NCBI GenBank assembly: GCA_002839765.1
Contig: PGYR01000002.1
Span: 62,001 to 126,000 of the forward strand
DNA from: Ignavibacteriae bacterium HGW-Ignavibacteriae-4
GTDB taxonomy: Bacteria; Bacteroidota; Ignavibacteria; Kapaibacteriales; UBA2268
Length of the DNA stretch: 64,000 nt
Direction of reading: 5' to 3'
Shown here one piece after another: positions 1 through 64,000 of the stretch (the first letter of the stretch is position 1; every line of letters starts with the position of its first letter). The notes beneath the pieces were generated by a model. It was given only the letters and a program-made list of their open reading frames with translations. It had not been told where the DNA came from and searched no databases. The translations under genes and the position numbers were made by a program.

Positions 1-529
1 TCAATATTATATTTATAATATTACCGGCTAGACCGGCCCACATAGCAGGCATAGTTAGGGTTACTCCCTCGGCAAATTGTTTGAGAGACATATAATACAT
101 AAATGGCACCATCGAGATAGATAGTGTCAAAAAGTATGGTATTGCAAGCTCCACAACTTCTGGCGGTTGATCCAATTTATCAAAGAAATAGGATGCCACC
201 CACATAGCTATAGTAAGTAACAATCCAGTCCAAAGATAAATTATTTTTCCATTTTTCAAGTAAGATGCTATTTGACCATGCTTCTCATTTCCATAAGCAC
301 GCCCAACGGCAGGGGTAAGCCCAATAGATAGTCCAATTCCAAAAATATAAATCATTATGAATACTGTATTGGCAAGGGAAGAAGCGGCAAGTAGTGTACT
401 ATTGATGTTACCCACCATAGCATTATCTACAAGCGATGTCATCATGTGTCCAACTTGACCCATGATAACAGGAAACCCTATTCTCAGATTCTCTTTGTAA
501 TGATTTTTATAGTCTTGTGAAAATATCAT
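1..529 (-). CDS. MATE family efflux transporter, N-terminal part (cut by window edge)
   Basis: The reading frame starts with ATG at 529 and runs open off the left edge, giving the first 176 residues. The protein begins MIFSQDYKNHYKENLRIGFP and continues with GQVGHMMTSLVDNAMVGNI, the typical first helix of MATE/NorM transporters, then further hydrophobic segments and a conserved SIGLTPAVGRAYG stretch. MATE proteins export cationic drugs or metabolites across the inner membrane using a sodium or proton gradient. The start lies 18 bases beyond the aldolase terminator, so it may be expressed by read-through or from a promoter within that short gap. The family is clear; the substrate cannot be told. 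Confidence 0.9.
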   Translation of the reverse strand, partial: MIFSQDYKNHYKENLRIGFPVIMGQVGHMMTSLVDNAMVGNINSTLLAASSLANTVFIMIYIFGIGLSIGLTPAVGRAYGNEKHGQIASYLKNGKIIYLWTGLLLTIAMWVASYFFDKLDQPPEVVELAIPYFLTLSISMVPFMYYMSLKQFAEGVTLTMPAMWAGLAGNIINIIL

Positions 530-546
530 TGGCTTTAAAAAATAAA

Positions 547-568
547 AATCCCTCTTTTAAGAGGGATT
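547..568 (-). terminator. Rho-independent terminator after aldolase
   Basis: A perfect 10-bp stem (547-556 with 559-568) has a two-base loop. Read on the minus strand it is followed by a T-rich tract. It sits just after the aldolase stop codon and just before the MATE start. Confidence 0.8.
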
Positions 569-596
569 CAGAATAATATTCAGGTTACGTTTTTTA

Positions 597-1664
597 TTAT
601 GCTATAGTTACTTCTTTGCTCAAGTAAACATCTTGTATAGCATTAAGCAATTCAACACCTTCATTCAGTGGTCTTTGGAATGCTTTTCTACCAGAGATAA
701 GCCCCAATCCACCAGCACGTTTATTGATAACAGCAGTTGCAACAGCTTCTTGCATATCATTAGCTCCAGAAGCACCACCACTATTGATTAGTCCTGCTCT
801 TCCCATGTAGCAATTAGCTACTTGTAATCTAGCTAAGTCTATCGGGTGATCAGATACCATTGTTTCATACATGTTCTTATCATATTTGCCATAGCTAGTT
901 CCATTCGAATTAATTGCAATATAACCGCCATTATTAGTTGGCAATTTCTGCTTGATTATATCTGCTTGGATAGTTACACCAAGGTGATTAGCTTGTGAAG
1001 TCAAATCAGCAGATGCGTGATAATCAACGCCATCTACTTTGAAATCATTGCTTCTTAGATAGCACCAAAGTACAGTTGCCATACCTAGTTCATGTGCTCT
1101 CTCGAATGCTTCAGCTACTTCTACAATCTGAGCTGTGCTTTCTTCGGAACCGAAGTAAATAGTAGCTCCAACTGCAGCTGCTCCCATATCATAAGCTCTA
1201 TCAACGCTGCCGAACATAATTTGGTCGAAAGTGTTAGGAGACGTCATTAGTTCATTATGATTGATTTTCACGATGAAAGGTATCTTGTGAGCATATTTAC
1301 GTGCTACCATACCCAATACTCCAAAAGTAGATGCAACTGCATTACAGCCACCTTCTATAGCCAATTTCACGATATTCTCAGGGTCAAAGTAATCAGGATT
1401 CTTTGTGAAACTTGCACTTCCACTGTGCTCTATACCTTGGTCAACTGGTAATATTGACATATAGCCAGTATTTGCTAATCTACCAGTCTGGTACATCCAC
1501 TCCAGACTACCCAATACTCTGTTGTTTCTATCAGATTGAATGAATATATCATCTACAAAATTAGGAGATGGTAAATGCAATCTATCCTTGCTGATTTTTG
1601 GAGTGTTAAACTCTAATAAATTTTTTGCTTGGTCGCCTAGGCGTTCCGTAATTTTATCTATCAT
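597..1664 (-). CDS. fbaB: Class I fructose-bisphosphate aldolase (FbaB/DhnA type)
   Basis: This 355-residue protein cleaves fructose-1,6-bisphosphate to dihydroxyacetone phosphate and glyceraldehyde-3-phosphate, or runs the reverse in gluconeogenesis, through a Schiff-base lysine. It carries the family blocks [37 protein letters not shown] (the lysine region) and [17 protein letters not shown], and its length matches E. coli FbaB (350). An ATG at 1715 is in frame, but the added residues ([16 protein letters not shown]) do not look like the family. I therefore chose the ATG at 1664, which gives [12 protein letters not shown]. The gene is monocistronic, with terminators on both sides. It is cytoplasmic and housekeeping. 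Confidence 0.93.
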
Positions 1665-1724
1665 TTTTCTGCTCTTTGAATAAAATAACTTGTCAAAAAT
1701 AATACATTTAGTCACATAAAAAAA

Positions 1725-1744
1725 GCGGGTTTACTATAACCCGC
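1725..1744 (-). terminator. Rho-independent terminator after VWA/T9SS gene
   Basis: A 7-bp G+C-rich stem (GCGGGTT with AACCCGC) has a six-base loop. Eight T residues follow on the minus strand and five on the plus strand, so it may work both ways. It closes the transcript of the large surface-protein gene and insulates the aldolase. Confidence 0.85.
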
Positions 1745-1774
1745 CTTTTTAATTTACAACAATTGAGAAAAAGT

Positions 1775-4700
1775 CTATTTAACTTTTACAAAAGTTTGAC
1801 TTTTCACGAATGGTCCACTAATAAATCGTAGCATATAAACACCTGATGGGATATCACTTACATCAAGACTCTCGGTGCTAATACCAAAATTAGCAGTACC
1901 GTCTTTCACAACTTTAGTCAATTTGCCAGTCGAGTTATATAATTCTATACGAATGTTATTTTCGTATGGAAGTTCGTATTTTACATTCAATATATCATTC
2001 ACTGGGTTTTCACCAACTAATCCAACATCAAATCCTTTATCTACAATTGTCAAATCAGCGATTAGTGAATTTGCTATATTGCAACCGATTGAGTACGAAT
2101 CAGCTGTACCTGTTTCTATAGCCAAGCAACCAAGTCCAGTGAAGTTTGCATCTACTGAAATAGTTGTCACTGTATCATTACCCAAAGTAACTAGATAAGG
2201 TACTTCAAATGTCAATTTCTTGTCTAAAGGGATAGGACCGTTGAACGTAAATGTTACAATATTACCAGTTACTTGATTACTCAAATCAATAATTGGAGTT
2301 ATACCAATGTTTGACTTTACTGCTTCCTTATTCATATATAACATTCTACCGTTGTATCGTAGAGTTAGTAATAATTCATTAACATCAACATCATTTCTTA
2401 TACTGTATTTTGATAAGTCAATATTGAAATTAGTCGTTAGGTTTTTCCCTAAGTCCGTTTCGTAAACATTATTTTCGAATGAAAGTTTTTCTATAGCACT
2501 AACAGCTATTCCTTTTACAGGAGCTATAAACTTAGTTCCATCAGAGAAGCTATATTCCAGAACAGCAGTATGACTACCAATTGAAGTAGGGTTGTAATCT
2601 ACCTTTGCACCTATTGCAAGAGCACCAAGAGGTATAGTAAACTGGCTTGTTGGGATAGAAAAATCATTACCGGTCTGTATAAGAATTACATCAACTGTTT
2701 GTTCGTTTTTAGTTATGTTTGGCAAATTAATCAATATTTCTTTGGTTTCACAACTAAGAATTGGCCCAACAAAAGTAGTATCAAGAGTAACGGCATCACC
2801 CGGTTCACTAGGTCCACTAAGAGTAAACTCATTCAACTTGAATGTTACTGGTTCAGCACCCTCTACATTATCTGCTTCTACTATCACAACACCTGAATTC
2901 ATACCAATAGTTTCTGGTTTGAAGTTAATAGGTATCGTGATTGTGTTTCCTTTCTTAAGTTCGATATTAGCCGTGAAGCTAGTCAAGTCAACAGAAAATC
3001 CTGCATCACTTGTGTTCTTGATATATACATTTTTTACAACCATATTACCATAATCTGAAGTATTCTCGATTACCAAATTCATTGGAGCCGCATTTTTGTA
3101 AACTTCAGTTGAAGGGAATACTAAATTATTCCCTTTTAGTTTTGGAACATAGCCAATACCAGATAATCTAGCCGTTAGTACTTCCACTCTGTTTTTAACT
3201 CTAACTTCTAATTCAGTAGTTATTGGTCCTTCTACATTAGGAGTAAAAGTAATATTGAAAGTAGTGATACCACCTTTCGATGTTATAGTACCAATAGATG
3301 CACTAACATCACCTAAAGTAATACCTTGAGTTGCATCTGTCAATGAAATAGATTCTATCTCTACTGCGTCATCATTTGGATTAGTGATTGTATATTTTTC
3401 AGTGACAGGGTTACCTATTCTTATTTCTCCCCATGTTAGCGGAGGCATATTCAAACTTGCTTCTATTACATTAGCTGTTATTTCTGAAGTAGCAACTCCA
3501 CAGTCAGTTATTATACCATAGTCCAAAATTACAGTTTTAGCACCTTTTGAAGTAGGAGTAATAGTCAAAATAACATCCATACTCTCACCAGCCGCTAATG
3601 TGAACGCAGAACCTGCATTCCCATTTACAGTTTTGATAGTGAATTCTGTATAATTTGCACCAGAGAGTGTGATATTACCACTCATTTCTGATTTAGAAGT
3701 GTTCGTGAATACGTCGGTTGCTGTGAAATCTGTACTTCCACTTAGGTTTACATTCCCGAAGTAAATTTCTTGTGTAGTTGGTCCACAAGGAGCAATTAAC
3801 TCTACTGGTTTTGTCGGGCATAAATCAGTTTCAAATACCAAATCATACGATTCTGGTGCATCAGATGGCTTCTTTATATAGTTGATTACAAACTTACGAG
3901 AATCACCTTGTTTAATCTCAAAACCTTGTGGAGGTACAGAAGCGAATTCCGGTATATCGAAGTTGCCGTTATTATTAGTTATTGTAAATCCAGTGACATT
4001 GAAATCGCCTACTTTTGCGGTTAGTGTAACTTCTTGAGTTGTCTTACCTTTATTATCGAAGTACAATACATCTTTGTCTCTAGCGATTTCAGCTATACCT
4101 TTATCAACGGGAGGAGTATATTTAATATTTCTTATAATAGAAGGCGGATATTTTTGTCTAGTAAAAGTAACCTCTACATTTCTTTCAGTTACTTCGTCGC
4201 ACTCAAGCTGAGATAACCACTCTAACCAACAAACAGAAGTTGATTTGAAACCATCAGTTATTTGTTTGTATATGTCCCTAAGTTCAGCTTCATCATTCGC
4301 GTTATAATATATCCCACCAGTAGCTTGACTAACTTGTCGTAAATCATTAACACTACCGAAAGCATCGGCCGCAAAAGTAATAGAATGGAATTCTATTCCC
4401 CTCTTTTGCAATTCTTCGATAACAATATCTTTTTTGAAAGGATTGTTACCATTTGTATTATCATGCTCGCCGTCTGTTAGGAAGACAACTGCTTTTCTAT
4501 CATTAATTGGTCTTGATTTGAATATTTCAAGTACATTTCTTCCATTTGGTTCTTTGTACATTGGTACATTGAAATCCGTTCTACCTTCCAGTTGAGTATA
4601 AAACTTAAAATCTGCTTTCGTATCAGCAGCAGTATAGTTCCAATCTTTCCATACATTGGCAGGAATGCTATTCCCTGAGAAAGGTACTATATGGACAGAA

Positions 4701-5113
4701 GTTCCATTCGTAAATTTCACAGAGTCAATAAATTCGGCAACGGCTCTTTCTAGTACATCAGCTCGTGATTCGCCATTACGCCATGGATCGAACATACTAG
4801 TAGATGCATCGACGACCAAAGCAATATGGATTGGTAATTCACCATCTATTTCAGCACATTTCATTATTAAGCTAGTCAGGTCTTTGCTTATGCCGTTTTC
4901 GGTCAAATCAAAGTCTGGAGGATTTATAACATTTTGAGTTCCTTTGTAGTAGGGGTCATTCAGATATCCATTCTTAGCGATGAAATAACTTTTGACAAGT
5001 GGAAACTCACTAGCATCTACACCCGTTATACCAAATACAGGTAATTCTTGGGATTGTAAATTAGGTGAAATCGCGACTATCAACAATAAGATTGATAAAA
5101 TTATTCTCTTCAT
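1775..5113 (-). CDS. Large exported protein: VWA domain, choice-of-anchor-D-like repeats, T9SS sorting tail
   Basis: This 1,112-residue protein has a signal peptide (MKRIILSILLLIVAISPN). A von Willebrand A domain follows at about residues 90-285, with a MIDAS DASTS near 102-106, GRTDF near 177 and TDGEHD near 213. Next come several Ig-like, choice-of-anchor-D-type repeats, with recurring phrases such as TLAAGESMDVILTITPTSKG and KGNTITIPINFKPETIG. The last 80 residues (ENPVNDILNVKYEL, then DIPSGVYMLRF) are a type A T9SS sorting domain. VWA domains bind protein ligands through a metal ion, so this is probably a surface adhesin or matrix-binding protein. An upstream in-frame ATG at 5125 would add four residues; ATG 5113 gives the better signal peptide. 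The ligand is unknown. Confidence 0.88.
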   Translation of the reverse strand: MKRIILSILLLIVAISPNLQSQELPVFGITGVDASEFPLVKSYFIAKNGYLNDPYYKGTQNVINPPDFDLTENGISKDLTSLIMKCAEIDGELPIHIALVVDASTSMFDPWRNGESRADVLERAVAEFIDSVKFTNGTSVHIVPFSGNSIPANVWKDWNYTAADTKADFKFYTQLEGRTDFNVPMYKEPNGRNVLEIFKSRPINDRKAVVFLTDGEHDNTNGNNPFKKDIVIEELQKRGIEFHSITFAADAFGSVNDLRQVSQATGGIYYNANDEAELRDIYKQITDGFKSTSVCWLEWLSQLECDEVTERNVEVTFTRQKYPPSIIRNIKYTPPVDKGIAEIARDKDVLYFDNKGKTTQEVTLTAKVGDFNVTGFTITNNNGNFDIPEFASVPPQGFEIKQGDSRKFVINYIKKPSDAPESYDLVFETDLCPTKPVELIAPCGPTTQEIYFGNVNLSGSTDFTATDVFTNTSKSEMSGNITLSGANYTEFTIKTVNGNAGSAFTLAAGESMDVILTITPTSKGAKTVILDYGIITDCGVATSEITANVIEASLNMPPLTWGEIRIGNPVTEKYTITNPNDDAVEIESISLTDATQGITLGDVSASIGTITSKGGITTFNITFTPNVEGPITTELEVRVKNRVEVLTARLSGIGYVPKLKGNNLVFPSTEVYKNAAPMNLVIENTSDYGNMVVKNVYIKNTSDAGFSVDLTSFTANIELKKGNTITIPINFKPETIGMNSGVVIVEADNVEGAEPVTFKLNEFTLSGPSEPGDAVTLDTTFVGPILSCETKEILINLPNITKNEQTVDVILIQTGNDFSIPTSQFTIPLGALAIGAKVDYNPTSIGSHTAVLEYSFSDGTKFIAPVKGIAVSAIEKLSFENNVYETDLGKNLTTNFNIDLSKYSIRNDVDVNELLLTLRYNGRMLYMNKEAVKSNIGITPIIDLSNQVTGNIVTFTFNGPIPLDKKLTFEVPYLVTLGNDTVTTISVDANFTGLGCLAIETGTADSYSIGCNIANSLIADLTIVDKGFDVGLVGENPVNDILNVKYELPYENNIRIELYNSTGKLTKVVKDGTANFGISTESLDVSDIPSGVYMLRFISGPFVKSQTFVKVK

Positions 5114-5211
5114 AATAAATTCCATAGAGATTTTGTTAATTTAGTTATTGTAAAGACAGTCAAAAGTTCAAATAATTACACCATAAGTTAATTTTTTAAA
5201 AGGGATTCGTT

Positions 5212-6444
5212 ATTAATTACAACTTAATCATAATATTTCTATTTTTCAACCTCTTTTTGTCAGCTAAAGCTGACAAGTGTTACGAAGTCCGATTACTCGA
5301 TGGTAGCGAACAGCTTGTTGATTTTGGTTTTGATACTACTTATAATTGGTGGGCGACAACACAATCTTTCTCAAATAGAAAGAAAATGTACATTAATGAA
5401 TATACTTCCGAAAATTACTTAGAACTTTCCAAACCTCAATTCTCTCCAGACGGTGAAAAATGGGCTTTCTTCGCAAAGGATATGGGTGGGTGGAACCTAA
5501 TAACAAATGAAAAAGAGATTCAAATTCTTGCAGACAACCCCGGTACTGTGCTATTTGGCTCCGATTCGCAGAAGATGATATACTCCTTTTATAGAGCAGA
5601 CAATGAATTCATAATCTCCGAAGAAGATACTCTCCAAATGAGATTTAGAAGTGGTTCTTTGTTCATCAATAATACTGGTGACAAGTTCGCTTTCGTAGAG
5701 AGTAGGGGAGGGATAAAGACTATTTATAATGATGGTAAAATTTCCCAAAGCTTCCAAGACATCATACCTTTTGGCTATTGGCACGATGATAGATTTGCTT
5801 ATGCAGCTTATGATGGTTCGACTTGGTCAGTTTTCATAGGTAATAAACGTGTTTCTAATATATATCAAGATATATCGGAAGCTCGAATAAACTTAACTGG
5901 TGATTATCTTGCCTTTATTGCAACTCTCTCAGTCGGTAGATTCGAAGCTGTATTGATTAGTGATATGATGAGTCAACCATTAACGGGTAAAAATTACAAA
6001 TTGATAACTGGACTTGCTATACATCCCCATGAGCCAATGCTAGCTTACAAAGCAATAGACCTACAAAACAATGAAATAGTCGTCTTCAACTCAGTAGAGT
6101 ATTCTGGGGGAAGGGAAAACTCAGTCCCTAGCTTTTCTTATGATGGTAGCGAAATGTATTTCATCGCCTGTACTATTGATTGTAACTTAGTCGTAAATGG
6201 TAAGAAAATAACAGCTCCAAATGGCCTATTCTTAGATGGGATATACGCGAGGAAACCGAAGTCTAATTCAATAGCTTATGCTACTTCTACTTCTTTAGTA
6301 GTTAGGGATTTGGAAACTCAGATACTTTACGCTGGGGCTATGATGGATTACACGAGTGTTGTTAGATTTAACTGGCGAATGAACGAATATGAATCACTCG
6401 GTGTAATTAATAACAGACTATATATACAAGCATGCGGATTATAA
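5212..6444 (+). CDS. Exported beta-propeller-like protein of unknown function, possible ATT start
   Basis: I do not recognise a named family. The protein has repeated short motifs of the TolB/WD40-like kind (FSPDGEKWAFFAKD, INNTGDKFAFVES, NLTGDYLAFIATL, FSYDGSEMYFIAC), which suggests a beta-propeller. The first conventional start is TTG 5257, but that cuts into a hydrophobic export signal. The frame is open from 5200 and encodes INYNLIIIFLFFNLFLSAKA before ADKCYEV. No ATG, GTG or TTG lies upstream, while an AAAAGGG sits seven bases before ATT 5212. I therefore give 5212 as the likely start, with 5257 as the cautious one. The 3' end overlaps the PAP2 gene by 13 bases, so the two are probably co-transcribed. 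Confidence 0.7.
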   Translation: MNYNLIIIFLFFNLFLSAKADKCYEVRLLDGSEQLVDFGFDTTYNWWATTQSFSNRKKMYINEYTSENYLELSKPQFSPDGEKWAFFAKDMGGWNLITNEKEIQILADNPGTVLFGSDSQKMIYSFYRADNEFIISEEDTLQMRFRSGSLFINNTGDKFAFVESRGGIKTIYNDGKISQSFQDIIPFGYWHDDRFAYAAYDGSTWSVFIGNKRVSNIYQDISEARINLTGDYLAFIATLSVGRFEAVLISDMMSQPLTGKNYKLITGLAIHPHEPMLAYKAIDLQNNEIVVFNSVEYSGGRENSVPSFSYDGSEMYFIACTIDCNLVVNGKKITAPNGLFLDGIYARKPKSNSIAYATSTSLVVRDLETQILYAGAMMDYTSVVRFNWRMNEYESLGVINNRLYIQACGL

Positions 6445-7196
6445 TATTCGCCATACTGCTCTTCAGCTCAATCAATCTGAATGCTCAATTCTCGTTGGAT
6501 ACGAAGACTGATATGATATTATTACCTTTAGGTGTTATTGGTGCATCAGTTGGGAATATCATAACTTACAAAAATATGCCACTCACAGATGATGATTTCG
6601 CAGGGATTGATAAATTAAATATTCCTTTTTTCGACAGATGGAATACTACTTATAATCCGACCTATGCTGAAATCAGTGATATACTAATAGCATTACAGTT
6701 CATCTCGCCACTGACCTATTCCTTTGCTTCGGAGTACAGACCGCAGTTCCAAACAAATGCAATAATGTATATGGAGACAATGTCGCTTAATTATGGACTA
6801 AATTCCATAACTAAATCCCTTATTGGTAGATTTCGTCCCTTTTCTTATGATACTACTACCAATCAAGATTTACTTTATGATTATGACTCACGTTACTCTT
6901 TCTACTCTGGGCATTCATCAACAGCATTCGCCTCAGCTGTTTTCAATATTATAATACTAACTCGCCAAAGTGGAGGACTGAACAAAACGATAGGTGTGAC
7001 ACTTAATATAGTGAATGCCACGGCTATAGCTACCCTTAGGGTAATGGCTGCCAAGCACTTTTTCTCCGATGTACTAGTTGGCGCTTTAGTCGGTAGCGGT
7101 ATTGCTTATCTGACAACAGAACTCCACAAAGATAAACCAGCAACTAATACTAACGAATTTGAGCCGATGCGGTTTAATCTATCTATTCCGTTTTAA
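6432..7196 (+). CDS. PAP2 superfamily phosphatase
   Basis: The three PAP2 motifs are present in order: K-x6-RP (KSLIGRFRP near residue 126), SGH (near 159) and R-x5-H-x3-D (RVMAAKHFFSD near 202-212). The conserved Arg, two His and Asp form the phosphohydrolase active site. The N terminus is a signal-like hydrophobic segment (IIIFAILLFSSINLNAQ), and hydrophobic helices surround the motifs. The likely substrates are membrane lipid phosphates such as undecaprenyl pyrophosphate, phosphatidate or a lipid A phosphate, with the active site in the periplasm. The start overlaps the propeller gene by 13 bases, suggesting translational coupling. The family is well supported; the substrate is inferred only from the family. 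Confidence 0.88.
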   Translation: MRIIIFAILLFSSINLNAQFSLDTKTDMILLPLGVIGASVGNIITYKNMPLTDDDFAGIDKLNIPFFDRWNTTYNPTYAEISDILIALQFISPLTYSFASEYRPQFQTNAIMYMETMSLNYGLNSITKSLIGRFRPFSYDTTTNQDLLYDYDSRYSFYSGHSSTAFASAVFNIIILTRQSGGLNKTIGVTLNIVNATAIATLRVMAAKHFFSDVLVGALVGSGIAYLTTELHKDKPATNTNEFEPMRFNLSIPF

Positions 7197-7257
7197 GAAT
7201 GGGGTGATTTAGTTACTTATAAGTGGCGGGTAAGGTTAGTCGTTTTTCCTTGAACTG

Positions 7258-7362
7258 TAGAGATGTATTGCTTGCTCTGAGCATCATCGAAGTGCATACA
7301 TCTCAAATCCTTTACAACTTCGTCATCCTGAACGAACGATGTGAGTGAAGGATCCAGGAGAA
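7258..7362. repeat. Intergenic palindromic repeats between PAP2 and TfoX-like gene
   Basis: The 327-base gap 7197-7523 has no credible gene. It holds an imperfect inverted repeat (GAGATGTATTGC at 7260-7271 with GCATACATCTC at 7294-7304). A second element, CGTCATCCTGAACG...GAAGGATCC, starts near 7320. It is of a kind widely scattered between genes in Bacteroidota. A third repeat, 7463-7515, is listed separately. Confidence 0.55.
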
Positions 7363-7462
7363 CTCAAGTTGCAGTTCAGTATTAGTAGTAAACTCTGTCT
7401 TTACCCGATACTACAAGTTAATTTCTGAAAGTTCTTTTTTCTATTTTATCTTTCTACTCTTC

Positions 7463-7515
7463 AAACACCCCGTCCTGCTACGCAGTCCACCCCTCTTTTC
7501 AAAAAGAGGGGAATT
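7463..7515 (-). repeat. Dispersed hairpin repeat, copy 1
   Basis: On the minus strand this reads CCCCTCTTTTTGAAAAGAGGGG, then TGGACTGCG, AGCAGGACGGGGTGTTT. It has a perfect 10-bp stem (7490-7499 with 7502-7511). Related copies lie at 30742-30800 and 31338-31405 on the plus strand. This copy sits directly after the stop codon of the 7524-7820 gene and could fold at the end of its mRNA. Confidence 0.7.
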
Positions 7516-7523
7516 CATTACTA

Positions 7524-7820
7524 TCACAGCTCTTTAGCTTTCTCGGCAAAGTATATCAATTTTTCAGAGTATTCAGAAGGGATTTGTACCCATTGCTTCA
7601 TTGGTCTGTTTTTACCTGATGGATCAAACAATTTTGTACCTGTCAGTGACATAGCTTCTTTATGTATTTCAGGATTAGTAAGCTTGAACACCATCTGTTC
7701 TTGGAAGAAACTAAGAAATGCTTTTCCATTATATTTGAAGCATGGTTTACCAAAGAAATTACTGCTCACTGCTCCTTCTATACTTTCACCGGCTTCGTTG
7801 TATTTGTTTAGTGCGTTCAT
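7524..7820 (-). CDS. Small TfoX N-terminal-domain-like protein
   Basis: This 98-residue cytoplasmic protein has GKPCFKYNGKAFLSFF, QEQMVFKL and a C-terminal GKNRPMKQWVQIP followed by a helix. The layout resembles the stand-alone TfoX/Sxy N-terminal domain, with a glycine-phenylalanine core and the R-P-M-K-x-W-V motif. TfoX/Sxy proteins regulate competence genes in proteobacteria, but the many short stand-alone members have no known role. It is followed immediately by a dispersed hairpin repeat. The fold assignment is moderate and the function is open. Confidence 0.55.
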   Translation of the reverse strand: MNALNKYNEAGESIEGAVSSNFFGKPCFKYNGKAFLSFFQEQMVFKLTNPEIHKEAMSLTGTKLFDPSGKNRPMKQWVQIPSEYSEKLIYFAEKAKEL

Positions 7821-7915
7821 ATAAATTCTCTATTTTTTATATAAAAGCAATATAATAATTAATATATTTCATAATTTTCAATCCAAATGTGTTACAACTT
7901 AGAAATCACCGTGAA

Positions 7916-8368
7916 TTATTTTTTAGATTCTTTAACTGGGAAATTACTATAAAAATTAAAGTCTCTATCAACCATTTCCAAAAAGAATTTTTTACTTTTA
8001 CCCATAACTACAACTCCAACGTAGCCTGATGCAGCAAAAAAACTATACCAATGATTAATGAAAATTTTGGTTTCAACTTCGATTATTGGCTTATCATTAC
8101 TAATAGCAATTATAACTGTATTTTCATTAAACAAGTGTGATTTACTCAGTAAATCTGAAATTTCATCTTCGCAACCAACATAATCAAAGAAGAATTTATA
8201 CGAAGGAGTAACTTCATCCCAGTTTATCAAAAAATTCTTCTCATTAAAAATCTCTAACGGAATCTTAGATTTATTTAATTCATTGATAAAATAATCTGGG
8301 GAATCATTTGAAACAACTTTTAAATGCTTAATAATATCTTTTAAAAAACCATTTTTTGAAATATCCAT
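7916..8368 (-). CDS. Hypothetical protein, 150 aa
   Basis: I do not recognise this protein. It has no signal peptide. It is rich in Lys, Asn, Phe and Ile and has a hydrophobic beta-rich core (ENTVIIAISNDKPIIEV, then SFFAASGYVGVVVMGKS), which suggests a small soluble alpha/beta domain. Its style resembles SUKH/Imm-type immunity or knot proteins, but no signature motif is visible. It stands alone between the TfoX-like gene and a repeat-bearing gap, and it looks more AT-rich than the operon to its right, so it may have been acquired recently. Confidence 0.6.
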   Translation of the reverse strand: MDISKNGFLKDIIKHLKVVSNDSPDYFINELNKSKIPLEIFNEKNFLINWDEVTPSYKFFFDYVGCEDEISDLLSKSHLFNENTVIIAISNDKPIIEVETKIFINHWYSFFAASGYVGVVVMGKSKKFFLEMVDRDFNFYSNFPVKESKK

Positions 8369-8433
8369 CTAACTTTTCCTACTCCATTTCAATAATCTTC
8401 ATTATACTTATATATTTGTATCATTTTAACTAT

Positions 8434-8510
8434 CATGTCATCCTTTTCAGAAAATACAACCGAGACTACTTCACCTGGACTCTTCGCTACGCTCTGAGTG
8501 ACACGAAATA
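8434..8510. repeat. Degenerate intergenic repeat
   Basis: The gap 8369-8518 contains TGTCATCC...GACTCTTCGCTACGCTCTGAGTGACA. The outer arms TGTCA and TGACA form a terminal inverted pair, and the inside resembles the GTCATCC...GAAGGATC element at 7320. It looks like a decayed copy of the same repeat class. Confidence 0.4.
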
Positions 8511-8518
8511 ATAGTCTA

Positions 8519-9103
8519 TCACCTAATATCCAATCCATATTTGACCAATAGTCCTTCTAGACCAATTCGGGAGAATATAGCACCCTTTGTTCTGTTTATC
8601 TCGGGGTCTATAGCGTAGTTATTCGCATTCCTAAAGTCAGCTTTACTTAGAGTAGAATGATCGAAAAATGCATCACGCAAATCACAATCATCGAATGAGC
8701 AGCCGATTAATTCTGTATTTACGAACTGAGTATCGTGCATTACACACTTATCGAATTGTGTACCGCCTATTTTCAGATTCCCAAAAGAGCAAGAACTGAG
8801 TATGCACTCCGTAAAGCTAAACGACAATAGGAATTCTCGGCATTTACTGAAATCTATTCCTAATAGCTTGCATTTAGAAAAGCGAACTTCATTAAAAGCT
8901 GTCTTAGTTACATTCGCCAAGCTTAGGTTGCAGTTCACAAATGTACATTCTACGAATGTGGTATCTGCCATATCGGTATTGCTAAAATCACAGTTGATGA
9001 AGCGGCAAAGCTCGAATTTCATCCCCACTAATTTCTGTTTGGAATGTTCTACATTCCTGAATTCTACTTCTTCGTGATAATTAGATTCAGTTATTTCAAC
9101 CAT
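8519..9103 (-). CDS. Pentapeptide repeat protein
   Basis: This 194-residue protein is almost entirely tandem A(D/N)Lxx-type pentapeptides, for example RFINCDFSNTDMADTTF, NCNLSLANVTKTAF, DLRDAFFDHSTLSKADFRNAN. It should fold as a right-handed quadrilateral beta-helix with a short helical C terminus. There is no signal peptide. Some members of this family protect DNA gyrase (Qnr, MfpA); most have no known role. It is the last gene of the DUF2339 operon, two bases after the stop of the four-helix membrane protein, so it may assemble with that membrane complex. I see no evidence for gyrase protection. Confidence 0.88.
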   Translation of the reverse strand: MVEITESNYHEEVEFRNVEHSKQKLVGMKFELCRFINCDFSNTDMADTTFVECTFVNCNLSLANVTKTAFNEVRFSKCKLLGIDFSKCREFLLSFSFTECILSSCSFGNLKIGGTQFDKCVMHDTQFVNTELIGCSFDDCDLRDAFFDHSTLSKADFRNANNYAIDPEINRTKGAIFSRIGLEGLLVKYGLDIR

Positions 9104-9105
9104 TC

Positions 9106-9495
9106 TTAACCCTTAGAAATTTTATAGAATGTCATGCTAATACTAGCGAACATAGACAAAGTGAAAAAGAGCTTTATTAGTATTGTGTTCGAGTGAACAT
9201 CAAAAGGAGAAAGTACAAGCATAACAATACCCAATAGTAATGTAAGCAATGCCGTAGAGACTAGCCCTTTTTTTATGTCATTATAACCTTCTGGGTTTTC
9301 TTCTCTCTTTTTGTTGTATATGGCTCCAAGTATTTTATCTTCTACCGCCATAAGCAAGAAAATAAATGACATTAGAAGTATATAGATTATGTCATTGTCA
9401 ATTACTAGGTCATCTACCCCGATGAATAGAATCCCAAGTATCAAGACAACAAACATTGCCTCTATTATATATCTGATTATTTTGAATAAGTTCAT
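9106..9495 (-). CDS. Small four-helix integral membrane protein
   Basis: This 129-residue protein has four predicted transmembrane helices: roughly residues 9-27, 32-49, 75-95 and 103-122. A short charged loop (EDKILGAIYNKKREENPEG) lies between helices two and three. I do not recognise a family. Its gene starts one base after the stop of the DUF3999-like gene and ends two bases before the pentapeptide gene, so it is firmly part of that operon and probably of the same membrane assembly. Confidence 0.75.
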   Translation of the reverse strand: MNLFKIIRYIIEAMFVVLILGILFIGVDDLVIDNDIIYILLMSFIFLLMAVEDKILGAIYNKKREENPEGYNDIKKGLVSTALLTLLLGIVMLVLSPFDVHSNTILIKLFFTLSMFASISMTFYKISKG

Positions 9496-9496
9496 T

Positions 9497-10729
9497 CTAT
9501 TTTTTCTTTTCCTCGTTTAACATTTTTAAACTGAAATAACCAATCACAATAACAGCAAGCATCATAACAAGCCAAAGCCATAGTTTGTTAGTGATTAACG
9601 GTTCTATTTCTGCTTTGCTTATTTCTAATTCTAGCTTATCTCCTAGTTTCATTTCGTTCATATCAGTAGGGATTCTAGATTTGAATTTATCTATATCGTA
9701 ATAAGGGAAGCTACCACTGTTTCTTATTTTTATAAATGCATCGCCCTCGTCATCAAACCTAGCTTTCAATATATATTCGTGTCTATAAGCGGTTAACCTA
9801 CCTATTTTTAGAGGCGGATCATTACCATTCAGAATTACTATTTTATAGTGCTCATAATGCTCGGGAAAACTAAATACGTAATTAGTAGAGTCCATTGAGT
9901 TGAGTTGGAAAGTCTCTATCAATTTGTAATTATGTTTCGTCCCTTTTCTTGTTTTTGTGCTATCTACTAAACCGAAAAGATTAACGGTACGATTATAATC
10001 GAATTTATTCTGTATGTCGAGCATTAAATAATGTATCGGCAAACGCCCATTCAAGCTGAATCTGTAAATAGTCCGTTTTTTGTCTTTGTCTGTTCTATAT
10101 TTTAGTTGATTAACATTGAGTTTTTTGTATTTGGGATTAGCACTGAAAGTCTTTTCGTAAAAAACGCTTTCTAGTTTTGATTTCGTATCTTCTAGACTCA
10201 AACGATAGAAAAGATATAGCGTTTGCAAATCGTAGATAGTTTTACTCGATATTTTCTGATGGCTGTTCTGCCTTTCACCCAATAGCAAACTATCAGAAAT
10301 CATAAACCATTCTTTCTGATTATTACTACCTTCCAAACTAGCTTTTCCCAAGCTATTCCTACTACTAAAAGAAAACTCTAGGTTAGAAATAATCTGAGTA
10401 GAGTCGGCTATTAGAGTGTAATATTTCTTCCCATCTTTTATAGTCTTATTTACAATTTCAACTGGAATTCGAATAGTGGAATCTAATTGCTTAGAACTCT
10501 CAATAACATAGGGTATTTCCAATGTGTCTTTGCTTTTATTGACTAATTTCACTTTTATAAAGGTATTGATAGAGCTCATACCCATTAGCAATTCATCGTC
10601 TAATTCAAGTCGATTCCAACCCTTCTCAATGTTCTTTAGTTGGTATCCGATTGTCTTATTGTCGGTACTATCCGAGTGCAATTGCTGGGTAAGAAAGATA
10701 ATAATTATAAATGAAAGTGTTCTAACCAT
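9497..10729 (-). CDS. DUF3999-like membrane-anchored periplasmic protein
   Basis: This 410-residue protein has an N-terminal signal segment (MVRTLSFIIIIFLTQQLHSD), a long beta-rich extracytoplasmic region and one transmembrane helix near residues 385-403 (KLWLWLVMMLAVIVIGYFSL) followed by a lysine-rich tail (EEKKK). In other bacteria DUF3999 proteins are encoded directly after DUF2339 proteins. Here the start overlaps the DUF2339 stop region by eight bases in the same order. The family assignment rests on this context and on topology, not on a motif I can name. The biochemical role is unknown; a cell-surface or polysaccharide-related complex is possible. Confidence 0.65.
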   Translation of the reverse strand: MVRTLSFIIIIFLTQQLHSDSTDNKTIGYQLKNIEKGWNRLELDDELLMGMSSINTFIKVKLVNKSKDTLEIPYVIESSKQLDSTIRIPVEIVNKTIKDGKKYYTLIADSTQIISNLEFSFSSRNSLGKASLEGSNNQKEWFMISDSLLLGERQNSHQKISSKTIYDLQTLYLFYRLSLEDTKSKLESVFYEKTFSANPKYKKLNVNQLKYRTDKDKKRTIYRFSLNGRLPIHYLMLDIQNKFDYNRTVNLFGLVDSTKTRKGTKHNYKLIETFQLNSMDSTNYVFSFPEHYEHYKIVILNGNDPPLKIGRLTAYRHEYILKARFDDEGDAFIKIRNSGSFPYYDIDKFKSRIPTDMNEMKLGDKLELEISKAEIEPLITNKLWLWLVMMLAVIVIGYFSLKMLNEEKKK

Positions 10730-13079
10730 CTATTTTTCCTTTGTAGCGATTGTATAAATATGATGCAAATAGCATAAGCAAACCGATTATTACAAATATG
10801 ATTGTTTTAGAAATAGTATCAAGCGAAGTAATGTCATAGAAGAATAGCTTTAACAAAGTAATTGAGAATAAAGAGAAACCAGCTAATCTAATATGTTTTT
10901 TATATTTCCAAATACCTAGTATAATAAGCATAAGTGAGTATAATCCCCATAATATACTTAAACCAAGTTTATACGATGCAGCACTTGAGTAAATATCTAA
11001 CCAATGTATTAGCTCACTACTTAATAGCCAAACGATTATGGTATGAATAATTACGTCCTTGTATATTGTATAGTTACTTACGGTACTAAAAACTCTTGAC
11101 TCAAGTGTTGTGAAATATGCTAGTATCCCAAAAGCAGCTAATGATATATACCTCAAAGCTATATTCATAAATCCTATAGAAAAGTACTCATCATATTGGT
11201 TTAATAAATAATTATCTCTAAGTAAGCTAATATTATAAAGCCCACCTATCAGGAAGATGCAACAAACAGAGAGCCCTATTATAATAGTTGCTTTTGAGAG
11301 ATATTGATTCTTCAATTTCAATTTATTGACGAGTATGAGACCAGTTACGAACACAAGACTATAAATAAATAACCAAGCCGTTTTTAGATATTCGTAATTC
11401 CAATTATATATGGTTTCTGTGTAGTCTCTACCTTCTTGGGTAACGACTATTTTGGACGTATGGAATAATTGCTCCCAAAACACTTGAATCTCAAGATAGA
11501 ATATATAATAGAGAGTGAAAACTAATAATATCGGTAATATATTATATAAACTCAGATTCATTATTCCATTTTTAGCTGTTCCTTCTTTCGCTTTACCACT
11601 AGTAATATAAACGATAAGTGCCAATGAAACGGCATACAGAATAGAAGTAAGGAAGTATATATTAAATAGGAATGAAACTTGTGATTCACTATAACCTCTG
11701 CCGAAATTTGAGAAATGCCCCCAATCAAGAGTTATACTAATAGTAGCGAGTATTATTAATAATGCACCCGCACGATTATAGAATTTCAATCCCTTATTCT
11801 GTCCTATCCAGAACAGCATAACTGCTTCTCCTGCCCAAAATATTGTTATCCAGTTTCCTTCGAATTGGATAGGGACAACAATTGTTAGGAAAGAAAGAAC
11901 CAACCCTAAGAATATATAGAATAAATTCCTGTCTGATAATTCTTTGTTTCTGATAAAAAGAATTGTTGCAAAATAAATAACAGCATTGATAATTGTGAAT
12001 ATAGAAAGTGCTTCGTTTGTTTCGAATTTATCATAAATTAAAGCTGAGCCAATCAAGTAGAATATCAACGAATTAATCAACGTTAGAACTAAATCTAATG
12101 GACCCTTATCTGATTTTTTATTGAAGCTACTTAATACGGTTGAGATATGGAATATCAAGAAAAATGCCGCCAAAAAGATAAAAGCAATCATGAATTTATC
12201 ATCTTTGTAAGAAGCTAAGAACCAACTCGAATATATCAGCCATGTAATAACAAATGATGATACTTTCAGATATTTCCAGTATTGCTTATATGCGATATAT
12301 AATACACCAAGATTTATAATAAGCATGTAGCTATACATAATCTCAACTTGACCTGAGTTATTACTCAACAAGAATGGCACAAAATAAGCACCTACTAACC
12401 CTATAATTGATATTATTTCCCGCTTGAAATGCAAGGAGGAGAGGACTGTAAAGAAAGTAAACACAAACATCAGAAGGAAAGCCACTAACTGTGGCATCAA
12501 GCTATATAAGCTATAAGCAAAGAATGTAATAAAATACATTACAGCCATAGAACCGCTGAGTAATACAGCGCTCAAATCTGTGAATTTTTCTTTCAGTTTA
12601 TAAGCTGTTCCTAATAAACCAAGACCAACTAAATAGCCAAGAATTATTCTAGTCAAAGGACTAATTAGCTGATTATCAATAGCGTATTTAGCACCTATCC
12701 CAACACCAATAACAAGTATTATAATCCCGATTTTGTTTATTAGGTTCTCGCCTATAAACTTCTCCATACTTCTATTAGTAGGTTTTGGTTCTGTTTGGGG
12801 CTTTTCTCGTTCTACTGTATTTTTAGCAGGGTAAGGAATACTTTGAGGTTTGTAACCTAAAGGTACTTGTTCTTCTTCTTTATAAGTAGGTGGAACATTA
12901 AATGAGGGAGGTATATTCTGAACTTTCTTCTCCTCATGAACTTTATTTTTATTACTATATCGGAGATTATATAATTCGGCCCTTATAGATTCTACTTCTT
13001 GTTTAAAATAGGACTGCTTATCTGAGAGTTGCTCAATGCGTCTCAGAAGGAGATCTATCTGTTCTTGATTCTCGTTCAT
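10722..13079 (-). CDS. DUF2339 multi-pass membrane protein
   Basis: This 785-residue protein begins with a coiled coil (about residues 1-40: QIDLLLRRIEQLSDKQ). A proline-rich cytoplasmic linker follows, then the conserved entry motif EKFIGENLINKIGIIILVIG (about 105-124), then some twenty or more hydrophobic helices to the end. This is the standard layout of DUF2339, a giant polytopic inner-membrane family of unknown function. It heads an operon with the DUF3999-like protein, a four-helix membrane protein and a pentapeptide protein, all overlapping or abutting. No catalytic motif is evident. Confidence 0.88.
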   Translation of the reverse strand: MNENQEQIDLLLRRIEQLSDKQSYFKQEVESIRAELYNLRYSNKNKVHEEKKVQNIPPSFNVPPTYKEEEQVPLGYKPQSIPYPAKNTVEREKPQTEPKPTNRSMEKFIGENLINKIGIIILVIGVGIGAKYAIDNQLISPLTRIILGYLVGLGLLGTAYKLKEKFTDLSAVLLSGSMAVMYFITFFAYSLYSLMPQLVAFLLMFVFTFFTVLSSLHFKREIISIIGLVGAYFVPFLLSNNSGQVEIMYSYMLIINLGVLYIAYKQYWKYLKVSSFVITWLIYSSWFLASYKDDKFMIAFIFLAAFFLIFHISTVLSSFNKKSDKGPLDLVLTLINSLIFYLIGSALIYDKFETNEALSIFTIINAVIYFATILFIRNKELSDRNLFYIFLGLVLSFLTIVVPIQFEGNWITIFWAGEAVMLFWIGQNKGLKFYNRAGALLIILATISITLDWGHFSNFGRGYSESQVSFLFNIYFLTSILYAVSLALIVYITSGKAKEGTAKNGIMNLSLYNILPILLVFTLYYIFYLEIQVFWEQLFHTSKIVVTQEGRDYTETIYNWNYEYLKTAWLFIYSLVFVTGLILVNKLKLKNQYLSKATIIIGLSVCCIFLIGGLYNISLLRDNYLLNQYDEYFSIGFMNIALRYISLAAFGILAYFTTLESRVFSTVSNYTIYKDVIIHTIIVWLLSSELIHWLDIYSSAASYKLGLSILWGLYSLMLIILGIWKYKKHIRLAGFSLFSITLLKLFFYDITSLDTISKTIIFVIIGLLMLFASYLYNRYKGKIDG

Positions 13080-13180
13080 TTAGTATTATTCCTGTTCCAA
13101 TCTTTTATGACTGAAATTAAGGAAATAATGTCAGGATAAAAAGAATAATTTGGATTAGGTTTTACTATTGAATACAATTC

Positions 13181-13291
13181 TCATTTAGCGAGCTTACGTA
13201 GTAATTCCTCATCTTCTTTAAGTATTCTATCTTTTGGATCAGACTTTTTCTCTTTATCATTTGGTTTTTTATCATTTTTATTCTCTTTCAT
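13181..13291 (-). CDS. Small charged protein, 36 aa
   Basis: ATG 13291 to TGA 13181 encodes MKENKNDKKPNDKEKKSDPK followed by DRILKEDEELLRKLAK. The start is four bases after the stop of the GyrI-like gene, so it is likely translated from the same mRNA. More than half the residues are charged and the C-terminal third should be an amphipathic helix. I do not know the function. Its operon position favours a real small protein over chance. Confidence 0.45.
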   Translation of the reverse strand: MKENKNDKKPNDKEKKSDPKDRILKEDEELLRKLAK

Positions 13292-13295
13292 TTTC

Positions 13296-13757
13296 TTACT
13301 TCACCCCAATAAAGACTTCTACTTCGGCGTTATCCCAATTTTGGCTTTTCTCACCGTAGATTTCAAAATCAAAAGTATAAGCTCTGTCTAATTTTGTATC
13401 CCAAATCTTATACCAAACTTCACCTATACAATCGGGCATTTTTCCTTTGGCAAGGAATTTCCGATAATTTGCTTTCGAGATTGTTACCTTTCTCAAACCC
13501 TCGGGTGCTTCAGTCCCATCAGTAACTTCACAGCCAATCATATAAGAGAATGGCTCATTATAATCACCATCATAATCGAAATAGACAGCTACTATATCGT
13601 TATTTATCTTATTTGGGATTTTAGAATAAATCTGTTCTTTTTCAAATTGTTCCCATAGCTTACTAATATCTATGCCTGACTTACCATTCAGATTTATAGT
13701 CTTCGATTCTAACTCAAGACCAATTATTTGCATTTCATTTTTTTCAATTTTATTCAT
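13296..13757 (-). CDS. Stand-alone GyrI-like effector-binding domain protein
   Basis: This 153-residue protein has the GyrI/AraC effector-binding fold: an N-terminal strand (NEMQIIGLELESKTINL), LWEQFEKEQIYSKIPN, the central VAVYFDYDGDYNEPFSYMIG and the C-terminal strand block AYTFDFEIYGE...AEVEVFIGVK. Members bind small hydrophobic ligands or drugs, or inhibit gyrase. Here there is no DNA-binding domain, so it could sequester or sense a small molecule in the cytoplasm. A 36-residue gene follows after four bases. An AraC protein with the same domain lies at 49688-50539. Confidence 0.8.
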   Translation of the reverse strand: MNKIEKNEMQIIGLELESKTINLNGKSGIDISKLWEQFEKEQIYSKIPNKINNDIVAVYFDYDGDYNEPFSYMIGCEVTDGTEAPEGLRKVTISKANYRKFLAKGKMPDCIGEVWYKIWDTKLDRAYTFDFEIYGEKSQNWDNAEVEVFIGVK

Positions 13758-13816
13758 TTCTAAATTCCAATACTTTTATTTTCAATTAAATATTAAATTA
13801 TAATTACGCTCTAATG

Positions 13817-14164
13817 TTAGAATTTCAAATTACCTTTTTTCCACTCACAAATTGTCATTTCGGCAGATAGTGAATGAATTCCTCCTTCTTCTACAATATC
13901 TTTTAATATGAGCAAACTTTCTTTTTCAAATACTGGTAGTAAATAACATGCCGTCCAGAGCCTTACGCCAATATAAGAATTGTTTAATAAAGGCTTTAAC
14001 TCAGTTAAAGAATTATTATTCCTGAGGTAGGATATAGCTTCAACAATTAGATAATAGTTTTTATTTCCTTTTCTATAATTTCCTTCCTCTGTCGCTAAAG
14101 TATGTTCTTTTGCAGACTCTATAAATAAATTCAGGGCTGAACTAATATTGTTTAAAGGTTTCAT
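13817..14164 (-). CDS. DUF2019-like helical protein
   Basis: This 115-residue all-helical protein reads as a HEAT-like pair: LTELKPLLNNSYIGVRLWTACYLLPVFEKE, LILKDIVEEGG, LSAEMTICEWKKG. The R-x-W-A-A/C-x-x-L-L-P and final E-W-K-x-G blocks match DUF2019, a small family that includes predicted immunity proteins of polymorphic toxin systems. No toxin gene is visible nearby. The gene ends 13 bases from the start of nothing obvious downstream and follows apt by 13 bases, so it may be co-transcribed with apt. Confidence 0.55.
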   Translation of the reverse strand: MKPLNNISSALNLFIESAKEHTLATEEGNYRKGNKNYYLIVEAISYLRNNNSLTELKPLLNNSYIGVRLWTACYLLPVFEKESLLILKDIVEEGGIHSLSAEMTICEWKKGNLKF

Positions 14165-14177
14165 TATTTCTAAATAT

Positions 14178-14690
14178 TTAGTAATTAATCAATGAGCCGA
14201 TATTATATTTTGAGAGTTTATCCCTCCCTTTCAGAAACGACAACTCTATCAAGAAGTTGCATTGCACAACCTCTCCACCTAGCTCTTCCACTAGTTTGCA
14301 AGCTGCTTCGGCTGTACCACCAGTCGCTAATACATCATCGTGGACTAGAACTCTGTCGCCCTTGCTTATAGCATCTTTGTGGATTTCTAATCGGTCAGTA
14401 CCGTACTCTAATTGGAATTCTTGGCTGAGTATATCGAAAGGTAATTTGTTTGGTTTTCGAACTGGTACGAACCCTGCATTTAGCTTCTCAGCTATTAATG
14501 TTCCGAAGAAAAATCCTCGGCTTTCTATTCCAATTACTTTGTCTATTTTTAGATCTTTTGCAAGGTCTATAAGTGATAGAGTGGCTTGTTTATTAGCTTC
14601 TGGATTATCCAGCAGTGGTGTTATATCTCTGAATAATATTCCAGGTTTTGGGAAGTCTGGAATATCTCTGATGTAGTCTTTTAGATTCAA
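14178..14690 (-). CDS. apt: Adenine phosphoribosyltransferase
   Basis: This 170-residue enzyme makes AMP from adenine and PRPP in purine salvage. It has the Apt N terminus IRDIPDFPKPGILFRDITPL, the IGIESRGFFFG block near residue 53-63 and the PRPP-binding loop VLVHDDVLATGGTAEA (Asp118-Asp119, Thr123-Gly-Gly-Thr). The length matches E. coli Apt closely (183). It lies between a HicB-like small gene and the DUF2019-like gene on the same strand, with short gaps. It is cytoplasmic and its assignment is certain. Confidence 0.97.
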   Translation of the reverse strand: MNLKDYIRDIPDFPKPGILFRDITPLLDNPEANKQATLSLIDLAKDLKIDKVIGIESRGFFFGTLIAEKLNAGFVPVRKPNKLPFDILSQEFQLEYGTDRLEIHKDAISKGDRVLVHDDVLATGGTAEAACKLVEELGGEVVQCNFLIELSFLKGRDKLSKYNIGSLINY

Positions 14691-14716
14691 ACTTTAATCT
14701 CGTTTTTATTTTCAAA

Positions 14717-14869
14717 TTACGGATTTTGATTGTATAATTTGAGTGCTTCATTCATATTAGATAATAATTCTGATATTGTAGTGTCAGTAGTATATATTGG
14801 ATATTCCTCTACATAAGCAGAATAACCAGTGGAGGTAGTTTCAATTTTGATTGTAAATTTAGTTTTCAT
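14717..14869 (-). CDS. HicB-like small protein, 50 aa
   Basis: ATG 14869 to TAA 14717 encodes a 50-residue protein: KTKFTIKIETTSTGYSAYVE, then EYPIYTTDTTISELLSNMNE, ALKLY. The pattern (antiparallel strands with G-Y-x-A-x-V/C-x-x-x-P, then a T-x-x-E-L-x-x-N-x-x-E-A-x-x-L helix) is that of the HicB antitoxin partial RNase-H fold. HicB normally neutralises the HicA RNase toxin, but no HicA-like gene is adjacent, so this is an orphan. It may be a housekeeping small regulator or a relic. Confidence 0.6.
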   Translation of the reverse strand: MKTKFTIKIETTSTGYSAYVEEYPIYTTDTTISELLSNMNEALKLYNQNP

Positions 14870-14988
14870 TATCAAGCCTATAAATTTATATCAAATTATG
14901 AATTACTAAAAAGACATGCCAGTTATTAATTAAAATGTTGAACAGAAACTTTTGGCTCGTCATTTTAATAGGATTACATAACTAAAAA

Positions 14989-15600
14989 CTACACCCTCTT
15001 CCCAACATATCTCACAACATAGCTTTCGCCTTGGTGGAACTCACCCTCAGCTAGATGCACAACCTTTTCTTCTATTATTACGGTTTCTAAGCCCTTGAAA
15101 TCAGCTAAGATTGATTTTGCGTCGAATAGCATATCAATATTCCTAGGGCCACCAGCGCTTGGGTTTTTCTCACTGAATTGTAGGTGGTTTTTACTAAACC
15201 CTTCAAGTATTATATAACCACCAATCTTAAGACTACTCACTAATTTCTGATGAAATGTAGTTCTAATATTTGAAGGGAAATGCGAATAAATAAGTCCAAT
15301 TGCATTAAACTCGTTTTCGGGATACTTGAAATCCATTACGTCTTGTAATTTGTAGTCAATTACTACATTCTCTTGCTTCGCTCTTTTGAGTGCGTTCTCG
15401 CGGCCTACTTTGCTCGTATCGAAAGCAGAAACATCCCAACCAGATTTGGCTGCGTAAATTGCATTTCTTCCTTCGCCTTCCGCTGGTAGGAGTATTGCCC
15501 CAGATTCTAATTTAGATAGCTGTTCTTTGAAGAACTGATTGGGTTCTTCACCATATACCGACTTATTATTTGCAAATCGTTCATCCCAAAAATTATTCAT
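14989..15600 (-). CDS. Class I SAM-dependent methyltransferase (TehB/thiopurine-like)
   Basis: This 203-residue protein begins MNNFWDERFANNKSVYGEEPN, typical of the short TehB-like methyltransferases. It then has the SAM-binding motif ILLPAEGEGRNAIYAAKSGW (motif I, here PAEGEGRN), the acidic SAFD after strand two, and post-motif blocks LQDVMDF and LKIGGYIILEGF. TehB-like enzymes methylate tellurite, thiopurines or other small molecules; the substrate here is unknown. An ATG at 15633 would extend it by 11 residues into the TonB gene, so ATG 15600 is preferred. It starts four bases after the barrel gene and may be its operon partner. Confidence 0.85.
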   Translation of the reverse strand: MNNFWDERFANNKSVYGEEPNQFFKEQLSKLESGAILLPAEGEGRNAIYAAKSGWDVSAFDTSKVGRENALKRAKQENVVIDYKLQDVMDFKYPENEFNAIGLIYSHFPSNIRTTFHQKLVSSLKIGGYIILEGFSKNHLQFSEKNPSAGGPRNIDMLFDAKSILADFKGLETVIIEEKVVHLAEGEFHQGESYVVRYVGKRV

Positions 15601-15604
15601 CTTA

Positions 15605-17983
15605 TTACATTCCGTCTCCGCCATCACCGTCAAAGACCGGTTTCTCGCGTTTTTTTGCTTGGTTTATTCTGTAGGCAAATGTTAGGGTAACTTGACCTTT
15701 TCGCCATTGGTAATCACTATTTCGTGAGAATGTCTCGCCATTTACAATAGAGCGTCTTAGTCTAGTACTAAATACATCTTGACCAGACAATGTAAGAGTA
15801 GCATTGTTATCAAGTATATCAGTAGAAAGTCCAAAATCTAACCACCACATACTTAGGTTTTCCCCTTGTGGAGTACCCTCTGGTGCTCGGTAGTTAGCAG
15901 TAATTTGGAAATTATAACTTGAGATTTTTAGTTTAGACGAGAATCTAGTATTCCAACTAAAATATTCTGTATTGAGATTGTAAACGGATTCATTACCAGT
16001 AATAGTTGAGCTATATAAGTTGAAATTGATATTAGTATTCCACCAATCTGTTATGTCATTAGATAAATTAAACTCTACACCATAAGAATTCTGAATACCA
16101 ATATTAGATGGACGTATCTGAGTTATTCCTGTCGTGTCGATGTATGTAACAGATTGAATAATGTCAGTGCCATGTCTGTAATAAACATTAGACAGAATTG
16201 AACCAGTTTCCCAGTTTAATAAATAACCAAGCTCATAAGAGTCTGTATATTCAGGGTTCAAATCTGGATTACCACCCCATATATTTCTAGAATCAGTGAA
16301 GCTAGAAAATGGCATTAAACTACGGAACCAAGGTCTTTGTATCCTAGATGAATAGCTAGCTTGGAGTGAGTTTTGTTCACCTATTTTATAGTTAAAATGT
16401 GCAGATGGGAAAAAATTAATATAATCTCTTTGGTTTGTATAATTGGTACGAAGTAACTCGGACGTTATATCAGAATACTCGGAACGAACTCCTACTTGCC
16501 ATCCAAATTCATCAATTTGATTACCAAGCATAACATAAGCTGCATATATGTTTTCGTAATAAACAAAGTTATTATTGTAGCCATCTAAAAACTCAAATTC
16601 ACCATCTACTTTTTGTTGAACATTATAATCATTGTCAACTTTTCTAAGGTTTGCTTTTGCACCTGTCTCAAATTTACCTTCTTCACTGAATGGATATACA
16701 TAGTCAAGTTGGTAAAGTTGATTTCGTTCAAATTCTAGATTATAACTTTTTTGTTCAGTTTCATCAGTTGTCAAACTGTTAAATTGATTTATTTCTGAGT
16801 TCTCTATATCTTTGTTCTGTTCATATCGACTATCAAATCTTAGGTAATGGTCTTTGTTTCCGTCAAATTTCTTTTCATAAGTTACATTAAGTTCTATATC
16901 ATTTTTCGATTCATTCTCATTATCATCTCTATTTGTGGTTCTGTATAAACTACCATCTGGCAAGTAATCTGAGTAAATAATCTTTGAAAGATTATCACCA
17001 TCTCTAAATCTATAATTCCCAGCGAAAGTTAGAGTGTTATCGTCATCCAAATAGAAGTCTGAGCCAATATTCAAGTTAATCCCTGTGCCACCTCTTTCTC
17101 TATCTAGGTTAGTATTAGTATAGTTATAGGTATCGAATACAGTGAATCTTTGATCTGTGTTCCCAGAACCAGGGCTGTTACGATAGTTTACACCAGCTGA
17201 TCCAAATAAGTTCATAGATTCTGATCTATAATTAGATGAAACTGTAACAGCGTGGTTATCTGGATAACCAGTTCTAAGCTCAAAGTTGCCGTTGTAGCCA
17301 GCTTCTTGCTTTTTCTTCAAAACTATGTTGATAATTCCAACTTCACCTTGTGCATCGTAACGAGCAGATGGATTTGTGATAATTTCTATCTTTTCAATCA
17401 TATCACCCATCAGCTGTCTCAATGATTCTGGGTCATTACTTACCATACCTGATTGCTTTCCATTTAGTAATATTTGAACATTACCTGAGCCCCGAAGTGA
17501 GACATTACCTTCTGGGTCAACGTTCACAGATGGTATATTGTCTAATATTTCAGAGCCGTTTCTACCAATGTTACTCGCATCTTTATTAACATTATAAATT
17601 CGCTTATCAAGTTTGAGTTCCATTATGGATTTTTCTGCTGTTACTAGTACCTCATCTGTCAAAACTGATGATTGTGCAATTTTGATTATGCCTAACTTCA
17701 AATCACTCGATAGATTAATATTATCTAAAACCTTTGGTTCCATTCCAACAGAAGTAATTTTAATATAGTATGTTCCTTCTTTAGCATTGAAATTGAAATT
17801 ACCTCCGACTTTTGTTACTCCGCCTGTTATTATAGATGAATCTTTGGGATTGTGTAAAGCTACAGAAGCACCAATTTGTGGTAATCCTTCGTTATCGATG
17901 ATTGTTCCAGAGATTTTGTAATTAGATTGAGCGTTAAGTGAAAACGTAGTCAGAGTAAGTATAAGAGAGATATATTTTAGCAT
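15605..17983 (-). CDS. TonB-dependent-receptor-like outer membrane barrel protein
   Basis: This 792-residue protein has a signal peptide ending near ...TFSLNAQ. A carboxypeptidase-like regulatory domain follows at about 22-105 (SGTIIDNEGLPQIGASVALH), then a plug domain at about 115-225 (NGSEILDNIPSVNVDPEGNVSLRG, VQILLNGKQSG, ITNPSARYDAQGEVGIINIVL), and a large barrel of the OMP_b-brl_3 type. It belongs to the Bacteroidota group of TonB-family proteins; the substrate is unknown. The C terminus is unusual, a short Gly-Asp tail (FDGDGGDGM) after the last strand rather than a terminal aromatic residue. A methyltransferase gene follows four bases later. Confidence 0.88.
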   Translation of the reverse strand: MLKYISLILTLTTFSLNAQSNYKISGTIIDNEGLPQIGASVALHNPKDSSIITGGVTKVGGNFNFNAKEGTYYIKITSVGMEPKVLDNINLSSDLKLGIIKIAQSSVLTDEVLVTAEKSIMELKLDKRIYNVNKDASNIGRNGSEILDNIPSVNVDPEGNVSLRGSGNVQILLNGKQSGMVSNDPESLRQLMGDMIEKIEIITNPSARYDAQGEVGIINIVLKKKQEAGYNGNFELRTGYPDNHAVTVSSNYRSESMNLFGSAGVNYRNSPGSGNTDQRFTVFDTYNYTNTNLDRERGGTGINLNIGSDFYLDDDNTLTFAGNYRFRDGDNLSKIIYSDYLPDGSLYRTTNRDDNENESKNDIELNVTYEKKFDGNKDHYLRFDSRYEQNKDIENSEINQFNSLTTDETEQKSYNLEFERNQLYQLDYVYPFSEEGKFETGAKANLRKVDNDYNVQQKVDGEFEFLDGYNNNFVYYENIYAAYVMLGNQIDEFGWQVGVRSEYSDITSELLRTNYTNQRDYINFFPSAHFNYKIGEQNSLQASYSSRIQRPWFRSLMPFSSFTDSRNIWGGNPDLNPEYTDSYELGYLLNWETGSILSNVYYRHGTDIIQSVTYIDTTGITQIRPSNIGIQNSYGVEFNLSNDITDWWNTNINFNLYSSTITGNESVYNLNTEYFSWNTRFSSKLKISSYNFQITANYRAPEGTPQGENLSMWWLDFGLSTDILDNNATLTLSGQDVFSTRLRRSIVNGETFSRNSDYQWRKGQVTLTFAYRINQAKKREKPVFDGDGGDGM

Positions 17984-18142
17984 TGCAATAATTTTTCGGG
18001 TTTAGGTTTAAGATAATTGTTGCTACTACGTACATGAGTAGAAAAAAGCGTAAAGAAATTGAATAAAAACGCCAATTGTTACGGAATAGCAGTTACTATG
18101 ACAACATAGTAATGAAATGGTTTAATCAAAGATGAATTAATA

Positions 18143-20557
18143 CTAAGGAGTAACACCAACGGTAAAGTAAATACTTCTTCTCATTGCAGGTATAATTCCT
18201 GGGCCTGGGTAGCCAGTTGCTCGGCGAGTGAAGTATGAATTATCAAGCAGATTATTGATTCCAGCCTCTAATTTGAATAAATCGAATTTGTAACTCATAG
18301 ATAAATCAAATACATCATAGCTAGGGATAATGCCAGAGATACTCCCAGGAGCAGAGATAGCATTAGTAGCATCACTGAAATGCTCCATTGTATAAGAATA
18401 AGTAAGTGCCGCCGAGAACCCTTCTTCCTTGTAGCTCATACCAGTTCTTAGTATAATGGGTGGAGTATATTCAACTTTGTTATTATTGTAAGCCACTTCT
18501 TTACTATCTAAGAATATCGCATTAGTATAAGAACCATTCACAAAGTAATTCAACTCGTAACTATTCGATAAACCTAAAAGAGTATTCAGATTCATTTCAG
18601 TGAATAGTTCAACTCCAACACTTCTGCTATCTGAGATATTTGTTTTCAGTACATAAGATGTATAAGTCTCCTCATCTTGTTTCAGCACAGTTCCAATTTT
18701 ATCATAATAGTAGAGATAGAAGAAGTTTGCATCGAAGTATAACAGTTTCCCTACTGTTCCTCGTATCCCTATATCTCCCGAATATCCATTCTCGTCTCTA
18801 AGGTCTGAGTCTATTCTCATATTTGGGTTAACGACTCTCATATCGTTGAATGTAACAGCTCTGTAGTTTTGAGATATATTAATATAACTTTCTATATTTT
18901 CATCTAGATTATACCCTGCACTTATTCCCAATAACAAGAATTCTCTCGTATTACTTCTGTCCTCTGTTATAATCTCATTCTTAATAATATTACCCGCCAA
19001 ATCACGTACTATGTTAGAGTAATATCCCTCAGACCCAGTGGTTATTCTCTCGTATCGAACACCTGGAGTGATAGATAAATTAGAGCTGAGTTTGAACAAA
19101 TTCTCTGTAAATAAGGCATAATTCATACTTGGATTTGTATAATCGTTTAGTTTCACATCATTGTTGAAATCGAAGTTTGCATCAGATTGGTTATTACCAT
19201 ACCCTTGGCTTTGCAAAGTACGACCGTTATATACTCGGAATCCAGTCAATAGTGTTGAAGGCAAACTCTCGACAAGGTCATAATTATATAATAATCTGGT
19301 CTCGTTACCTAAGTTTTGGAATGTTCCTTTTATCAGATTTCGATCTTCCATTGGGTCTGCTCTGTCTGGTCTAATCAGATAACCCAATGCATCTCTTTCG
19401 GCGTCAAGATAAAATATTCGAGAGTTCAGTTTTATATTATTGTTTAAATTATAATCTAAAACAGCAGCCAATATGTCCCAATTAACAGAGAACCAATTTC
19501 TATCTCTTACTGATTGTTCGGGATTGTTAGCAAACATATCATCTGTTAATCCTCCAGATTGTTGAGCTAGATAATTCATGTGAGTGAACTCTGCAGTTAT
19601 GCTGAAATCACTCGTTATCTGATAAGCATTTTTTACGAAGAAAGTAAGAGCGTTGTAGTTTGAGTTTGGACGGAAATCATTACCTTGCTTGTATTGCAGA
19701 AAACTGTAATAATTCATGTTCTCGTAAGTTCCACCGATACTATTGAATGAACTATAATTGTCATAGCTCGACATGGACTGTCTTGATATAATATCAACTG
19801 GTTTTACTTTAGAGCCATCTTTCAATTTGAAATTCAGAAAGCCACCGAACTGAGTTCCGTATTGTAAGGAAGCTGCTCCACGAACTAATTCGATTTTTTC
19901 GAGAGCTTCCATTGGAGGTGTGTAATAACTCTCTGGGTAGCCAAGTGCGTCAGCGGCTATATCGTAGCCATTTTGGCGAGTGTTGAAATTCGAAACTCTG
20001 TTTGGACTAAGCCCACGACCACCGATATTTAGTTGAATACCAGAAGCATCATTTTCCCAAATATTTAATCCAGAGAATTTTGAGAATACTTGACGTGCAT
20101 TGTTAGAGGCTAGATTTGCTGTTAGATTGTCTAAGTATAATGATTCAGATTTACGACCTGCATAGATAGCTGCACCGTCCACTGGTAACATATTGGATAT
20201 ACCGAATCTATTTGTTTTTGTGTCTTCTATCAAGACATCATCGAATTTTGTAACCATTGTGTCAATAGTCAAATCCACTTCTTTCGTCTTATCAACTGAG
20301 ATAGTCTTAGGATATCCAGATACATCATCTGTCGATGCAATCAGAGTATAGTCACCTTGGCTCAAATCTATCGAATAGCGACCATTCAAATCCGCTAACA
20401 TATACTTATTAATCTCACGAACAAATACCCTAGCAGAAGCTACTGGCTTACCACTATTATTATAATACACAGTCCCCGAAAGGTTCACCGAAGTATTAGC
20501 TTTCGCAATGAAAAAACTTAGTGTTATTATAATTACTATGTAGTTTAAAAATTTCAA
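18143..20557 (-). CDS. FecA-like TonB-dependent receptor
   Basis: This 804-residue outer-membrane receptor has a signal peptide (MKFLNYIVIIITLSFFIAKA), a carboxypeptidase-like regulatory domain (about 24-105), a plug (NARQVFSKFSGLNIWEND, LNIGGRGLSPNRVSNF, ALEKIELVRGAASLQYG) and a 22-strand-type barrel ending SIYFTVGVTP. The plug resembles FecA-type ferric citrate and siderophore receptors. It is the last gene of the DUF4856-DUF4856-imelysin-HTTM-receptor operon, its start overlapping the HTTM stop by four bases. That context points to TonB-driven uptake of an iron or other metal complex. The ligand cannot be deduced from sequence alone. Confidence 0.9.
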   Translation of the reverse strand: MKFLNYIVIIITLSFFIAKANTSVNLSGTVYYNNSGKPVASARVFVREINKYMLADLNGRYSIDLSQGDYTLIASTDDVSGYPKTISVDKTKEVDLTIDTMVTKFDDVLIEDTKTNRFGISNMLPVDGAAIYAGRKSESLYLDNLTANLASNNARQVFSKFSGLNIWENDASGIQLNIGGRGLSPNRVSNFNTRQNGYDIAADALGYPESYYTPPMEALEKIELVRGAASLQYGTQFGGFLNFKLKDGSKVKPVDIISRQSMSSYDNYSSFNSIGGTYENMNYYSFLQYKQGNDFRPNSNYNALTFFVKNAYQITSDFSITAEFTHMNYLAQQSGGLTDDMFANNPEQSVRDRNWFSVNWDILAAVLDYNLNNNIKLNSRIFYLDAERDALGYLIRPDRADPMEDRNLIKGTFQNLGNETRLLYNYDLVESLPSTLLTGFRVYNGRTLQSQGYGNNQSDANFDFNNDVKLNDYTNPSMNYALFTENLFKLSSNLSITPGVRYERITTGSEGYYSNIVRDLAGNIIKNEIITEDRSNTREFLLLGISAGYNLDENIESYINISQNYRAVTFNDMRVVNPNMRIDSDLRDENGYSGDIGIRGTVGKLLYFDANFFYLYYYDKIGTVLKQDEETYTSYVLKTNISDSRSVGVELFTEMNLNTLLGLSNSYELNYFVNGSYTNAIFLDSKEVAYNNNKVEYTPPIILRTGMSYKEEGFSAALTYSYTMEHFSDATNAISAPGSISGIIPSYDVFDLSMSYKFDLFKLEAGINNLLDNSYFTRRATGYPGPGIIPAMRRSIYFTVGVTP

Positions 20558-21897
20558 TTATTCGGTAATATCCAAGTATCTAAATCATCGTGATATGACT
20601 TTTTCGTCAAATCAACTTTATCGTTTATATATCTTTTGCTGAAATCTCCGTTCAGCTTAACAAAAGAATCGGCGTATATCTCAACATTAGTAATGCCTTT
20701 CGAGGCAAAATCCTCTTCGATTATCTTCACATATTGAAGTATCAAATCTGGTTGAGTTGACATTTGCTTCTCTTGATTGGGAGTTAAATAGTCAGAATTA
20801 ACTATTTCTATTTTTTTGTTAGTGTCTTTATCAACCACAGTGAAAAATACAGTGCCTGCCTTTTCCATCAACATAACTCGCCAAGAGAACCTATATCCTT
20901 CTTCTTTCCAGAACAAATCACCACTATATAACAAAAACCTTAGCGGAATTGCCAACTGGATAATTGTAAAAATAAGGATAGATGTACTAACAACTGTTTT
21001 CATAATAGGTCTGTAACTATGTGTAGTTACAACATTAGTCTTATACCCAAACCATTTCTTTAGTCGATTAACTACATTAATTTGGAATGACTTATCGAAG
21101 AATATAGTTGTCAGGGCTATCATTACATACGGGAATACACCAATATTGAATAGGGCAGAGGTAGAAAGATGAAAGACGATAACTAAAAAATAAGCAACCT
21201 TTCTTGTCTTTGGGTAGATTAGGAAGAAAACTATGAACAAATCATAAATAGCCCCAAACCAACTGAAAAAATAGGCTGTAAATTGGAGCTTTAATAGTCC
21301 TCCAATTATTGGCAAATGTGAGTTAGCTGGCAGCCAAATAGACAAAGGCATAGCATCAATCAGCCAATCATAATTCAGCTTCGCTATACCCGCGAAAACA
21401 TAAACCACAGCAACTTGAAACTTGATTATAAGAATAGTCCAGTTAGGAATTGATTCGGTCTCTCCTTTCTGAAGTGCATCTATCGAAAAGCAATTACCAG
21501 CCGGCAAAAAGACCATAATAAATGCTATCAATGAAACGAAGTAATAGTGATTTAGATAGTATGTGATATCTATCAGTTCTATGTAGAGAAACGAAAGTAG
21601 AAAGGTAATGGCTGCGAATCGGTACTTATAGCCAATAGTTATTAGAATACTACTTAGCAGCAAAGTCCCGAATAATAAATAAATCCCAATCTCGCCGGGA
21701 TTTTGTACCCAATGGAAATAAGGATATTTGAAGTAATGTTCCGGTTGAACGAAGAATTCTGTCACCCAACCGTTTGCTATGTATCTAATAGTAGAAAAGG
21801 TCATTAGCAAACCGAAAACTATTCGGAAGAACGCTAATGGTTCGGGACTAACTTCTTTGAAAAGAGTTTCCCTGATTTGGGTATTAATCACCGTCAT
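20554..21897 (-). CDS. HTTM-domain (vitamin K-dependent gamma-carboxylase-like) membrane protein
   Basis: This 447-residue protein has about ten hydrophobic helices and the HTTM family blocks: EPLAFFRIVFGLLM, TEFFVQPEHYFKYPYFHWV, YYLNHYYFVSLIAFIMVFLPAG and VVYVFAGIAKLNYDWL. HTTM is the membrane domain of vitamin K-dependent gamma-glutamyl carboxylase. Bacterial HTTM proteins are mostly uncharacterised, and none of the motifs visible here proves carboxylase activity. The C terminus is soluble. It overlaps the imelysin gene by 14 bases and the receptor gene by four, so it is an obligate operon partner. One possibility is that it modifies the lipoproteins encoded upstream. Confidence 0.87.
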   Translation of the reverse strand: MTVINTQIRETLFKEVSPEPLAFFRIVFGLLMTFSTIRYIANGWVTEFFVQPEHYFKYPYFHWVQNPGEIGIYLLFGTLLLSSILITIGYKYRFAAITFLLSFLYIELIDITYYLNHYYFVSLIAFIMVFLPAGNCFSIDALQKGETESIPNWTILIIKFQVAVVYVFAGIAKLNYDWLIDAMPLSIWLPANSHLPIIGGLLKLQFTAYFFSWFGAIYDLFIVFFLIYPKTRKVAYFLVIVFHLSTSALFNIGVFPYVMIALTTIFFDKSFQINVVNRLKKWFGYKTNVVTTHSYRPIMKTVVSTSILIFTIIQLAIPLRFLLYSGDLFWKEEGYRFSWRVMLMEKAGTVFFTVVDKDTNKKIEIVNSDYLTPNQEKQMSTQPDLILQYVKIIEEDFASKGITNVEIYADSFVKLNGDFSKRYINDKVDLTKKSYHDDLDTWILPNN

Positions 21898-22975
21898 TAT
21901 CTTGGTAATTAATAAGTATTCCCATTGCAGATACCATGTCCGTCTTTAGCAATACAACACTTTCTTGCATATTTTTATAAAGTGCTTCAATCTTTTCTTT
22001 TTCTGTGGGAAGTTCTAGTGATTTTCTGAAAGGAATATCCATTTTATTCAGTAAACCGATAGTTTCGTCAAATTCCTCAAGTATAACATCTGCTAGCAAA
22101 GCGTCTCCTCTTGTCACTGATAGTTCGCTCAGATATTCGTATAGATTATCTGTTTTTGTTAGATCATTATTCTCGGGTCCAGTGATTATCATTCTATATG
22201 ATTGCAGATTGAATCCTAAGATTCTAGACGAATTCATTGAATAAGGTGCCTCGAAGTGATATGGTAATACATCGCTCGATGATTTTCCTAAAGGGAAACC
22301 GACTTTGGCTCTTTTAGCTAACTCGTAATCTTTTACAAATTCATTGATTAACAATGACAGTGAGCTGCCAGCATCATTCCCCGTTTTAGAAATGAAAACA
22401 TCTCTATATGATTGCCATCCATTTCTAACATAATCAATATTAGTTTTTATATCTTTTATTATATCTTCTAAGTATTGCAATACTTTTGTATCTGTAAATA
22501 CAGATTCTTGTGTATTGCTTTCTACATTGAATAGTAAATAGTCCAATGCAGGAAAACCCTTTGCCTTAAAGTTAGAAGAAGTAACAAGCGAATAAGTTCC
22601 TGATGCGATATTATCTTTTATTCTAATTGTATCAGTCGGGAAAGTATTCAGAGTTTGTCTTAATACTACATCTTCAGCAGGTCCGAAACCATAAGCAGAA
22701 CAATATTGCCAGCTATTCCGAAGGTCTGAAAAAGCTTGACGAACTTTATTATATCTTTGTTCAGAGTATTCTAGTTTCAGTTCAGCAAATCTCTCAATCA
22801 ATGTATTTGATTTTAGGTATAAATCTTCAAAAGCAGGTATTATCAAATTATCAGCATAATTTGTTAAAAGTGCTTTTTTATCAATATCTATTTTTGGGTT
22901 GCCAGTATTCTCGTTGCTGCATGAAAGCATAAATACAGCTATGAATAATACATAAATCACTTTCTTAAAGATCAT
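21884..22975 (-). CDS. Imelysin-family lipoprotein
   Basis: This 363-residue lipoprotein has a signal peptide with lipobox ending at Cys19 (FMLSC). The imelysin fold, two helical bundles, is indicated by FEDLYLKSNTLIERF, SWQYCSAYGFGPAEDVVLRQ and SSNFKAKGFPALDYLLF. Imelysin-like proteins (IrpA, EfeO/EfeM relatives) act in iron uptake in the periplasm or at the surface. The classical G-x-H-x-x-E motif is replaced by Gly140-Phe-Pro-Ala-Leu-Asp145, so the usual metal-binding His is absent, as in the imelysin-like variants of this group. The gene overlaps DUF4856 upstream by 11 bases and HTTM downstream by 14. Confidence 0.87.
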   Translation of the reverse strand: MIFKKVIYVLFIAVFMLSCSNENTGNPKIDIDKKALLTNYADNLIIPAFEDLYLKSNTLIERFAELKLEYSEQRYNKVRQAFSDLRNSWQYCSAYGFGPAEDVVLRQTLNTFPTDTIRIKDNIASGTYSLVTSSNFKAKGFPALDYLLFNVESNTQESVFTDTKVLQYLEDIIKDIKTNIDYVRNGWQSYRDVFISKTGNDAGSSLSLLINEFVKDYELAKRAKVGFPLGKSSSDVLPYHFEAPYSMNSSRILGFNLQSYRMIITGPENNDLTKTDNLYEYLSELSVTRGDALLADVILEEFDETIGLLNKMDIPFRKSLELPTEKEKIEALYKNMQESVVLLKTDMVSAMGILINYQDNDGD

Positions 22976-24062
22976 TCTGAACGCCTTCTAGTTTATAAGC
23001 ATTAACTAGTATTTCTATTGCCTTGTCAATGTCTGTACTTGTGGTATTCCAGAAGTTTGTACCAATTTCTGCAAGTGCGTTTTCATAGTGGAAGCCATTA
23101 CTTTGTGGGTTAAACTGTATTGACCAAAGTAGAATCCAAGCTCCTGTCAGATTATGATGCTTAAGTGCAACATCTTCAAAGTCTGCTTTTGCAATTTTCA
23201 AATAATGAATTGCTGTTGAGGCAAGTACTAATTCCCAATTTTTTCTAATACTATTTATAGCTTCGTATTTTCCAGTGCTATCGTTGTTGTTAATTGCGGC
23301 CCTACCTTTCAGAAATCCTTCTTTCATTAATAACTTATTTGTGTAAAGTAAATCATTTCTATCGTCTGATAGTTTTGCTACATACTTTATATCATTATTT
23401 AATTTAGGAAAATCTAAAGTAGCCCCAAAGTATCCAAAGGCTTGATCCCAGTTATGTTGCATCTGAGTTCCTTTTCCCTCGATTATTGTTTTATTATCTA
23501 TATTTTTGCCAATCTTATCATCAGAAGTAAAAACTTGGGCGACTTGATAATAAAATAATGCTCCCCATAAACCTTTCTCAATCATTTGAAGGTATTCTTT
23601 ACCAACTGAATCCACTAGAAAAGTCTGTGACTTATCTTTTGTTACTAGAATTCCTTTCTTATTATTCGCTGCTGTTCTGGTAGTAGAGGCGTTATTAATA
23701 TCTCCAAAATAGAATTCTATAAATGCTGTTCTCAGTTGGTCTGTTTCTAAATACAAACTTTCCTCACTCGAGTTTAATGACGAGTTAACGAAAGGTGTGC
23801 CGTTATTTTTGAACATACTATTTAGTACGCCAGCACTTATAGGCACTTCATTTTTAATAGCATTCGTTATCAAACTTTTCATTTCTTCTAGCATTTCCAT
23901 CTGAATCAATTGCTTCGAATAGTCAACATTGTCGAAGTTGTAGGTCTCAGGTATTGTATATGTCTTAGGATCGGGGTCGGGGTCAACTTTAGTCGATTTA
24001 TCATCACTGCATGATGTAAATAACATAGTTAGAACCGAAAGAAACAAAATCATTTTTTTCAT
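22965..24062 (-). CDS. DUF4856 lipoprotein, second copy
   Basis: This 365-residue lipoprotein has a signal peptide with lipobox at Cys18 (MLFTSCSDDKST) and the DUF4856 body: YNFDNVDYSKQLIQMEMLEEM, MQHNWDQAFGYFGATLDFP, GRAAINNND, the W-x-L-V-x-A helix and a C-terminal FWNTTSTDIDKAIEIL. DUF4856 proteins are typically encoded beside imelysin and TonB receptors in Bacteroidota. Function is unknown, and the conserved Asp, His and Asn residues could bind metal. It is paralogous to 24230-25303 across its length. It overlaps imelysin by 11 bases. A terminator-like hairpin lies between the two paralogues. Confidence 0.88.
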   Translation of the reverse strand: MKKMILFLSVLTMLFTSCSDDKSTKVDPDPDPKTYTIPETYNFDNVDYSKQLIQMEMLEEMKSLITNAIKNEVPISAGVLNSMFKNNGTPFVNSSLNSSEESLYLETDQLRTAFIEFYFGDINNASTTRTAANNKKGILVTKDKSQTFLVDSVGKEYLQMIEKGLWGALFYYQVAQVFTSDDKIGKNIDNKTIIEGKGTQMQHNWDQAFGYFGATLDFPKLNNDIKYVAKLSDDRNDLLYTNKLLMKEGFLKGRAAINNNDSTGKYEAINSIRKNWELVLASTAIHYLKIAKADFEDVALKHHNLTGAWILLWSIQFNPQSNGFHYENALAEIGTNFWNTTSTDIDKAIEILVNAYKLEGVQNDL

Positions 24063-24169
24063 GATGAACCTTTTGCTTTTTATTATTTTAATTATCTACC
24101 AATCTACAATATAACATAATTAAGATAATTATTTTATGATTCTTGTGTACTTTGTGTGGTTATAAAAAA

Positions 24170-24200
24170 AAGAGGACTTTGGTCTCCCAATAGGCCTCTT
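24170..24200 (-). terminator. Hairpin with T-run between the DUF4856 paralogues
   Basis: On the minus strand, AAGAGG pairs with CCTCTT (24195-24200 with 24170-24175) around a 19-base loop, followed by eight T residues. It lies within the operon, after the first DUF4856 gene. Partial termination here would make the first lipoprotein in excess over the downstream uptake genes. The stem is only six base pairs and the loop is long, so it may be weak. Confidence 0.6.
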
Positions 24201-24229
24201 CCTCTAATATCGTATAAATGTATAATAGA

Positions 24230-25303
24230 TTATAAATCATTAGCTATGTTTTGTAAATTATAGCCATTGACCAATATTTCTCTTGCACCGTCAATATTTT
24301 CTAACTGGATATTCCAGAAGTTCTCACCTAATCTATTAAGAGCATCTTGGTAGTATGTTCCATTTTTATCTGGACTGAATTGAACAGACCAAAGGAATCC
24401 GAAACACTCCGAAAGAGTATGAGACCTGATAGCATCATCAGTATAATTTGCTTTTGCAACATTTAGGTAATGAATAGCGGTAGTTACGAAAGTTAGTTCC
24501 CAGCCTTTTCTAATTTCTTTTACAGCTTCCCACTTAGCTTCGTCGTCATTGTTGTTAATAGCAATTCGTCCTTTTAAATATCCATTTTTCATAAGCATAT
24601 CATTCAACCCAACTAAAGCATCTCTTCCATTTGCATATTTGGCAACAAAGCTGATACCTTCTATTTCTTTTGGAAATTTTTTAGTTGCACCGAAATAACC
24701 GAAAGCCTCGTCCCAGTGGTGTTGCATCGCTGTACCTTCGCCTTCTATTACAGTCGTATTATCAACAGACGCACCGATTTTATCTTCACTTGTATAACCA
24801 ACGACTTGGTGAAGCATCAACGCACCCATTAAGCACTTTTCCAAAAATTCTCCATAATCCCATCCCTTTGAGTTTACTATGTAAGATTTTGTTCCATCGG
24901 CAGAAGTTACTAGTCCACCTTCACCTGATTTAGCTTTAGTAGTAGTGTTAATTCGCCCCATATCTGTAATCAGATTCGTAATAAATATAACTCTACTAGG
25001 GTCAATTTTTGAGTAAATATCTTTGCCGCTTTCATTCAATTCAGCTGATGTGAATGGATTACCCTCATTTTTTAGCATTGCATTAAGTTTCTCTATGTCA
25101 ATAGCTGTACCATTTGCTTTTGCTTCTTGTATAACGGCATCCATTTCTTTTATCATTTCCAATCTTGTTGTTTGACCTGAATAATCTACGTTGTCAAAAC
25201 TGTAAACTGATAAGTCTTTTGTGTCCGGATTAGTAGTACTATCATCGCTGCATGAGATAAAAAATAGACTCATTGTCGTTATTAGTAAAATTACTCTCTT
25301 CAT
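24230..25303 (-). CDS. DUF4856 lipoprotein, first copy
   Basis: This 357-residue lipoprotein has a signal peptide with lipobox at Cys18 (SLFFISCSDDSTTNP). It shares the DUF4856 blocks with its neighbour: YSFDNVDYSGQTTRLEMIKEM, TAMQHHWDEAFGYFGATKKFP, GRIAINNNDDEAKWEAV, W-E-L-T-F-V-T-T-A-I-H-Y. It is probably anchored in the outer membrane. It heads the five-gene uptake operon and is the gene nearest to the candidate promoter at 25350-25357. The two copies have diverged considerably, which suggests different ligands or partners rather than a recent duplication. Confidence 0.88.
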   Translation of the reverse strand: MKRVILLITTMSLFFISCSDDSTTNPDTKDLSVYSFDNVDYSGQTTRLEMIKEMDAVIQEAKANGTAIDIEKLNAMLKNEGNPFTSAELNESGKDIYSKIDPSRVIFITNLITDMGRINTTTKAKSGEGGLVTSADGTKSYIVNSKGWDYGEFLEKCLMGALMLHQVVGYTSEDKIGASVDNTTVIEGEGTAMQHHWDEAFGYFGATKKFPKEIEGISFVAKYANGRDALVGLNDMLMKNGYLKGRIAINNNDDEAKWEAVKEIRKGWELTFVTTAIHYLNVAKANYTDDAIRSHTLSECFGFLWSVQFSPDKNGTYYQDALNRLGENFWNIQLENIDGAREILVNGYNLQNIANDL

Positions 25304-25349
25304 TGTACTTTCCTATTACTATTTCTATTTGTTGTTTAAATTATAATGA

Positions 25350-25357
25350 CAAACATA
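25350..25357 (-). promoter_or_regulatory. Candidate -7 promoter element for the uptake operon
   Basis: On the minus strand the sequence reads TATGTTTG, a perfect Bacteroidota -7 element (TAnnTTTG), 46 bases before the DUF4856 start. The position 19 bases further upstream, where TTG is expected, reads TAGT. A weak -33 element is common at regulated promoters, so an activator or iron-dependent control is possible. I see no clear Fur box. Confidence 0.4.
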
Positions 25358-25540
25358 AAAAAGCTATTTAACTAAGACTATTTCAATCCTATTTCTGTGT
25401 TCTATGTGTGGGTATCTATTTGATTGTCTATAAAAAGAGTGAAATGTATTAAATTTTGTTGTGTGTACCCGATGTGGTTTATAATAAAAGTATTATTTGA
25501 TAGTTTAGTAAGAAACGAATTGACATTATTGAGAAAAGAT

Positions 25541-28387
25541 ATGAAATACATAATTAGAATTGCTTTACTAGCACTTTTTACAATTAGTTTAACTGCCAAA
25601 GAAGAGGCAAAAGAGTCAGATTTCCTGACTAATCCTAGGCAACTAATATTCGAAGGTGCACGCTCAGGAGAAGGGTATTTCTCACAAGACGGTAGATACC
25701 TAATATTCCAAAGTGAGAGAATAGACGACAATCCATTTTATCAAATCTTTATGCTAGATTTTGAGACTGGTGATATAAATCAAATATCGAACGGAACTGG
25801 GAAGACCACTTGTTCTTTCATCCAAAAAGATAATAAAGGCAAAGTTCTTTATAGCTCTACTCATCTAGACCCAAAAGCAAAATCAAAACAAAAAGAAGAA
25901 TTCGACTTACGTGCTTCTAGCACAAAGCGTAGATACGCTTGGGACTATGACGAAACAATGGACATATTCTCTGCTGATTTTGATGGCAAAAACCCAAAAC
26001 AGTTAACCAAAGCGAAAGGGTATGATGCGGAAGGTTCTTACTCACCAGACGGCAAGAAGATATTATTCGCTTCTAATCGAGATGCTTACAGCAGAAAATT
26101 AAATGATAAAGAACAAAAGCAATTAGAATTCGACCCATCTTACTTCTGTGAATTATATATAATGGACGCTGATGGTAGCAATGTAAAGCGATTAACTGAT
26201 AACCCCGGTTATGATGGTGGTCCATTTTTCTCACCAGATGGTAAGAAAGTTATTTGGAGAAGATTCACTCCAGATGGTCACCAAGCTGATGTTTACACTA
26301 TGAATTTGGATGGTTCAGACCTAAGACAAATAACTAGTTTCGAATCTATGTCATGGGCTCCTTATTTCCATCCAAGTGGTGAGTATATAGCTTTTGCATC
26401 TAACAAATACGGGTATGGTAATTTCGAGGTTTTCCTAGTAGATAAATTGGGTGAGAAAGAACCGGTCAGAGTTACAACCACCGATGGATTCGACGGATTA
26501 CCTGTGTTTCACCCAGATGGTGATAAACTAGTATGGACTAGCGGCAGAACTACAAATGGTAAAGCACAGCTATTCATGGCTAATTGGAATCACAAAGCTG
26601 CTCTCGAAGCCTTGAAAAATGCTCCAAAAAGAGAAAACAAAAAAAAAGTAATTAATACTGGTGCAATCAAATTAGATGAACTAGAAGCAAAAGTAAAGTA
26701 CTTGAGTAGCGATGAACTTGAAGGAAGATTCACTGGTAGTGAGGGTATTCGGTTAGCTGCCGATTTTATAGTTTCAGATTTGAAACAATTTGAATTAAAG
26801 CCGCTAAAGGGATTCAACGATCTTCGCGTCCCTTTTGACTATACCTCAGATATTGATATTTCGAAAACTGACAATTATCTATATACTATTAGTACTTCTG
26901 GTAAAGAGAACAGGATTGAAGTCGGTTCAGACTTCATGCCTCTAGCATCAACTGATAATGGTAATTTCGGTGGTAATCTAATCTTCGCTGGATTCGGAAT
27001 TAAAACATCTGATGATTCTGAATTTAAGATGAATTCTTATGCTGACTTAGATGTAGATGGTAAGTTTTTAATGGTGCTTGACGATATGCCTTCTAATCTC
27101 GATGAGGAGCAACAAAAAGCATTAACGCGCTATTCTTCACGTATGTACAAGACCCTAACTGCTCGTGAACTTGGTGCAATTGGTATCATCTTCATCTCCG
27201 AAAGAGCAAAAATCACTAAACCGAATGATGTTCGTATGAATATCAAATCTGGAATGTTCTTATCAGAAATAACTGAAGCTGCCGCTGGTAAATTACTAGA
27301 CACAGATTTCACCAAAATCAAAGATAAAGTCGATAATTATAATCCACATGAAAAAAGTTCATTCGACCCAAAGATACAAATAGAAGGTAACTATTCTGTT
27401 GAGAAAGTAAGATCAACGGACAATAATATAATTGGGGTTGTCTATGCTGATAATTCTGATGAATATGTAGTTATTGGTGGACACTATGACCACCTTGGTT
27501 ATGGGGAAGGGGGTTCATTAGCTGATGGCGATGCTATACATAATATACATAATGGAGCAGATGATAATGCCTCTGGTACTACCGTAGTGATGGAGCTAGC
27601 TGAGTATTATGCTCAACTGAAAAAAGATAATCCAAAAGCTATTAAAAAGAATCTTGTATTTGCATTTTGGTCTGGTGAAGAACTAGGTTTACTTGGCTCT
27701 TCTGAATTCGTAGATCAAGCTGAGGAAAAGGGATTAAAATTCCATTCATACCTCAATTATGATATGGTTGGTATGCTGAAAGATAATAAACTATCTATGC
27801 AGGGTGCTGGTAGTGCTGAGAATTGGAGGAAATTAATAGAAAAGAAAAACATAATTGCTGGTTTCAATATCGGTGTTTCTGATGACCCATATTTACCGAC
27901 TGACGCTACATCATTCTATAAAAAAGGTGTTCCAGTAATTGCGTTTTTCACTAATCTTCATGACAATTACCACCGCCCAAGTGATGATTTTGAGAATCTG
28001 AATATAGATGGTATGGAAAAAATAGCAAAGTTTTCTACTAAGATAATCGACGAAATACTATCTGATAAAACTGATATAACTTATAAGAAAGTAGAAATGG
28101 CTGCACAAACTAATGTACGTGGATTCGCCGTATATCTTGGTACTATTCCCGATTACGTAGCCGAAGTAGAGGGAGTAAAGCTTACGGGTGTGCGTAGTGG
28201 TGGCCCAGCAGACGAAGCTGGTCTACAGGCTGATGATATTATCGTTCACCTAGGTGATAAATCTATCAAGAATATATATGATTACACAAATGTGCTAGCT
28301 GATTTGAAAGCAGGTTTGAAATATAAAATTGATGTAAAAAGAGGCGATGAAATTATTAGCTTAACTATTATTCCGGGTAGCAAGTAA
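25541..28387 (+). CDS. Exported M28 zinc peptidase with N-terminal TolB-like propeller and C-terminal PDZ domain
   Basis: This 948-residue protein has a signal peptide (MKYIIRIALLALFTISLTAK). A TolB/PD40-type propeller follows at about 25-370, with repeats such as YSPDGKKILFASNRD, FSPDGKKVIWRRF and FHPSGEYIAFASN. The M28 peptidase domain at about 390-830 has the di-zinc ligands in order: GGHYDHLGYG (near 648), GADDNASGT, FWSGEELGLLG, NYDMVGM and HDNYHRPSDD (His near 811). A PDZ domain (GGPADEAGLQADDIIVHLG) ends the protein. M28 peptidases are aminopeptidases or carboxypeptidases. A longer TTG-initiated frame from 25424 lacks a proper signal, so ATG 25541 is preferred. Confidence 0.92.
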   Translation: MKYIIRIALLALFTISLTAKEEAKESDFLTNPRQLIFEGARSGEGYFSQDGRYLIFQSERIDDNPFYQIFMLDFETGDINQISNGTGKTTCSFIQKDNKGKVLYSSTHLDPKAKSKQKEEFDLRASSTKRRYAWDYDETMDIFSADFDGKNPKQLTKAKGYDAEGSYSPDGKKILFASNRDAYSRKLNDKEQKQLEFDPSYFCELYIMDADGSNVKRLTDNPGYDGGPFFSPDGKKVIWRRFTPDGHQADVYTMNLDGSDLRQITSFESMSWAPYFHPSGEYIAFASNKYGYGNFEVFLVDKLGEKEPVRVTTTDGFDGLPVFHPDGDKLVWTSGRTTNGKAQLFMANWNHKAALEALKNAPKRENKKKVINTGAIKLDELEAKVKYLSSDELEGRFTGSEGIRLAADFIVSDLKQFELKPLKGFNDLRVPFDYTSDIDISKTDNYLYTISTSGKENRIEVGSDFMPLASTDNGNFGGNLIFAGFGIKTSDDSEFKMNSYADLDVDGKFLMVLDDMPSNLDEEQQKALTRYSSRMYKTLTARELGAIGIIFISERAKITKPNDVRMNIKSGMFLSEITEAAAGKLLDTDFTKIKDKVDNYNPHEKSSFDPKIQIEGNYSVEKVRSTDNNIIGVVYADNSDEYVVIGGHYDHLGYGEGGSLADGDAIHNIHNGADDNASGTTVVMELAEYYAQLKKDNPKAIKKNLVFAFWSGEELGLLGSSEFVDQAEEKGLKFHSYLNYDMVGMLKDNKLSMQGAGSAENWRKLIEKKNIIAGFNIGVSDDPYLPTDATSFYKKGVPVIAFFTNLHDNYHRPSDDFENLNIDGMEKIAKFSTKIIDEILSDKTDITYKKVEMAAQTNVRGFAVYLGTIPDYVAEVEGVKLTGVRSGGPADEAGLQADDIIVHLGDKSIKNIYDYTNVLADLKAGLKYKIDVKRGDEIISLTIIPGSK

Positions 28388-29119
28388 TTTAGAAATTCGT
28401 TCGGGGTAATTTGTTACTATAGCATTTATCCCGAATTTTAATATAGTATCCAACTGCTCTTCATTATCCGCTGAGTAAACTCCCAGATAGACACCCAACT
28501 CATCACACTCATTGACCACTGCTTCGTTTAGCTGTTCGATAGAGCATATATAAACATCGCATTGCGTCTCGGCATGTAATTTCTTCGGAGTGCTATCAGG
28601 CATTGCAATTGAGGCTATATTATAATCTTCATCTTTAGAACGAATATACTGCACTACTCCCACGCAAAATGATGCGAATAGGCAGTTCTCTAAGTAACCG
28701 AATGATTTTACAGCATCGAGAATTACATCCACATTTTCGGAATCGAATGTACAATCGTCATTTGTCTTTATTTCTATTATTAGATAGACTTCATTATGCT
28801 TACTGAATCTCAGTACTTCTTCTAACTTTGGTATATATACTTTTTCTTCACCCTCTGTATTCAGATTAATCTCAGAAATTTCATTGGATGACAACTTAGA
28901 AGTATCCTGATCAAGATTAATTCTTTTCAGATTAGCATCGTGATATGCAAACGGGATTTTATCCATCGAGACTTGTATGTCCACTTCTAGCATCTTTGCG
29001 CCATTGTCAACAGCTTTTTGGAAAGCAGGCATAGTGTTCTCTATCATAGTCCCAGATGCACCTCTGTGAGCTATTATGAATCTTTCATTATTTTGGACAA
29101 ATTCGCGTATTGTAATCAT
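28361..29119 (-). CDS. Glycerophosphodiester phosphodiesterase
   Basis: This 252-residue TIM-barrel enzyme hydrolyses glycerophosphodiesters to glycerol-3-phosphate and an alcohol. It has the GDPD motif set: FIIAHRGASGTMIENTMPAF, GAKMLEVDIQVSMDKIPFAYHD and later VYLIIEIKT. His of HRG, Glu and Asp of EVD, and His of YHD are the catalytic and metal residues. There is no signal peptide with the ATG at 29119; an upstream in-frame ATG at 29170 would add a hydrophobic IIIYFQTEIINLISM segment and is less likely. Its 3' end overlaps the M28 gene tail-to-tail by 27 bases. Confidence 0.9.
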   Translation of the reverse strand: MITIREFVQNNERFIIAHRGASGTMIENTMPAFQKAVDNGAKMLEVDIQVSMDKIPFAYHDANLKRINLDQDTSKLSSNEISEINLNTEGEEKVYIPKLEEVLRFSKHNEVYLIIEIKTNDDCTFDSENVDVILDAVKSFGYLENCLFASFCVGVVQYIRSKDEDYNIASIAMPDSTPKKLHAETQCDVYICSIEQLNEAVVNECDELGVYLGVYSADNEEQLDTILKFGINAIVTNYPERISKLLATRNNS

Positions 29120-29197
29120 ACTTATCAAATTTATTATTTCGGTTTGAAAATATATTATTATATTAACCATTCTTAGAAATCGAATATAACAAAATAT

Positions 29198-30739
29198 ATG
29201 TACTCACAATTATTTTCTGCATCAGTTTTAGGTATAAATGCGTTTCTAGTGGAGATAGAATGTCATTTGGATTCCCAATTGCCAAAAATCACCATAGTCG
29301 GATTGCCCAGCTCCTCGGTCAAAGAATCGAGCGAAAGAGTATCTGCGGCAATAAAGAACTCCGATTACCTATTCCCACTGAAAAAAATAACTATCAATCT
29401 AGCACCAGCTGATGTTAGAAAAGATGGTAGTGCTTTCGATTTGCCAATAGCACTCGGCATACTCGCATCTACAAAAGTCATAGACCAAGAGAATCTGAAA
29501 GATAAGATGATACTCGGTGAGCTAGCTCTGGAAGGTACTTTGCGAGCAGTTCATGGTACATTGTCTATTGCAATAAAAGCAAAAGAATCAGGATTCAAAC
29601 AAATACTATTACCAGAAGAAAATGCAGACGAAGCCGCTATGGTCGAGGGGATAGAAGTAATCCCAATAAAAGATTTGCGAGAAGCTGTGCAATACCTACA
29701 AGGCAAGTTAGTTATAGAGCCACGAAAAGTAGATTTGAAGAAAATATTCGAATTTGACCAAAGCATATCTATGCTTGATATCAACGATGTAAAAGGTCAA
29801 GAAAATGTAAAACGCGCGATGGAAGTAGCCGCAGCTGGTGGTCACAACCTACTTATGATTGGCCCTCCGGGTAGTGGGAAGACCATGATAGCTAAGAGAT
29901 TACCTAGTATTATGCCTCCATTAACATTGGATGAGGCATTGGAAACTACTAAGATTCATTCCGTATCTGGAATGCTAAGTAAAGAAAGAGCATTGATAAC
30001 TACTCGTCCATTCCGCTCTCCGCACCATACTATATCGAATGCGGCATTAGTCGGGGGAGGAGTGTCTAATATCAGACCGGGTGAGATTTCACTAGCTCAT
30101 CACGGGGTACTTTTCTTAGATGAACTACCAGAATTCAAGCGTGATGTACTCGAGGTAATGCGACAACCACTAGAAGACAAGCAAGTTACTATCTCGCGTA
30201 CCAAGATGACTATAGATTACCCAGCAAACTTTATGCTAGTTTGCTCTATGAACCCAACACCAGACGGCGAGTCCATAGATAAATCAAGCTCTACTTCGCA
30301 ACAAATAAAGCGATACCTTAGCAAAATATCTGGACCATTGCTAGATAGAATAGACATACACGTAGATGTACCTGCTGTCAACTATAAAGAGCTAGCCTCT
30401 GAGAGAAAAGGTGAACCTTCCGAAGCAATTCGTGAGAGAGTGATAAGAGCCAGACAAGTGCAATCAGCTCGGTATGAGGGGCAGAAAGATGTATATAAGA
30501 ATGCGGACATAGGTAGCAAGCTAATCCGTGAACATTGCAAACTAGATGCTGCATCGCAATCACTCCTCCAAACAGCAATGGAGCGATTGGGGCTTTCCGC
30601 TCGTGCCTATGATAGAATACTAAAAGTCTCTAGGACTATCGCCGATCTAGCAGGAGACGCAAATATAAACTCTTTACATATAAGCGAAGCAATCCAGTAC
30701 CGAAGTCTAGACCGCGACTATTGGGGCGATTTGAGCTGA
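29198..30739 (+). CDS. comM: YifB/ComM family Mg-chelatase-like AAA+ ATPase
   Basis: This 513-residue protein has an N-terminal S5-fold/ChlI-like domain (about 1-170, LFSASVLGINAFLVEIE, PKITIVGLPSSSVKESSERV). The AAA+ core has a Walker A LLMIGPPGSGKTMIAKRLPS near residue 221, Walker B GVLFLDELPEF, and a conserved RPFRSPHHTISNAALVGGG. A C-terminal Mg-chelatase domain follows. ComM drives branch migration during natural transformation in proteobacteria; in other phyla the protein is widely conserved. It is cytoplasmic. The start lies 78 bases from the divergent GDPD start. A dispersed repeat follows three bases after the stop. Confidence 0.95.
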   Translation: MYSQLFSASVLGINAFLVEIECHLDSQLPKITIVGLPSSSVKESSERVSAAIKNSDYLFPLKKITINLAPADVRKDGSAFDLPIALGILASTKVIDQENLKDKMILGELALEGTLRAVHGTLSIAIKAKESGFKQILLPEENADEAAMVEGIEVIPIKDLREAVQYLQGKLVIEPRKVDLKKIFEFDQSISMLDINDVKGQENVKRAMEVAAAGGHNLLMIGPPGSGKTMIAKRLPSIMPPLTLDEALETTKIHSVSGMLSKERALITTRPFRSPHHTISNAALVGGGVSNIRPGEISLAHHGVLFLDELPEFKRDVLEVMRQPLEDKQVTISRTKMTIDYPANFMLVCSMNPTPDGESIDKSSSTSQQIKRYLSKISGPLLDRIDIHVDVPAVNYKELASERKGEPSEAIRERVIRARQVQSARYEGQKDVYKNADIGSKLIREHCKLDAASQSLLQTAMERLGLSARAYDRILKVSRTIADLAGDANINSLHISEAIQYRSLDRDYWGDLS

Positions 30740-30741
30740 TA

Positions 30742-30800
30742 AATCCCCTCTTTAAGCAAAGCGAAAGAAGGGTGGACTGCGAAGCAGGAAGGGGTGTTCA
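30742..30800 (+). repeat. Dispersed hairpin repeat, copy 2
   Basis: This copy reads AATCCCCTCTTT, AAGCAAAGCGAAAGAAGGGTGG, ACTGCGAAGCAGGA, AGGGGTGTT, matching copies at 7463-7515 (opposite strand) and 31338-31405. Its stem is imperfect. It lies just after the comM stop codon, and the rest of the 160-base gap to the next gene has no feature I can name. Confidence 0.7.
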
Positions 30801-30901
30801 ATTATAAAGAAATACAACGAAATTTGGATAAAATCAAAATTACAGAAGTAAATAGAACCTTAGAAAATTATTATGGACTTTAACTGGAAAGTAATTATTG
30901 A

Positions 30902-31306
30902 ATGAAATTTAATTTAAAAATAATAAAAAGCGTATTAGTACTAATAATAAGTTGTCTAATATTTTTTATATTTAGTCCAATAAAACTTGTAAAAGTAAAT
31001 CATGAGACTTTTTTTACTGAAGACTATTATTATTATATGATTGAAATCTATGAACAGAATCAATTATACTTCGAGAATGTAAACAAAAATGAAATATCTC
31101 TAAATAAAGTAACCCCTGCTAATGTAGTAAAAGGAACTGAATATTTCTTAACTTTTCAAGACTCCATTAAAGTAACAGTAACTACCGAGAAAAATGATAC
31201 ATCAAGTTATTTCCCTCTTGACAAGTATACTAATATTCGAGTACGTCCTTATCAATCATTTACCATCATGAGTTCTTCTTCAGTATATTTACTACAGGAT
31301 CATTGA
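30902..31306 (+). CDS. Hypothetical single-pass membrane protein, 134 aa
   Basis: I do not recognise this protein. It has a positively charged N terminus and one hydrophobic segment (VLVLIISCLIFFIFSPIKLV, about residues 11-30), so it is either anchored with a C-terminal domain outside the cytoplasm or exported. The rest is rich in Tyr, Asn and Thr and looks like a small beta domain. It is flanked on both sides by copies of the dispersed repeat, which suggests a separate, possibly mobile or recently inserted, segment. It is more AT-rich than comM. Confidence 0.55.
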   Translation: MKFNLKIIKSVLVLIISCLIFFIFSPIKLVKVNHETFFTEDYYYYMIEIYEQNQLYFENVNKNEISLNKVTPANVVKGTEYFLTFQDSIKVTVTTEKNDTSSYFPLDKYTNIRVRPYQSFTIMSSSSVYLLQDH

Positions 31307-31337
31307 TAAAAAAAGGGAACATTACTAAGAGATCAAG

Positions 31338-31405
31338 AAATCCCCCTCTTTAAGCATAGCGAAAGAGGGGTGGCAGACACGTGCAGCGTGGCTGACGGGG
31401 TGTTA
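31338..31405 (+). repeat. Dispersed hairpin repeat, copy 3
   Basis: AAATCCCCCTCTTTAAG, CATAGCGAAAGAGGGGTGG, CAGACACGTGCAGCGTGGCT, GACGGGGTGTTA. The stem (CCCCTCTTT with AAAGAGGGG) is perfect. The central part differs from copies 1 and 2, the insert GACACGTGCAGCGTGGCT replacing their ACTGCGnAGCAGGA, so the family has variable middles and fixed ends. Confidence 0.7.
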
Positions 31406-31507
31406 AAGTTAAACTTCAAACGAAAACATAATATGCATATAAACACATCTACTTTGTAACCAACCTGACTTTAGATGTGTCTATATCTTAATGCGAATAT
31501 AACCACA

Positions 31508-31514
31508 AAGGAGG
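31508..31514 (+). promoter_or_regulatory. Strong Shine-Dalgarno sequence
   Basis: AAGGAGG lies five bases before ATG 31520. It decides the start of the following gene over the in-frame ATG 31475 and shows that the ribosome of this organism recognises a canonical anti-SD. Confidence 0.75.
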
Positions 31515-31519
31515 ACAAG

Positions 31520-32491
31520 ATGAAAAAGCAAGTAAACCTACTGGCAATTTTATTACTATTAGTAACTCTACCAATGTACTCAAATGATGATTCTGATAGT
31601 AATAATACTAAAGAACGTAGTACTGGTATCGCTTCTCTTATCACACAAGCATCTGGAGTTGTTAATGTTGGTAACTCTTGCTTCGGTAGACCGGCTGGCA
31701 CATTCGAAGCTACTGTGATGGATGAGAATGGAAATCCTACAATTGGTGCATCTTTATTTCTAGTAGGAACAACAAAAGGAGCTTATATCAAAGCAAATGG
31801 TGTTGGTACAGTTCCAAATTTGTTTCAGGGTAATTATACTATTAAGATCACTTATGCTGGATACAGCCCTATTCTTGATACAGTAAATATTGAATATGGG
31901 GATACACTTAGAAAATCTTATAAATTAGATGAATTTGAATGCATTATTATGGGTTGTTGTTTTGGATATGAAAGAATAGTTGATGCTTATGAAATCGGCT
32001 CTGTTACTACTTTTAATTCTTCTGAGATACAAGGTCGTGGATGGGGTTCTAACAATTCTATATCTAGACGTACTAAATCAACTAAGTCAATTTATAAAAG
32101 TGAACCAGATAACATAGATTCTAATATTAATTCTACTAGCTTTTCAACTAATAGCATAACTTTTAATATAAGAGATGATAAAGATAATAAAACTGTAGTT
32201 TTAATTGATGGACGAGATGTTTCAAACAGTAAGAATACTACTGATGAAAATAATATTTCAGATCTTATAAAAGTATACCCAAATCCTACAGATGGTCCAT
32301 TTACTATAGAGCTAGAAGAAGAATTTGATAATCTTCAGATTATAGATATGATCGGAAATATAGTATTAGTAAAAGCGCCAAGAATAGGTGTAAACCAATT
32401 TGATTTGAGCGATTTCGCTAATGGCACTTATTTTCTAAAGGTTAGCTACAAAGGAGTTTCGAGTGGAATACAAATACAGCTGAAAAGGTAA
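31520..32491 (+). CDS. Exported protein with carboxypeptidase-like regulatory domain, plug-like region and T9SS sorting tail
   Basis: This 323-residue protein has a signal peptide (MKKQVNLLAILLLLVTLPMYS). A carboxypeptidase-like regulatory domain follows at about 55-130 (GTFEATVMDENGNPTIGASL, YTIKITYAGYSPI), then a stretch that reads like a degenerate TonB plug (YEIGSVTTFNSSEIQ, NITFNIRDDKDN-like, TVVLIDGRDVSN). The last 75 residues are a T9SS type A sorting domain (IKVYPNPTDGPFTIEL, DLSDFANGTYFLKV). There is no beta-barrel. It would be secreted by T9SS and attached to the surface. A short Cys cluster (IIMGCCFGYE) is unusual for an exported protein. Function is unknown. Confidence 0.75.
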   Translation: MKKQVNLLAILLLLVTLPMYSNDDSDSNNTKERSTGIASLITQASGVVNVGNSCFGRPAGTFEATVMDENGNPTIGASLFLVGTTKGAYIKANGVGTVPNLFQGNYTIKITYAGYSPILDTVNIEYGDTLRKSYKLDEFECIIMGCCFGYERIVDAYEIGSVTTFNSSEIQGRGWGSNNSISRRTKSTKSIYKSEPDNIDSNINSTSFSTNSITFNIRDDKDNKTVVLIDGRDVSNSKNTTDENNISDLIKVYPNPTDGPFTIELEEEFDNLQIIDMIGNIVLVKAPRIGVNQFDLSDFANGTYFLKVSYKGVSSGIQIQLKR

Positions 32492-32569
32492 TTTGTGTAT
32501 CATTAGTAAAGTGAAGAGTCTAGTCACTTTAGGTCGTACTACAAGTGCGGTTTGATTTGTGGTGTGACT

Positions 32570-33142
32570 TCAATGAGCGAATCGATGATTTCTGTATCTT
32601 ATCACGTGATTTTTAGAGAGAATTAAATTGGGGATTACTATTATTTCGTTATTTATATCTATTTTATTAAAACTTAATTCAATCTCATTGATGTAAGTAT
32701 TATCAACTTCAAATACAAATGAATAATAGTATAAATTATCTTTGCTCAAATGTTTATTTCCCTTGTAATTAACTTCTCTACCATTAAAATTAATGTTAAA
32801 AAACTCTGTTAGATTATTGATATTCAAATCTGATTCGATTCCTATCCATATTCTATCTTTTCTTCCTAAATCTAAAAAATCATATAGAGGTATGATAGGT
32901 AAATAAGCTAATCCAAAAGTTAATATTTTACCTGATGAAGAAACTGAAATTTTGAATTTATAGTCTTTGTTTGGAACTACAAAAAAGGTATTTGTACTTG
33001 TCTCATATATATACTCCTGCCATATATCTTTAGATACACCCTCTGTTAAAAATCTTTGTTTAAGATCAAAACTTGAACAACTGTAAAAAAAGGGGCTCAA
33101 AATAATCAGAGCTAATATTCTATATATTTTTACAATTTTAAT
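32570..33142 (-). CDS. Lipoprotein of unknown function, possible ATT start
   Basis: I do not recognise the family. The first conventional start is TTG 33100, which would truncate the export signal. The frame is open from the stop at 33146-33148, and from ATT 33142 it encodes (M)KIVKIYRILALIILSPFFYS-C-SSFDL. This is an excellent lipoprotein signal with basic residues, a hydrophobic core and a lipobox. GGGAG lies seven bases before ATT 33142. Alternatively, an A5 run at 33142-33146 could hide a one-base error, because an extra A would join ATG 33156 to the frame. The mature part is beta-rich (NKDYKFKISVSSSGKILTF, NIEL-type strands). Confidence 0.65.
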   Translation of the reverse strand: MKIVKIYRILALIILSPFFYSCSSFDLKQRFLTEGVSKDIWQEYIYETSTNTFFVVPNKDYKFKISVSSSGKILTFGLAYLPIIPLYDFLDLGRKDRIWIGIESDLNINNLTEFFNINFNGREVNYKGNKHLSKDNLYYYSFVFEVDNTYINEIELSFNKIDINNEIIVIPNLILSKNHVIRYRNHRFAH

Positions 33143-33273
33143 TTTTCAACTCCCATTATTTAAAGTTTGTATATCTTCTAATATACGAATTTCTATTGAA
33201 TAAGCTATTGGGAAGTTGTAAATAAATCTATAACCAGTAAAATCAAGAGATTCGGCGAACATAACAAAAATGT

Positions 33274-33304
33274 TTTGTATGCCTAACAATTATTATTAAG
33301 TTTG
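33274..33304 (+). promoter_or_regulatory. Sigma-A type promoter of mntH
   Basis: TTTG at 33274-33277 and TAAGTTTG at 33297-33304 are separated by exactly 19 bases, the Bacteroidota -33/-7 arrangement (TAnnTTTG). It lies 36 bases before the mntH start codon. A 7-bp inverted repeat (CAATTAT 33287-33293 with ATAATTG 33306-33312) straddles the -7 element and could be an operator, though the sequence is AT-rich. Confidence 0.7.
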
Positions 33305-33340
33305 TATAATTGAAATTTTACAAGTATCGAATACTTTCTA

Positions 33341-34726
33341 ATGGACGAAAGACGAACCGTTGAGTTAAGTTCACATCCGAAATTTGGATATAGACTTCTC
33401 AAATTTTTAGGGCCTGCATATCTGATTAGCGTCGGTTATATGGATCCGGGTAATTGGGCAACTGATATAGCCGGTGGAAGCCAATACGGTTATCAGCTTA
33501 TTTGGGTTCTAGTTCTATCGAATCTAATCGCCCTACTCTTCCAGAGTTTTTGTGTAAAGTTGGGTATAGTCACACAACTTGATTTGGCTCAACAATGTCG
33601 CAAGCATTATGGGAAATACACAAATTTTACTCTCTATATACTCGCCGAAATAGCAATAGCAGCAACAGATTTGGCAGAAGTACTAGGCATGGCAATTGGT
33701 CTAAATCTACTTTTCGGAATCCCACTATTATACGGAATATCTATATCTGTACTAGATACTTTATTAATTTTGATGTTACAAAAAGCTGGTGCTAGGAAAT
33801 TCGAGGCATTTATAATAGCGTTAGTAGGAGTAATCGGCATTTGTTTTGTATTCGAGATGATATATTCTAAACCAGATATTGCTGGTATATTTTCAGGATT
33901 GAAGCCGACTATTCCAGATAGCAATGCCCTTTACATAGCAATAGGAATTATCGGTGCAACTGTGATGCCTCATAATTTGTACCTTCATAGTGCAATCGTA
34001 CAATCTCGAAAAATAGGTAGTGATAAAAAGTCCATCAAAGAAGCAATAAAAGCTAATATAATCGATACTGGAATTGCTCTGAATTTGGCGCTATTCGTGA
34101 ATGCTGGGATACTTATACTTGCAGCTGCGGCATTCCATAGTAATGGCTACTTCCAAGTTTCAGAGATTCAAGAGGCATACAAATACCTCGAGCCATTATT
34201 AGGTACTAGTTGGGCAAGAATACTTTTTGCAGTTGCTCTAATTGCCGCAGGTCAAAGCTCAACTATAACTGGAACAATGGCTGGACAAGTAGTTATGGAA
34301 GGTTACTTGAATATCAGATTGAAACCGTGGTTACGCCGTTTGATAACTAGGCTTCTAGCGGTTATTCCTGCAATTATAGTCATATCAGTATTTGGTGAAG
34401 GAATGACAGGTGAATTACTTATACTAAGTCAGGTGATACTTAGTCTTCAGTTGGGATTTGCAGTGATTCCTCTTCTGCATTTCGTTAGTAATAAAAAGCT
34501 AATGGGTGATTTCGTTATTAAGAATCGAACAAAAGTACTTGGTTGGTTCTTCACTCTTATAATCGTAGCACTGAATCTTAACCTTGTTTTCGAAGAGATG
34601 AAAAGCTGGTTATCAAGTGGAGCAAACCTATTCTGGTTTTCAGTAATAATCGCATTTATCATCATTATAATTATTTTCTTAGTATATATTGTTTTCAATA
34701 AAAACAGACTGTCTGAAGAACATTAA
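33341..34726 (+). CDS. mntH: Nramp family divalent metal transporter
   Basis: This 461-residue inner-membrane protein imports Mn2+ or Fe2+ with protons. It has eleven to twelve hydrophobic helices and the two family signatures: MDPGNWATDIAGGSQYGY (Asp35-Pro-Gly-Asn38 in TM1) and ATVMPHNLYLHSAIVQSR (Met209-Pro-His-Asn212 in TM6), which form the metal site. It is transcribed alone from the promoter at 33274-33304. The overlapping inverted repeat there may bind a metal-dependent repressor. Unlike E. coli MntH (412), it has a longer C-terminal helix and tail. Confidence 0.95.
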   Translation: MDERRTVELSSHPKFGYRLLKFLGPAYLISVGYMDPGNWATDIAGGSQYGYQLIWVLVLSNLIALLFQSFCVKLGIVTQLDLAQQCRKHYGKYTNFTLYILAEIAIAATDLAEVLGMAIGLNLLFGIPLLYGISISVLDTLLILMLQKAGARKFEAFIIALVGVIGICFVFEMIYSKPDIAGIFSGLKPTIPDSNALYIAIGIIGATVMPHNLYLHSAIVQSRKIGSDKKSIKEAIKANIIDTGIALNLALFVNAGILILAAAAFHSNGYFQVSEIQEAYKYLEPLLGTSWARILFAVALIAAGQSSTITGTMAGQVVMEGYLNIRLKPWLRRLITRLLAVIPAIIVISVFGEGMTGELLILSQVILSLQLGFAVIPLLHFVSNKKLMGDFVIKNRTKVLGWFFTLIIVALNLNLVFEEMKSWLSSGANLFWFSVIIAFIIIIIIFLVYIVFNKNRLSEEH

Positions 34727-34798
34727 GACATTTGTATAGTAGATTATTCATATCTCTTAATAAGGATTCTGAACTTTATTTTTAGGTGTCACGTATTA

Positions 34799-34835
34799 TG
34801 TCAATACTTTAATAATCATAGGCATATTATTGACA
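34799..34835 (+). promoter_or_regulatory. Inverted repeat reaching the start codon of the 34835 gene
   Basis: TGTCAATA (34799-34806) and TATTGACA (34828-34835) are perfect 8-bp arms 21 bases apart. The second arm ends at the A of ATG 34835. In the mRNA the arms could pair and occlude the start; in DNA they could bind a dimeric regulator. Confidence 0.4.
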
Positions 34836-36004
34836 TGAAATCTACTATTTTGGTACTTACTTTTACTACTTTACTTTTCTCTGTTTTTCAGCTTAATGCT
34901 TTAGAAAGAAGCATAATAATTCCAGAGTTTATCAGATTACCCCAAGATAGCGTTGTCGCAGATAAGCTATTGAATTCACTAGAATCATTTCTAAAGCAGA
35001 AAGAAGCCCCAAACAACTCGAACACTCTTGTTAATCAGGATTATTTACTAGAAACATCTTTATTACTAGATGAAATAAAAGGAATTGAGAAAAGTTCTAA
35101 ATATAAAGATGATAACTTTTATAAATGTTACTTGAGCAGCTTAGTAAAGCTTAATGAAAAGCAGTATATAGTACAGTTCTCATATTTGGGAATTAGAGAG
35201 TCTAACCCACTACTAAAGGCAACTATCTCTTTAATTGCAACTGAGGTGGGTAATGAATTTCATTTTCATTCACCACTAAAATTCAACACATCAGCTTGGT
35301 CAAAAGCAGAAAAAGGGCTTATGACTATTTTTCATAAACCAAGTTTTGACTTATCAATTGCCAAAGATTATGTTGATTATACTAATAAATATGATAGAAT
35401 ATTAGGCGTAGAGGAAAAGCCAACAATTCTATATTGTGCAAGTAATTTCAATGAAGTTTTGAAGCTAGTAGGAGTCGATTACAAATCAGATTATAGTGGT
35501 GTTAATTACAATACAACAATGGCAGTTGAGCGAGACACAACGCTCATTGTAAATGGTTTACTTGCCTCGGAAGTAATCAAATTCGACCCGCATGACCATT
35601 GGCATAGCCGATTGCGAGCAGTGCTTGCTCCCAACGATACTTACAAACCAATTGATGAAGGATGTGCGTTCCTATTCGGAGGGAGTTGGGGATATAGTTG
35701 GGAAGATATAAAAAGGCGATTTTCTGATTATGTGAAGAATAATAATAACCCCGATTGGTTGAAACTATATGAAGATAGATTAGACATAGGTGATGAGCAA
35801 TACAAGCCATTGAATATGGATTATATAATTAATGCTTTCATAGTAAAAGAGCTTTACAAAGATGGTGATTTCACTAAAGTAATGAAATTACTAAGTATCG
35901 GTAGAAATCAAACTAATGAAAAATATTTCGAAGTATTAGAAGAAACTATGGGAATCAATCGAAAGAATTTCAATGAAGAAGTAGGGAAGTTAGTTAAAAA
36001 CTAA
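34835..36004 (+). CDS. Exported gluzincin-like protein with HDxxH and downstream DEG
   Basis: This 389-residue protein has a signal peptide (MKSTILVLTFTTLLFSVFQLNA). Near the middle it has FDPHDHWHSRLRAVL with His253-Asp254-x-x-His257, followed 18 residues later by IDEGCAFLFGGSWGYSWE with Glu275. This is the layout of gluzincin metallopeptidases (HExxH with a third Glu ligand), except that the catalytic Glu is Asp. It could be a weakly active or inactive zinc peptidase-like domain. I cannot name the family with certainty. The 3' end overlaps the next, convergent gene by 11 bases. Confidence 0.6.
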   Translation: MKSTILVLTFTTLLFSVFQLNALERSIIIPEFIRLPQDSVVADKLLNSLESFLKQKEAPNNSNTLVNQDYLLETSLLLDEIKGIEKSSKYKDDNFYKCYLSSLVKLNEKQYIVQFSYLGIRESNPLLKATISLIATEVGNEFHFHSPLKFNTSAWSKAEKGLMTIFHKPSFDLSIAKDYVDYTNKYDRILGVEEKPTILYCASNFNEVLKLVGVDYKSDYSGVNYNTTMAVERDTTLIVNGLLASEVIKFDPHDHWHSRLRAVLAPNDTYKPIDEGCAFLFGGSWGYSWEDIKRRFSDYVKNNNNPDWLKLYEDRLDIGDEQYKPLNMDYIINAFIVKELYKDGDFTKVMKLLSIGRNQTNEKYFEVLEETMGINRKNFNEEVGKLVKN

Positions 36005-36521
36005 TACTATCTCTTCTACAATACCAAAAAGGATCACAACCAGTAACGTTACATCCCCCCATTTTAAATGATTGTTCTTCTTCAATTATGGAACCAGAAT
36101 TATCAGTTGTATCGGTCTTATCATTTTCAAAAACAATCAAACCATAAACAATGGGTATTACTTTATCGATTTTCTTACATACTGGGCAAATAGAATCAGA
36201 CCTGCTATATTGACAATTCGAAACGAAGCTTATTTTCAAGTCTGTAACTGAATCACTGTTAACTCTAATGTTATTTAAAGTTGAATCGTCAAAGTAATTT
36301 ACATGTAGCTTTAAATCATAAACTCCTGCTTCTATATTTTTGATTTCGAAATTACCAATCGAATCAATATAAGATCCTTTTTTTAAACTTTTGATTTCAA
36401 TTGTGCCATAACGAACAGGTAGTTTTGAATTAGAGTAATATATTTCCCCTTTAATTGTACCTGTTGGTATTGCGTTCAGATTCAAAAAAATGAGAAAAAA
36501 TATGAGTATAGCAAACTTCAT
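35994..36521 (-). CDS. Exported small protein: carboxypeptidase-like regulatory domain plus Cys-rich tail
   Basis: This 175-residue protein has a signal peptide (MKFAILIFFLIFLNLNAIP) and one regulatory-like beta-sandwich (GTIKGEIYYSNSKLPVRYGT, IGNFEIKNIEAGVYDLKLHV). The C-terminal part carries CPVCKKIDKVIPIVYGL and CNVTGCDPFWYC, Cys pairs that could hold a metal ion or form disulfides. I do not know the function. The ATG lies three bases after the stop of the small gene 36525-36701, so the two are probably translated together. Confidence 0.6.
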   Translation of the reverse strand: MKFAILIFFLIFLNLNAIPTGTIKGEIYYSNSKLPVRYGTIEIKSLKKGSYIDSIGNFEIKNIEAGVYDLKLHVNYFDDSTLNNIRVNSDSVTDLKISFVSNCQYSRSDSICPVCKKIDKVIPIVYGLIVFENDKTDTTDNSGSIIEEEQSFKMGGCNVTGCDPFWYCRRDSISF

Positions 36522-36524
36522 TTA

Positions 36525-36701
36525 TCAATAGCTCTTGTTCTTTTTTTTTGGTTTTGATCTTAAATCTGGATTTGAATTAAATTCATTGTATTTACTAACT
36601 AAATCTTCATTACTAATAGTTCTATTATTTTTAAAGTCATCTTCTGATTTTCTTATTCTTACATTCAAATCTAATTTATTTTCACTTGTTTGTAAATCCA
36701 T
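36525..36701 (-). CDS. Small basic protein, 58 aa
   Basis: ATG 36701 to TGA 36525 encodes a 58-residue hydrophilic protein: DLQTSENKLDLNVRIRKSED, then ISNEDLVSKYNEFNSNP and a basic end RSKPKKKNKSY. There is no signal. It is followed after TAA and ATG by the exported gene on the same strand, so it probably belongs to that transcript. A ribbon-helix or small antitoxin-like role is conceivable, but no motif proves it. Confidence 0.45.
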   Translation of the reverse strand: MDLQTSENKLDLNVRIRKSEDDFKNNRTISNEDLVSKYNEFNSNPDLRSKPKKKNKSY

Positions 36702-36795
36702 AATCCATTAAGTCCAAATTTTATCGTTATAATTAAGTTTTTAGAGAACTGATTCAAATAGCAATTTAAAGAATTTCGTTATAACTCAAAAAAAA

Positions 36796-36820
36796 AGACT
36801 GCCTTTATTCAAGGCAGTCT
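36796..36820 (-). terminator. Rho-independent terminator of the FAH/flavin-reductase operon
   Basis: A perfect 10-bp stem (36796-36805 with 36811-36820, AGACTGCCTT with AAGGCAGTCT) has a five-base loop and is followed on the minus strand by about ten T residues. It is a textbook intrinsic terminator. Confidence 0.92.
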
Positions 36821-36845
36821 CATTTCAAATTTCGTTTGTCTTATT

Positions 36846-37805
36846 CTAAAAAACATTTCCAGTATAAACAACTGCGTCGAGTGCAAAGTCTATATCTTCG
36901 AAGTCGAGTGCTACTTTTGCAACTCGCTCGAAGAATATTTTTCTGCTATCGCCTTTCTTATGTAAAGAGAGAGCAATAGTTAGCAGAAACTCATAGTCGC
37001 CGAGTCTGGCGTGTCTGTCGAACATTTCTGGCTCCGCATCTATCAGCTCTATTTGCTCGTATCTTTTTCTAACATCTTCTATAGTGGGTAATTCATGTTG
37101 ACCTGCGATTTTACCCAAATCATTAGCAGTATAGAAATCAGATTTTTTTATGTAGTCTGGTAATTTATCATACCCCATACCTAATGTCAATCCCGGCTTT
37201 GCTAATTCAAAAAGTGCATCACCGTTCGCACGAGTATAATAGTTACCACCGTTTCTTCCGACCAAATCAATTTTGTAAGGATCTATATGCCCATCTGTCA
37301 TTATATCTTCGCTTATGTGATATTTGATAACTTCACAGATTGCGAAGTTTCCTGAGCCAGCGCCATCACCCATTTTCACCATATCTATTAGCTTGCACTC
37401 CATTTGGAATGGAGATTCTTTAACTCTCTTTGGCTTAACTAAATGTGAGTCTAATGGAGTAAACCCAGCTTTTACGAACTCATCTATATCTGCATCAAAT
37501 TCGCTAGATGCTAGGTTCATCTGCTCTACTATATCGAAAGTAACGGCGTGAACGACACATTCTCCAGTATCTAATAGATTCTGATAAGTGTCTTTAGTAG
37601 TATTGTCTCTGCCACGACGAGCAGGAGAGAATGCAATAGTCGGAGGATTAGCTCCAAAGGCATTGAAAAAAGAGAAAGGTGCCAAATTATTGACACCATC
37701 TTTACTAATTGTAGATACGAAGGCAATTGGTCTAGGGGCAATACCACCTAATAGGAAGCCGTGCCTTTTTCTAAGTTCTAAATCTTTTGGCTCTACTGAG
37801 TACAT
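36846..37805 (-). CDS. Flavin reductase-like FMN-binding split-barrel protein
   Basis: This 319-residue cytoplasmic protein has the DIM6/NTAB flavin reductase fold: GGIAPRPIAFVSTISKDGVNN, LAPFSFFNAFGANPPTIAFS, DTYQNLLDTGECVVHAVT and MECKLIDMVKMGDG. These enzymes bind FMN and either reduce it or act in oxidative catabolism. The last 90 residues after NDLGKIAGQHELPT are an added helical region, longer than the usual about 200-residue family. The start overlaps the FAH hydrolase stop by one base (TAATG), so the two are translationally coupled, probably in an aromatic compound pathway. Confidence 0.85.
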   Translation of the reverse strand: MYSVEPKDLELRKRHGFLLGGIAPRPIAFVSTISKDGVNNLAPFSFFNAFGANPPTIAFSPARRGRDNTTKDTYQNLLDTGECVVHAVTFDIVEQMNLASSEFDADIDEFVKAGFTPLDSHLVKPKRVKESPFQMECKLIDMVKMGDGAGSGNFAICEVIKYHISEDIMTDGHIDPYKIDLVGRNGGNYYTRANGDALFELAKPGLTLGMGYDKLPDYIKKSDFYTANDLGKIAGQHELPTIEDVRKRYEQIELIDAEPEMFDRHARLGDYEFLLTIALSLHKKGDSRKIFFERVAKVALDFEDIDFALDAVVYTGNVF

Positions 37806-38818
37806 TATACTTTTCTCTTTTTAGCTAATATAGAATAGTCATTGTTTGACAATACTATTTTATTTTTCAATGTTCCTAGTCCAGTTATTTCTAATGTCAT
37901 TTCATCGCCATCTTTTAACCAGATAGGTGTGAACTCTTCGCCCTTAGCTTTAGCCTCGTTCGCCCAAGTTCCATTCAGCTCCAAATAGCAGCCAGTTCCA
38001 ACTGTACCAGAACCAATAACTTCACCGGGTTGTATTTCTACTCCGTAAGATACTCTTTCTAGTATCTCTGCGAATGTGTAAGTAATGTCTTTAGTGTTCC
38101 CTTGAGAAACTTGTGTCCCATTGTGGAATGCTTTCATTGATAGCTTGTATATATTTCCTTTTGGAGTCGAGATTTTATATTCTTCCAACTCATCAGGAGT
38201 TACTAACCATGGGCCGATTACTGTTGCGAAATCTTTACCTTTTGCTGGGCCTAAGTTTAGCTTCATTTCTTCCATTTGTAGTAATCTAGCTGATAGGTCA
38301 TTCATTATAATATAGCCGAATATATAGTCATCAGCTTCTTCAGCGGTTACGTTTTTACCGTATTTACCAACTACTGCAGCTATTTCTAATTCAAAATCTA
38401 ATTTGTGTAAGTGGTCTAATTCAACAGGAACGTCACCCTCGCCCATTACTGCATTGTGATTAGTGAAATAGAAGATTGGGAATTCATCGAATTCTGGAAT
38501 CATATCTACACCACGGTTCTTACGAGCAGATGCAACGTGCTGTCTGAATGCATAACCATCACGACAAGAAGTAGGATGTGGCACAGGAGCTAACATTTTA
38601 GCTGGTGTTTCAGCAGTGAAGTCTTTAGCTAATAATTGTTTTTCGATTTCGCGAGCATTATTAAGCGCTTCGTCACCACCACGCATTAGAGATAGTATAT
38701 CACTAGGGACAGTAATGCCTAATTGAGAGCCAGATTTTTGCAAATCAGCTACTTTGCCATTTATGTAAAGGCCTAATCTTTCTTGGTTGTCTGAATTTAA
38801 AAACGATACGAATTTCAT
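37805..38818 (-). CDS. Fumarylacetoacetate hydrolase family protein
   Basis: This 337-residue enzyme has the FAH fold with the metal-binding set LDFELEIAAVVGKYGKN, the Asp-Leu-Ser motif in IIMNDLSARLLQ, the GKDFATVIGPWLVTPDEL block and the catalytic end block GEVIGSGTVGTGCYLELNG. Members cleave carbon-carbon bonds in beta-diketo acids of tyrosine and other aromatic catabolism. The length and the presence of NHNAVMGEGDVPVELDHLHK are like bacterial FahA relatives. It is the first gene of a two-gene operon with the flavin reductase. The exact substrate is not determined. Confidence 0.88.
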   Translation of the reverse strand: MKFVSFLNSDNQERLGLYINGKVADLQKSGSQLGITVPSDILSLMRGGDEALNNAREIEKQLLAKDFTAETPAKMLAPVPHPTSCRDGYAFRQHVASARKNRGVDMIPEFDEFPIFYFTNHNAVMGEGDVPVELDHLHKLDFELEIAAVVGKYGKNVTAEEADDYIFGYIIMNDLSARLLQMEEMKLNLGPAKGKDFATVIGPWLVTPDELEEYKISTPKGNIYKLSMKAFHNGTQVSQGNTKDITYTFAEILERVSYGVEIQPGEVIGSGTVGTGCYLELNGTWANEAKAKGEEFTPIWLKDGDEMTLEITGLGTLKNKIVLSNNDYSILAKKRKV

Positions 38819-38931
38819 ATTTATTCTTATTAGTTTATTAATTAAAAAGAGTAATACGAATTTACCAATAAATGATTGGAAAATAAAGAATGTTGAGTTT
38901 TATAATTGATATAGTAAGTAGAAGTAATGAT

Positions 38932-39180
38932 TTAGATAGTAATATCTAAGTAACCATTTTTAAGCTGCTTTTGTGCAGTTTCTTTGTTAGAGAGTTGAGT
39001 TTGGTTAAGCGAAGTAATAGAAACAACCTCTTTCTGAAGACCTTTTGAGCCCTCTCTAGCTTCCGTTTTTGGAGCTTCGACTACGGCTTTTTCTTCAGGT
39101 TTTGGTGCATTGCTATTCGCTCTCTCATTTGGCAATGGAGTTGAATAGTAATTATCTTGTATGTTATTACCTATTTGCAT
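38932..39180 (-). CDS. Hypothetical small hydrophilic protein, 82 aa
   Basis: I do not recognise this protein. It has no signal or membrane segment. It is rich in Asn, Glu, Lys and Pro in the first half (PNERANSNAPKPEEKAVVEA), so probably disordered, and has a short helical end (SNKETAQKQLKNGYLDI). It is divergent from prfA across a 109-base gap. It may be real, but evidence is limited to codon pattern and absence of overlap. Confidence 0.45.
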   Translation of the reverse strand: MQIGNNIQDNYYSTPLPNERANSNAPKPEEKAVVEAPKTEAREGSKGLQKEVVSITSLNQTQLSNKETAQKQLKNGYLDITI

Positions 39181-39233
39181 AATTCTAAACTAATAATTAA
39201 ATACATAATATCCAAATGATTAGATGTTTTTTA

Positions 39234-39263
39234 TTGAAACGATGCTAATTATATTTAATTTTG
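39234..39263 (+). promoter_or_regulatory. Sigma-A type promoter of prfA
   Basis: TTG at 39234-39236 and TAATTTTG at 39256-39263 are 19 bases apart, matching the Bacteroidota -33/-7 consensus. It lies 26 bases before the prfA start codon, leaving a short leader. Confidence 0.7.
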
Positions 39264-39289
39264 TAAAAGAAATATAAAACGGAAATATA

Positions 39290-40369
39290 ATGAACGAAAA
39301 GATAAAGTCGATTTTACTTAGGTACGAAGAGGTCAATAAGGAGCTAATGAACCCTGACTTAGTTAACGACCAAGCCAAATACAGAAAGATAACAACCGAA
39401 CATAAGAACCTTCTCCCTATAGTAGAAGCGGGTAAAAAGTACCTGAAAACTCTAGGCGATATAAAGCAAAACGATGAGCTAATCAATGACAAAACTGTTG
39501 ATCCAGACCTAAAAGAATTAGCATACGAAGATAATGAGTCACTAAAAGAAACTCGTGATGAATTAGAAGAGGACCTTAAAGTCTTACTAATCCCGAAAGA
39601 CCCTGATGATAATAAGAACTGTATCGTTGAGATTCGCTCAGGCGCAGGGGGAGACGAAGCTGCTATTTTCGCTGGTGATTTGTATCGTATGTATGAGAGG
39701 TATTTTGAACTACGTGGATTCAAATATGATATAATGAACATCAACAATGGTGAGAAAGGCGGTTTCAAAGAGGTTATAATGGAAGTAACTGCCGAAGATG
39801 CTTATGGTACTTTGAAATACGAGAGTGGTGTACACCGTGTGCAACGTGTACCAGAGACAGAATCGCAAGGAAGATTGCATACATCAGCAGCATCAGTAGT
39901 AGTACTACCAGAAGCTGATGACCTAGACGTAGAAGTTCTCGACAAAGATATAAAGAAAGATACATACCGTGCTTCTGGAGCAGGTGGTCAGCACGTCAAC
40001 AAGACTGAATCTGCTGTAAGGCTAACCCACATACCTACTGGTATAGTTGTGGAATGCCAAGATGAGCGTTCTCAAATCAAGAACCATGCAAGAGCACTTA
40101 AAGTACTAAAAGCTAGAATTTACGAGCGTGAAGTTCAAAGACAAAACGCCGAAATTGCATTGCAAAGAAAAACGATGGTTTCAACTGGTGATAGATCAGC
40201 TAAAATCCGTACTTACAACTATCCTCAAAATAGAGTTACAGATCACCGTTTGGAAGGGGACGCAAAAAATTATAGTTTAAAGGAAATAGTTGAAGGAAAT
40301 TTGACAAATATTATTGAAAATCTGATAATCGCTGAAAGAGCGGAAATACTAAAAGCAGGTAATAACTAA
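39290..40369 (+). CDS. prfA: Peptide chain release factor 1
   Basis: This 359-residue cytoplasmic protein recognises UAA and UAG stop codons and triggers peptide release. It has the RF1 anticodon-like P-x-T motif ([16 protein letters not shown]) and the catalytic GGQ (Gly232-Gly-Gln234) in [20 protein letters not shown]. The length equals the E. coli protein (360). It is followed after four bases by a RimB-like protease and then rimK, so it heads an operon devoted to translation and ribosomal protein modification. The upstream promoter is listed separately. Confidence 0.97.
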
Positions 40370-40373
40370 GCTG

Positions 40374-40796
40374 ATGCAAACTATAGGCAGAATAGAGAAA
40401 GTAAATTTAGTTGATTTGGGATTCCTAGACTTGGATTCTAAAATTGACTCAGGTGCTTCTACATCTGCACTACATGCTCAAAATATAAAAAAAGTAAAAA
40501 TAGATGATAAGTATTATGTCATATTTCGGATGTTGGATAAATCGCATCCTTCTTACGAAGATAATGATATAAAATTACCTCTCTACAAGATAAAAAGAGT
40601 AAAAAGCTCAAATGGATTTACACAGAAAAGGTATTCTATTCAAACTAGGATGAAATTAGGTAAGAAAATATACCGAATTGAATTCACATTAACCGACCGA
40701 AAAGATATGAAATACCCTATCTTACTAGGTACCAAGTTCCTAAAAAAGAAATTTTTAATCGATGTTTCCAACAAATTTATAATATCAAGCCAATGA
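40374..40796 (+). CDS. RimB-like retropepsin-type aspartic protease (DUF785)
   Basis: This 140-residue protein has the family motif KIDSGASTSALHA, with catalytic Asp25-Ser26-Gly27, and the conserved C-terminal YPILLGTKFL before IDVSNK. It belongs to the small RimK-associated, retropepsin-like proteases formerly called ATP-dependent zinc proteases. In Pseudomonas the related RimB modulates RimK-dependent glutamylation of ribosomal protein S6. It is four bases after prfA and overlaps rimK by four bases (ATGA), a clear translational unit. Confidence 0.88.
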   Translation: MQTIGRIEKVNLVDLGFLDLDSKIDSGASTSALHAQNIKKVKIDDKYYVIFRMLDKSHPSYEDNDIKLPLYKIKRVKSSNGFTQKRYSIQTRMKLGKKIYRIEFTLTDRKDMKYPILLGTKFLKKKFLIDVSNKFIISSQ

Positions 40797-41716
40797 AAAA
40801 AATAGTCGTACTATCTGCTAACAAGCATCTCTATTCCACCAAAAGATTGGTAGAAGCAATAGAACAACGTGGGTACGAAGCCCAAGTTGTCAATCATACA
40901 AAATGCTCACTACTAATGGAAAAGGGAAATCCTATGGTGTATTATAATGGTGAGCCAATTACTAATGTTGGTGCCGTAATCCCAAGAATAGGAGCTTCCG
41001 TTACTATGTATGGTACTGCTGTAGTTCGCCAATTTGAGTTAATGAAAGTATTTTGTGCTATAGAATCACAAGCTATTGTTCGTTCGAGAGACAAATTACG
41101 AAGTTTGCAAATAATGGCTAGAGAGGATTTGGGAGTACCCAAAACTGTTTTCGCAAAGCACCCAAAAAATGAAGATGCTGAAGTACTACTAAAACAAATT
41201 GGCGGTATGCCAGTTATTATCAAACTATTGGAAGGGACTCAAGGCCTTGGTGTAGTTTTAACTGAAACTCGTAAGGCAGCAAAATCTGTAATAGAAGCCT
41301 TCTCTGGTCTGAAAACAAGTATTCTGATCCAAGAATTTATCAAAGAAGCTGGTGGCTCGGACATCAGAGTATTCATTGTAGATGGTAAAATAGTTGGTTC
41401 AATGAAAAGAACTGGTGCCGATGGTGATTTCCGTTCTAATATTCACCGTGGTGGAACAGCAGAGGTTATAAAGCTAACATCTAAAGAGAAAAGAGCGGCA
41501 CTAAAAGCTGCCGAATCTATGGGGTTATCAATTGCTGGTGTAGATTTACTCCAATCTTCACGAGGCCCACTAATACTAGAAGTGAACTCATCACCCGGTT
41601 TGCAAGGTATAGAAAAAGCAACAGGTGTTGATATAGCTGGTAAGATCGTTGAGTATATTGAGTCTCACATGATTGCCGAGATAAAACCTCGGAAGAAAAA
41701 GAAGATAGTGGTTTAA
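40793..41716 (+). CDS. rimK: Ribosomal protein S6-glutamate ligase, RimK
   Basis: This 307-residue ATP-grasp enzyme adds Glu residues to the C terminus of ribosomal protein S6, or makes poly-alpha-glutamate. It has AVIPRIGASVTMYGTAVVRQ, IIKLLEGTQGLGVVL (ATP lid), IQEFIKEAGGSDIRVFIVDG, GDFRSNIHRGGTAE and the metal-binding LILEVNSSPGLQGIE. Length matches E. coli RimK (300). The C terminus ends in a basic tail (RKKKKIVV). It is the last gene of the prfA-protease-rimK operon. Confidence 0.95.
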   Translation: MKKIVVLSANKHLYSTKRLVEAIEQRGYEAQVVNHTKCSLLMEKGNPMVYYNGEPITNVGAVIPRIGASVTMYGTAVVRQFELMKVFCAIESQAIVRSRDKLRSLQIMAREDLGVPKTVFAKHPKNEDAEVLLKQIGGMPVIIKLLEGTQGLGVVLTETRKAAKSVIEAFSGLKTSILIQEFIKEAGGSDIRVFIVDGKIVGSMKRTGADGDFRSNIHRGGTAEVIKLTSKEKRAALKAAESMGLSIAGVDLLQSSRGPLILEVNSSPGLQGIEKATGVDIAGKIVEYIESHMIAEIKPRKKKKIVV

Positions 41717-41749
41717 GGTTTAGAATAAAAAATAGATTCTAATTGACTT

Positions 41750-41779
41750 GCCCCCAATAACATGCTTAGAAAAGGGGGC
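41750..41779. terminator. G+C-rich hairpin between rimK and convergent barrel gene
   Basis: GCCCCC (41750-41755) pairs with GGGGGC (41774-41779) around an 18-base loop. It lies between two convergent genes, where a bidirectional terminator is expected. There is no T-run on either side, so it is a weak candidate. Confidence 0.4.
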
Positions 41780-41830
41780 TTCGGATAATTCATCTATTTG
41801 TAAAAGTGTAGAGATTCGAAGAAATTAAAC

Positions 41831-42781
41831 TCACAGCTCAAACTTAAAGTCAGCACTTACAACCAAGGCTCTAGTCAGACCATCAGCTCTGATTTCGCGA
41901 GTGACAACAGGAAAACCAAAATTAAGTCCGAATGTATGTTTTTTCGTTACCTTATAATTCAGCCCTGCTATTATATTAAGTGTCAGACCATCAGTATTCA
42001 TTATTGTTATGTCTTCTCCTGAACTGTTCTCATAGATAGACTCTGATAATCTATAAACAGGAAGTACTCCCGCCATGAATTTTAAATCATCTTTAATTAT
42101 AAAGTATTTTTCTATTTTTAGCATCACATCATTCCCTCTTTTGAAATTCCTAGAGGATTGATAGTTCTGCCATTCCAGAAAATATTGGGAAGGATTGGGA
42201 CCTGGGTCATACAGAGCACTTCTATCCTCAAATGAATTTTCGTTCCTATTAAGAGGTATTTGTACACCAGTAGATATTACCCAATTGTCTATATTTGCTG
42301 CCAATAAAAATAGTACATCATTAGTTCCATTGCTGGTCTGATATACCATAGGTAGCGATCTGTTATCTTCATTTAGTAAATTAGCATTGTTAGTTGCTAT
42401 TTTCACACCACCTAGAATAGATAAACCGAAGTCTTCTGTAGAATACAGTTTTGAACTTACTAACATAGTCAGATCTCCAAAACCATTCGTTTGTCCTAAT
42501 GTACCTGTTGTAAAAGTAAATGGTATTTTAGCTATGAAGCCAAAATCAGAATATTTAACCCCGAATTCCACACCCGTTGAGTTTATCAAAACAGATTCAT
42601 CACCAACTCCCGTTGTGTTACTTAATCCAAAAGTAAACCTGGGTTCGATAGATGTGGCAGAATCAGCTTCTGCTAAATTAAAAGAACAAAGTCCTGCGTC
42701 AGAACAGCCTTGAGCATAAGTATCTTTAACACTTAGTGTTAAAATCAATGCTGTTGCAAAAAAAAGTAAGTTTATTTTCAT
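41831..42781 (-). CDS. Outer membrane beta-barrel protein of unknown function
   Basis: This 316-residue protein has a signal peptide (MKINLLFFATALILTLSVKDTYAQ). It then has a short Cys-containing segment (GCSDAGLCSFN) and about twelve amphipathic strands (PRFTFGLSNTTG, GVEFGVKYSDFGFIAKIPF, FGLSILGGVKIA, LNIIAGLNYKV, HTFGLNFGFP) ending FKFEL. It should be an outer-membrane barrel resembling the transporter-like or phenol-pathway OMPs. The GCSDAGxC start is typical of a Bacteroidota group without known role. It is monocistronic and convergent with rimK. Confidence 0.72.
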   Translation of the reverse strand: MKINLLFFATALILTLSVKDTYAQGCSDAGLCSFNLAEADSATSIEPRFTFGLSNTTGVGDESVLINSTGVEFGVKYSDFGFIAKIPFTFTTGTLGQTNGFGDLTMLVSSKLYSTEDFGLSILGGVKIATNNANLLNEDNRSLPMVYQTSNGTNDVLFLLAANIDNWVISTGVQIPLNRNENSFEDRSALYDPGPNPSQYFLEWQNYQSSRNFKRGNDVMLKIEKYFIIKDDLKFMAGVLPVYRLSESIYENSSGEDITIMNTDGLTLNIIAGLNYKVTKKHTFGLNFGFPVVTREIRADGLTRALVVSADFKFEL

Positions 42782-43032
42782 TTAAATATATTTCAATTTG
42801 TTGTAGATATATAAATATAAGACAAACGAATCAATAAACAGTTACAATTCAGATTGTTTTTGCGATAAGAAATACAGACTAAATACTCAATTTGGCTTCA
42901 AATCACATCATTTGACAACAGTACAATTTCGGAGCTGTAATTGTGATAGCCTTTATATATAGGAGTTAGGGGGGCTAGATGAATACTAATAAAATAAGGA
43001 GTAAAATAATTTCAATGTTTTTTTGAATAATG
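42782..43032. other. Non-coding stretch before tRNA-Glu
   Basis: The 305-base gap between the barrel gene and tRNA-Glu has no open frame with coding character. Only the tRNA promoter at 43034-43064 and the promoter region of the divergent barrel gene are expected here. I see no repeat or RNA in the rest. Confidence 0.5.
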
Positions 43033-43033
43033 T

Positions 43034-43064
43034 TTTGTAAATTAAATAAAACTCCCTATTTTTG
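43034..43064 (+). promoter_or_regulatory. Sigma-A type promoter of tRNA-Glu
   Basis: TTTG (43034-43037) and TATTTTTG (43057-43064) are separated by exactly 19 bases. This matches the Bacteroidota consensus TTTG-N19-TAnnTTTG perfectly. The tRNA starts 23 bases after the -7 element. Confidence 0.85.
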
Positions 43065-43086
43065 TATTCAAATTTTTTACGAAAAT

Positions 43087-43158
43087 GGTCCCTTCGTCTA
43101 GTGGTTAGGACTCCGCCCTTTCACGGCGGCAACAGGGGTTCAAATCCCCTAGGGATCA
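43087..43158 (+). tRNA. tRNA-Glu (anticodon TTC)
   Basis: The 72-base sequence folds as a cloverleaf. The acceptor stem is GGTCCCT with AGGGATC, the D-arm contains TAGTGGTTAGGA, and the anticodon stem CCGCC/GGCGG carries loop CTTTCAC with anticodon TTC at 43120-43122. The T-arm is CAGGGGTTCAAATCCCCT. It is nearly identical to E. coli tRNA-Glu in the anticodon arm. The CCA end is not encoded (ACT follows). Confidence 0.97.
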
Positions 43159-43161
43159 CTC

Positions 43162-43200
43162 AAAGCCTTATAAATTCTTTTGATTTATAAGGCTTTTTTT
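43162..43200 (+). terminator. Rho-independent terminator of tRNA-Glu
   Basis: A perfect 14-bp stem (43162-43175 with 43183-43196) has a seven-base loop and is followed by a T-run. It starts four bases after the tRNA. Confidence 0.93.
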
Positions 43201-43282
43201 TATAATCAATATAACAATTATCTATTATTACCGTATATAGATTGTTTTTAATATCAAAAAATATAAATTTGTTTAATTCTTT

Positions 43283-43648
43283 ATGAAAAAAATTTACTTC
43301 TCTATTTCTATTCTATCCTTCATCAATCTAATTTTCATTGGATTTGGTGGTTATGGTACTGTTGAAGGTAAAGGAATTACTGAAACTAAATCTAATTCTA
43401 AATCACTTTATGTTTTCAATAATGACCAAGTTTATAGAGTAGGTTCTAAAGACCACAAAGTTTCCGAATTTTATGCTATTGAGATAACAGAAGAACAGGA
43501 AAGTAATGAACTAAAAATTACATTCAACCCACTTCTGACATTAGAATTAGTTAAAACACAACTTATTAGTTCTAATAATGAATTCCCACATTTACTAATA
43601 CCTTTCAAAATAAATAGGTATCTACTCCTCCAAACGTTACGTTTATAA
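43283..43648 (+). CDS. Hypothetical exported protein, 121 aa
   Basis: I do not recognise this protein. It has a signal-like N terminus (MKKIYFSISILSFINLIFIG), then a Lys-, Asn- and Ser-rich region and a short beta-rich part (NELKITFNPLLTLELV). It lacks a lipobox. It lies between the tRNA and the RND efflux operon, with 132 bases to the next gene. It could be a small periplasmic partner of the efflux system or unrelated. Confidence 0.5.
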   Translation: MKKIYFSISILSFINLIFIGFGGYGTVEGKGITETKSNSKSLYVFNNDQVYRVGSKDHKVSEFYAIEITEEQESNELKITFNPLLTLELVKTQLISSNNEFPHLLIPFKINRYLLLQTLRL

Positions 43649-43780
43649 ATATACTTTCTATTTAGGGAGTTCTATCCCTATGCCGTTTAACAATCAACTT
43701 TTAAAATTTTAAATCCTTTGAATTATAGTTCATAAGGTATGTATTAGTATATTTATTAATCAAATTAGATAAACAAAAAA

Positions 43781-44875
43781 ATGAAAATAATTAAATTTAT
43801 TATTGGTGCTTTAGCAATTGTCAGTCTATATAGTTGCCAATCAGAAGCTCATAGCGAAAGTGAACATCACAAAGATAAGTCTAAATATGTAGTAACAAGT
43901 CCTATGAAAGCTGATACTACTATTATAAAAGACTATGTTTGCCAAGTGCATTCAATACAACATATAGAGTTAAGAGCATTAGAAAGAGGATATTTACAAA
44001 AAATATATGTTGACGAAGGACAAGCTGTGAAAAAAGGACAACTTATGTTCCAGATATTACCAAATCTATATAATGCAGAATTGAAAAAAGCAGAAGCTGA
44101 AGCTAATTATGCTAATATAGAATATAAGAACACAAAGTCCCTCGCTGATAGTAATATTGTATCAAAAAATGAACTTGCTTTGACTAAAGCTAAGTATGAG
44201 AAAGCACAAGCAGAACTCCAATTAGCAAAAGTTCATCTTGGATTTACCGAAATTAGAGCTCCATTTGATGGTATAATGGGAAGATTCCAAGTAAGAGAAG
44301 GAAGTCTTTTAGATGAAGGTGAATTACTATCTACCCTGTCTGACAACAGCGAAATGTGGACTTACTTCAACGTACCTGAAGCTGAGTACTTGGAATACAC
44401 TTCCAAAGAAAGACTAAATAAAAGTTTAGAAGTAGAGCTACTAATGGCCAATCAAAAATTATATGATCACATAGGTATCGTAAAAGTAATAGAAGCTGAT
44501 TTCAATAATGAAACTGGTAATATTGCTTTCAGAGCGACTTTCCCTAATCCCAAAGGTCTGCTAAGACATGGCGAGACTGGGAATATCCAAATAAAAATGC
44601 AATTTGCTAACTCATTGATTATACCTCAGAAAGCTACTTTCGAAGTTCTAGAGAAAAAGTTTGTTTATGTAGTAGGTAAAGACAATAAGTTAAAAGCAAG
44701 GGAAATAAAAATAGCCGAAGAGTTACCACATTTATACATATTAAAGGGTGGATTGGCAGAAAACGACAAAATTCTTTTAGAGGGATTAAATAAAGTAAAG
44801 GCAAACCAAAAAATTGCATTCAATTTTCTGAAGCCAAGAAAAGCTGTATCTAGTTTAGAACTATACGCAGAATAA
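43781..44875 (+). CDS. RND efflux periplasmic adaptor lipoprotein (AcrA/MexA type)
   Basis: This 364-residue lipoprotein (lipobox ending at Cys19, SLYSC) has the adaptor layout. A lipoyl half (IELRALERGYLQKIYVDEGQAVKKGQLMF) is followed by a coiled-coil hairpin (about 95-160), the second lipoyl half (IRAPFDGIMGRFQVREGSLLDEGE), a beta-barrel and the membrane-proximal domain (QFANSLIIPQKATFEV). It bridges the RND pump and the TolC-like channel. It is the first gene of a three-gene operon, 32 bases before the pump. Confidence 0.95.
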   Translation: MKIIKFIIGALAIVSLYSCQSEAHSESEHHKDKSKYVVTSPMKADTTIIKDYVCQVHSIQHIELRALERGYLQKIYVDEGQAVKKGQLMFQILPNLYNAELKKAEAEANYANIEYKNTKSLADSNIVSKNELALTKAKYEKAQAELQLAKVHLGFTEIRAPFDGIMGRFQVREGSLLDEGELLSTLSDNSEMWTYFNVPEAEYLEYTSKERLNKSLEVELLMANQKLYDHIGIVKVIEADFNNETGNIAFRATFPNPKGLLRHGETGNIQIKMQFANSLIIPQKATFEVLEKKFVYVVGKDNKLKAREIKIAEELPHLYILKGGLAENDKILLEGLNKVKANQKIAFNFLKPRKAVSSLELYAE

Positions 44876-44907
44876 TCACTTTACCCATATAATCTAAAGG
44901 AAATAGA

Positions 44908-47900
44908 ATGTTTAGTAAAATAATACATAGACCTGTATTGGCTATTGTGATTTCTATTGTAATTATCTTTGTTGGTGGACTAGCCATCAAACAATTACCA
45001 ATATCACAATTCCCAGAAATAGCTCCAACGACGGTAAATATATTTATAGCTTACCCCGGTGCGAGTGCCGATGTACTAGTCAAATCAACTCTGATTACAC
45101 TAGAGAACGCAATCAACGGTGTGCAAGGTATGCGATATATGGCAACAGATGCCACGAGTGCTGGTGAAGCAACTCTCCGAATAATATTTGAACCAGGTAC
45201 AGACCCAAATACAGCCGTGATAAGGGTGAAGACAAGGGTAGATCAAGTAATGCCACTATTACCTGATCTTGTGCAAAGAGAAGGGGTTATTATTACTCCA
45301 ATTCAGCCAAGTATGTTAATGTATGTGAACCTTTATAGCAAAGATAATAAAGTGGATGAAAAATTCCTTTATAACTATGCTGATGTGCACATGATTCCAG
45401 AGCTGAACAGGATTAATGGTATAGCTAGATCTCAGATATTAGGTAGTAGAAAATATGCAATGCGTATCTGGCTTAATCCTGAGAGAATGAGAGCGTACAA
45501 TATCTCTGTAGAAGAGGTAATGGAAGCACTACAAGAACAAAGTATAATCGGTCGCCCAGGTAGAATAGGGCAGAGTTCAGGTATATCGGCACAATCACTA
45601 GAGTATGTTCTTACATACAAGGGGCGATTCAACGAAGCGAAAGAATACGAGAATGTAATAATCAGAGCAAATGCTGAAGGTGAGAGCATTCACTTAAAAG
45701 ATATTGCGAAAGCTGAATTAGGTTCTGAGTTCTTCGATATTTACTCTAATCTAGATGGCCACCCGGCTGCATCTATAGTTCTAAAACAGAACATAGGTAC
45801 TAATGCATCTGATGTAATAAATGAAGTAAAAGCTAAACTAAAAGAAATGGAAGCGAGTTTCCCTGCGGGAGTTGACTATAAGATTAGTTATGACGTTTCC
45901 AAATTCTTAGATGCCTCTACTGAGCAAGTAATGCATACTCTTAGAGATGCATTTATCCTAGTAGCGATTGTAGTATTCCTATTCTTAGGAGATTGGCGTT
46001 CAACTTTAATACCAATTATCGCAGTACCCGTTTCGTTAATCGGGGCCTTTTTTGCTATGCAGATGTTTGGTTTGTCGATAAATCTGGTTACGCTATTCGC
46101 CCTGGTATTGGCAATAGGTATAGTCGTCGATAATGCCATAGTCGTAGTGGAAGCCGTCCATACGACAATGGCAGAAGAACACATGAATGCTTTTGATGCA
46201 ACTAGAAAGGTAATGGATGAGATAAGTGGAGCAATCATAGCTATCACACTAGTGATGGTTTCCGTGTTTATCCCTATCTCATTTATGACAGGACCAGTTG
46301 GTATTTTCTATCGCCAATTCTCTATTACTATGGCAAGTTCTATTATAATATCTGCGATAGTGTCGTTAACACTTACGCCTGTATTATGTATAATGCTACT
46401 CAAAAATACTCATGGCGTAGCTAAGAAAAAGACTCCTATTACATGGGTAATCGACAAATTCAATAATGGATTTGAGAAAGTTACTGAGAAATATGTTTGG
46501 TTGCTAAGATTGATTGCCCACAAGCGTTTGATTACGTTTAGTATTCTTGCAATTTTCTCCGTAGGGATTCTAATAGCTAACCGAGTAATACCATCAGGAT
46601 TCATACCCGGTGAAGATCAAGGTACTATTTATGCAATCATTCAAACTCCTCCAGGTTCTACATTGGAACGAACTAATTCCGTAGCAAGGGAATTGCAGAA
46701 AATCTGTGAGGATATAGATGGTGTGGAATCGGTTACGTCTCTTGCTGGTTACGAGATAATGACAGAGGGTCGTGGTTCTAATGCTGGTACTTGTCTTATC
46801 AATTTGAAAGATTGGTCTGATAGGGAGCATTCGGTACATGAGATAATGGAAGAATTAGAAGAAAAATCCAAGAACTTAGGTGCAATTGTTGAATTATTTG
46901 AGCCTCCAGCGATACCAGGTTTCGGTTCATCCGGTGGTTTTTCTATGCGTTTGCTAGATAAGAATACAACTACAGATTATCAAGAATTTGATAAGATAAA
47001 CCGTAAGTTTATGGAAGATTTGGGCAAGCGTAAAGAACTAACTGGATTGTTTACATTCTTCGCAGCTAACTATCCTCAATATGAGCTTGTCATTGACAAT
47101 GAATTGGCAATGCAAAAGGGTGTATCTATAGGTGATGCTATGGAGAATCTGAATATAATGATTGGTAGTACTTATGAGCAAGGATTTATCAAATTCGGTA
47201 GGTTCTTCAAAGTATACGTTCAATCAGATCCAAAATTCAGAAGATTACCTTCCGATATACTGAACCTTTTCGTTAGAAATGATCATGGTGAAATGGTTCC
47301 ATATTCTGCGTTTATGAAAATGGTCAAAACACAAGGCCCGAACGAGATTACAAGGTACAATATGTATAATTCTGCGGCAATCCAAGGATTACCTGCAAAA
47401 GGATTTACAACTGGCGAGGCAATAGAAACAATTAAGGAAGTAGCAAAAGAGACACTTCCAAATGGGTATGATATTGCTTGGGAAGGTTTATCTTATGATG
47501 AATCAAACAGAGGGAACGAATCAATTATCATTTTCATGATAGTATTGATTTTCGTTTACTTAGTACTTGCTGCCCAATACGAGAGTTTCTTATTACCATT
47601 TGCAGTTATATTGTCACTACCTGTAGGTATTTTCGGCTCATTTCTAATGCTCAAAATTATGGGGCTTTCCAATGACATTTATGCCCAAGTTGGGTTAATA
47701 ATGTTAGTCGGATTACTTGGTAAAAACGCGGTACTAATTGTAGAATTTGCTGTCCAAAAACACAGACAGGGAGCTACTTTAATCGATGCAGCCATAGAGG
47801 GAGCTAAAGTGAGGTTTAGACCTATCCTAATGACCTCTTTTGCATTCGTAGCTGGTTTGGTTCCATTGGTTATGGCAAGCGGTGCTGGTGCCATTGGAAA

Positions 47901-48069
47901 TAGAACCATAGGTGGTTCATCACTAGGTGGTATGGTTATAGGTACAGTTTTCGGGGTTATTATTATCCCGGGATTATACTTTTTCTTTGCAAAATTAATA
48001 GAAGGTAAGACATTGATAGAAGATGAAAGTGATAGCCCATTATCAGAGGAGATTGGACACCATGAATAA
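44908..48069 (+). CDS. RND multidrug efflux pump (HAE-1 family)
   Basis: This 1,053-residue inner-membrane pump has twelve helices and two large periplasmic loops. Typical HAE-1 blocks are LAIVISIVIIFVGGLAIKQL, LPISQFPEIAPTTVNIF, FALVLAIGIVVDNAIVVVE (TM4 Asp pair in DNAIVVVE), PGFIPGEDQGT-like IPSGFIPGEDQGTIYAI, and VGLIMLVGLLGKNAVLIVEF. It exports hydrophobic drugs or lipids using proton flow. An AAAGGA Shine-Dalgarno lies before the start. Its 3' end overlaps the outer membrane factor by eight bases. Length is standard for the family. Confidence 0.96.
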   Translation: MFSKIIHRPVLAIVISIVIIFVGGLAIKQLPISQFPEIAPTTVNIFIAYPGASADVLVKSTLITLENAINGVQGMRYMATDATSAGEATLRIIFEPGTDPNTAVIRVKTRVDQVMPLLPDLVQREGVIITPIQPSMLMYVNLYSKDNKVDEKFLYNYADVHMIPELNRINGIARSQILGSRKYAMRIWLNPERMRAYNISVEEVMEALQEQSIIGRPGRIGQSSGISAQSLEYVLTYKGRFNEAKEYENVIIRANAEGESIHLKDIAKAELGSEFFDIYSNLDGHPAASIVLKQNIGTNASDVINEVKAKLKEMEASFPAGVDYKISYDVSKFLDASTEQVMHTLRDAFILVAIVVFLFLGDWRSTLIPIIAVPVSLIGAFFAMQMFGLSINLVTLFALVLAIGIVVDNAIVVVEAVHTTMAEEHMNAFDATRKVMDEISGAIIAITLVMVSVFIPISFMTGPVGIFYRQFSITMASSIIISAIVSLTLTPVLCIMLLKNTHGVAKKKTPITWVIDKFNNGFEKVTEKYVWLLRLIAHKRLITFSILAIFSVGILIANRVIPSGFIPGEDQGTIYAIIQTPPGSTLERTNSVARELQKICEDIDGVESVTSLAGYEIMTEGRGSNAGTCLINLKDWSDREHSVHEIMEELEEKSKNLGAIVELFEPPAIPGFGSSGGFSMRLLDKNTTTDYQEFDKINRKFMEDLGKRKELTGLFTFFAANYPQYELVIDNELAMQKGVSIGDAMENLNIMIGSTYEQGFIKFGRFFKVYVQSDPKFRRLPSDILNLFVRNDHGEMVPYSAFMKMVKTQGPNEITRYNMYNSAAIQGLPAKGFTTGEAIETIKEVAKETLPNGYDIAWEGLSYDESNRGNESIIIFMIVLIFVYLVLAAQYESFLLPFAVILSLPVGIFGSFLMLKIMGLSNDIYAQVGLIMLVGLLGKNAVLIVEFAVQKHRQGATLIDAAIEGAKVRFRPILMTSFAFVAGLVPLVMASGAGAIGNRTIGGSSLGGMVIGTVFGVIIIPGLYFFFAKLIEGKTLIEDESDSPLSEEIGHHE

Positions 48070-49501
48070 ACTTAAATTATCAATAGCTACTACAGCACTA
48101 GGTATTTTACTCTTTTTATCTTCTTGCTCTATCCCTAAGGTAGAGCAAAGAGAAGCTAATGAGTCTGTTCCAGAGAATTTTTCTAACTCTTTGGATACTA
48201 ATAATTCAGCGAAGACGAATTGGAGAGAGTTTTTCACAGATCCATACTTGACTAATCTTATAGATTCAGCGCTTGTGAATAATCAAGAGTTGAACATAAT
48301 GATGAAAGAGATTATGATATCTTCCAACGAAGTTATGGCTAGAAGGGGTGAGTATATGCCGTCAGTAAATCTGAATGCAGGTGCTGGTGCTGAAAAAGTA
48401 GGGCGTTATACAAGCCAAGGTGCGAATGACGCTAATACTGAAATCAGTGCAGGTAAGGAATTCCCAGAGCCATTAACCGATTTTATGTTATCGGCTGATG
48501 TATCTTGGGAGTTAGACGTATGGAACAAATTACATAATGCTAAAGATGCTGCTGTCAAAAGATACTTATCTTCCATAGAAGGTAAGAATTATATGATAAC
48601 TCAGCTAATAGCAGAAATAGCTAATTCATACTACGAGTTGGAAGCATTGGACAATCAACTCAAAATACTACAAGACAATATAGAAATACAACAGAACGTA
48701 CTTAGAACTGTGAAGCTACAAAAAGAAGCTGGTAAAGTTACTGAACTTGCCGTGAAAAAATTCGAAGCGGAAGTTCTAAAGAATAGAAGTTTGATTTTTA
48801 ATATCAAACAAGACATAACAATAACTGAAAACAGAATTAACTTCCTTCTGGGTAGATATCCACAGAAAATAGAAAGAAGCTCAGATGAGTTTACGACTAT
48901 TATACCTCGCCCTATGAGTACTGGTGTACCTTCGGAACTATTGCAAAATAGACCCGATATTAAGCAAGCAGAATTGGAACTGGAAGCTAATAAACTTGAC
49001 GTAGAGTCAGCAAGAGCAAACTTCTATCCAGCATTCCGAATTACGGGACGCGTCGGGTATCAGTCATACAATCCTAGTTCGTTTTTCCAAACTCCAGAAT
49101 CTATGCTTTATGGAATAGTTGGTGATATGGTAATGCCATTGCTAAATAGAAATGCAATTGAGGCACAATACCTGAATGCGAACTACAGCCAAATGCAATC
49201 AGTGTATAATCTGGAAAGAACAATATTGAATGCTTATGTGGAAGTATCTAATCAGCTATCTAATATGGAAAATCTACAAAGTAGTTATCAGATGAAATCC
49301 GAGCAAGTAGATGCTCTTATGCAATCTACATCAATCGCGACTAATCTATTCAACTCTGCTAGAGCCGATTACATGGAAGTAATGCTAACGCAGAGAGATG
49401 TACTAGACGCTAGGTTCGAGTTGATAGAGAATAAGATGAAACAACTAAACACTCTAGTGAAACTATACAAATCACTAGGTGGAGGTTGGGACTCTAACTA
49501 A
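48062..49501 (+). CDS. TolC/NodT family outer membrane factor lipoprotein
   Basis: This 479-residue protein has a lipoprotein signal (LLFLSSCSIP, Cys22) and the NodT-type body: VSWELDVWNKLHNAKDAAVKRY, ANSYYELEALDNQLKIL, ARANFYPAFRITGRVGYQSY, LLQNRPDIKQAELELEAN. It forms the trimeric exit duct for the RND pump. The frame extends back to ATG 48023, but ATG 48062 gives the correct lipobox distance and overlaps the pump stop by eight bases. It closes the efflux operon and is followed by terminator A. Confidence 0.95.
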   Translation: MNKLKLSIATTALGILLFLSSCSIPKVEQREANESVPENFSNSLDTNNSAKTNWREFFTDPYLTNLIDSALVNNQELNIMMKEIMISSNEVMARRGEYMPSVNLNAGAGAEKVGRYTSQGANDANTEISAGKEFPEPLTDFMLSADVSWELDVWNKLHNAKDAAVKRYLSSIEGKNYMITQLIAEIANSYYELEALDNQLKILQDNIEIQQNVLRTVKLQKEAGKVTELAVKKFEAEVLKNRSLIFNIKQDITITENRINFLLGRYPQKIERSSDEFTTIIPRPMSTGVPSELLQNRPDIKQAELELEANKLDVESARANFYPAFRITGRVGYQSYNPSSFFQTPESMLYGIVGDMVMPLLNRNAIEAQYLNANYSQMQSVYNLERTILNAYVEVSNQLSNMENLQSSYQMKSEQVDALMQSTSIATNLFNSARADYMEVMLTQRDVLDARFELIENKMKQLNTLVKLYKSLGGGWDSN

Positions 49502-49529
49502 TATTTGATTCCAGGTGACCCCTAATCAC

Positions 49530-49565
49530 ACAAAGCCCATTCGTAGTAATACAGATGGGCTTTGT
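49530..49565 (+). terminator. Terminator A of the RND operon
   Basis: ACAAAGCCCAT pairs with ATGGGCTTTGT (11 bp) around a 14-base loop. It is embedded in a 51-base sequence (49518-49568) that is repeated, with small changes, at 53647-53698. Confidence 0.85.
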
Positions 49566-49687
49566 TGTTAATATGATTCACTAAACTAACCCCTGTGTCT
49601 TTTAGCAAGAATGAGAAGTTCAGTTCTATTGATTTATATTAGATTGTACTTATCAGAAACGATATTTTTAATTAATAATGAATTGAT

Positions 49688-50539
49688 ATGAGTAAAAGCC
49701 AAATAGATTATGAGAAAAGTATAAACCAAGTTATATCTTATATTCATTCTAATCTGGATAAAAATTTGAGTATAGAAGAGCTAGCGTCTATTTCAAATTT
49801 TTCAACTTATCATTTTCATCGTATTCTCAGAGCTTTTCTTGGTGAATCACTTTGGCAATACGTAAAAAGAATACGCTTAGAAACTGGTGCTAAATTATTA
49901 TTATATGGGAACGAGGATATAAACGATATAGCATATAAAGTAGGATACGATACTCCTGCCGCTTTTTCTACTGCATTCAAGAAAGTGTTTGGGATTAGTC
50001 CCTCTCAATTCAAAAAAAGCAAAGGAATAATAGAAATGAAACAAAATAAAATTACAAAAGATATTGACTTCAGTTTAGAGCCAAGAATAGAAACAATTCA
50101 GAGTCAAAAATATATTTATCGAAGACTTTTTGGGACATACAAAGAAGAAAAATTTACGATTGCGTGGAAAGATTTCATTCAATATGGATTAGAAAATAGA
50201 TTAATTAGTCCAGAAATGAAAAGATTTATGATTCACCACGATGATCCAAATATAACAGAAGAAGATAGATTACAATGTGATCTATGTATTCCCGTAGTTG
50301 ACTTTAAAGCTGTGGGAAGCACGGGTAATGGTGTATTAGAATCGAATAAATATGCGATATTTGTATATAAGGGAGATTATAATAATCTTGAAATTGTATA
50401 TGACGAGATATTCCAAAAATGGCTCCCAAACTCAAATGTAGATCTAGGTACACATAAGCTATTCCAAAAGTATATGAATTCACCAAGAGACACCCAACGT
50501 GAAGATCTAGTAACAGAGATTTATATTCCTATTCAATAG
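49688..50539 (+). CDS. AraC family regulator with GyrI-like ligand domain
   Basis: This 283-residue protein has an N-terminal AraC DNA-binding domain (IHSNLDKNLSIEELASISNF, HFHRILRAFLGESLWQYVKR, AYKVGYDTPAAFSTAFKKVF, GISPSQFKKS). The C-terminal GyrI-like effector domain (about 120-283) carries RLFGTYKEEKFTIAWKDF and YAIFVYKGDYNNLEIVYDEI. It belongs to the Rob/SoxS-like group whose C-terminal domain binds small hydrophobic molecules. It lies between the RND operon and the sulfur operon, bounded by terminators, and may control the efflux genes upstream. Confidence 0.92.
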   Translation: MSKSQIDYEKSINQVISYIHSNLDKNLSIEELASISNFSTYHFHRILRAFLGESLWQYVKRIRLETGAKLLLYGNEDINDIAYKVGYDTPAAFSTAFKKVFGISPSQFKKSKGIIEMKQNKITKDIDFSLEPRIETIQSQKYIYRRLFGTYKEEKFTIAWKDFIQYGLENRLISPEMKRFMIHHDDPNITEEDRLQCDLCIPVVDFKAVGSTGNGVLESNKYAIFVYKGDYNNLEIVYDEIFQKWLPNSNVDLGTHKLFQKYMNSPRDTQREDLVTEIYIPIQ

Positions 50540-50565
50540 CTATCATAAGTCCCAATTCTCACTCC

Positions 50566-50595
50566 AAGCCCATTCGTAGAGATATGAATGGGCTT
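50566..50595 (+). terminator. Terminator C of the AraC regulator gene
   Basis: AAGCCCATTC pairs perfectly with GAATGGGCTT around a ten-base loop (GTAGAGATAT). It shares the AAGCCCATTCGTAG / ATGGGCTT core with terminators A and B. Confidence 0.85.
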
Positions 50596-50680
50596 TACTA
50601 TAGCTATATTAATCTTTTTATGAAATAATTTATACTACTATACAATTGAATATATGTTAAAACGTTAATGTATTTGAAAG

Positions 50681-50992
50681 ATGAAAAATACAGAAAAAAA
50701 TATAAAAGCAAAACGATTGGAACAAGTAGCTAAAATCTTGAAGACCATCGCACATCCAGTAAAACTAGAAGTTCTAGAGTTATTGGGTAAACATGAGCAA
50801 TTGTCGGTTTCTTCTATCTGCTCTAAGATAGAATCTGGTTGTGAGATATCTATGATGTCGCATCATCTCGCTAAAATGAAGGATAATGGTATATTGGTAT
50901 CTGAGAAAGATGGTAAACAGGTGTATTATAGAATTGCAGATAAAAATCTATTAAAAATATTTAATTGCGTTGAGAACTGCGAATTTATATAA
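50681..50992 (+). CDS. ArsR family repressor, likely persulfide-responsive
   Basis: This 103-residue winged-helix protein has AKILKTIAHPVKLEVLELLG, ISMMSHHLAKMKDNGILVSE (recognition helix region) and DGKQVYYRIADKNLLKIF. It has four cysteines, at 47, 54, 96 and 100. The C-terminal pair lies in the position of helix alpha-5, like Cys107 of the sulfide sensor SqrR, and Cys47 lies near the alpha-2 site. The next genes degrade persulfides, so a role as thiol-persulfide sensor is likely. It lies 61 bases before the TauE gene, consistent with autoregulation of the operon. It could also sense metals, as other ArsR proteins do. Confidence 0.85.
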   Translation: MKNTEKNIKAKRLEQVAKILKTIAHPVKLEVLELLGKHEQLSVSSICSKIESGCEISMMSHHLAKMKDNGILVSEKDGKQVYYRIADKNLLKIFNCVENCEFI

Positions 50993-51053
50993 TTTTTTTT
51001 TGAGCTGATAGTTGAACAATTTAACAAATGATAAATAATAAAGTGGTATGTGA

Positions 51054-51848
51054 ATGGAGATTTTAGGGTATTTTATGGCATTAGTAATAGGGACTTCTCT
51101 AGGCCTAATAGGCGGCGGAGGATCTATACTTGCGGTACCTGTTCTAGCATACTTATTTTCATTGAATGAAACATTTGCAACGTCATATTCCTTATTTGTA
51201 GTTGGAGCATCATCTTTAGTAGGTGGACTGAGACAAAATAAGAACAATAACGTAGATTGGAAAACAGCTATGGTATTTGGTTTACCAGCAATTGTTGGTG
51301 TATGGCTTATTAGACATTATGTGATTCCTGCTTTACCAGAAGAACTATTTAGTATAGACGGACTAATCTTTACACGTAGGATGATGATGTTCGGAGTATT
51401 CTCTGTTCTAATGATATGGGCAGCCTACTCTATGCTTACTAACAAGAAGGAAAAAGGTGGAACAGGTGAAATTAAATACAATTACCCATTGATAATAGCA
51501 GAAGGCCTAGTCGTAGGTGGTGTAACTGGGTTCGTAGGTGCTGGTGGTGGCTTCCTTATTATACCGGCTTTAGTAGTATTAGCAAATTTAGAAATTAAAA
51601 AAGCCATTGGTACTTCTTTAATAATCATCGCACTGAAATCATTATTAGGTTTCTTCTTAAGCGATGCTTTAACCTTAGATATAGATTGGAATTTTCTCTT
51701 TATATTTACATCGATTGCTATAGCAGGTATATTCCTTGGAGTATCACTAAGTAAAGTAATTGATGGAAAGAAATTGAAAAAAGGATTCGGCTATTTCATA
51801 ATAGTGATGGCTGTATTTATATTCTACATGGAATTTATAATTAGATAA
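51054..51848 (+). CDS. TSUP (TauE/SafE) sulfite/thiosulfate transporter
   Basis: This 264-residue protein has about eight hydrophobic helices in two TSUP repeats, with the glycine-rich motifs ALVIGTSLGLIGGGGSILAV and VTGFVGAGGGFLIIPALVVL. TauE/SafE proteins move sulfite, thiosulfate or organosulfonates across the inner membrane. Here it follows the ArsR gene and precedes a persulfide dioxygenase by 25 bases, as in the staphylococcal cst operon where TauE is also present. Export of sulfite or thiosulfate made by the dioxygenase is a likely role. Confidence 0.93.
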   Translation: MEILGYFMALVIGTSLGLIGGGGSILAVPVLAYLFSLNETFATSYSLFVVGASSLVGGLRQNKNNNVDWKTAMVFGLPAIVGVWLIRHYVIPALPEELFSIDGLIFTRRMMMFGVFSVLMIWAAYSMLTNKKEKGGTGEIKYNYPLIIAEGLVVGGVTGFVGAGGGFLIIPALVVLANLEIKKAIGTSLIIIALKSLLGFFLSDALTLDIDWNFLFIFTSIAIAGIFLGVSLSKVIDGKKLKKGFGYFIIVMAVFIFYMEFIIR

Positions 51849-51873
51849 AAAATAACAAATTAAAGGAAAAAAT

Positions 51874-53280
51874 ATGAAAATTGAACAAATTTATACTGGG
51901 TGTTTGGCACAGGGTGCTTACTACATTACTTCCAATGGGGAAGCTGCTATTATCGATCCATTACGAGAAATAAAGCCTTATATGGAAAGAATAGAAAATG
52001 ATAATGTAAAACTAAAATACATTTTCGAGACACATTTTCATGCAGATTTCGTTAGTGGGCACTTGGATCTAAGCAGAAAAACTGGAGCTCCCATTATATT
52101 CGGACCGACTGCAAAGCCAGACTTCAAAGCGATAGAAGCTAAAGATGAACAAATTTTTGAGCTTGGAGATATCAAAATAAAAGTACTACATACTCCAGGG
52201 CATACTATGGAAAGTACTTCGTATCTATTAATCGATGAGAATGGAAAAGAAACTGCACTTTTTAGTGGAGATACTCTTTTCTTAGGCGATGTGGGGAGAC
52301 CTGACTTGGCTCAAAAAGCGGCTAGTATGACACAGGATGAATTGGCTGGAATGCTTTACGATAGCTTAAATAATAAGATTTTACCTTTACCAAATGACTT
52401 GATTGTTTATCCTGCACATGGTGCTGGTTCGGCATGTGGTAAAAATATGATGACAGAAACAGTGGATACTCTAGGCAATCAGAAAAAGGTAAACTATGCG
52501 CTAAATCAACCAAATAAAGAGGCCTTTGTCAAAGCTGTAACTGATGGATTAACTCCACCTCCCGCTTATTTTGGGATGAACGTAGCTATGAATAAGAAAG
52601 GTTACGAGAATTTTGAAGTAGTTTTGGATCAAGGAATGTCAGAACTATCAGTTGAAGATTTTGAAGCTGTTGCTGAGAATAGTGGTGCATTAATCTTAGA
52701 TACTAGAGATGCTAGCGACTTTTCAAAAGGATTCATACCACAATCTATAAACATAGGCATAGATGGTGATTTCGCACCATGGGTGGGTTCATTGATAGTT
52801 GATGTTAATCAACCAATACTATTAGTTACGGATAAAGGTAGGGAAGAAGAATCTATAACTAGACTTAGTAGAGTCGGATTTGATAATGTCTTGGGTCATC
52901 TGAAGGGTGGATTTGAAACTTGGGTAGGCAAAGAAAAGGATACTGTTGACAGAATTACTCCAGAACAATTTGCTCAAGATGTAAAAATCGGTGAAAGCAA
53001 AGTAGTAGATATCCGTAAGGAAAGTGAATATGAAGCAGAACACGTAGATGAGGCATTCAGTAAGCCATTAGCTTATATAAATAATTGGATAAAAGAAGTA
53101 GATCCCAAAGAACACTTTTATGTACATTGCGCAGGTGGCTACAGAAGTATGATAGCGGCAAGTATATTACAAGCTAGAGGATATAGAAACTTCACAGAAG
53201 TTGAAGGCGGATTTGACGCCATAGCAAAAACTAATCTTCCGAAAACAGATTTCGTATGTCAAAGTAAAGTATATCAATAA
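51874..53280 (+). CDS. Persulfide dioxygenase-rhodanese fusion (CstB-like)
   Basis: This 468-residue protein has an N-terminal metallo-beta-lactamase domain (about 1-240) with THFHADFVSGH (His54, His56, Asp58), the later LHTPGHT and FSGDTLFLGDVGRPDL ligands, and YPAHGAGSACG. A first rhodanese domain (about 250-350) lacks a catalytic Cys (VTDKGREEE at that place). A second (about 365-465) has the active site VHCAGGYRS with Cys419. This MBL, pseudo-rhodanese, rhodanese order is that of CstB of Staphylococcus, which oxidises persulfides to sulfite or thiosulfate. The partners TauE and rhodanese support a sulfide-detoxification role. Confidence 0.93.
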   Translation: MKIEQIYTGCLAQGAYYITSNGEAAIIDPLREIKPYMERIENDNVKLKYIFETHFHADFVSGHLDLSRKTGAPIIFGPTAKPDFKAIEAKDEQIFELGDIKIKVLHTPGHTMESTSYLLIDENGKETALFSGDTLFLGDVGRPDLAQKAASMTQDELAGMLYDSLNNKILPLPNDLIVYPAHGAGSACGKNMMTETVDTLGNQKKVNYALNQPNKEAFVKAVTDGLTPPPAYFGMNVAMNKKGYENFEVVLDQGMSELSVEDFEAVAENSGALILDTRDASDFSKGFIPQSINIGIDGDFAPWVGSLIVDVNQPILLVTDKGREEESITRLSRVGFDNVLGHLKGGFETWVGKEKDTVDRITPEQFAQDVKIGESKVVDIRKESEYEAEHVDEAFSKPLAYINNWIKEVDPKEHFYVHCAGGYRSMIAASILQARGYRNFTEVEGGFDAIAKTNLPKTDFVCQSKVYQ

Positions 53281-53304
53281 TATTAACAATAAATAGGAAT
53301 TATA

Positions 53305-53619
53305 ATGATAGGATTATTTAAGAGTATGTTTGGTCAACAAGATAATACCGAGTTGATAAAAGCAATAGAAGAAGGTGCTTATCTAGTAGATGTGAGAAGC
53401 ACTGCAGAATACAACGGTGGTAGTGTAAAAGGGGCAGTAAATATCCCTTTGGACTCGGTACCAAATCAATTATCCAAATTCAAGGGTAAAAAAGGTGTAG
53501 TTGTCTTTTGCCAAAGCGGTGCTAGAAGTGGCGTAGCAAAAGGTATATTAGAGAAAAATGGAATTCAGAATGTAATAAATGGTGGTGGACACAGTAATGT
53601 AAGAAATTGTGTCTCATAA
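53305..53619 (+). CDS. Single-domain rhodanese-like sulfurtransferase
   Basis: This 104-residue protein has a full rhodanese fold: YLVDVRSTAEYNGGSVKGAV, NIPLDSVPNQL and the active-site loop FCQSGARSG with Cys69. It transfers sulfane sulfur, for example from glutathione persulfide to cyanide, sulfite or protein thiols. It lies 24 bases after the CstB-like gene and shares the operon. An AGGA Shine-Dalgarno lies before the start. Terminator B follows. Confidence 0.93.
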   Translation: MIGLFKSMFGQQDNTELIKAIEEGAYLVDVRSTAEYNGGSVKGAVNIPLDSVPNQLSKFKGKKGVVVFCQSGARSGVAKGILEKNGIQNVINGGGHSNVRNCVS

Positions 53620-53659
53620 TTTGATTTAGAAGAATAAATTTCGATTACCCCATAATCAC

Positions 53660-53695
53660 ACAAAGCCCGGACGTAGTAATACAGATGGGCTTTGT
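53660..53695 (+). terminator. Terminator B of the sulfur operon
   Basis: ACAAAGCCC pairs with GGGCTTTGT (9 bp); the inner two pairs of terminator A are lost here (GG against AT). It is embedded in the 52-base repeat 53647-53698 that matches 49518-49568. Confidence 0.8.
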
Positions 53696-53759
53696 TGTAT
53701 TTAAATAAACAATTGCGTATTTTTATGATTATTGATAATATAAACGATAGAGAATAATT

Positions 53760-54131
53760 ATGGATTTAGGTGCATTTTCGGTGAGTTTGAGTGTGAAAAA
53801 TTTAGCAGTATCAAAGGAATTCTATGAGAAATTGGGGTTCAGTGAAATGGGTGGTGGTATGGAAATGAATTACCTGATAATGAAGAACGGGACTACACTA
53901 ATCGGTCTATTCCAAGGGATGTTCGATGGTAATATATTGACATTTAATCCTGGATGGGATTCTGTAGGAGAGAAAAAAGACCCTTATGAAGATATCCGTG
54001 AGATACAAAAGAAGATAAAATCTTCTGGTATTACAATGGTAAATGAAGTGGATGAAAGCGGCGAAGGTCCAGCAAATTTCATTCTGACTGACCCAGATGG
54101 TAATGTACTATTATTTGATCAGCATAGGTAG
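53760..54131 (+). CDS. VOC family (glyoxalase-fold) protein
   Basis: This 123-residue protein has the two beta-alpha-beta-beta-beta units of the vicinal oxygen chelate superfamily: SVSLSVKNLAVSKEFYEKLG, FSEMGGGMEMNYLIMKN, and PANFILTDPDGNVLLFDQHR. Members are glyoxalase I, antibiotic-binding proteins or dioxygenases. The usual metal ligands (His and Glu near the strand ends) are not clearly present, so it may be a binding protein. It is monocistronic. Confidence 0.87.
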   Translation: MDLGAFSVSLSVKNLAVSKEFYEKLGFSEMGGGMEMNYLIMKNGTTLIGLFQGMFDGNILTFNPGWDSVGEKKDPYEDIREIQKKIKSSGITMVNEVDESGEGPANFILTDPDGNVLLFDQHR

Positions 54132-54381
54132 GCGAGTAAGCATTTAACAACTTTTGATGGAACTCGTATCACCCTATGATTATCAAACTAAAAGTAGGGA
54201 GGATGGATAGTGACTAAAGCTTAGACTCTACGGACACAGCAAGGTGACGAGGCTTACCACACTTTGTGGTCTTTACTCCGACGAAGCTCAGCACAAGTGT
54301 GTTAAAATAAATAATCCTGAAAATTCTAGAACCTATTAAATTCTGATTCTAACAAAAGAGCCACCCAAATCCTTATAGCCC
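54132..54381. other. Non-coding region with G+C-richer block
   Basis: The 250-base gap has no credible gene. From about 54200 to 54300 it is richer in G+C than its surroundings and holds a perfect 6-bp hairpin (ACCACA 54256-54261 with TGTGGT 54265-54270). It may be a decayed repeat or a small RNA; I cannot tell. Confidence 0.4.
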
Positions 54382-55041
54382 TTACTTTATATGACCTTTG
54401 GCTTTCATTTCTTCTATGACACTTTCGGCGAATTTCTCGATAATAGTCTCTATATCCATTCCAATCATATTTACTTGAGCAGAAGTGGTTGAATATCCTT
54501 TCCATGCTACTTTATTAGTAGTTACGTCTATGAGGTCTGCTTGGAATTGATTATTCATATAAACGTCTATATCCTCTGTAACGTAAGTGTTTGACTGAGT
54601 TACTGTTTCATCTTTGCCGTTCTTTTTCTTAATTGTTCTAGTCTCAGTATTAGTATGTATTTGCGGAGTTATTCTTTCGTTTACTTTCTCATCAACAATT
54701 TCAATTTTAATAAATCCGTCGAATCCATTTTTTATTAGCTGTGATTGAAAATCACCTTCTTCCCAAGTTCTAGTTGGTGGGAATATATTAGATCCTTCAA
54801 CCGCGTAAATTCCAGCGTCTTTGAATTCATCTGAGAATACTCTTTCTACTAATGCACGACGATTAAGATTTTGCTCCACAGAATAAATACAAAACTTTGC
54901 GTATTTTTTGTTTGTAAAATCAGGGTCAGAGTAAGAGGTAGTTTCTATAGAAACACAAGAAGTAGCAACGACCGAAACTAATATTAATAGTACTAGATTA
55001 TTATATTTATTTTTTAATTTAGATTGTAAATTTGCGTTCAT
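54382..55041 (-). CDS. Lipoprotein of unknown function, paralogue 1
   Basis: This 219-residue lipoprotein has lipobox LVSVVATSC followed by VSIETTSYSDPDFTNKKYAK. The body is alpha/beta, with FCIYSVEQNLNRRALVERVF, AVEGSNIFPPTRTWEEGDF, GFDGFIKIEIVDE, and a C-terminal KVAWKGYSTTSA, MDIETIIEKFAESVIEEMKAKGH. It shares these blocks with the next gene. The pattern resembles DUF4136-like envelope proteins, but I cannot confirm it. Function is unknown. Confidence 0.65.
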   Translation of the reverse strand: MNANLQSKLKNKYNNLVLLILVSVVATSCVSIETTSYSDPDFTNKKYAKFCIYSVEQNLNRRALVERVFSDEFKDAGIYAVEGSNIFPPTRTWEEGDFQSQLIKNGFDGFIKIEIVDEKVNERITPQIHTNTETRTIKKKNGKDETVTQSNTYVTEDIDVYMNNQFQADLIDVTTNKVAWKGYSTTSAQVNMIGMDIETIIEKFAESVIEEMKAKGHIK

Positions 55042-55106
55042 TGAGGTCTTTTCCAGTAAATTGTTATTTTCAAATTGAATATACGATGTACAATTATTTA
55101 GGTTTC

Positions 55107-55724
55107 TTAATTCTGATTAATATGACCTTTGGCTTGCAATTCTTCGATTATACTTTCAGAAAGTTTCCCAAAAAAAGTCTCTCTATTATATTGGTCTATT
55201 CCGTAATAATTCAATAATTCTGAACTACCTATCCATGCTACTTTATTTGTCTTTACATCTATAAGAGTAACCTTGTATTTAAACTTAATTGATTGATTTA
55301 GAAGTACAGAGTTTGAAATATTTTCACTTTCATTTCCTCCAGAGTTATTTGTTTTAATAACACCCTTTTCTTCAATCACAATCTCAAATTTTAAGAATCC
55401 ATCTACTCCATTTTTCATTAATTCAGACAGAAATTCACTTTCTTTTCTTTCACGCGTTGGAGGAAATACTACTGACCCTTCTATTGCATATACACTATAT
55501 CTTCTCAATTCCTTAATCATTGTTTGTTCTAATAAAGAACGGTGAACAAAATTATCATCATAGGAATAAACACAAATCATATTATATTTTTTCCTCTTAA
55601 ATTCTTGGTCTGAGTATGAAGAAGTAGATACAGAATAGCAAGAGGTAGTTAGAAAAGATACTAATAACAGCAGAAACATATTTCTATAGTTGCCTATTAG
55701 TTTTATTGGTATAGTACTAATCAT
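55107..55724 (-). CDS. Lipoprotein of unknown function, paralogue 2
   Basis: This 205-residue lipoprotein has lipobox LVSFLTTSC and the same framework as its neighbour: SYSDQEFKRKKYNMICVYSY, AIEGSVVFPPTRERKESEF, GVDGFLKFEIVIEE, VDVKTNKVAWIGSSEL, FGKLSESIIEELQAKGHINQ. The two share roughly the same residues at the conserved blocks but are well diverged. It has a strong Shine-Dalgarno, AAGGAGG, five bases before the ATG. It is expressed before paralogue 1 on the same strand with a 65-base gap. Confidence 0.65.
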   Translation of the reverse strand: MISTIPIKLIGNYRNMFLLLLVSFLTTSCYSVSTSSYSDQEFKRKKYNMICVYSYDDNFVHRSLLEQTMIKELRRYSVYAIEGSVVFPPTRERKESEFLSELMKNGVDGFLKFEIVIEEKGVIKTNNSGGNESENISNSVLLNQSIKFKYKVTLIDVKTNKVAWIGSSELLNYYGIDQYNRETFFGKLSESIIEELQAKGHINQN

Positions 55725-55729
55725 TTGGT

Positions 55730-55736
55730 CCTCCTT
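55730..55736 (-). promoter_or_regulatory. Strong Shine-Dalgarno sequence
   Basis: AAGGAGG on the minus strand ends five bases before ATG 55724, confirming that start. Confidence 0.7.
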
Positions 55737-55859
55737 CCAAGGTTGTTAAACTAGTTCATTGAAAGTAGAAATTCAAAATATTTTGTTTTCTACTACTTCA
55801 TAGTATTTAATACTAAACAAAATAATAATAGTTTCAAGTAAAATAAGGCATAATAAGAA

Positions 55860-56249
55860 ATGAATTACTCATATAGCACAAAGTTAAAAGGCGAATTCGA
55901 AGATATAATTGAAAGAGTTACTGCTGAATTAAAGACAGAAGGATTTGGAGTACTAACTCAAATAGATGTAACTAAGACTTTGAAAGAAAAAATAGATGTA
56001 GATTTCAAAAAGTATCGTATATTAGGAGCGTGCAACCCGCATTTTGCTCATAAAGCACTATCACTAGAGGAGAAAGTAGGAGTTATGCTTCCTTGTAATG
56101 TGATAGTAGTAGAAGCAGGCGAAGGTGAATTTGAAGTGACTGCCGTTAGCCCAATGGCATCTATGCAAGCAATAAAAAATGAAAACCTTGTTGCGATAGC
56201 TCAAGAAGTAGAAGATAAACTAAAGACCGTTATAAATAGGTTGAAATAA
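55860..56249 (+). CDS. DUF302 domain protein
   Basis: This 129-residue protein is a DUF302 domain: YSTKLKGEFEDIIERVTAELK, EGFGVLTQIDVTKTLKEKID, YRILGACNPHFAHKAL and GVMLPCNVIVVEAGEGEFEV. DUF302 proteins are small cytoplasmic proteins with a swapped-hairpin dimer fold; function is unknown, though a role in metal or redox stress has been suggested. The next gene starts at the base after its stop, so the two may be coupled. Confidence 0.9.
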   Translation: MNYSYSTKLKGEFEDIIERVTAELKTEGFGVLTQIDVTKTLKEKIDVDFKKYRILGACNPHFAHKALSLEEKVGVMLPCNVIVVEAGEGEFEVTAVSPMASMQAIKNENLVAIAQEVEDKLKTVINRLK

Positions 56250-56870
56250 TTGAAATTACTCATAGCAATAATTATACTATTCGCCAGTAGTTCACTGTAT
56301 TCTCAGGGACTACCTGGTGGGCAGTATGATAGATATGAAATAGAACCTTTGAAAACAAATGCTAAAAACAAGGCGATGATTTCTGCAAAGTATAAATATA
56401 CAACTAATGATACCTACTCGATGAATGATATTGGAATCAAGCTCGGAATTTATGCTACTGATGATTTGGTTATTGGGGCTCATTATTTTTATTTATTTGA
56501 TAAATCTGTAATTTTTGTTCCTAAATCTGATAATCTAAAGGCGGCATTGCTTTATGATTTGTACGGTATCAACGTTGATTATTTCGTATCTAACAGCTAT
56601 TCGCTACCTATTTCAGTTGGATTGAATCTAGGAATCGGTCAAGCGACCTATACAAGCTTTGGAAACTCACCCGTAAGTGATGACCTAACAGGCGATTGGT
56701 TATCCAATATTGAACCTGAAGTTAATCTATACTTTCACATCACGAATAACATGCTAATTGACTTTAATATTGGTTATCGTATTATCTCAGGCCTTGAATA
56801 CGACGGTCTCGAGAATACTGATTTATCAGGATTTGCCGGTGGCATTGGACTTACGCTAACTATTCAATAA
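56250..56870 (+). CDS. Small outer membrane beta-barrel-like protein
   Basis: This 206-residue protein starts with TTG at 56250, directly after the DUF302 stop, giving signal peptide MKLLIAIIILFASSSLYSQ. About eight amphipathic strands follow (AMISAKYKYTTN, DIGIKLGIYATDDLVIGAHYF, PISVGLNLGIGQATYT, IEPEVNLYFHI, GFAGGIGLTLTI). It should be an eight-stranded outer-membrane barrel. I do not recognise a named family. Translation coupling to DUF302 is likely. Confidence 0.65.
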   Translation: MKLLIAIIILFASSSLYSQGLPGGQYDRYEIEPLKTNAKNKAMISAKYKYTTNDTYSMNDIGIKLGIYATDDLVIGAHYFYLFDKSVIFVPKSDNLKAALLYDLYGINVDYFVSNSYSLPISVGLNLGIGQATYTSFGNSPVSDDLTGDWLSNIEPEVNLYFHITNNMLIDFNIGYRIISGLEYDGLENTDLSGFAGGIGLTLTIQ

Positions 56871-57022
56871 TATTATTCATCTACCTAACACTCTGATAGA
56901 CTAGCACATACGGCATTCCATTAAGAAGGTAATTTTGATTTAATATAATATTTTCGTTACTTGCTATTTGGATGTAAGTCGAAAGGCATATTTCTAATAT
57001 TTCTAACAACCATTAGGTTATC

Positions 57023-57733
57023 TTGGATTTATCAATACTATTTGGATTCTTAGTTGGTGTTGTTTTAGCTCTACCTCCTGGACCAGTTGGTGTTACAGCT
57101 ATCGAGATAGGGTTATTCCAGAACAAGAAAGCAGGATTTCAACTTGCGCTTGGCAATGCCATAATGGACTTTATCTACTGTTTGGGCGTTATATTCGCTA
57201 CATCAGCAGCTATATCTACGCTTAGTAGCTTTTCTAAAGATTATCCAGCAGCATACCTAGTATTCCAAATTGGAGCTATTTCGGCACTCTTTGTTATTGG
57301 ATTTATAAACCTAAAAGCCAAAAAAAGAAAAGTAAAAAAAGGTGACGAAGCTACCTCTGGGTACGCCTCCAAATTAGGGAAGAAAGGGCCTATATTCCTT
57401 GGTATAGCCATCGCACTGACTAACCTTGCAAACCCTACATTCCTTCCTTCGCTTGCCGCAGTTACTATCTGGGTACACGAAGCAGGATTGACAACGGGTG
57501 GAGCAATATCTAATTTCCTATTTGCTCTTGGCTTCGGTCTAGGTAATTTGTTTTGGGTCAATTTCATCGCCTCTCTTACAAACAAATACAAACACAAGTT
57601 CTCTACTAATATGATTCTCAGAATCAAGCAAGCAGCAGGTGTTACATTCATCGGCTTTGGTACATTCCTCGGGTTTAGATTAATATCTCTATCTAAGTTA
57701 CCCGAAATGCTTCGCTTAATTTTAGCATTTTAA
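57023..57733 (+). CDS. LysE family amino-acid exporter
   Basis: This 236-residue inner-membrane protein has six hydrophobic helices and the LysE motif block SILFGFLVGVVLALPPGPVG, followed by AGFQLALGNAIMDFIYCLG. LysE-type proteins export basic or neutral amino acids. The start is TTG 57023. It lies 38 bases before the lycopene cyclase gene on the same strand, but the two have no obvious functional link. Confidence 0.9.
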   Translation: MDLSILFGFLVGVVLALPPGPVGVTAIEIGLFQNKKAGFQLALGNAIMDFIYCLGVIFATSAAISTLSSFSKDYPAAYLVFQIGAISALFVIGFINLKAKKRKVKKGDEATSGYASKLGKKGPIFLGIAIALTNLANPTFLPSLAAVTIWVHEAGLTTGGAISNFLFALGFGLGNLFWVNFIASLTNKYKHKFSTNMILRIKQAAGVTFIGFGTFLGFRLISLSKLPEMLRLILAF

Positions 57734-57771
57734 CTTCATAATAATTCTAACTTTTATTCGCCTAACAATCT

Positions 57772-58923
57772 ATGAAAATGGAATATGACATTATAGTTTG
57801 TGGTGGTGGGATGTCTGGACTAAGTCTTTCTTTTAGGGCAATACAATCAGGCGTTTGGGCAAACAAATCAATATTAATAATCGATAAGAGCGACAAATCC
57901 ATCAATGATAGAACTTGGTGCTTTTGGGAAAATTCACTTTCTCCATTTGAAGAAATAATATTTCGAAAATGGGTGGATATGTGCTTCTTCAGTGTTGATA
58001 ACAAAAGCTTATTGCTCGATACGGGCGATTATAGCTATAATATGATACGTAGTATTGATTTCTACAATTATACTTTAGATTATCTAAAATCACAGCCGAA
58101 CGTAACTATAACAAATGAGAGCATAATAAGTATGAACTCTATTGTGAATGGTTGCGAAGTAGTCACTGATTCAAATAAGTACCAATCAGAATATGTATTC
58201 AACTCTATATACAAAAAACCAAAATTAGAAGAAAAACACACCTATCTACTCCAACACTTCAAAGGAGTTATAATAGAATCCAATGATCTAGGTTTAGATA
58301 CAAAACAAATATATCTGATGGATTTCCGAACTAGTCAAGAAAATGGAAATACGTTTTTCTATGTACTCCCAACCTCAGAAACGACTGCACTAGTCGAATA
58401 TACTCTCTTCTCTGATAAGCTATTACCAAAGGAAGTGTATGACCAAAGAATTGAAGAATACATCAGAGAAGTGCTTAGAGTCAACGATTATAAGATAATA
58501 GAAAGCGAATTTGGTGTTATACCTATGACCGATTATTCTTTCGTTAGAACAACTGGAAATATTATAAACCTTGGTACTATAGGTGGGGACACTCGTGGTT
58601 CTACGGGCTATACATTCACTAATACACAAAAGACAATCACAAAGATAATTAATAGTTATCAAGAGAATGGTAAACCTCACTACAAGGAAGAACACATTTC
58701 GACTAAACATAAACTATATGATAGCACTTTGCTGAAAGTATTAGCAGATGGTAAATACCAAGGCCATCAGCTATTTACAGATATGTTTTCTTCAGTAAAA
58801 GCGACTGATATACTGGCATTTCTTGACGGTGAGAGTTCACTCAAACAGGATTTCAAAGTAATCAAAAGTCTTATCCCCCAATATTTCATCAAGCCTTTTT
58901 TTCGTAGTTGGCTAAATAGATAA
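57772..58923 (+). CDS. crtY: Lycopene beta-cyclase (CrtY/CrtL family)
   Basis: This 383-residue flavoprotein has an N-terminal FAD-binding beta-alpha-beta (YDIIVCGGGMSGLSLSFRAI), the lycopene cyclase signature NDRTWCFWE and the conserved GVIPMTDYSFVRT and LGTIGGDTRGSTGYTFTN blocks. It converts lycopene to beta-carotene in membrane-bound carotenoid synthesis. No other carotenoid genes (crtE, crtB, crtI) are visible in this window, so the pathway must be encoded elsewhere. Length is typical for bacterial CrtY. Confidence 0.92.
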   Translation: MKMEYDIIVCGGGMSGLSLSFRAIQSGVWANKSILIIDKSDKSINDRTWCFWENSLSPFEEIIFRKWVDMCFFSVDNKSLLLDTGDYSYNMIRSIDFYNYTLDYLKSQPNVTITNESIISMNSIVNGCEVVTDSNKYQSEYVFNSIYKKPKLEEKHTYLLQHFKGVIIESNDLGLDTKQIYLMDFRTSQENGNTFFYVLPTSETTALVEYTLFSDKLLPKEVYDQRIEEYIREVLRVNDYKIIESEFGVIPMTDYSFVRTTGNIINLGTIGGDTRGSTGYTFTNTQKTITKIINSYQENGKPHYKEEHISTKHKLYDSTLLKVLADGKYQGHQLFTDMFSSVKATDILAFLDGESSLKQDFKVIKSLIPQYFIKPFFRSWLNR

Positions 58924-59222
58924 TACGGCTTCCTCAGATATAGTGTAAATAAAAAGTATAGTTTTTATAGTGAAAAATGCATAAAATTGATAATTTTTAA
59001 AATCGCAAAAAAAGCAGAAAATTGGGCAAAAAGTAATTTTCTATTCAATTTCTAAATTATTAATAAAAATAAATTTATTTTCTTTAAATAGTTCTATGAT
59101 ATTACATATCAGTTACTTATATTGGATTTAGTGATATATCTTATGTGGAAAAGTAAAAAAAAGTTTCATTTTTGTGAGACGTTTTTGCTGTTCATGTGTC
59201 TTTATAGTTAGAGGAATTACAA
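58924..59222. other. AT-rich intergenic region before the ECF sigma gene
   Basis: This 299-base gap has no credible gene and is strongly AT-rich. It probably contains the promoter of the sigma operon. I find a GAGG Shine-Dalgarno eight bases before ATG 59223 but no convincing sigma-A promoter, which fits an autoregulated ECF promoter. Confidence 0.5.
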
Positions 59223-59792
59223 ATGAGCAAAAAGTATAGCAAATATTCCGACTTAGAGTTATTTAACTTACTAAGTGGAGTTCAAACCGAAGCCGAATTG
59301 GCTTTCGGTGAGTTATACTCGCGTTATTCGCAAAAAATCTATGCTTATAGCCTCCGAATGACTGGTAATAAAGAGGATGCAAACGACATTTTCCAAGAAA
59401 CTTTCTTGAATTTCTTCAATACGGCAAAATCAAAACCTGATCTTACAAGTGTATCGGGATTGATGATAACAATTGCTCGTAATCTATGTATAAACCATAC
59501 TAGAAGTAAGAAAATACATATAGACTTGGAAGAGTATAATTTGCAGACTAATGACACTGGTTATGAGCAGAAAGAATTGCTTGATCTGATTTCCAATGCA
59601 CTTGAATTATTGGAATTCGAATATAAGGATGCATTCATTTTGCGACAGTATCACGGATTTTCGTACAAAGAGATAGCCGAGATTACTAACGCGCCCGAAT
59701 CTACTATTAGAAATAGATTTTGGCGTGCTAAAGAAAAGATTAAGGAGATACTTGCTCCTTATTTACATGAGATATCAAATAATAATAATTGA
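59223..59792 (+). CDS. ECF sigma factor (sigma-70 family)
   Basis: This 189-residue protein has sigma region 2 (AFGELYSRYSQKIYAYSLRM, EDANDIFQETFLNFF) and region 4 (LLEFEYKDAFILRQYHGFSY, KEIAEITNAPESTIRNRFWR), with no regions 1 or 3, as expected for an extracytoplasmic function sigma factor. It directs RNA polymerase to a small regulon. The next gene encodes the likely anti-sigma protein; its ATG is nine bases after this stop. It is probably autoregulated. Confidence 0.95.
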   Translation: MSKKYSKYSDLELFNLLSGVQTEAELAFGELYSRYSQKIYAYSLRMTGNKEDANDIFQETFLNFFNTAKSKPDLTSVSGLMITIARNLCINHTRSKKIHIDLEEYNLQTNDTGYEQKELLDLISNALELLEFEYKDAFILRQYHGFSYKEIAEITNAPESTIRNRFWRAKEKIKEILAPYLHEISNNNN

Positions 59793-59800
59793 GTTTAAAA

Positions 59801-61045
59801 ATGTCATACAACCAAATGATACACGAATACTTGGACACGGGACTAAAACAGCCCCAAGAAGATGCACTGTTCCAAGCATTAGCATCAGATCAAGTCCTGA
59901 GAGGTGATTTTCAGCAGCAGCTAAGTATTATGAAAATAGCAGCTAATGATATGAATAGTATATCGCCTCCAATAGAAGCAACTAATGCGGTGTTCAGTAG
60001 CTTGGGTTTTACCATCCCTTCTGGGGGAGCTCCGACATCTACGGTCGTGAACGAAACTAGAAGAAAGCCGGGAGCAGCTATATTTGCATCGGCATCAGGA
60101 GTAGGAGTACTCAATATATTCAAAGATAATCTTTCTACTTTAGGTTCTATTGCCGTTGCAGCAATGATTTCTACGTTCTTGTTTATGACATTTGACAAAG
60201 AATTGCCAACTGCTGAGGTTAGCACTGTTGGTGTAACTTTGGCTCAAAACTACTATGATGACGCATCTCATTCTACTTTACCAATTGTTAGTTCAATTGA
60301 TAAAACAGTAGAGAGAACAACTAATAGTAGCAGAAATAGCTCTAACTATCAACCTGTTAGATCTTCGTCAATTCCAATTGCAGCTTCTAATGAGAAGGGC
60401 AAAGAGAATTCAACAGAAGTTTTCGCAGCCAACAATGATTTGGCAACTAATATTGAACAAAAGACTATAAAAGAAATAAATAAAATAAATGAAAACGGCT
60501 TCACTATAGTAAAAGTCAACAGATTAAGCACTAGCGATGCTTCGGCATTGGGTTTCCCAGAACCAAATTTCGTTTATGAAGAAAAAAGTGGTTTTGCTCT
60601 CGAGTTAAGAGGAGCTAACAATCCAAACGAAACAGCTCTTCTGAACGATATGATGATAGGAGTTAACTTCGAATTTATAGATGATTTCTACGCAATAGGG
60701 CTTATAGGTAATGAACGCTATGTAGTGAGAGTGGCTAACCCACTATCTGCAGGCGAACAAATAAAGTATTCTAATGAATCGATGATTTCTTTCATGGTTG
60801 GATTACGATATGCTCCGGATGAGATGATACTCGATGGTATGTTAGTTCCTTATATACAGGCAAGTGGTGGTGGTATTTCCAACGGATTTGCAGGTGGATT
60901 CGAATCAGGACTTATATTAAATCTGAATAGCAATTACTCATTCTTAGTTGGTTATGGCAAACAATTTGCAAAATACAACTTCGAGGGTAATCTATATAAT
61001 ACCAACAAAGATGGCATAAACGTAGGGTTGAGGTATTCTTTCTAG
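59801..61045 (+). CDS. Anti-sigma-like protein fused to an outer-membrane beta-barrel domain
   Basis: This 414-residue protein has an N-terminal anti-sigma-like segment (about 1-75: MIHEYLDTGLKQPQEDALFQ, ALASDQVLRGDFQQQLSI). One transmembrane helix follows at about 112-132 (TLGSIAVAAMISTFLFMTF), then a Ser/Asn/Thr-rich linker (about 135-235), and a C-terminal barrel-like domain (about 255-414: MMIGVNFEFIDDFYAIGLIG, SMISFMVGLRYAPDEM, YSFLVGYGKQF) ending in Phe. The frame also reads from TTG 59789; ATG 59801 is preferred. With the sigma gene it forms one locus. If the helix crosses the inner membrane, the barrel could sit in the outer membrane. A homologous protein lies at 62938-64000. Confidence 0.8.
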   Translation: MSYNQMIHEYLDTGLKQPQEDALFQALASDQVLRGDFQQQLSIMKIAANDMNSISPPIEATNAVFSSLGFTIPSGGAPTSTVVNETRRKPGAAIFASASGVGVLNIFKDNLSTLGSIAVAAMISTFLFMTFDKELPTAEVSTVGVTLAQNYYDDASHSTLPIVSSIDKTVERTTNSSRNSSNYQPVRSSSIPIAASNEKGKENSTEVFAANNDLATNIEQKTIKEINKINENGFTIVKVNRLSTSDASALGFPEPNFVYEEKSGFALELRGANNPNETALLNDMMIGVNFEFIDDFYAIGLIGNERYVVRVANPLSAGEQIKYSNESMISFMVGLRYAPDEMILDGMLVPYIQASGGGISNGFAGGFESGLILNLNSNYSFLVGYGKQFAKYNFEGNLYNTNKDGINVGLRYSF

Positions 61046-61075
61046 GGGAACACTATTAAGAAATTTGAATAAAAA

Positions 61076-61102
61076 AAGGGAAAGTCTATTTAACTTTCCC
61101 TT
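61076..61102. terminator. Bidirectional terminator between convergent genes
   Basis: AAGGGAAAGT (61076-61085) pairs with ACTTTCCCTT (61093-61102), a 10-bp stem with a seven-base loop. A run of T follows on the minus strand. It sits between the anti-sigma gene and the convergent lipoprotein gene. Confidence 0.8.
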
Positions 61103-61129
61103 ACATAAAATTTATTAGTTTGATAAGTA

Positions 61130-61975
61130 CTATTCAGTTAATTTGAATGAAACCTTATGAGTAGATTCACCTACGACTAAAATCTTCTTACCATTACTTA
61201 GACTTATATAGTGGGGCTCAAATAAAGTCACAGATAAGTCATAAGTCCCACTAAAAGTAATATTATGAAGAAATGGTTTTAGCTCAACGCTACCTGTATT
61301 CGCCTGATACCAAGATAAGCCACTAACTACTGTATCTGAAAGTAATCTCTCTTGAAAACTATCTGTCGGTGAAATCTTAATATAAGCTTTAGTTGCACTT
61401 GGGCTAGCTGACCAACTTAAAGTATATCCCGATGATTTGGAAATAGAATCCCCTCTAGTGAAGTTTTTAATTTGAACAGCCTGACCTAAAGAAATACTAT
61501 CGAGTATTTGGTCAAATTTATTATTACCGTCCATCTTAATAATATTAACTCCAGAACCGAAATTTAAGTCTGATTCTTCAACTTTTTTAGTGGGGTCATA
61601 TTTTCCTTCTAATGAACCACTCAAGTGTATCTCATTAATGTAGAAATTTTGTGTGTCAAAAGGTTTGAAATTTGAATCGAAAAGTCCAGCGTTTGTTTTA
61701 TAGTAGGTGCCTTCATAATCTGATGAATCAACTACACCCTCATGAGTGTATATTTCATAAACTTTTTCATATTCTTTCGTTAAAAAAACAATACCATTTA
61801 ATGAGCCAATATCCCAATTATCAACGACATCATCCAGGTGGTGATAGCCAGTATTATCGAATAGTTTCGTTATATCCCTGCTATCAGGCCCCGTTGTGCT
61901 ATCATCGCTACAGCTTACGAATGTAAACACAACCATCATAATTATAAGTACTGTATTTATAGATTTTTTTTTCAA
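61130..61975 (-). CDS. Lipoprotein of unknown function, 281 aa
   Basis: This 281-residue lipoprotein has lipobox ending in Cys (FTFVSCSDDSTTGP) close to the DUF4856 style. The body is beta-rich with many Asp, Ser and Thr residues (EYEKVYEIYTHEGVVDSSDY, GYTLSWSASPSATKAYIKIS) and ends VSFKLTE. I do not recognise a family. It lies 129 bases after the 62105 lipoprotein on the same strand and may belong to the same operon. Confidence 0.6.
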   Translation of the reverse strand: MKKKSINTVLIIMMVVFTFVSCSDDSTTGPDSRDITKLFDNTGYHHLDDVVDNWDIGSLNGIVFLTKEYEKVYEIYTHEGVVDSSDYEGTYYKTNAGLFDSNFKPFDTQNFYINEIHLSGSLEGKYDPTKKVEESDLNFGSGVNIIKMDGNNKFDQILDSISLGQAVQIKNFTRGDSISKSSGYTLSWSASPSATKAYIKISPTDSFQERLLSDTVVSGLSWYQANTGSVELKPFLHNITFSGTYDLSVTLFEPHYISLSNGKKILVVGESTHKVSFKLTE

Positions 61976-62104
61976 CTATTACCTATATATTTAAGTTAGC
62001 AATTTTGGGTCGTATAAACCACTTGCGTTTAAAAACGGTAAATCCATAAATTAGTTACATAGCTCAAATTAAAAAAACATAAGTCTTAAAAATAGGTATT
62101 CTTT

Positions 62105-62941
62105 CTAGGGGTATCTGTAAGTTAGAATAAATTTATAATTAGTTTGTCTGTTTACGAATGGAACATTTCTTGCTTCCAAATCGAATTCAATATTTATATC
62201 GAACCCATTTATTCTATCTTCTGAATCAAATGTATAATTTAAGAAATTGACTTTAACTTTGTGATTAGTTTGTTGGGTTATATTAATACCGTTATAATCT
62301 AATATTGAACTCGTATAGCTAATACTTTCATTACCTTGTCTTTCATATAAGATATAGGTGTTGAAAGTTTGCACACTGTCCATTTTAGTATTCGCATCCG
62401 ATAGGAATACCATTTGTGAATCAGTAGAATCCATCTGGTCGAACATACCGTCAATTGTAAAATCAATCCATGCCCAGTTTTTACTTAGGTTAGTATCCAT
62501 TTCTAAATTAAAATTGTTCTTACTCTGCTGAGGTTGAAAAAAGGCATACTTTTCAAGATTTATTATTACTTCTTCTTGTCTAGAATTATACAGCGTATCG
62601 AAGGTTTTATACGTCACTATGGTAATAATTGAATCAAGAATGGGACTAAATCTGGGAGCAATTGTTCTCGTATCTATACTTTTAATTATCTGCGATAACG
62701 AATCTATTACATTTCCCAAAGAATCTCTAACAACAATTAGTGAATCGATTGTGAATATATACTTAGTGGAATCAGAGCTTTTTACAGTGTCAATTTGTAC
62801 TAAAGTATCAATTCTAACAATAGTATCTCTTTCTATTATAGTTGTTTTATAGTCTGGATCTGTACCTAAGGAGTCTTCGCAAGCAACAATTAGAGCCACA
62901 AACATCAGTGCTAATAAAATATGTAAGTATCTTTTAATCAA
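62105..62941 (-). CDS. Lipoprotein with Asp-Thr-rich N-terminal repeats, 278 aa
   Basis: This 278-residue lipoprotein has lipobox ALIVAC (Cys21). Residues 30-100 are a repetitive Asp/Thr/Ser-rich segment (ERDTIVRIDTLVQIDTVKSS, FTIDSLIVVRDSLGNVIDSL), perhaps a stalk or coiled coil. A beta-rich domain (NFNLEMDTNLSKNWAWIDFT, FDINIEFDLEARNVPF) follows to the end. Its start overlaps the right-edge anti-sigma/barrel gene by four bases (ATGA), so it is the operon partner. Function is unknown. Confidence 0.65.
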   Translation of the reverse strand: MIKRYLHILLALMFVALIVACEDSLGTDPDYKTTIIERDTIVRIDTLVQIDTVKSSDSTKYIFTIDSLIVVRDSLGNVIDSLSQIIKSIDTRTIAPRFSPILDSIITIVTYKTFDTLYNSRQEEVIINLEKYAFFQPQQSKNNFNLEMDTNLSKNWAWIDFTIDGMFDQMDSTDSQMVFLSDANTKMDSVQTFNTYILYERQGNESISYTSSILDYNGINITQQTNHKVKVNFLNYTFDSEDRINGFDINIEFDLEARNVPFVNRQTNYKFILTYRYP

Positions 62942-64000
62942 AACTCTACTCCAATCCCCAAATGAGTCCCATATTTATTTGAGGAGAAATTAATATTCTT
63001 ATGATAGTAACTTAAGAAAGTATAATCGGATTTGAAGTAAAAATATGTGTTCCCGAATAAATAATAGTCTAAACCAACACCAATACGTGCCAATTCACCA
63101 ATATTAGTAGCGCCAACTGATAAATCTATATTGGGTCTAACTTGTAAAAATTCCAAATATTCTGGTGCATATCTGAAGATCATAGAAGCTGAATACACAG
63201 TCGGTTGCTGTTGATATATTAATTTCTGTCCAGAATTACTTATATCTGTAAATTCTTGATAGAAATTCTCTTGTCTTAGGTCTAAACCAATCGAGTATTC
63301 TCTCGATAAATTATAAAGACCACTTACTCTAAGATTATCCGAAAAAGTATTATTTCTCTCAACGAAATCAGAACCAATATTCTGGAAGTATCGTCCTAGT
63401 GCAGCTTCTAGCTTAATGCTTGTTTCTGGATTGTAAGTGTTAAAGTTGTTTATTATGAAATTAGCATTATTAGAACTAAACGAATTTGGTTGTTCCACAA
63501 AGTTAGATTGGAAAACAGTATTGGGATTATCGCCCATTGTTTTCTTATTGATATTCAGCTCAGAATTAGTTTGTTGATTAGTTGATAGTTCTAATGCTTT
63601 ATTTTCTTCTCTTAGCATGTTAGTTATTGAATTCAAACTAGCAATTTGATTCTGAAGATTATTTAGTTGACTATTAAGTCTAGCATTAACAGAAACAATT
63701 TTATTTAGTTCTTTTGTCTTATTCAATTCTCTATTCTGTATTAAGGCCCCATTCGATTCATTGTTTTTCTCTTCAGGTAGCTCTAATGTTAAATCTGCTG
63801 TATCGTAACTGTAAGAAGAGACTACAGGTATTCTGCTTTTCTCAGAGTTATTACTTCCACTACCAATTGGCAATAACCAAAGCATAACTAAAGCAGTTGC
63901 CATAGTTGCCATCAGTCCTGTTAGTATAGGGGCTTTGTATAGTGTCCAAAACCCTGCAAGAGAATTAGAACTAGTTGTGCCAGCTATCCCCAAGTTTGCA
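62938..64000 (-). CDS. Anti-sigma/beta-barrel fusion protein, 3' part (cut by window edge)
   Basis: The frame is open to the right edge, so the N terminus is missing. About 354 residues remain: a transmembrane helix (GLMATMATALVMLWLLP), a coiled coil (about 80-140: LNKIVSVNARLNSQLNNLQN, SLNSITNMLREENKALEL) and a C-terminal barrel-like domain (SIKLEAALGRYFQNIG, SASMIFRYAPEYLEFL, FKSDYTFLSYYHK) ending GIGVEF. The RYAPE and terminal Phe match the protein at 59801-61045. The missing part is expected to be an anti-sigma domain, with a sigma gene just beyond the window. A lipoprotein overlaps the stop. Confidence 0.75.
   Translation of the reverse strand, partial: ANLGIAGTTSSNSLAGFWTLYKAPILTGLMATMATALVMLWLLPIGSGSNNSEKSRIPVVSSYSYDTADLTLELPEEKNNESNGALIQNRELNKTKELNKIVSVNARLNSQLNNLQNQIASLNSITNMLREENKALELSTNQQTNSELNINKKTMGDNPNTVFQSNFVEQPNSFSSNNANFIINNFNTYNPETSIKLEAALGRYFQNIGSDFVERNNTFSDNLRVSGLYNLSREYSIGLDLRQENFYQEFTDISNSGQKLIYQQQPTVYSASMIFRYAPEYLEFLQVRPNIDLSVGATNIGELARIGVGLDYYLFGNTYFYFKSDYTFLSYYHKNINFSSNKYGTHLGIGVEF

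Follow-up and report, generated by a model that had tools for sequence, protein, structure and literature searches.

Human GGCX, a vitamin K-dependent gamma-carboxylase (VKGC), coordinates the side chain of its substrate Glu through Asn159 and His160 (PMC12589487), and a bacterial VKGC homologue has been mentioned in Leptospira (PMC4555120). Imelysins of the IPPA type are described as members of Fur-regulated operons such as PA4370-PA4373, and in thermofluor assays two imelysin-like proteins of the same study bound neither haem nor Fe3+ (Xu et al. 2011, PMC3143127). The two protein families meet in Riemerella anatipestifer, where RAYM_09779, RAYM_09784, RAYM_09789 and RAYM_09794 are listed in that order as a receptor, a "vitamin K-dependent gamma-carboxylase", an imelysin lipoprotein and a hypothetical protein, with WT-Fe/WT+Fe ratios of 2.11, 2.64, 3.07 and 2.41 (PMC5609570, Table 4). 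Fur control of this cluster is weak, because the iron response is retained without fur (2.70-3.07), and the text around the table proposes no function for the carboxylase or the imelysin (PMC5609570). In the open-licence literature, we found no description of the operon reported below as a system, and nothing on DUF4856 or on imelysin together with HTTM. The word "carboxylase" is absent from the main text of two R. anatipestifer CH-1 papers, of a second R. anatipestifer Fur study, and of one paper each on E. anophelis iron, a Bizionia regulator and the T. maritimum genome. To our knowledge, no function has been established for bacterial VKGC homologues.

The window, meaning the whole 64,000-nucleotide stretch that was analysed, contains a five-gene operon on the minus strand, running from 25303 to 18143 and encoding two DUF4856 proteins, an imelysin, a VKGC homologue and a TonB receptor (Table 1). 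ORF calls and Pfam searches bore out the sequence-only reading of five genes with the last four overlapping. The ORF coordinates give overlaps of 11, 14 and 4 nt, the receptor gene starting with TTG within a TTGA shared with the VKGC gene.

Table 1. Genes of the operon, in order of transcription.
Feature	Coordinates	Strand	Domain evidence
DUF4856 lipoprotein a, 357 aa	24230..25303	-	Pfam DUF4856, 122 bits (cut-off 22.3)
DUF4856 lipoprotein b, 365 aa	22965..24062	-	Pfam DUF4856, 85 bits (cut-off 22.3)
Imelysin-like (M75) lipoprotein, 363 aa	21884..22975	-	Pfam Peptidase_M75, 90 bits
VKGC/GGCX homologue, 447 aa	20554..21897	-	Pfam HTTM, 258 bits; VKGC lumenal domain PF22777, 173 bits
TonB-dependent receptor, 804 aa	18143..20557	-	Pfam barrel, plug and N-terminal CarbopepD_reg_2

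The fourth gene had been described as encoding an HTTM membrane protein. The HTTM domain is indeed present, but the description is incomplete, as the VKGC lumenal domain was overlooked. Using phmmer, we aligned human GGCX with residues 13-443 of the window VKGC (E 8e-35). Its K173, H117 and N116 correspond to human K218, H160 and N159. A lack of carboxylase active-site residues had been named as an outcome that would speak against the earlier proposal; the residues are present, Lys218 and Asn159/His160 among them. The equivalents of human N159, H160, K218, W223, G259, F286 and F299 are kept in 89 of 89 homologues from a phylum sample, and those of N159, H160, K218, W223, F286 and F299 in all 80 named loci (the best 80 of at least 571 confirmed), two loci being common to both sets. 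The AlphaFold2 model (pLDDT 90.3) predicts a GGCX fold, matching GGCX in Foldseek with an E of 6e-21 and a TMq of 0.83. In the alignment, the window protein ends at about human residue 502 of 758, so that most of the propeptide-binding region is absent, and neither human K217 nor the C99-C450 pair is kept. This truncation would suit a catalytically dead membrane scaffold, an explanation that we regard as highly improbable given the invariant catalytic Lys and pocket residues in both sets. It also sits poorly with the pattern of conservation: among the three operon proteins compared with other genomes, VKGC shows the highest conservation, its identity to the window protein being 40-48%, whereas imelysin has 27-34% and DUF4856a 16-31%.

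The belief that such clusters recur in Bacteroidota proved correct, with gene order conserved. DUF4856, imelysin and TonB receptor genes all accompany the VKGC gene in 61 of 94 called cases, spread over 14 families, and the full partner set is found in 72 of the 80 named loci, a set biased towards operon-type VKGCs by its selection as the best of at least 571. Of 96 VKGC places, the 94 counted have an ORF that is 200 aa or longer; the other two (L119 and L127) nevertheless have a Pfam DUF4856 match adjoining the VKGC, and a 175-aa VKGC piece in L169 was left out of the counts. Genes were called with a simple ORF rule rather than a gene finder. Of the 33 cases without the full set, several, such as L116, L131 and L151, are at the end of a contig. 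A tree was built by a quick method from half (40) of the named loci plus those phylum rows that have 380 aa or more; in it, the operon VKGCs fall in one branch of 111 rows, 106 of them operon-linked (SH-aLRT 99). Operon-linked VKGCs make up essentially one clade.

The two DUF4856 copies are 46% identical, and the pair is also found in three of three genomes of the same genus. DUF4856a has a lipobox Cys18 and a conserved H295xxxE299 motif. Glu299 is present in 135 of 138 VKGC-linked proteins and 3 of 5 unlinked ones, and His295 in 125 of 138 and 1 of 5, respectively; with so tiny and distant an unlinked set, a tie between these residues and VKGC is suggestive only. The AlphaFold2 model of DUF4856, built from a 27-row alignment (pLDDT 84.3), has no PDB match in Foldseek at E <= 0.001, and its best VIA-align Z of 7.1, to catenin-like bundles, is within chance for helical bundles according to the tool's note. 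Profile comparison between DUF4856 and imelysin gave a match confined to the signal-peptide region.

The window imelysin is nearest to the IPPA/PA4372 type and matches 3pf0. The GxHxxE motif of ICMP/IrpA-type imelysins is absent, its place being taken by GFPALD (G140-F-P142-A-L-D145), and position 142 is His in only one of 143 operon imelysins. Relative to the GxxxxE variant of IPPA/PA4372, the Glu is replaced by Asp in the window; position 145 is Asp in 113 and Glu in 17 of the 143 operon proteins. A C-terminal DGD, which the present analysis rather than Xu et al. (2011) associates with the IPPA type, occurs in the window imelysin and in 140 of the 143. We considered E218 and E242, which seemed special relative to four paralogues outside the operon, as VKGC-specific Glu residues and dropped them. 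Glu242 is kept in 136 of 143 operon imelysins and also in five of six proteobacterial relatives, and position 218 varies (116 Glu, 25 Asp and 2 Gln in the 143). The annotated records for four of the six proteobacterial loci contain no annotated VKGC within 5 kb of the imelysin gene.

The receptor carries generic TonB receptor domains, and its earlier description as "FecA-like" is weak, with 74 bits for FecA against a cut-off of 1100 and 92.5 for TonB-siderophor against 223.5. No related solved structure was found by phmmer at E <= 1e-5. Such a receptor would also be consistent with a module whose cargo is not iron but haem, a different metal or an organic ligand, with the enzyme modifying this cargo or a protein that serves it, and the two imelysin-like proteins that bound neither haem nor Fe3+ (PMC3143127) point the same way. 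We nonetheless judge non-iron cargo distinctly unlikely, given that iron restriction induces the Riemerella cluster (PMC5609570). RAYM_09779-09794 seems to be the same gene set as the window operon, with RAYM_09794 a putative DUF4856 protein, and the metal-uptake theme proposed earlier fits the imelysin, the receptor and this published induction (PMC5609570).

The only window match to the Riemerella Fur-box consensus given in PMC5609570 lies at 35084, with three mismatches, and none lies at the operon. No inverted repeats were found in 25304-25560 at the settings used. An alignment of same-genus sequences upstream of the operon contains conserved blocks but no recognisable operator. Promoter scanning returned 37 sites against 32.4 in shuffles, and terminator scanning 4 against 3.4.

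Our preferred reading, to which we give slightly less than an even chance, is that of an iron-regulated iron-acquisition operon of Bacteroidota organised around an imelysin-type module, where the VKGC homologue is catalytically intact and carboxylates Glu in a partner protein. The TonB receptor would import a ferric complex, and the DUF4856 and imelysin lipoproteins would capture the iron or hand it over. By homology, the VKGC would lie in the inner membrane with its active site towards the periplasm. Its reaction would consume menaquinol, O2 and CO2 and carboxylate a single conserved Glu, or a few, in a partner protein. The best-guess substrate is DUF4856, for example at Glu299 of the HxxxE helix, and the carboxylated Glu may be a stronger metal ligand. 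The lack of haem or ferric ion binding by the tested imelysin-like proteins, the weak Fur control in Riemerella and the missing operon Fur box count against this reading (PMC3143127, PMC5609570).

Menaquinone and O2 are plausible in the host, since MenA and cytochrome c oxidase subunit II score above cut-off in its genome; the failure to find MenD and MqnC there counts against the preferred reading. The MenD match proved to be an acetolactate synthase. All four MenB matches fall below cut-off, and the two best, when typed, fit other enoyl-CoA hydratases better. Besides MenA, this leaves a borderline PF02621 protein (28.5 bits, cut-off 26). VKOR has no match in the host genome, and VKOR and VKGC show no association across genomes (18 of 82 against 19.1 expected). 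The five operon proteins contain no Glu-rich, Gla-like cluster above background, their maximum Glu count per 40 residues being 4 to 8; the 34 other ORFs of the window give 3 to 9. These absences, the mostly missing propeptide-binding region, the loss of human K217 and the C99-C450 pair and the lack of a VKGC-specific imelysin Glu speak against the preferred reading; because VKOR, most of that region and a Glu-rich partner region are missing, we put the modification model forward as a hypothesis.

Lack of a Glu-rich substrate and of a VKOR association would be expected if the VKGC homologue of an iron-acquisition operon were instead a menaquinol-dependent oxygenase or redox enzyme, altering the iron ligand or its redox state with no protein carboxylation, which we consider possible but doubtful. 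It would then be analogous to the cytochrome-type enzymes adjoining imelysin in proteobacterial operons: in two of four annotated loci (Sulfitobacter and Azospirillum), imelysin follows a "di-heme oxidoreductase" and precedes DUF1513, and in the other two an annotated c-type cytochrome precedes it. The Leptospira VKGC, in which protein carboxylation was reportedly not found, could be a precedent, but its catalytic Lys is said to be replaced, unlike that of the operon VKGCs. Moreover, a pure quinol oxygenase has no obvious need for the invariant Asn159/His160 pair, which is Glu-coordinating in human GGCX (PMC12589487).

Should the preferred reading of a carboxylating VKGC hold, vitamin K chemistry would take part in how bacteria obtain iron, in the absence of the VKOR cycle that animals have. 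A bolder version, in our estimate unlikely, is that Bacteroidota have a vitamin K system serving iron uptake, in which a menaquinol-driven GGCX homologue puts Gla into surface or periplasmic lipoproteins as iron ligands, with neither VKOR cycle nor propeptide; if true, it would give bacterial VKGC a physiological role and Gla a role in iron. Three partner genes and, from published expression data, iron restriction are also linked here with one VKGC clade whose active site is intact, which narrows the candidate substrates to a short list and points to a growth condition for seeking the modification.

Compared with human GGCX, the window VKGC shares the HTTM and lumenal domains, Lys218, His160, Asn159, Trp223, Phe286, Phe299 and the predicted fold, and lacks the sequence after about residue 502, Lys217 and the C99-C450 pair. 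At the level of the system, VKOR was not found in the host genome and the operon proteins have no Gla-domain-like stretch. The Leptospira protein is likewise a bacterial VKGC homologue (PMC4555120). Proteobacterial IPPA-type operons have in common with the window an imelysin with C-terminal DGD, which in the window is nearest to the IPPA type, an iron theme and an adjoining redox-type gene; they contain a second imelysin, an EfeB/di-heme oxidoreductase-type or cytochrome gene and often DUF1513, where the window has DUF4856, VKGC and a TonB receptor (cf. PMC3143127). Riemerella RAYM_09779-09794 shares with the window a receptor, a carboxylase, an imelysin and a hypothetical protein, and in Riemerella this set is iron-responsive (PMC5609570).

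The operon runs from genes for two DUF4856 lipoproteins (DUF4856a and DUF4856b) through an imelysin (M75) lipoprotein and a homologue of vitamin K-dependent carboxylase (VKGC; human counterpart GGCX) to a TonB receptor. Genes 1 and 2 are separated by a gap of 167 nt, while overlaps of 11, 14 and 4 nt along genes 2–5 confirm the earlier observation of a five-gene cluster whose last four members overlap. Genes 2–5 might have their own promoter, predicted by consensus match, because the top promoter-like match of the scanned region (11/12) lies at the end of DUF4856a, ahead of DUF4856b. A second outer-membrane receptor-type protein, encoded 159 nt past the operon, closes the same-strand stretch and lies outside the conserved unit. 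No description of the operon as a system was found in the open-licence literature searched.

Features of the operon region in the window
Feature	Position	Strand	Basis
DUF4856a, DUF4856b, imelysin, VKGC homologue, TonB receptor (in that order)	25303 to 18143	minus	ORFs and Pfam
Promoter-like match	24229-24257	minus	consensus match
Second outer-membrane receptor-type protein	15605-17983	same as operon	OMP_b-brl_3, 345 bits

The sequence-only reading had described the membrane protein as an HTTM protein, which was correct but incomplete: the HTTM domain (PF05090) is present, together with the VKGC lumenal domain (PF22777) and an alignment to human GGCX over residues 13–443 (E 8e-35). With its AlphaFold2 model (pLDDT 90.3) as query, GGCX structures fill ranks 1–16 (best E 6e-21, TMq 0.83). 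Judged by sequence and predicted fold, the protein is a VKGC homologue, more than an HTTM protein. Across 89 aligned homologues of more than 400 aa, counting the window protein, the positions of human N159, H160, K218, W223, G259, F286 and F299 are invariant (89/89), F294 is retained in 85, and the Y395 position is occupied by Tyr (53), His (22) or Phe (14). Among the named loci (the best 80 of at least 571 confirmed), two of which also occur in the 89-homologue set, N159, H160 and K218 are again invariant and the Y395 position is Tyr in 73 and Phe in 7. In human GGCX, the substrate Glu is coordinated by N159, H160 and Y395; K218 deprotonates vitamin K hydroquinone (PMC12589487). The invariance of N159, H160 and K218 shows that carboxylase active-site residues are present in the protein first called HTTM, and suggests that it is likely an active enzyme. 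In contrast to human GGCX, K217, the C99–C450 pair and R436 are not retained in the VKGC homologues. The C-terminus of the window protein aligns with human residue ~502 (of 758), so animal-type propeptide recognition is probably absent.

Menaquinone and O2 are likely present in the host, because MenA and cytochrome c oxidase subunit II both score above their cut-offs in its genome and a heme o synthase match falls one bit short of its own, though MenD and MqnC were not found in this genome; a borderline MqnA/D-like protein was seen at locus L257. Since VKOR was not found in the host genome and was independent of VKGC across the phylum sample (18/82 observed versus 19.1 expected, Fisher p 0.88), the animal-type vitamin K cycle is probably not part of the operon system.

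The claim that such clusters recur in Bacteroidota held up. Across 395 phylum genomes, PF22777 occurs in 82, PF16148 (DUF4856) in 58 and both in 53, and a Pfam-detected DUF4856 lies within 8 kb upstream on the same strand at 52 of 96 VKGC places. Iterated profiles place DUF4856 and imelysin upstream, and a TonB receptor downstream, of 61 out of 94 called VKGC genes, from 14 families; imelysin and receptor accompany 67, and 24 have none of the three partners. All four genes are present in 72 of the best 80 named loci, including, by record title, Pontibacter, Hymenobacter, Mucilaginibacter, Aquimarina, Flavobacterium psychrophilum, Spirosoma and Fodinibius. A quick tree of 134 rows groups the operon-linked VKGCs in one branch (SH-aLRT 99), whose 111 rows comprise 106 from operons and five labelled ‘other’. 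Another 21 VKGCs, which have other neighbours, split into two further branches, and one more stands alone. A second VKGC paralogue without adjoining imelysin or DUF4856 (loci L117, L122, L126, L134, L135, L140–L143 and others) has its own branch; at L122 it directly follows RibF (riboflavin kinase/FAD synthetase, Pfam) and precedes an apparent seryl-tRNA synthetase (by eye), and similar neighbour sizes recur at its other loci. A full-length VKGC/HTTM protein also occurs in an alphaproteobacterium (L270, Paracoccus albus plasmid p1, 7476–9344), adjoining a divergent DUF393 gene.

Reported WT-Fe/WT+Fe values in R. anatipestifer are 2.11 for RAYM_09779 (TonB-dependent receptor), 2.64 for RAYM_09784 (vitamin K-dependent gamma-carboxylase), 3.07 for RAYM_09789 (putative lipoprotein imelysin) and 2.41 for RAYM_09794 (hypothetical) (PMC5609570). 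From gene order and names, we infer that these four genes are the operon studied here, which is likely an iron-acquisition operon. The earlier interpretation, that the membrane protein modifies Glu residues of the lipoproteins and the receptor imports the metal complex, is partly supported, as regards iron acquisition and, from the invariant residues, a likely active enzyme. Carboxylation of a partner protein by the VKGC homologue is plausible, at a probability we place somewhat under even.

No Glu-rich stretch exceeding background occurs in any of the five operon proteins. Glu242 of imelysin was dropped as a VKGC-linked feature, being not specific to VKGC-linked imelysins. The H295xxxE299 motif of DUF4856 is better kept when a VKGC is near (Glu299 in 135/138 versus 3/5; His295 in 125/138 versus 1/5), which weakly points to Glu299 as the first candidate substrate residue. 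DUF4856 genes also occur in genomes without a VKGC match (L155, L172–L175), among them G006, a member of the window's family, and the alignment (A2, columns 301–360) separates two types, with an HxWDEAxGY stretch or without (families f2, f7, f9 and f42). DUF4856a and DUF4856b share 46% identity; DUF4856a shares 16–31% with aligned DUF4856 of other genomes. Only the window and L076 carry two DUF4856 genes among the 61 complete units of the phylum sample, the other 59 carrying one; the doubling looks lineage-specific, because the pair also occurs in 3/3 same-genus genomes. Acidic residues just after the lipobox Cys are a surface-export signal in Bacteroidota; a lipobox was recognised by pattern in 128/138 DUF4856, 81 of which carry at least two acidic residues in the five following positions, so DUF4856 may be surface exposed. 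The same pattern gave 103/143 imelysins, 34 of them with at least two such residues.

The window imelysin appears nearest to the IPPA/PA4372 type, because Pro142 replaces the expected motif His (His in 1/143 operon imelysins), the C-terminus is DGD (140/143) and it matches 3pf0. For the two imelysin proteins that they assayed, Xu et al. report binding of neither haem nor ferric ion (PMC3143127). Asn211 and Lys344 (window numbering), invariant in 143/143 operon imelysins and variable in six proteobacterial relatives, form a candidate operon-specific site. Genes annotated as imelysin and di-heme oxidoreductase come before, and DUF1513 after, an imelysin of the IPPA/PA4372 type in both Sulfitobacter and Azospirillum; in Phaeobacter and on a Pseudomonas plasmid, the gene directly ahead of such an imelysin encodes a c-type cytochrome. 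By analogy, not homology, the Bacteroidota unit resembles this proteobacterial imelysin operon with other partners, the VKGC replacing a redox enzyme.
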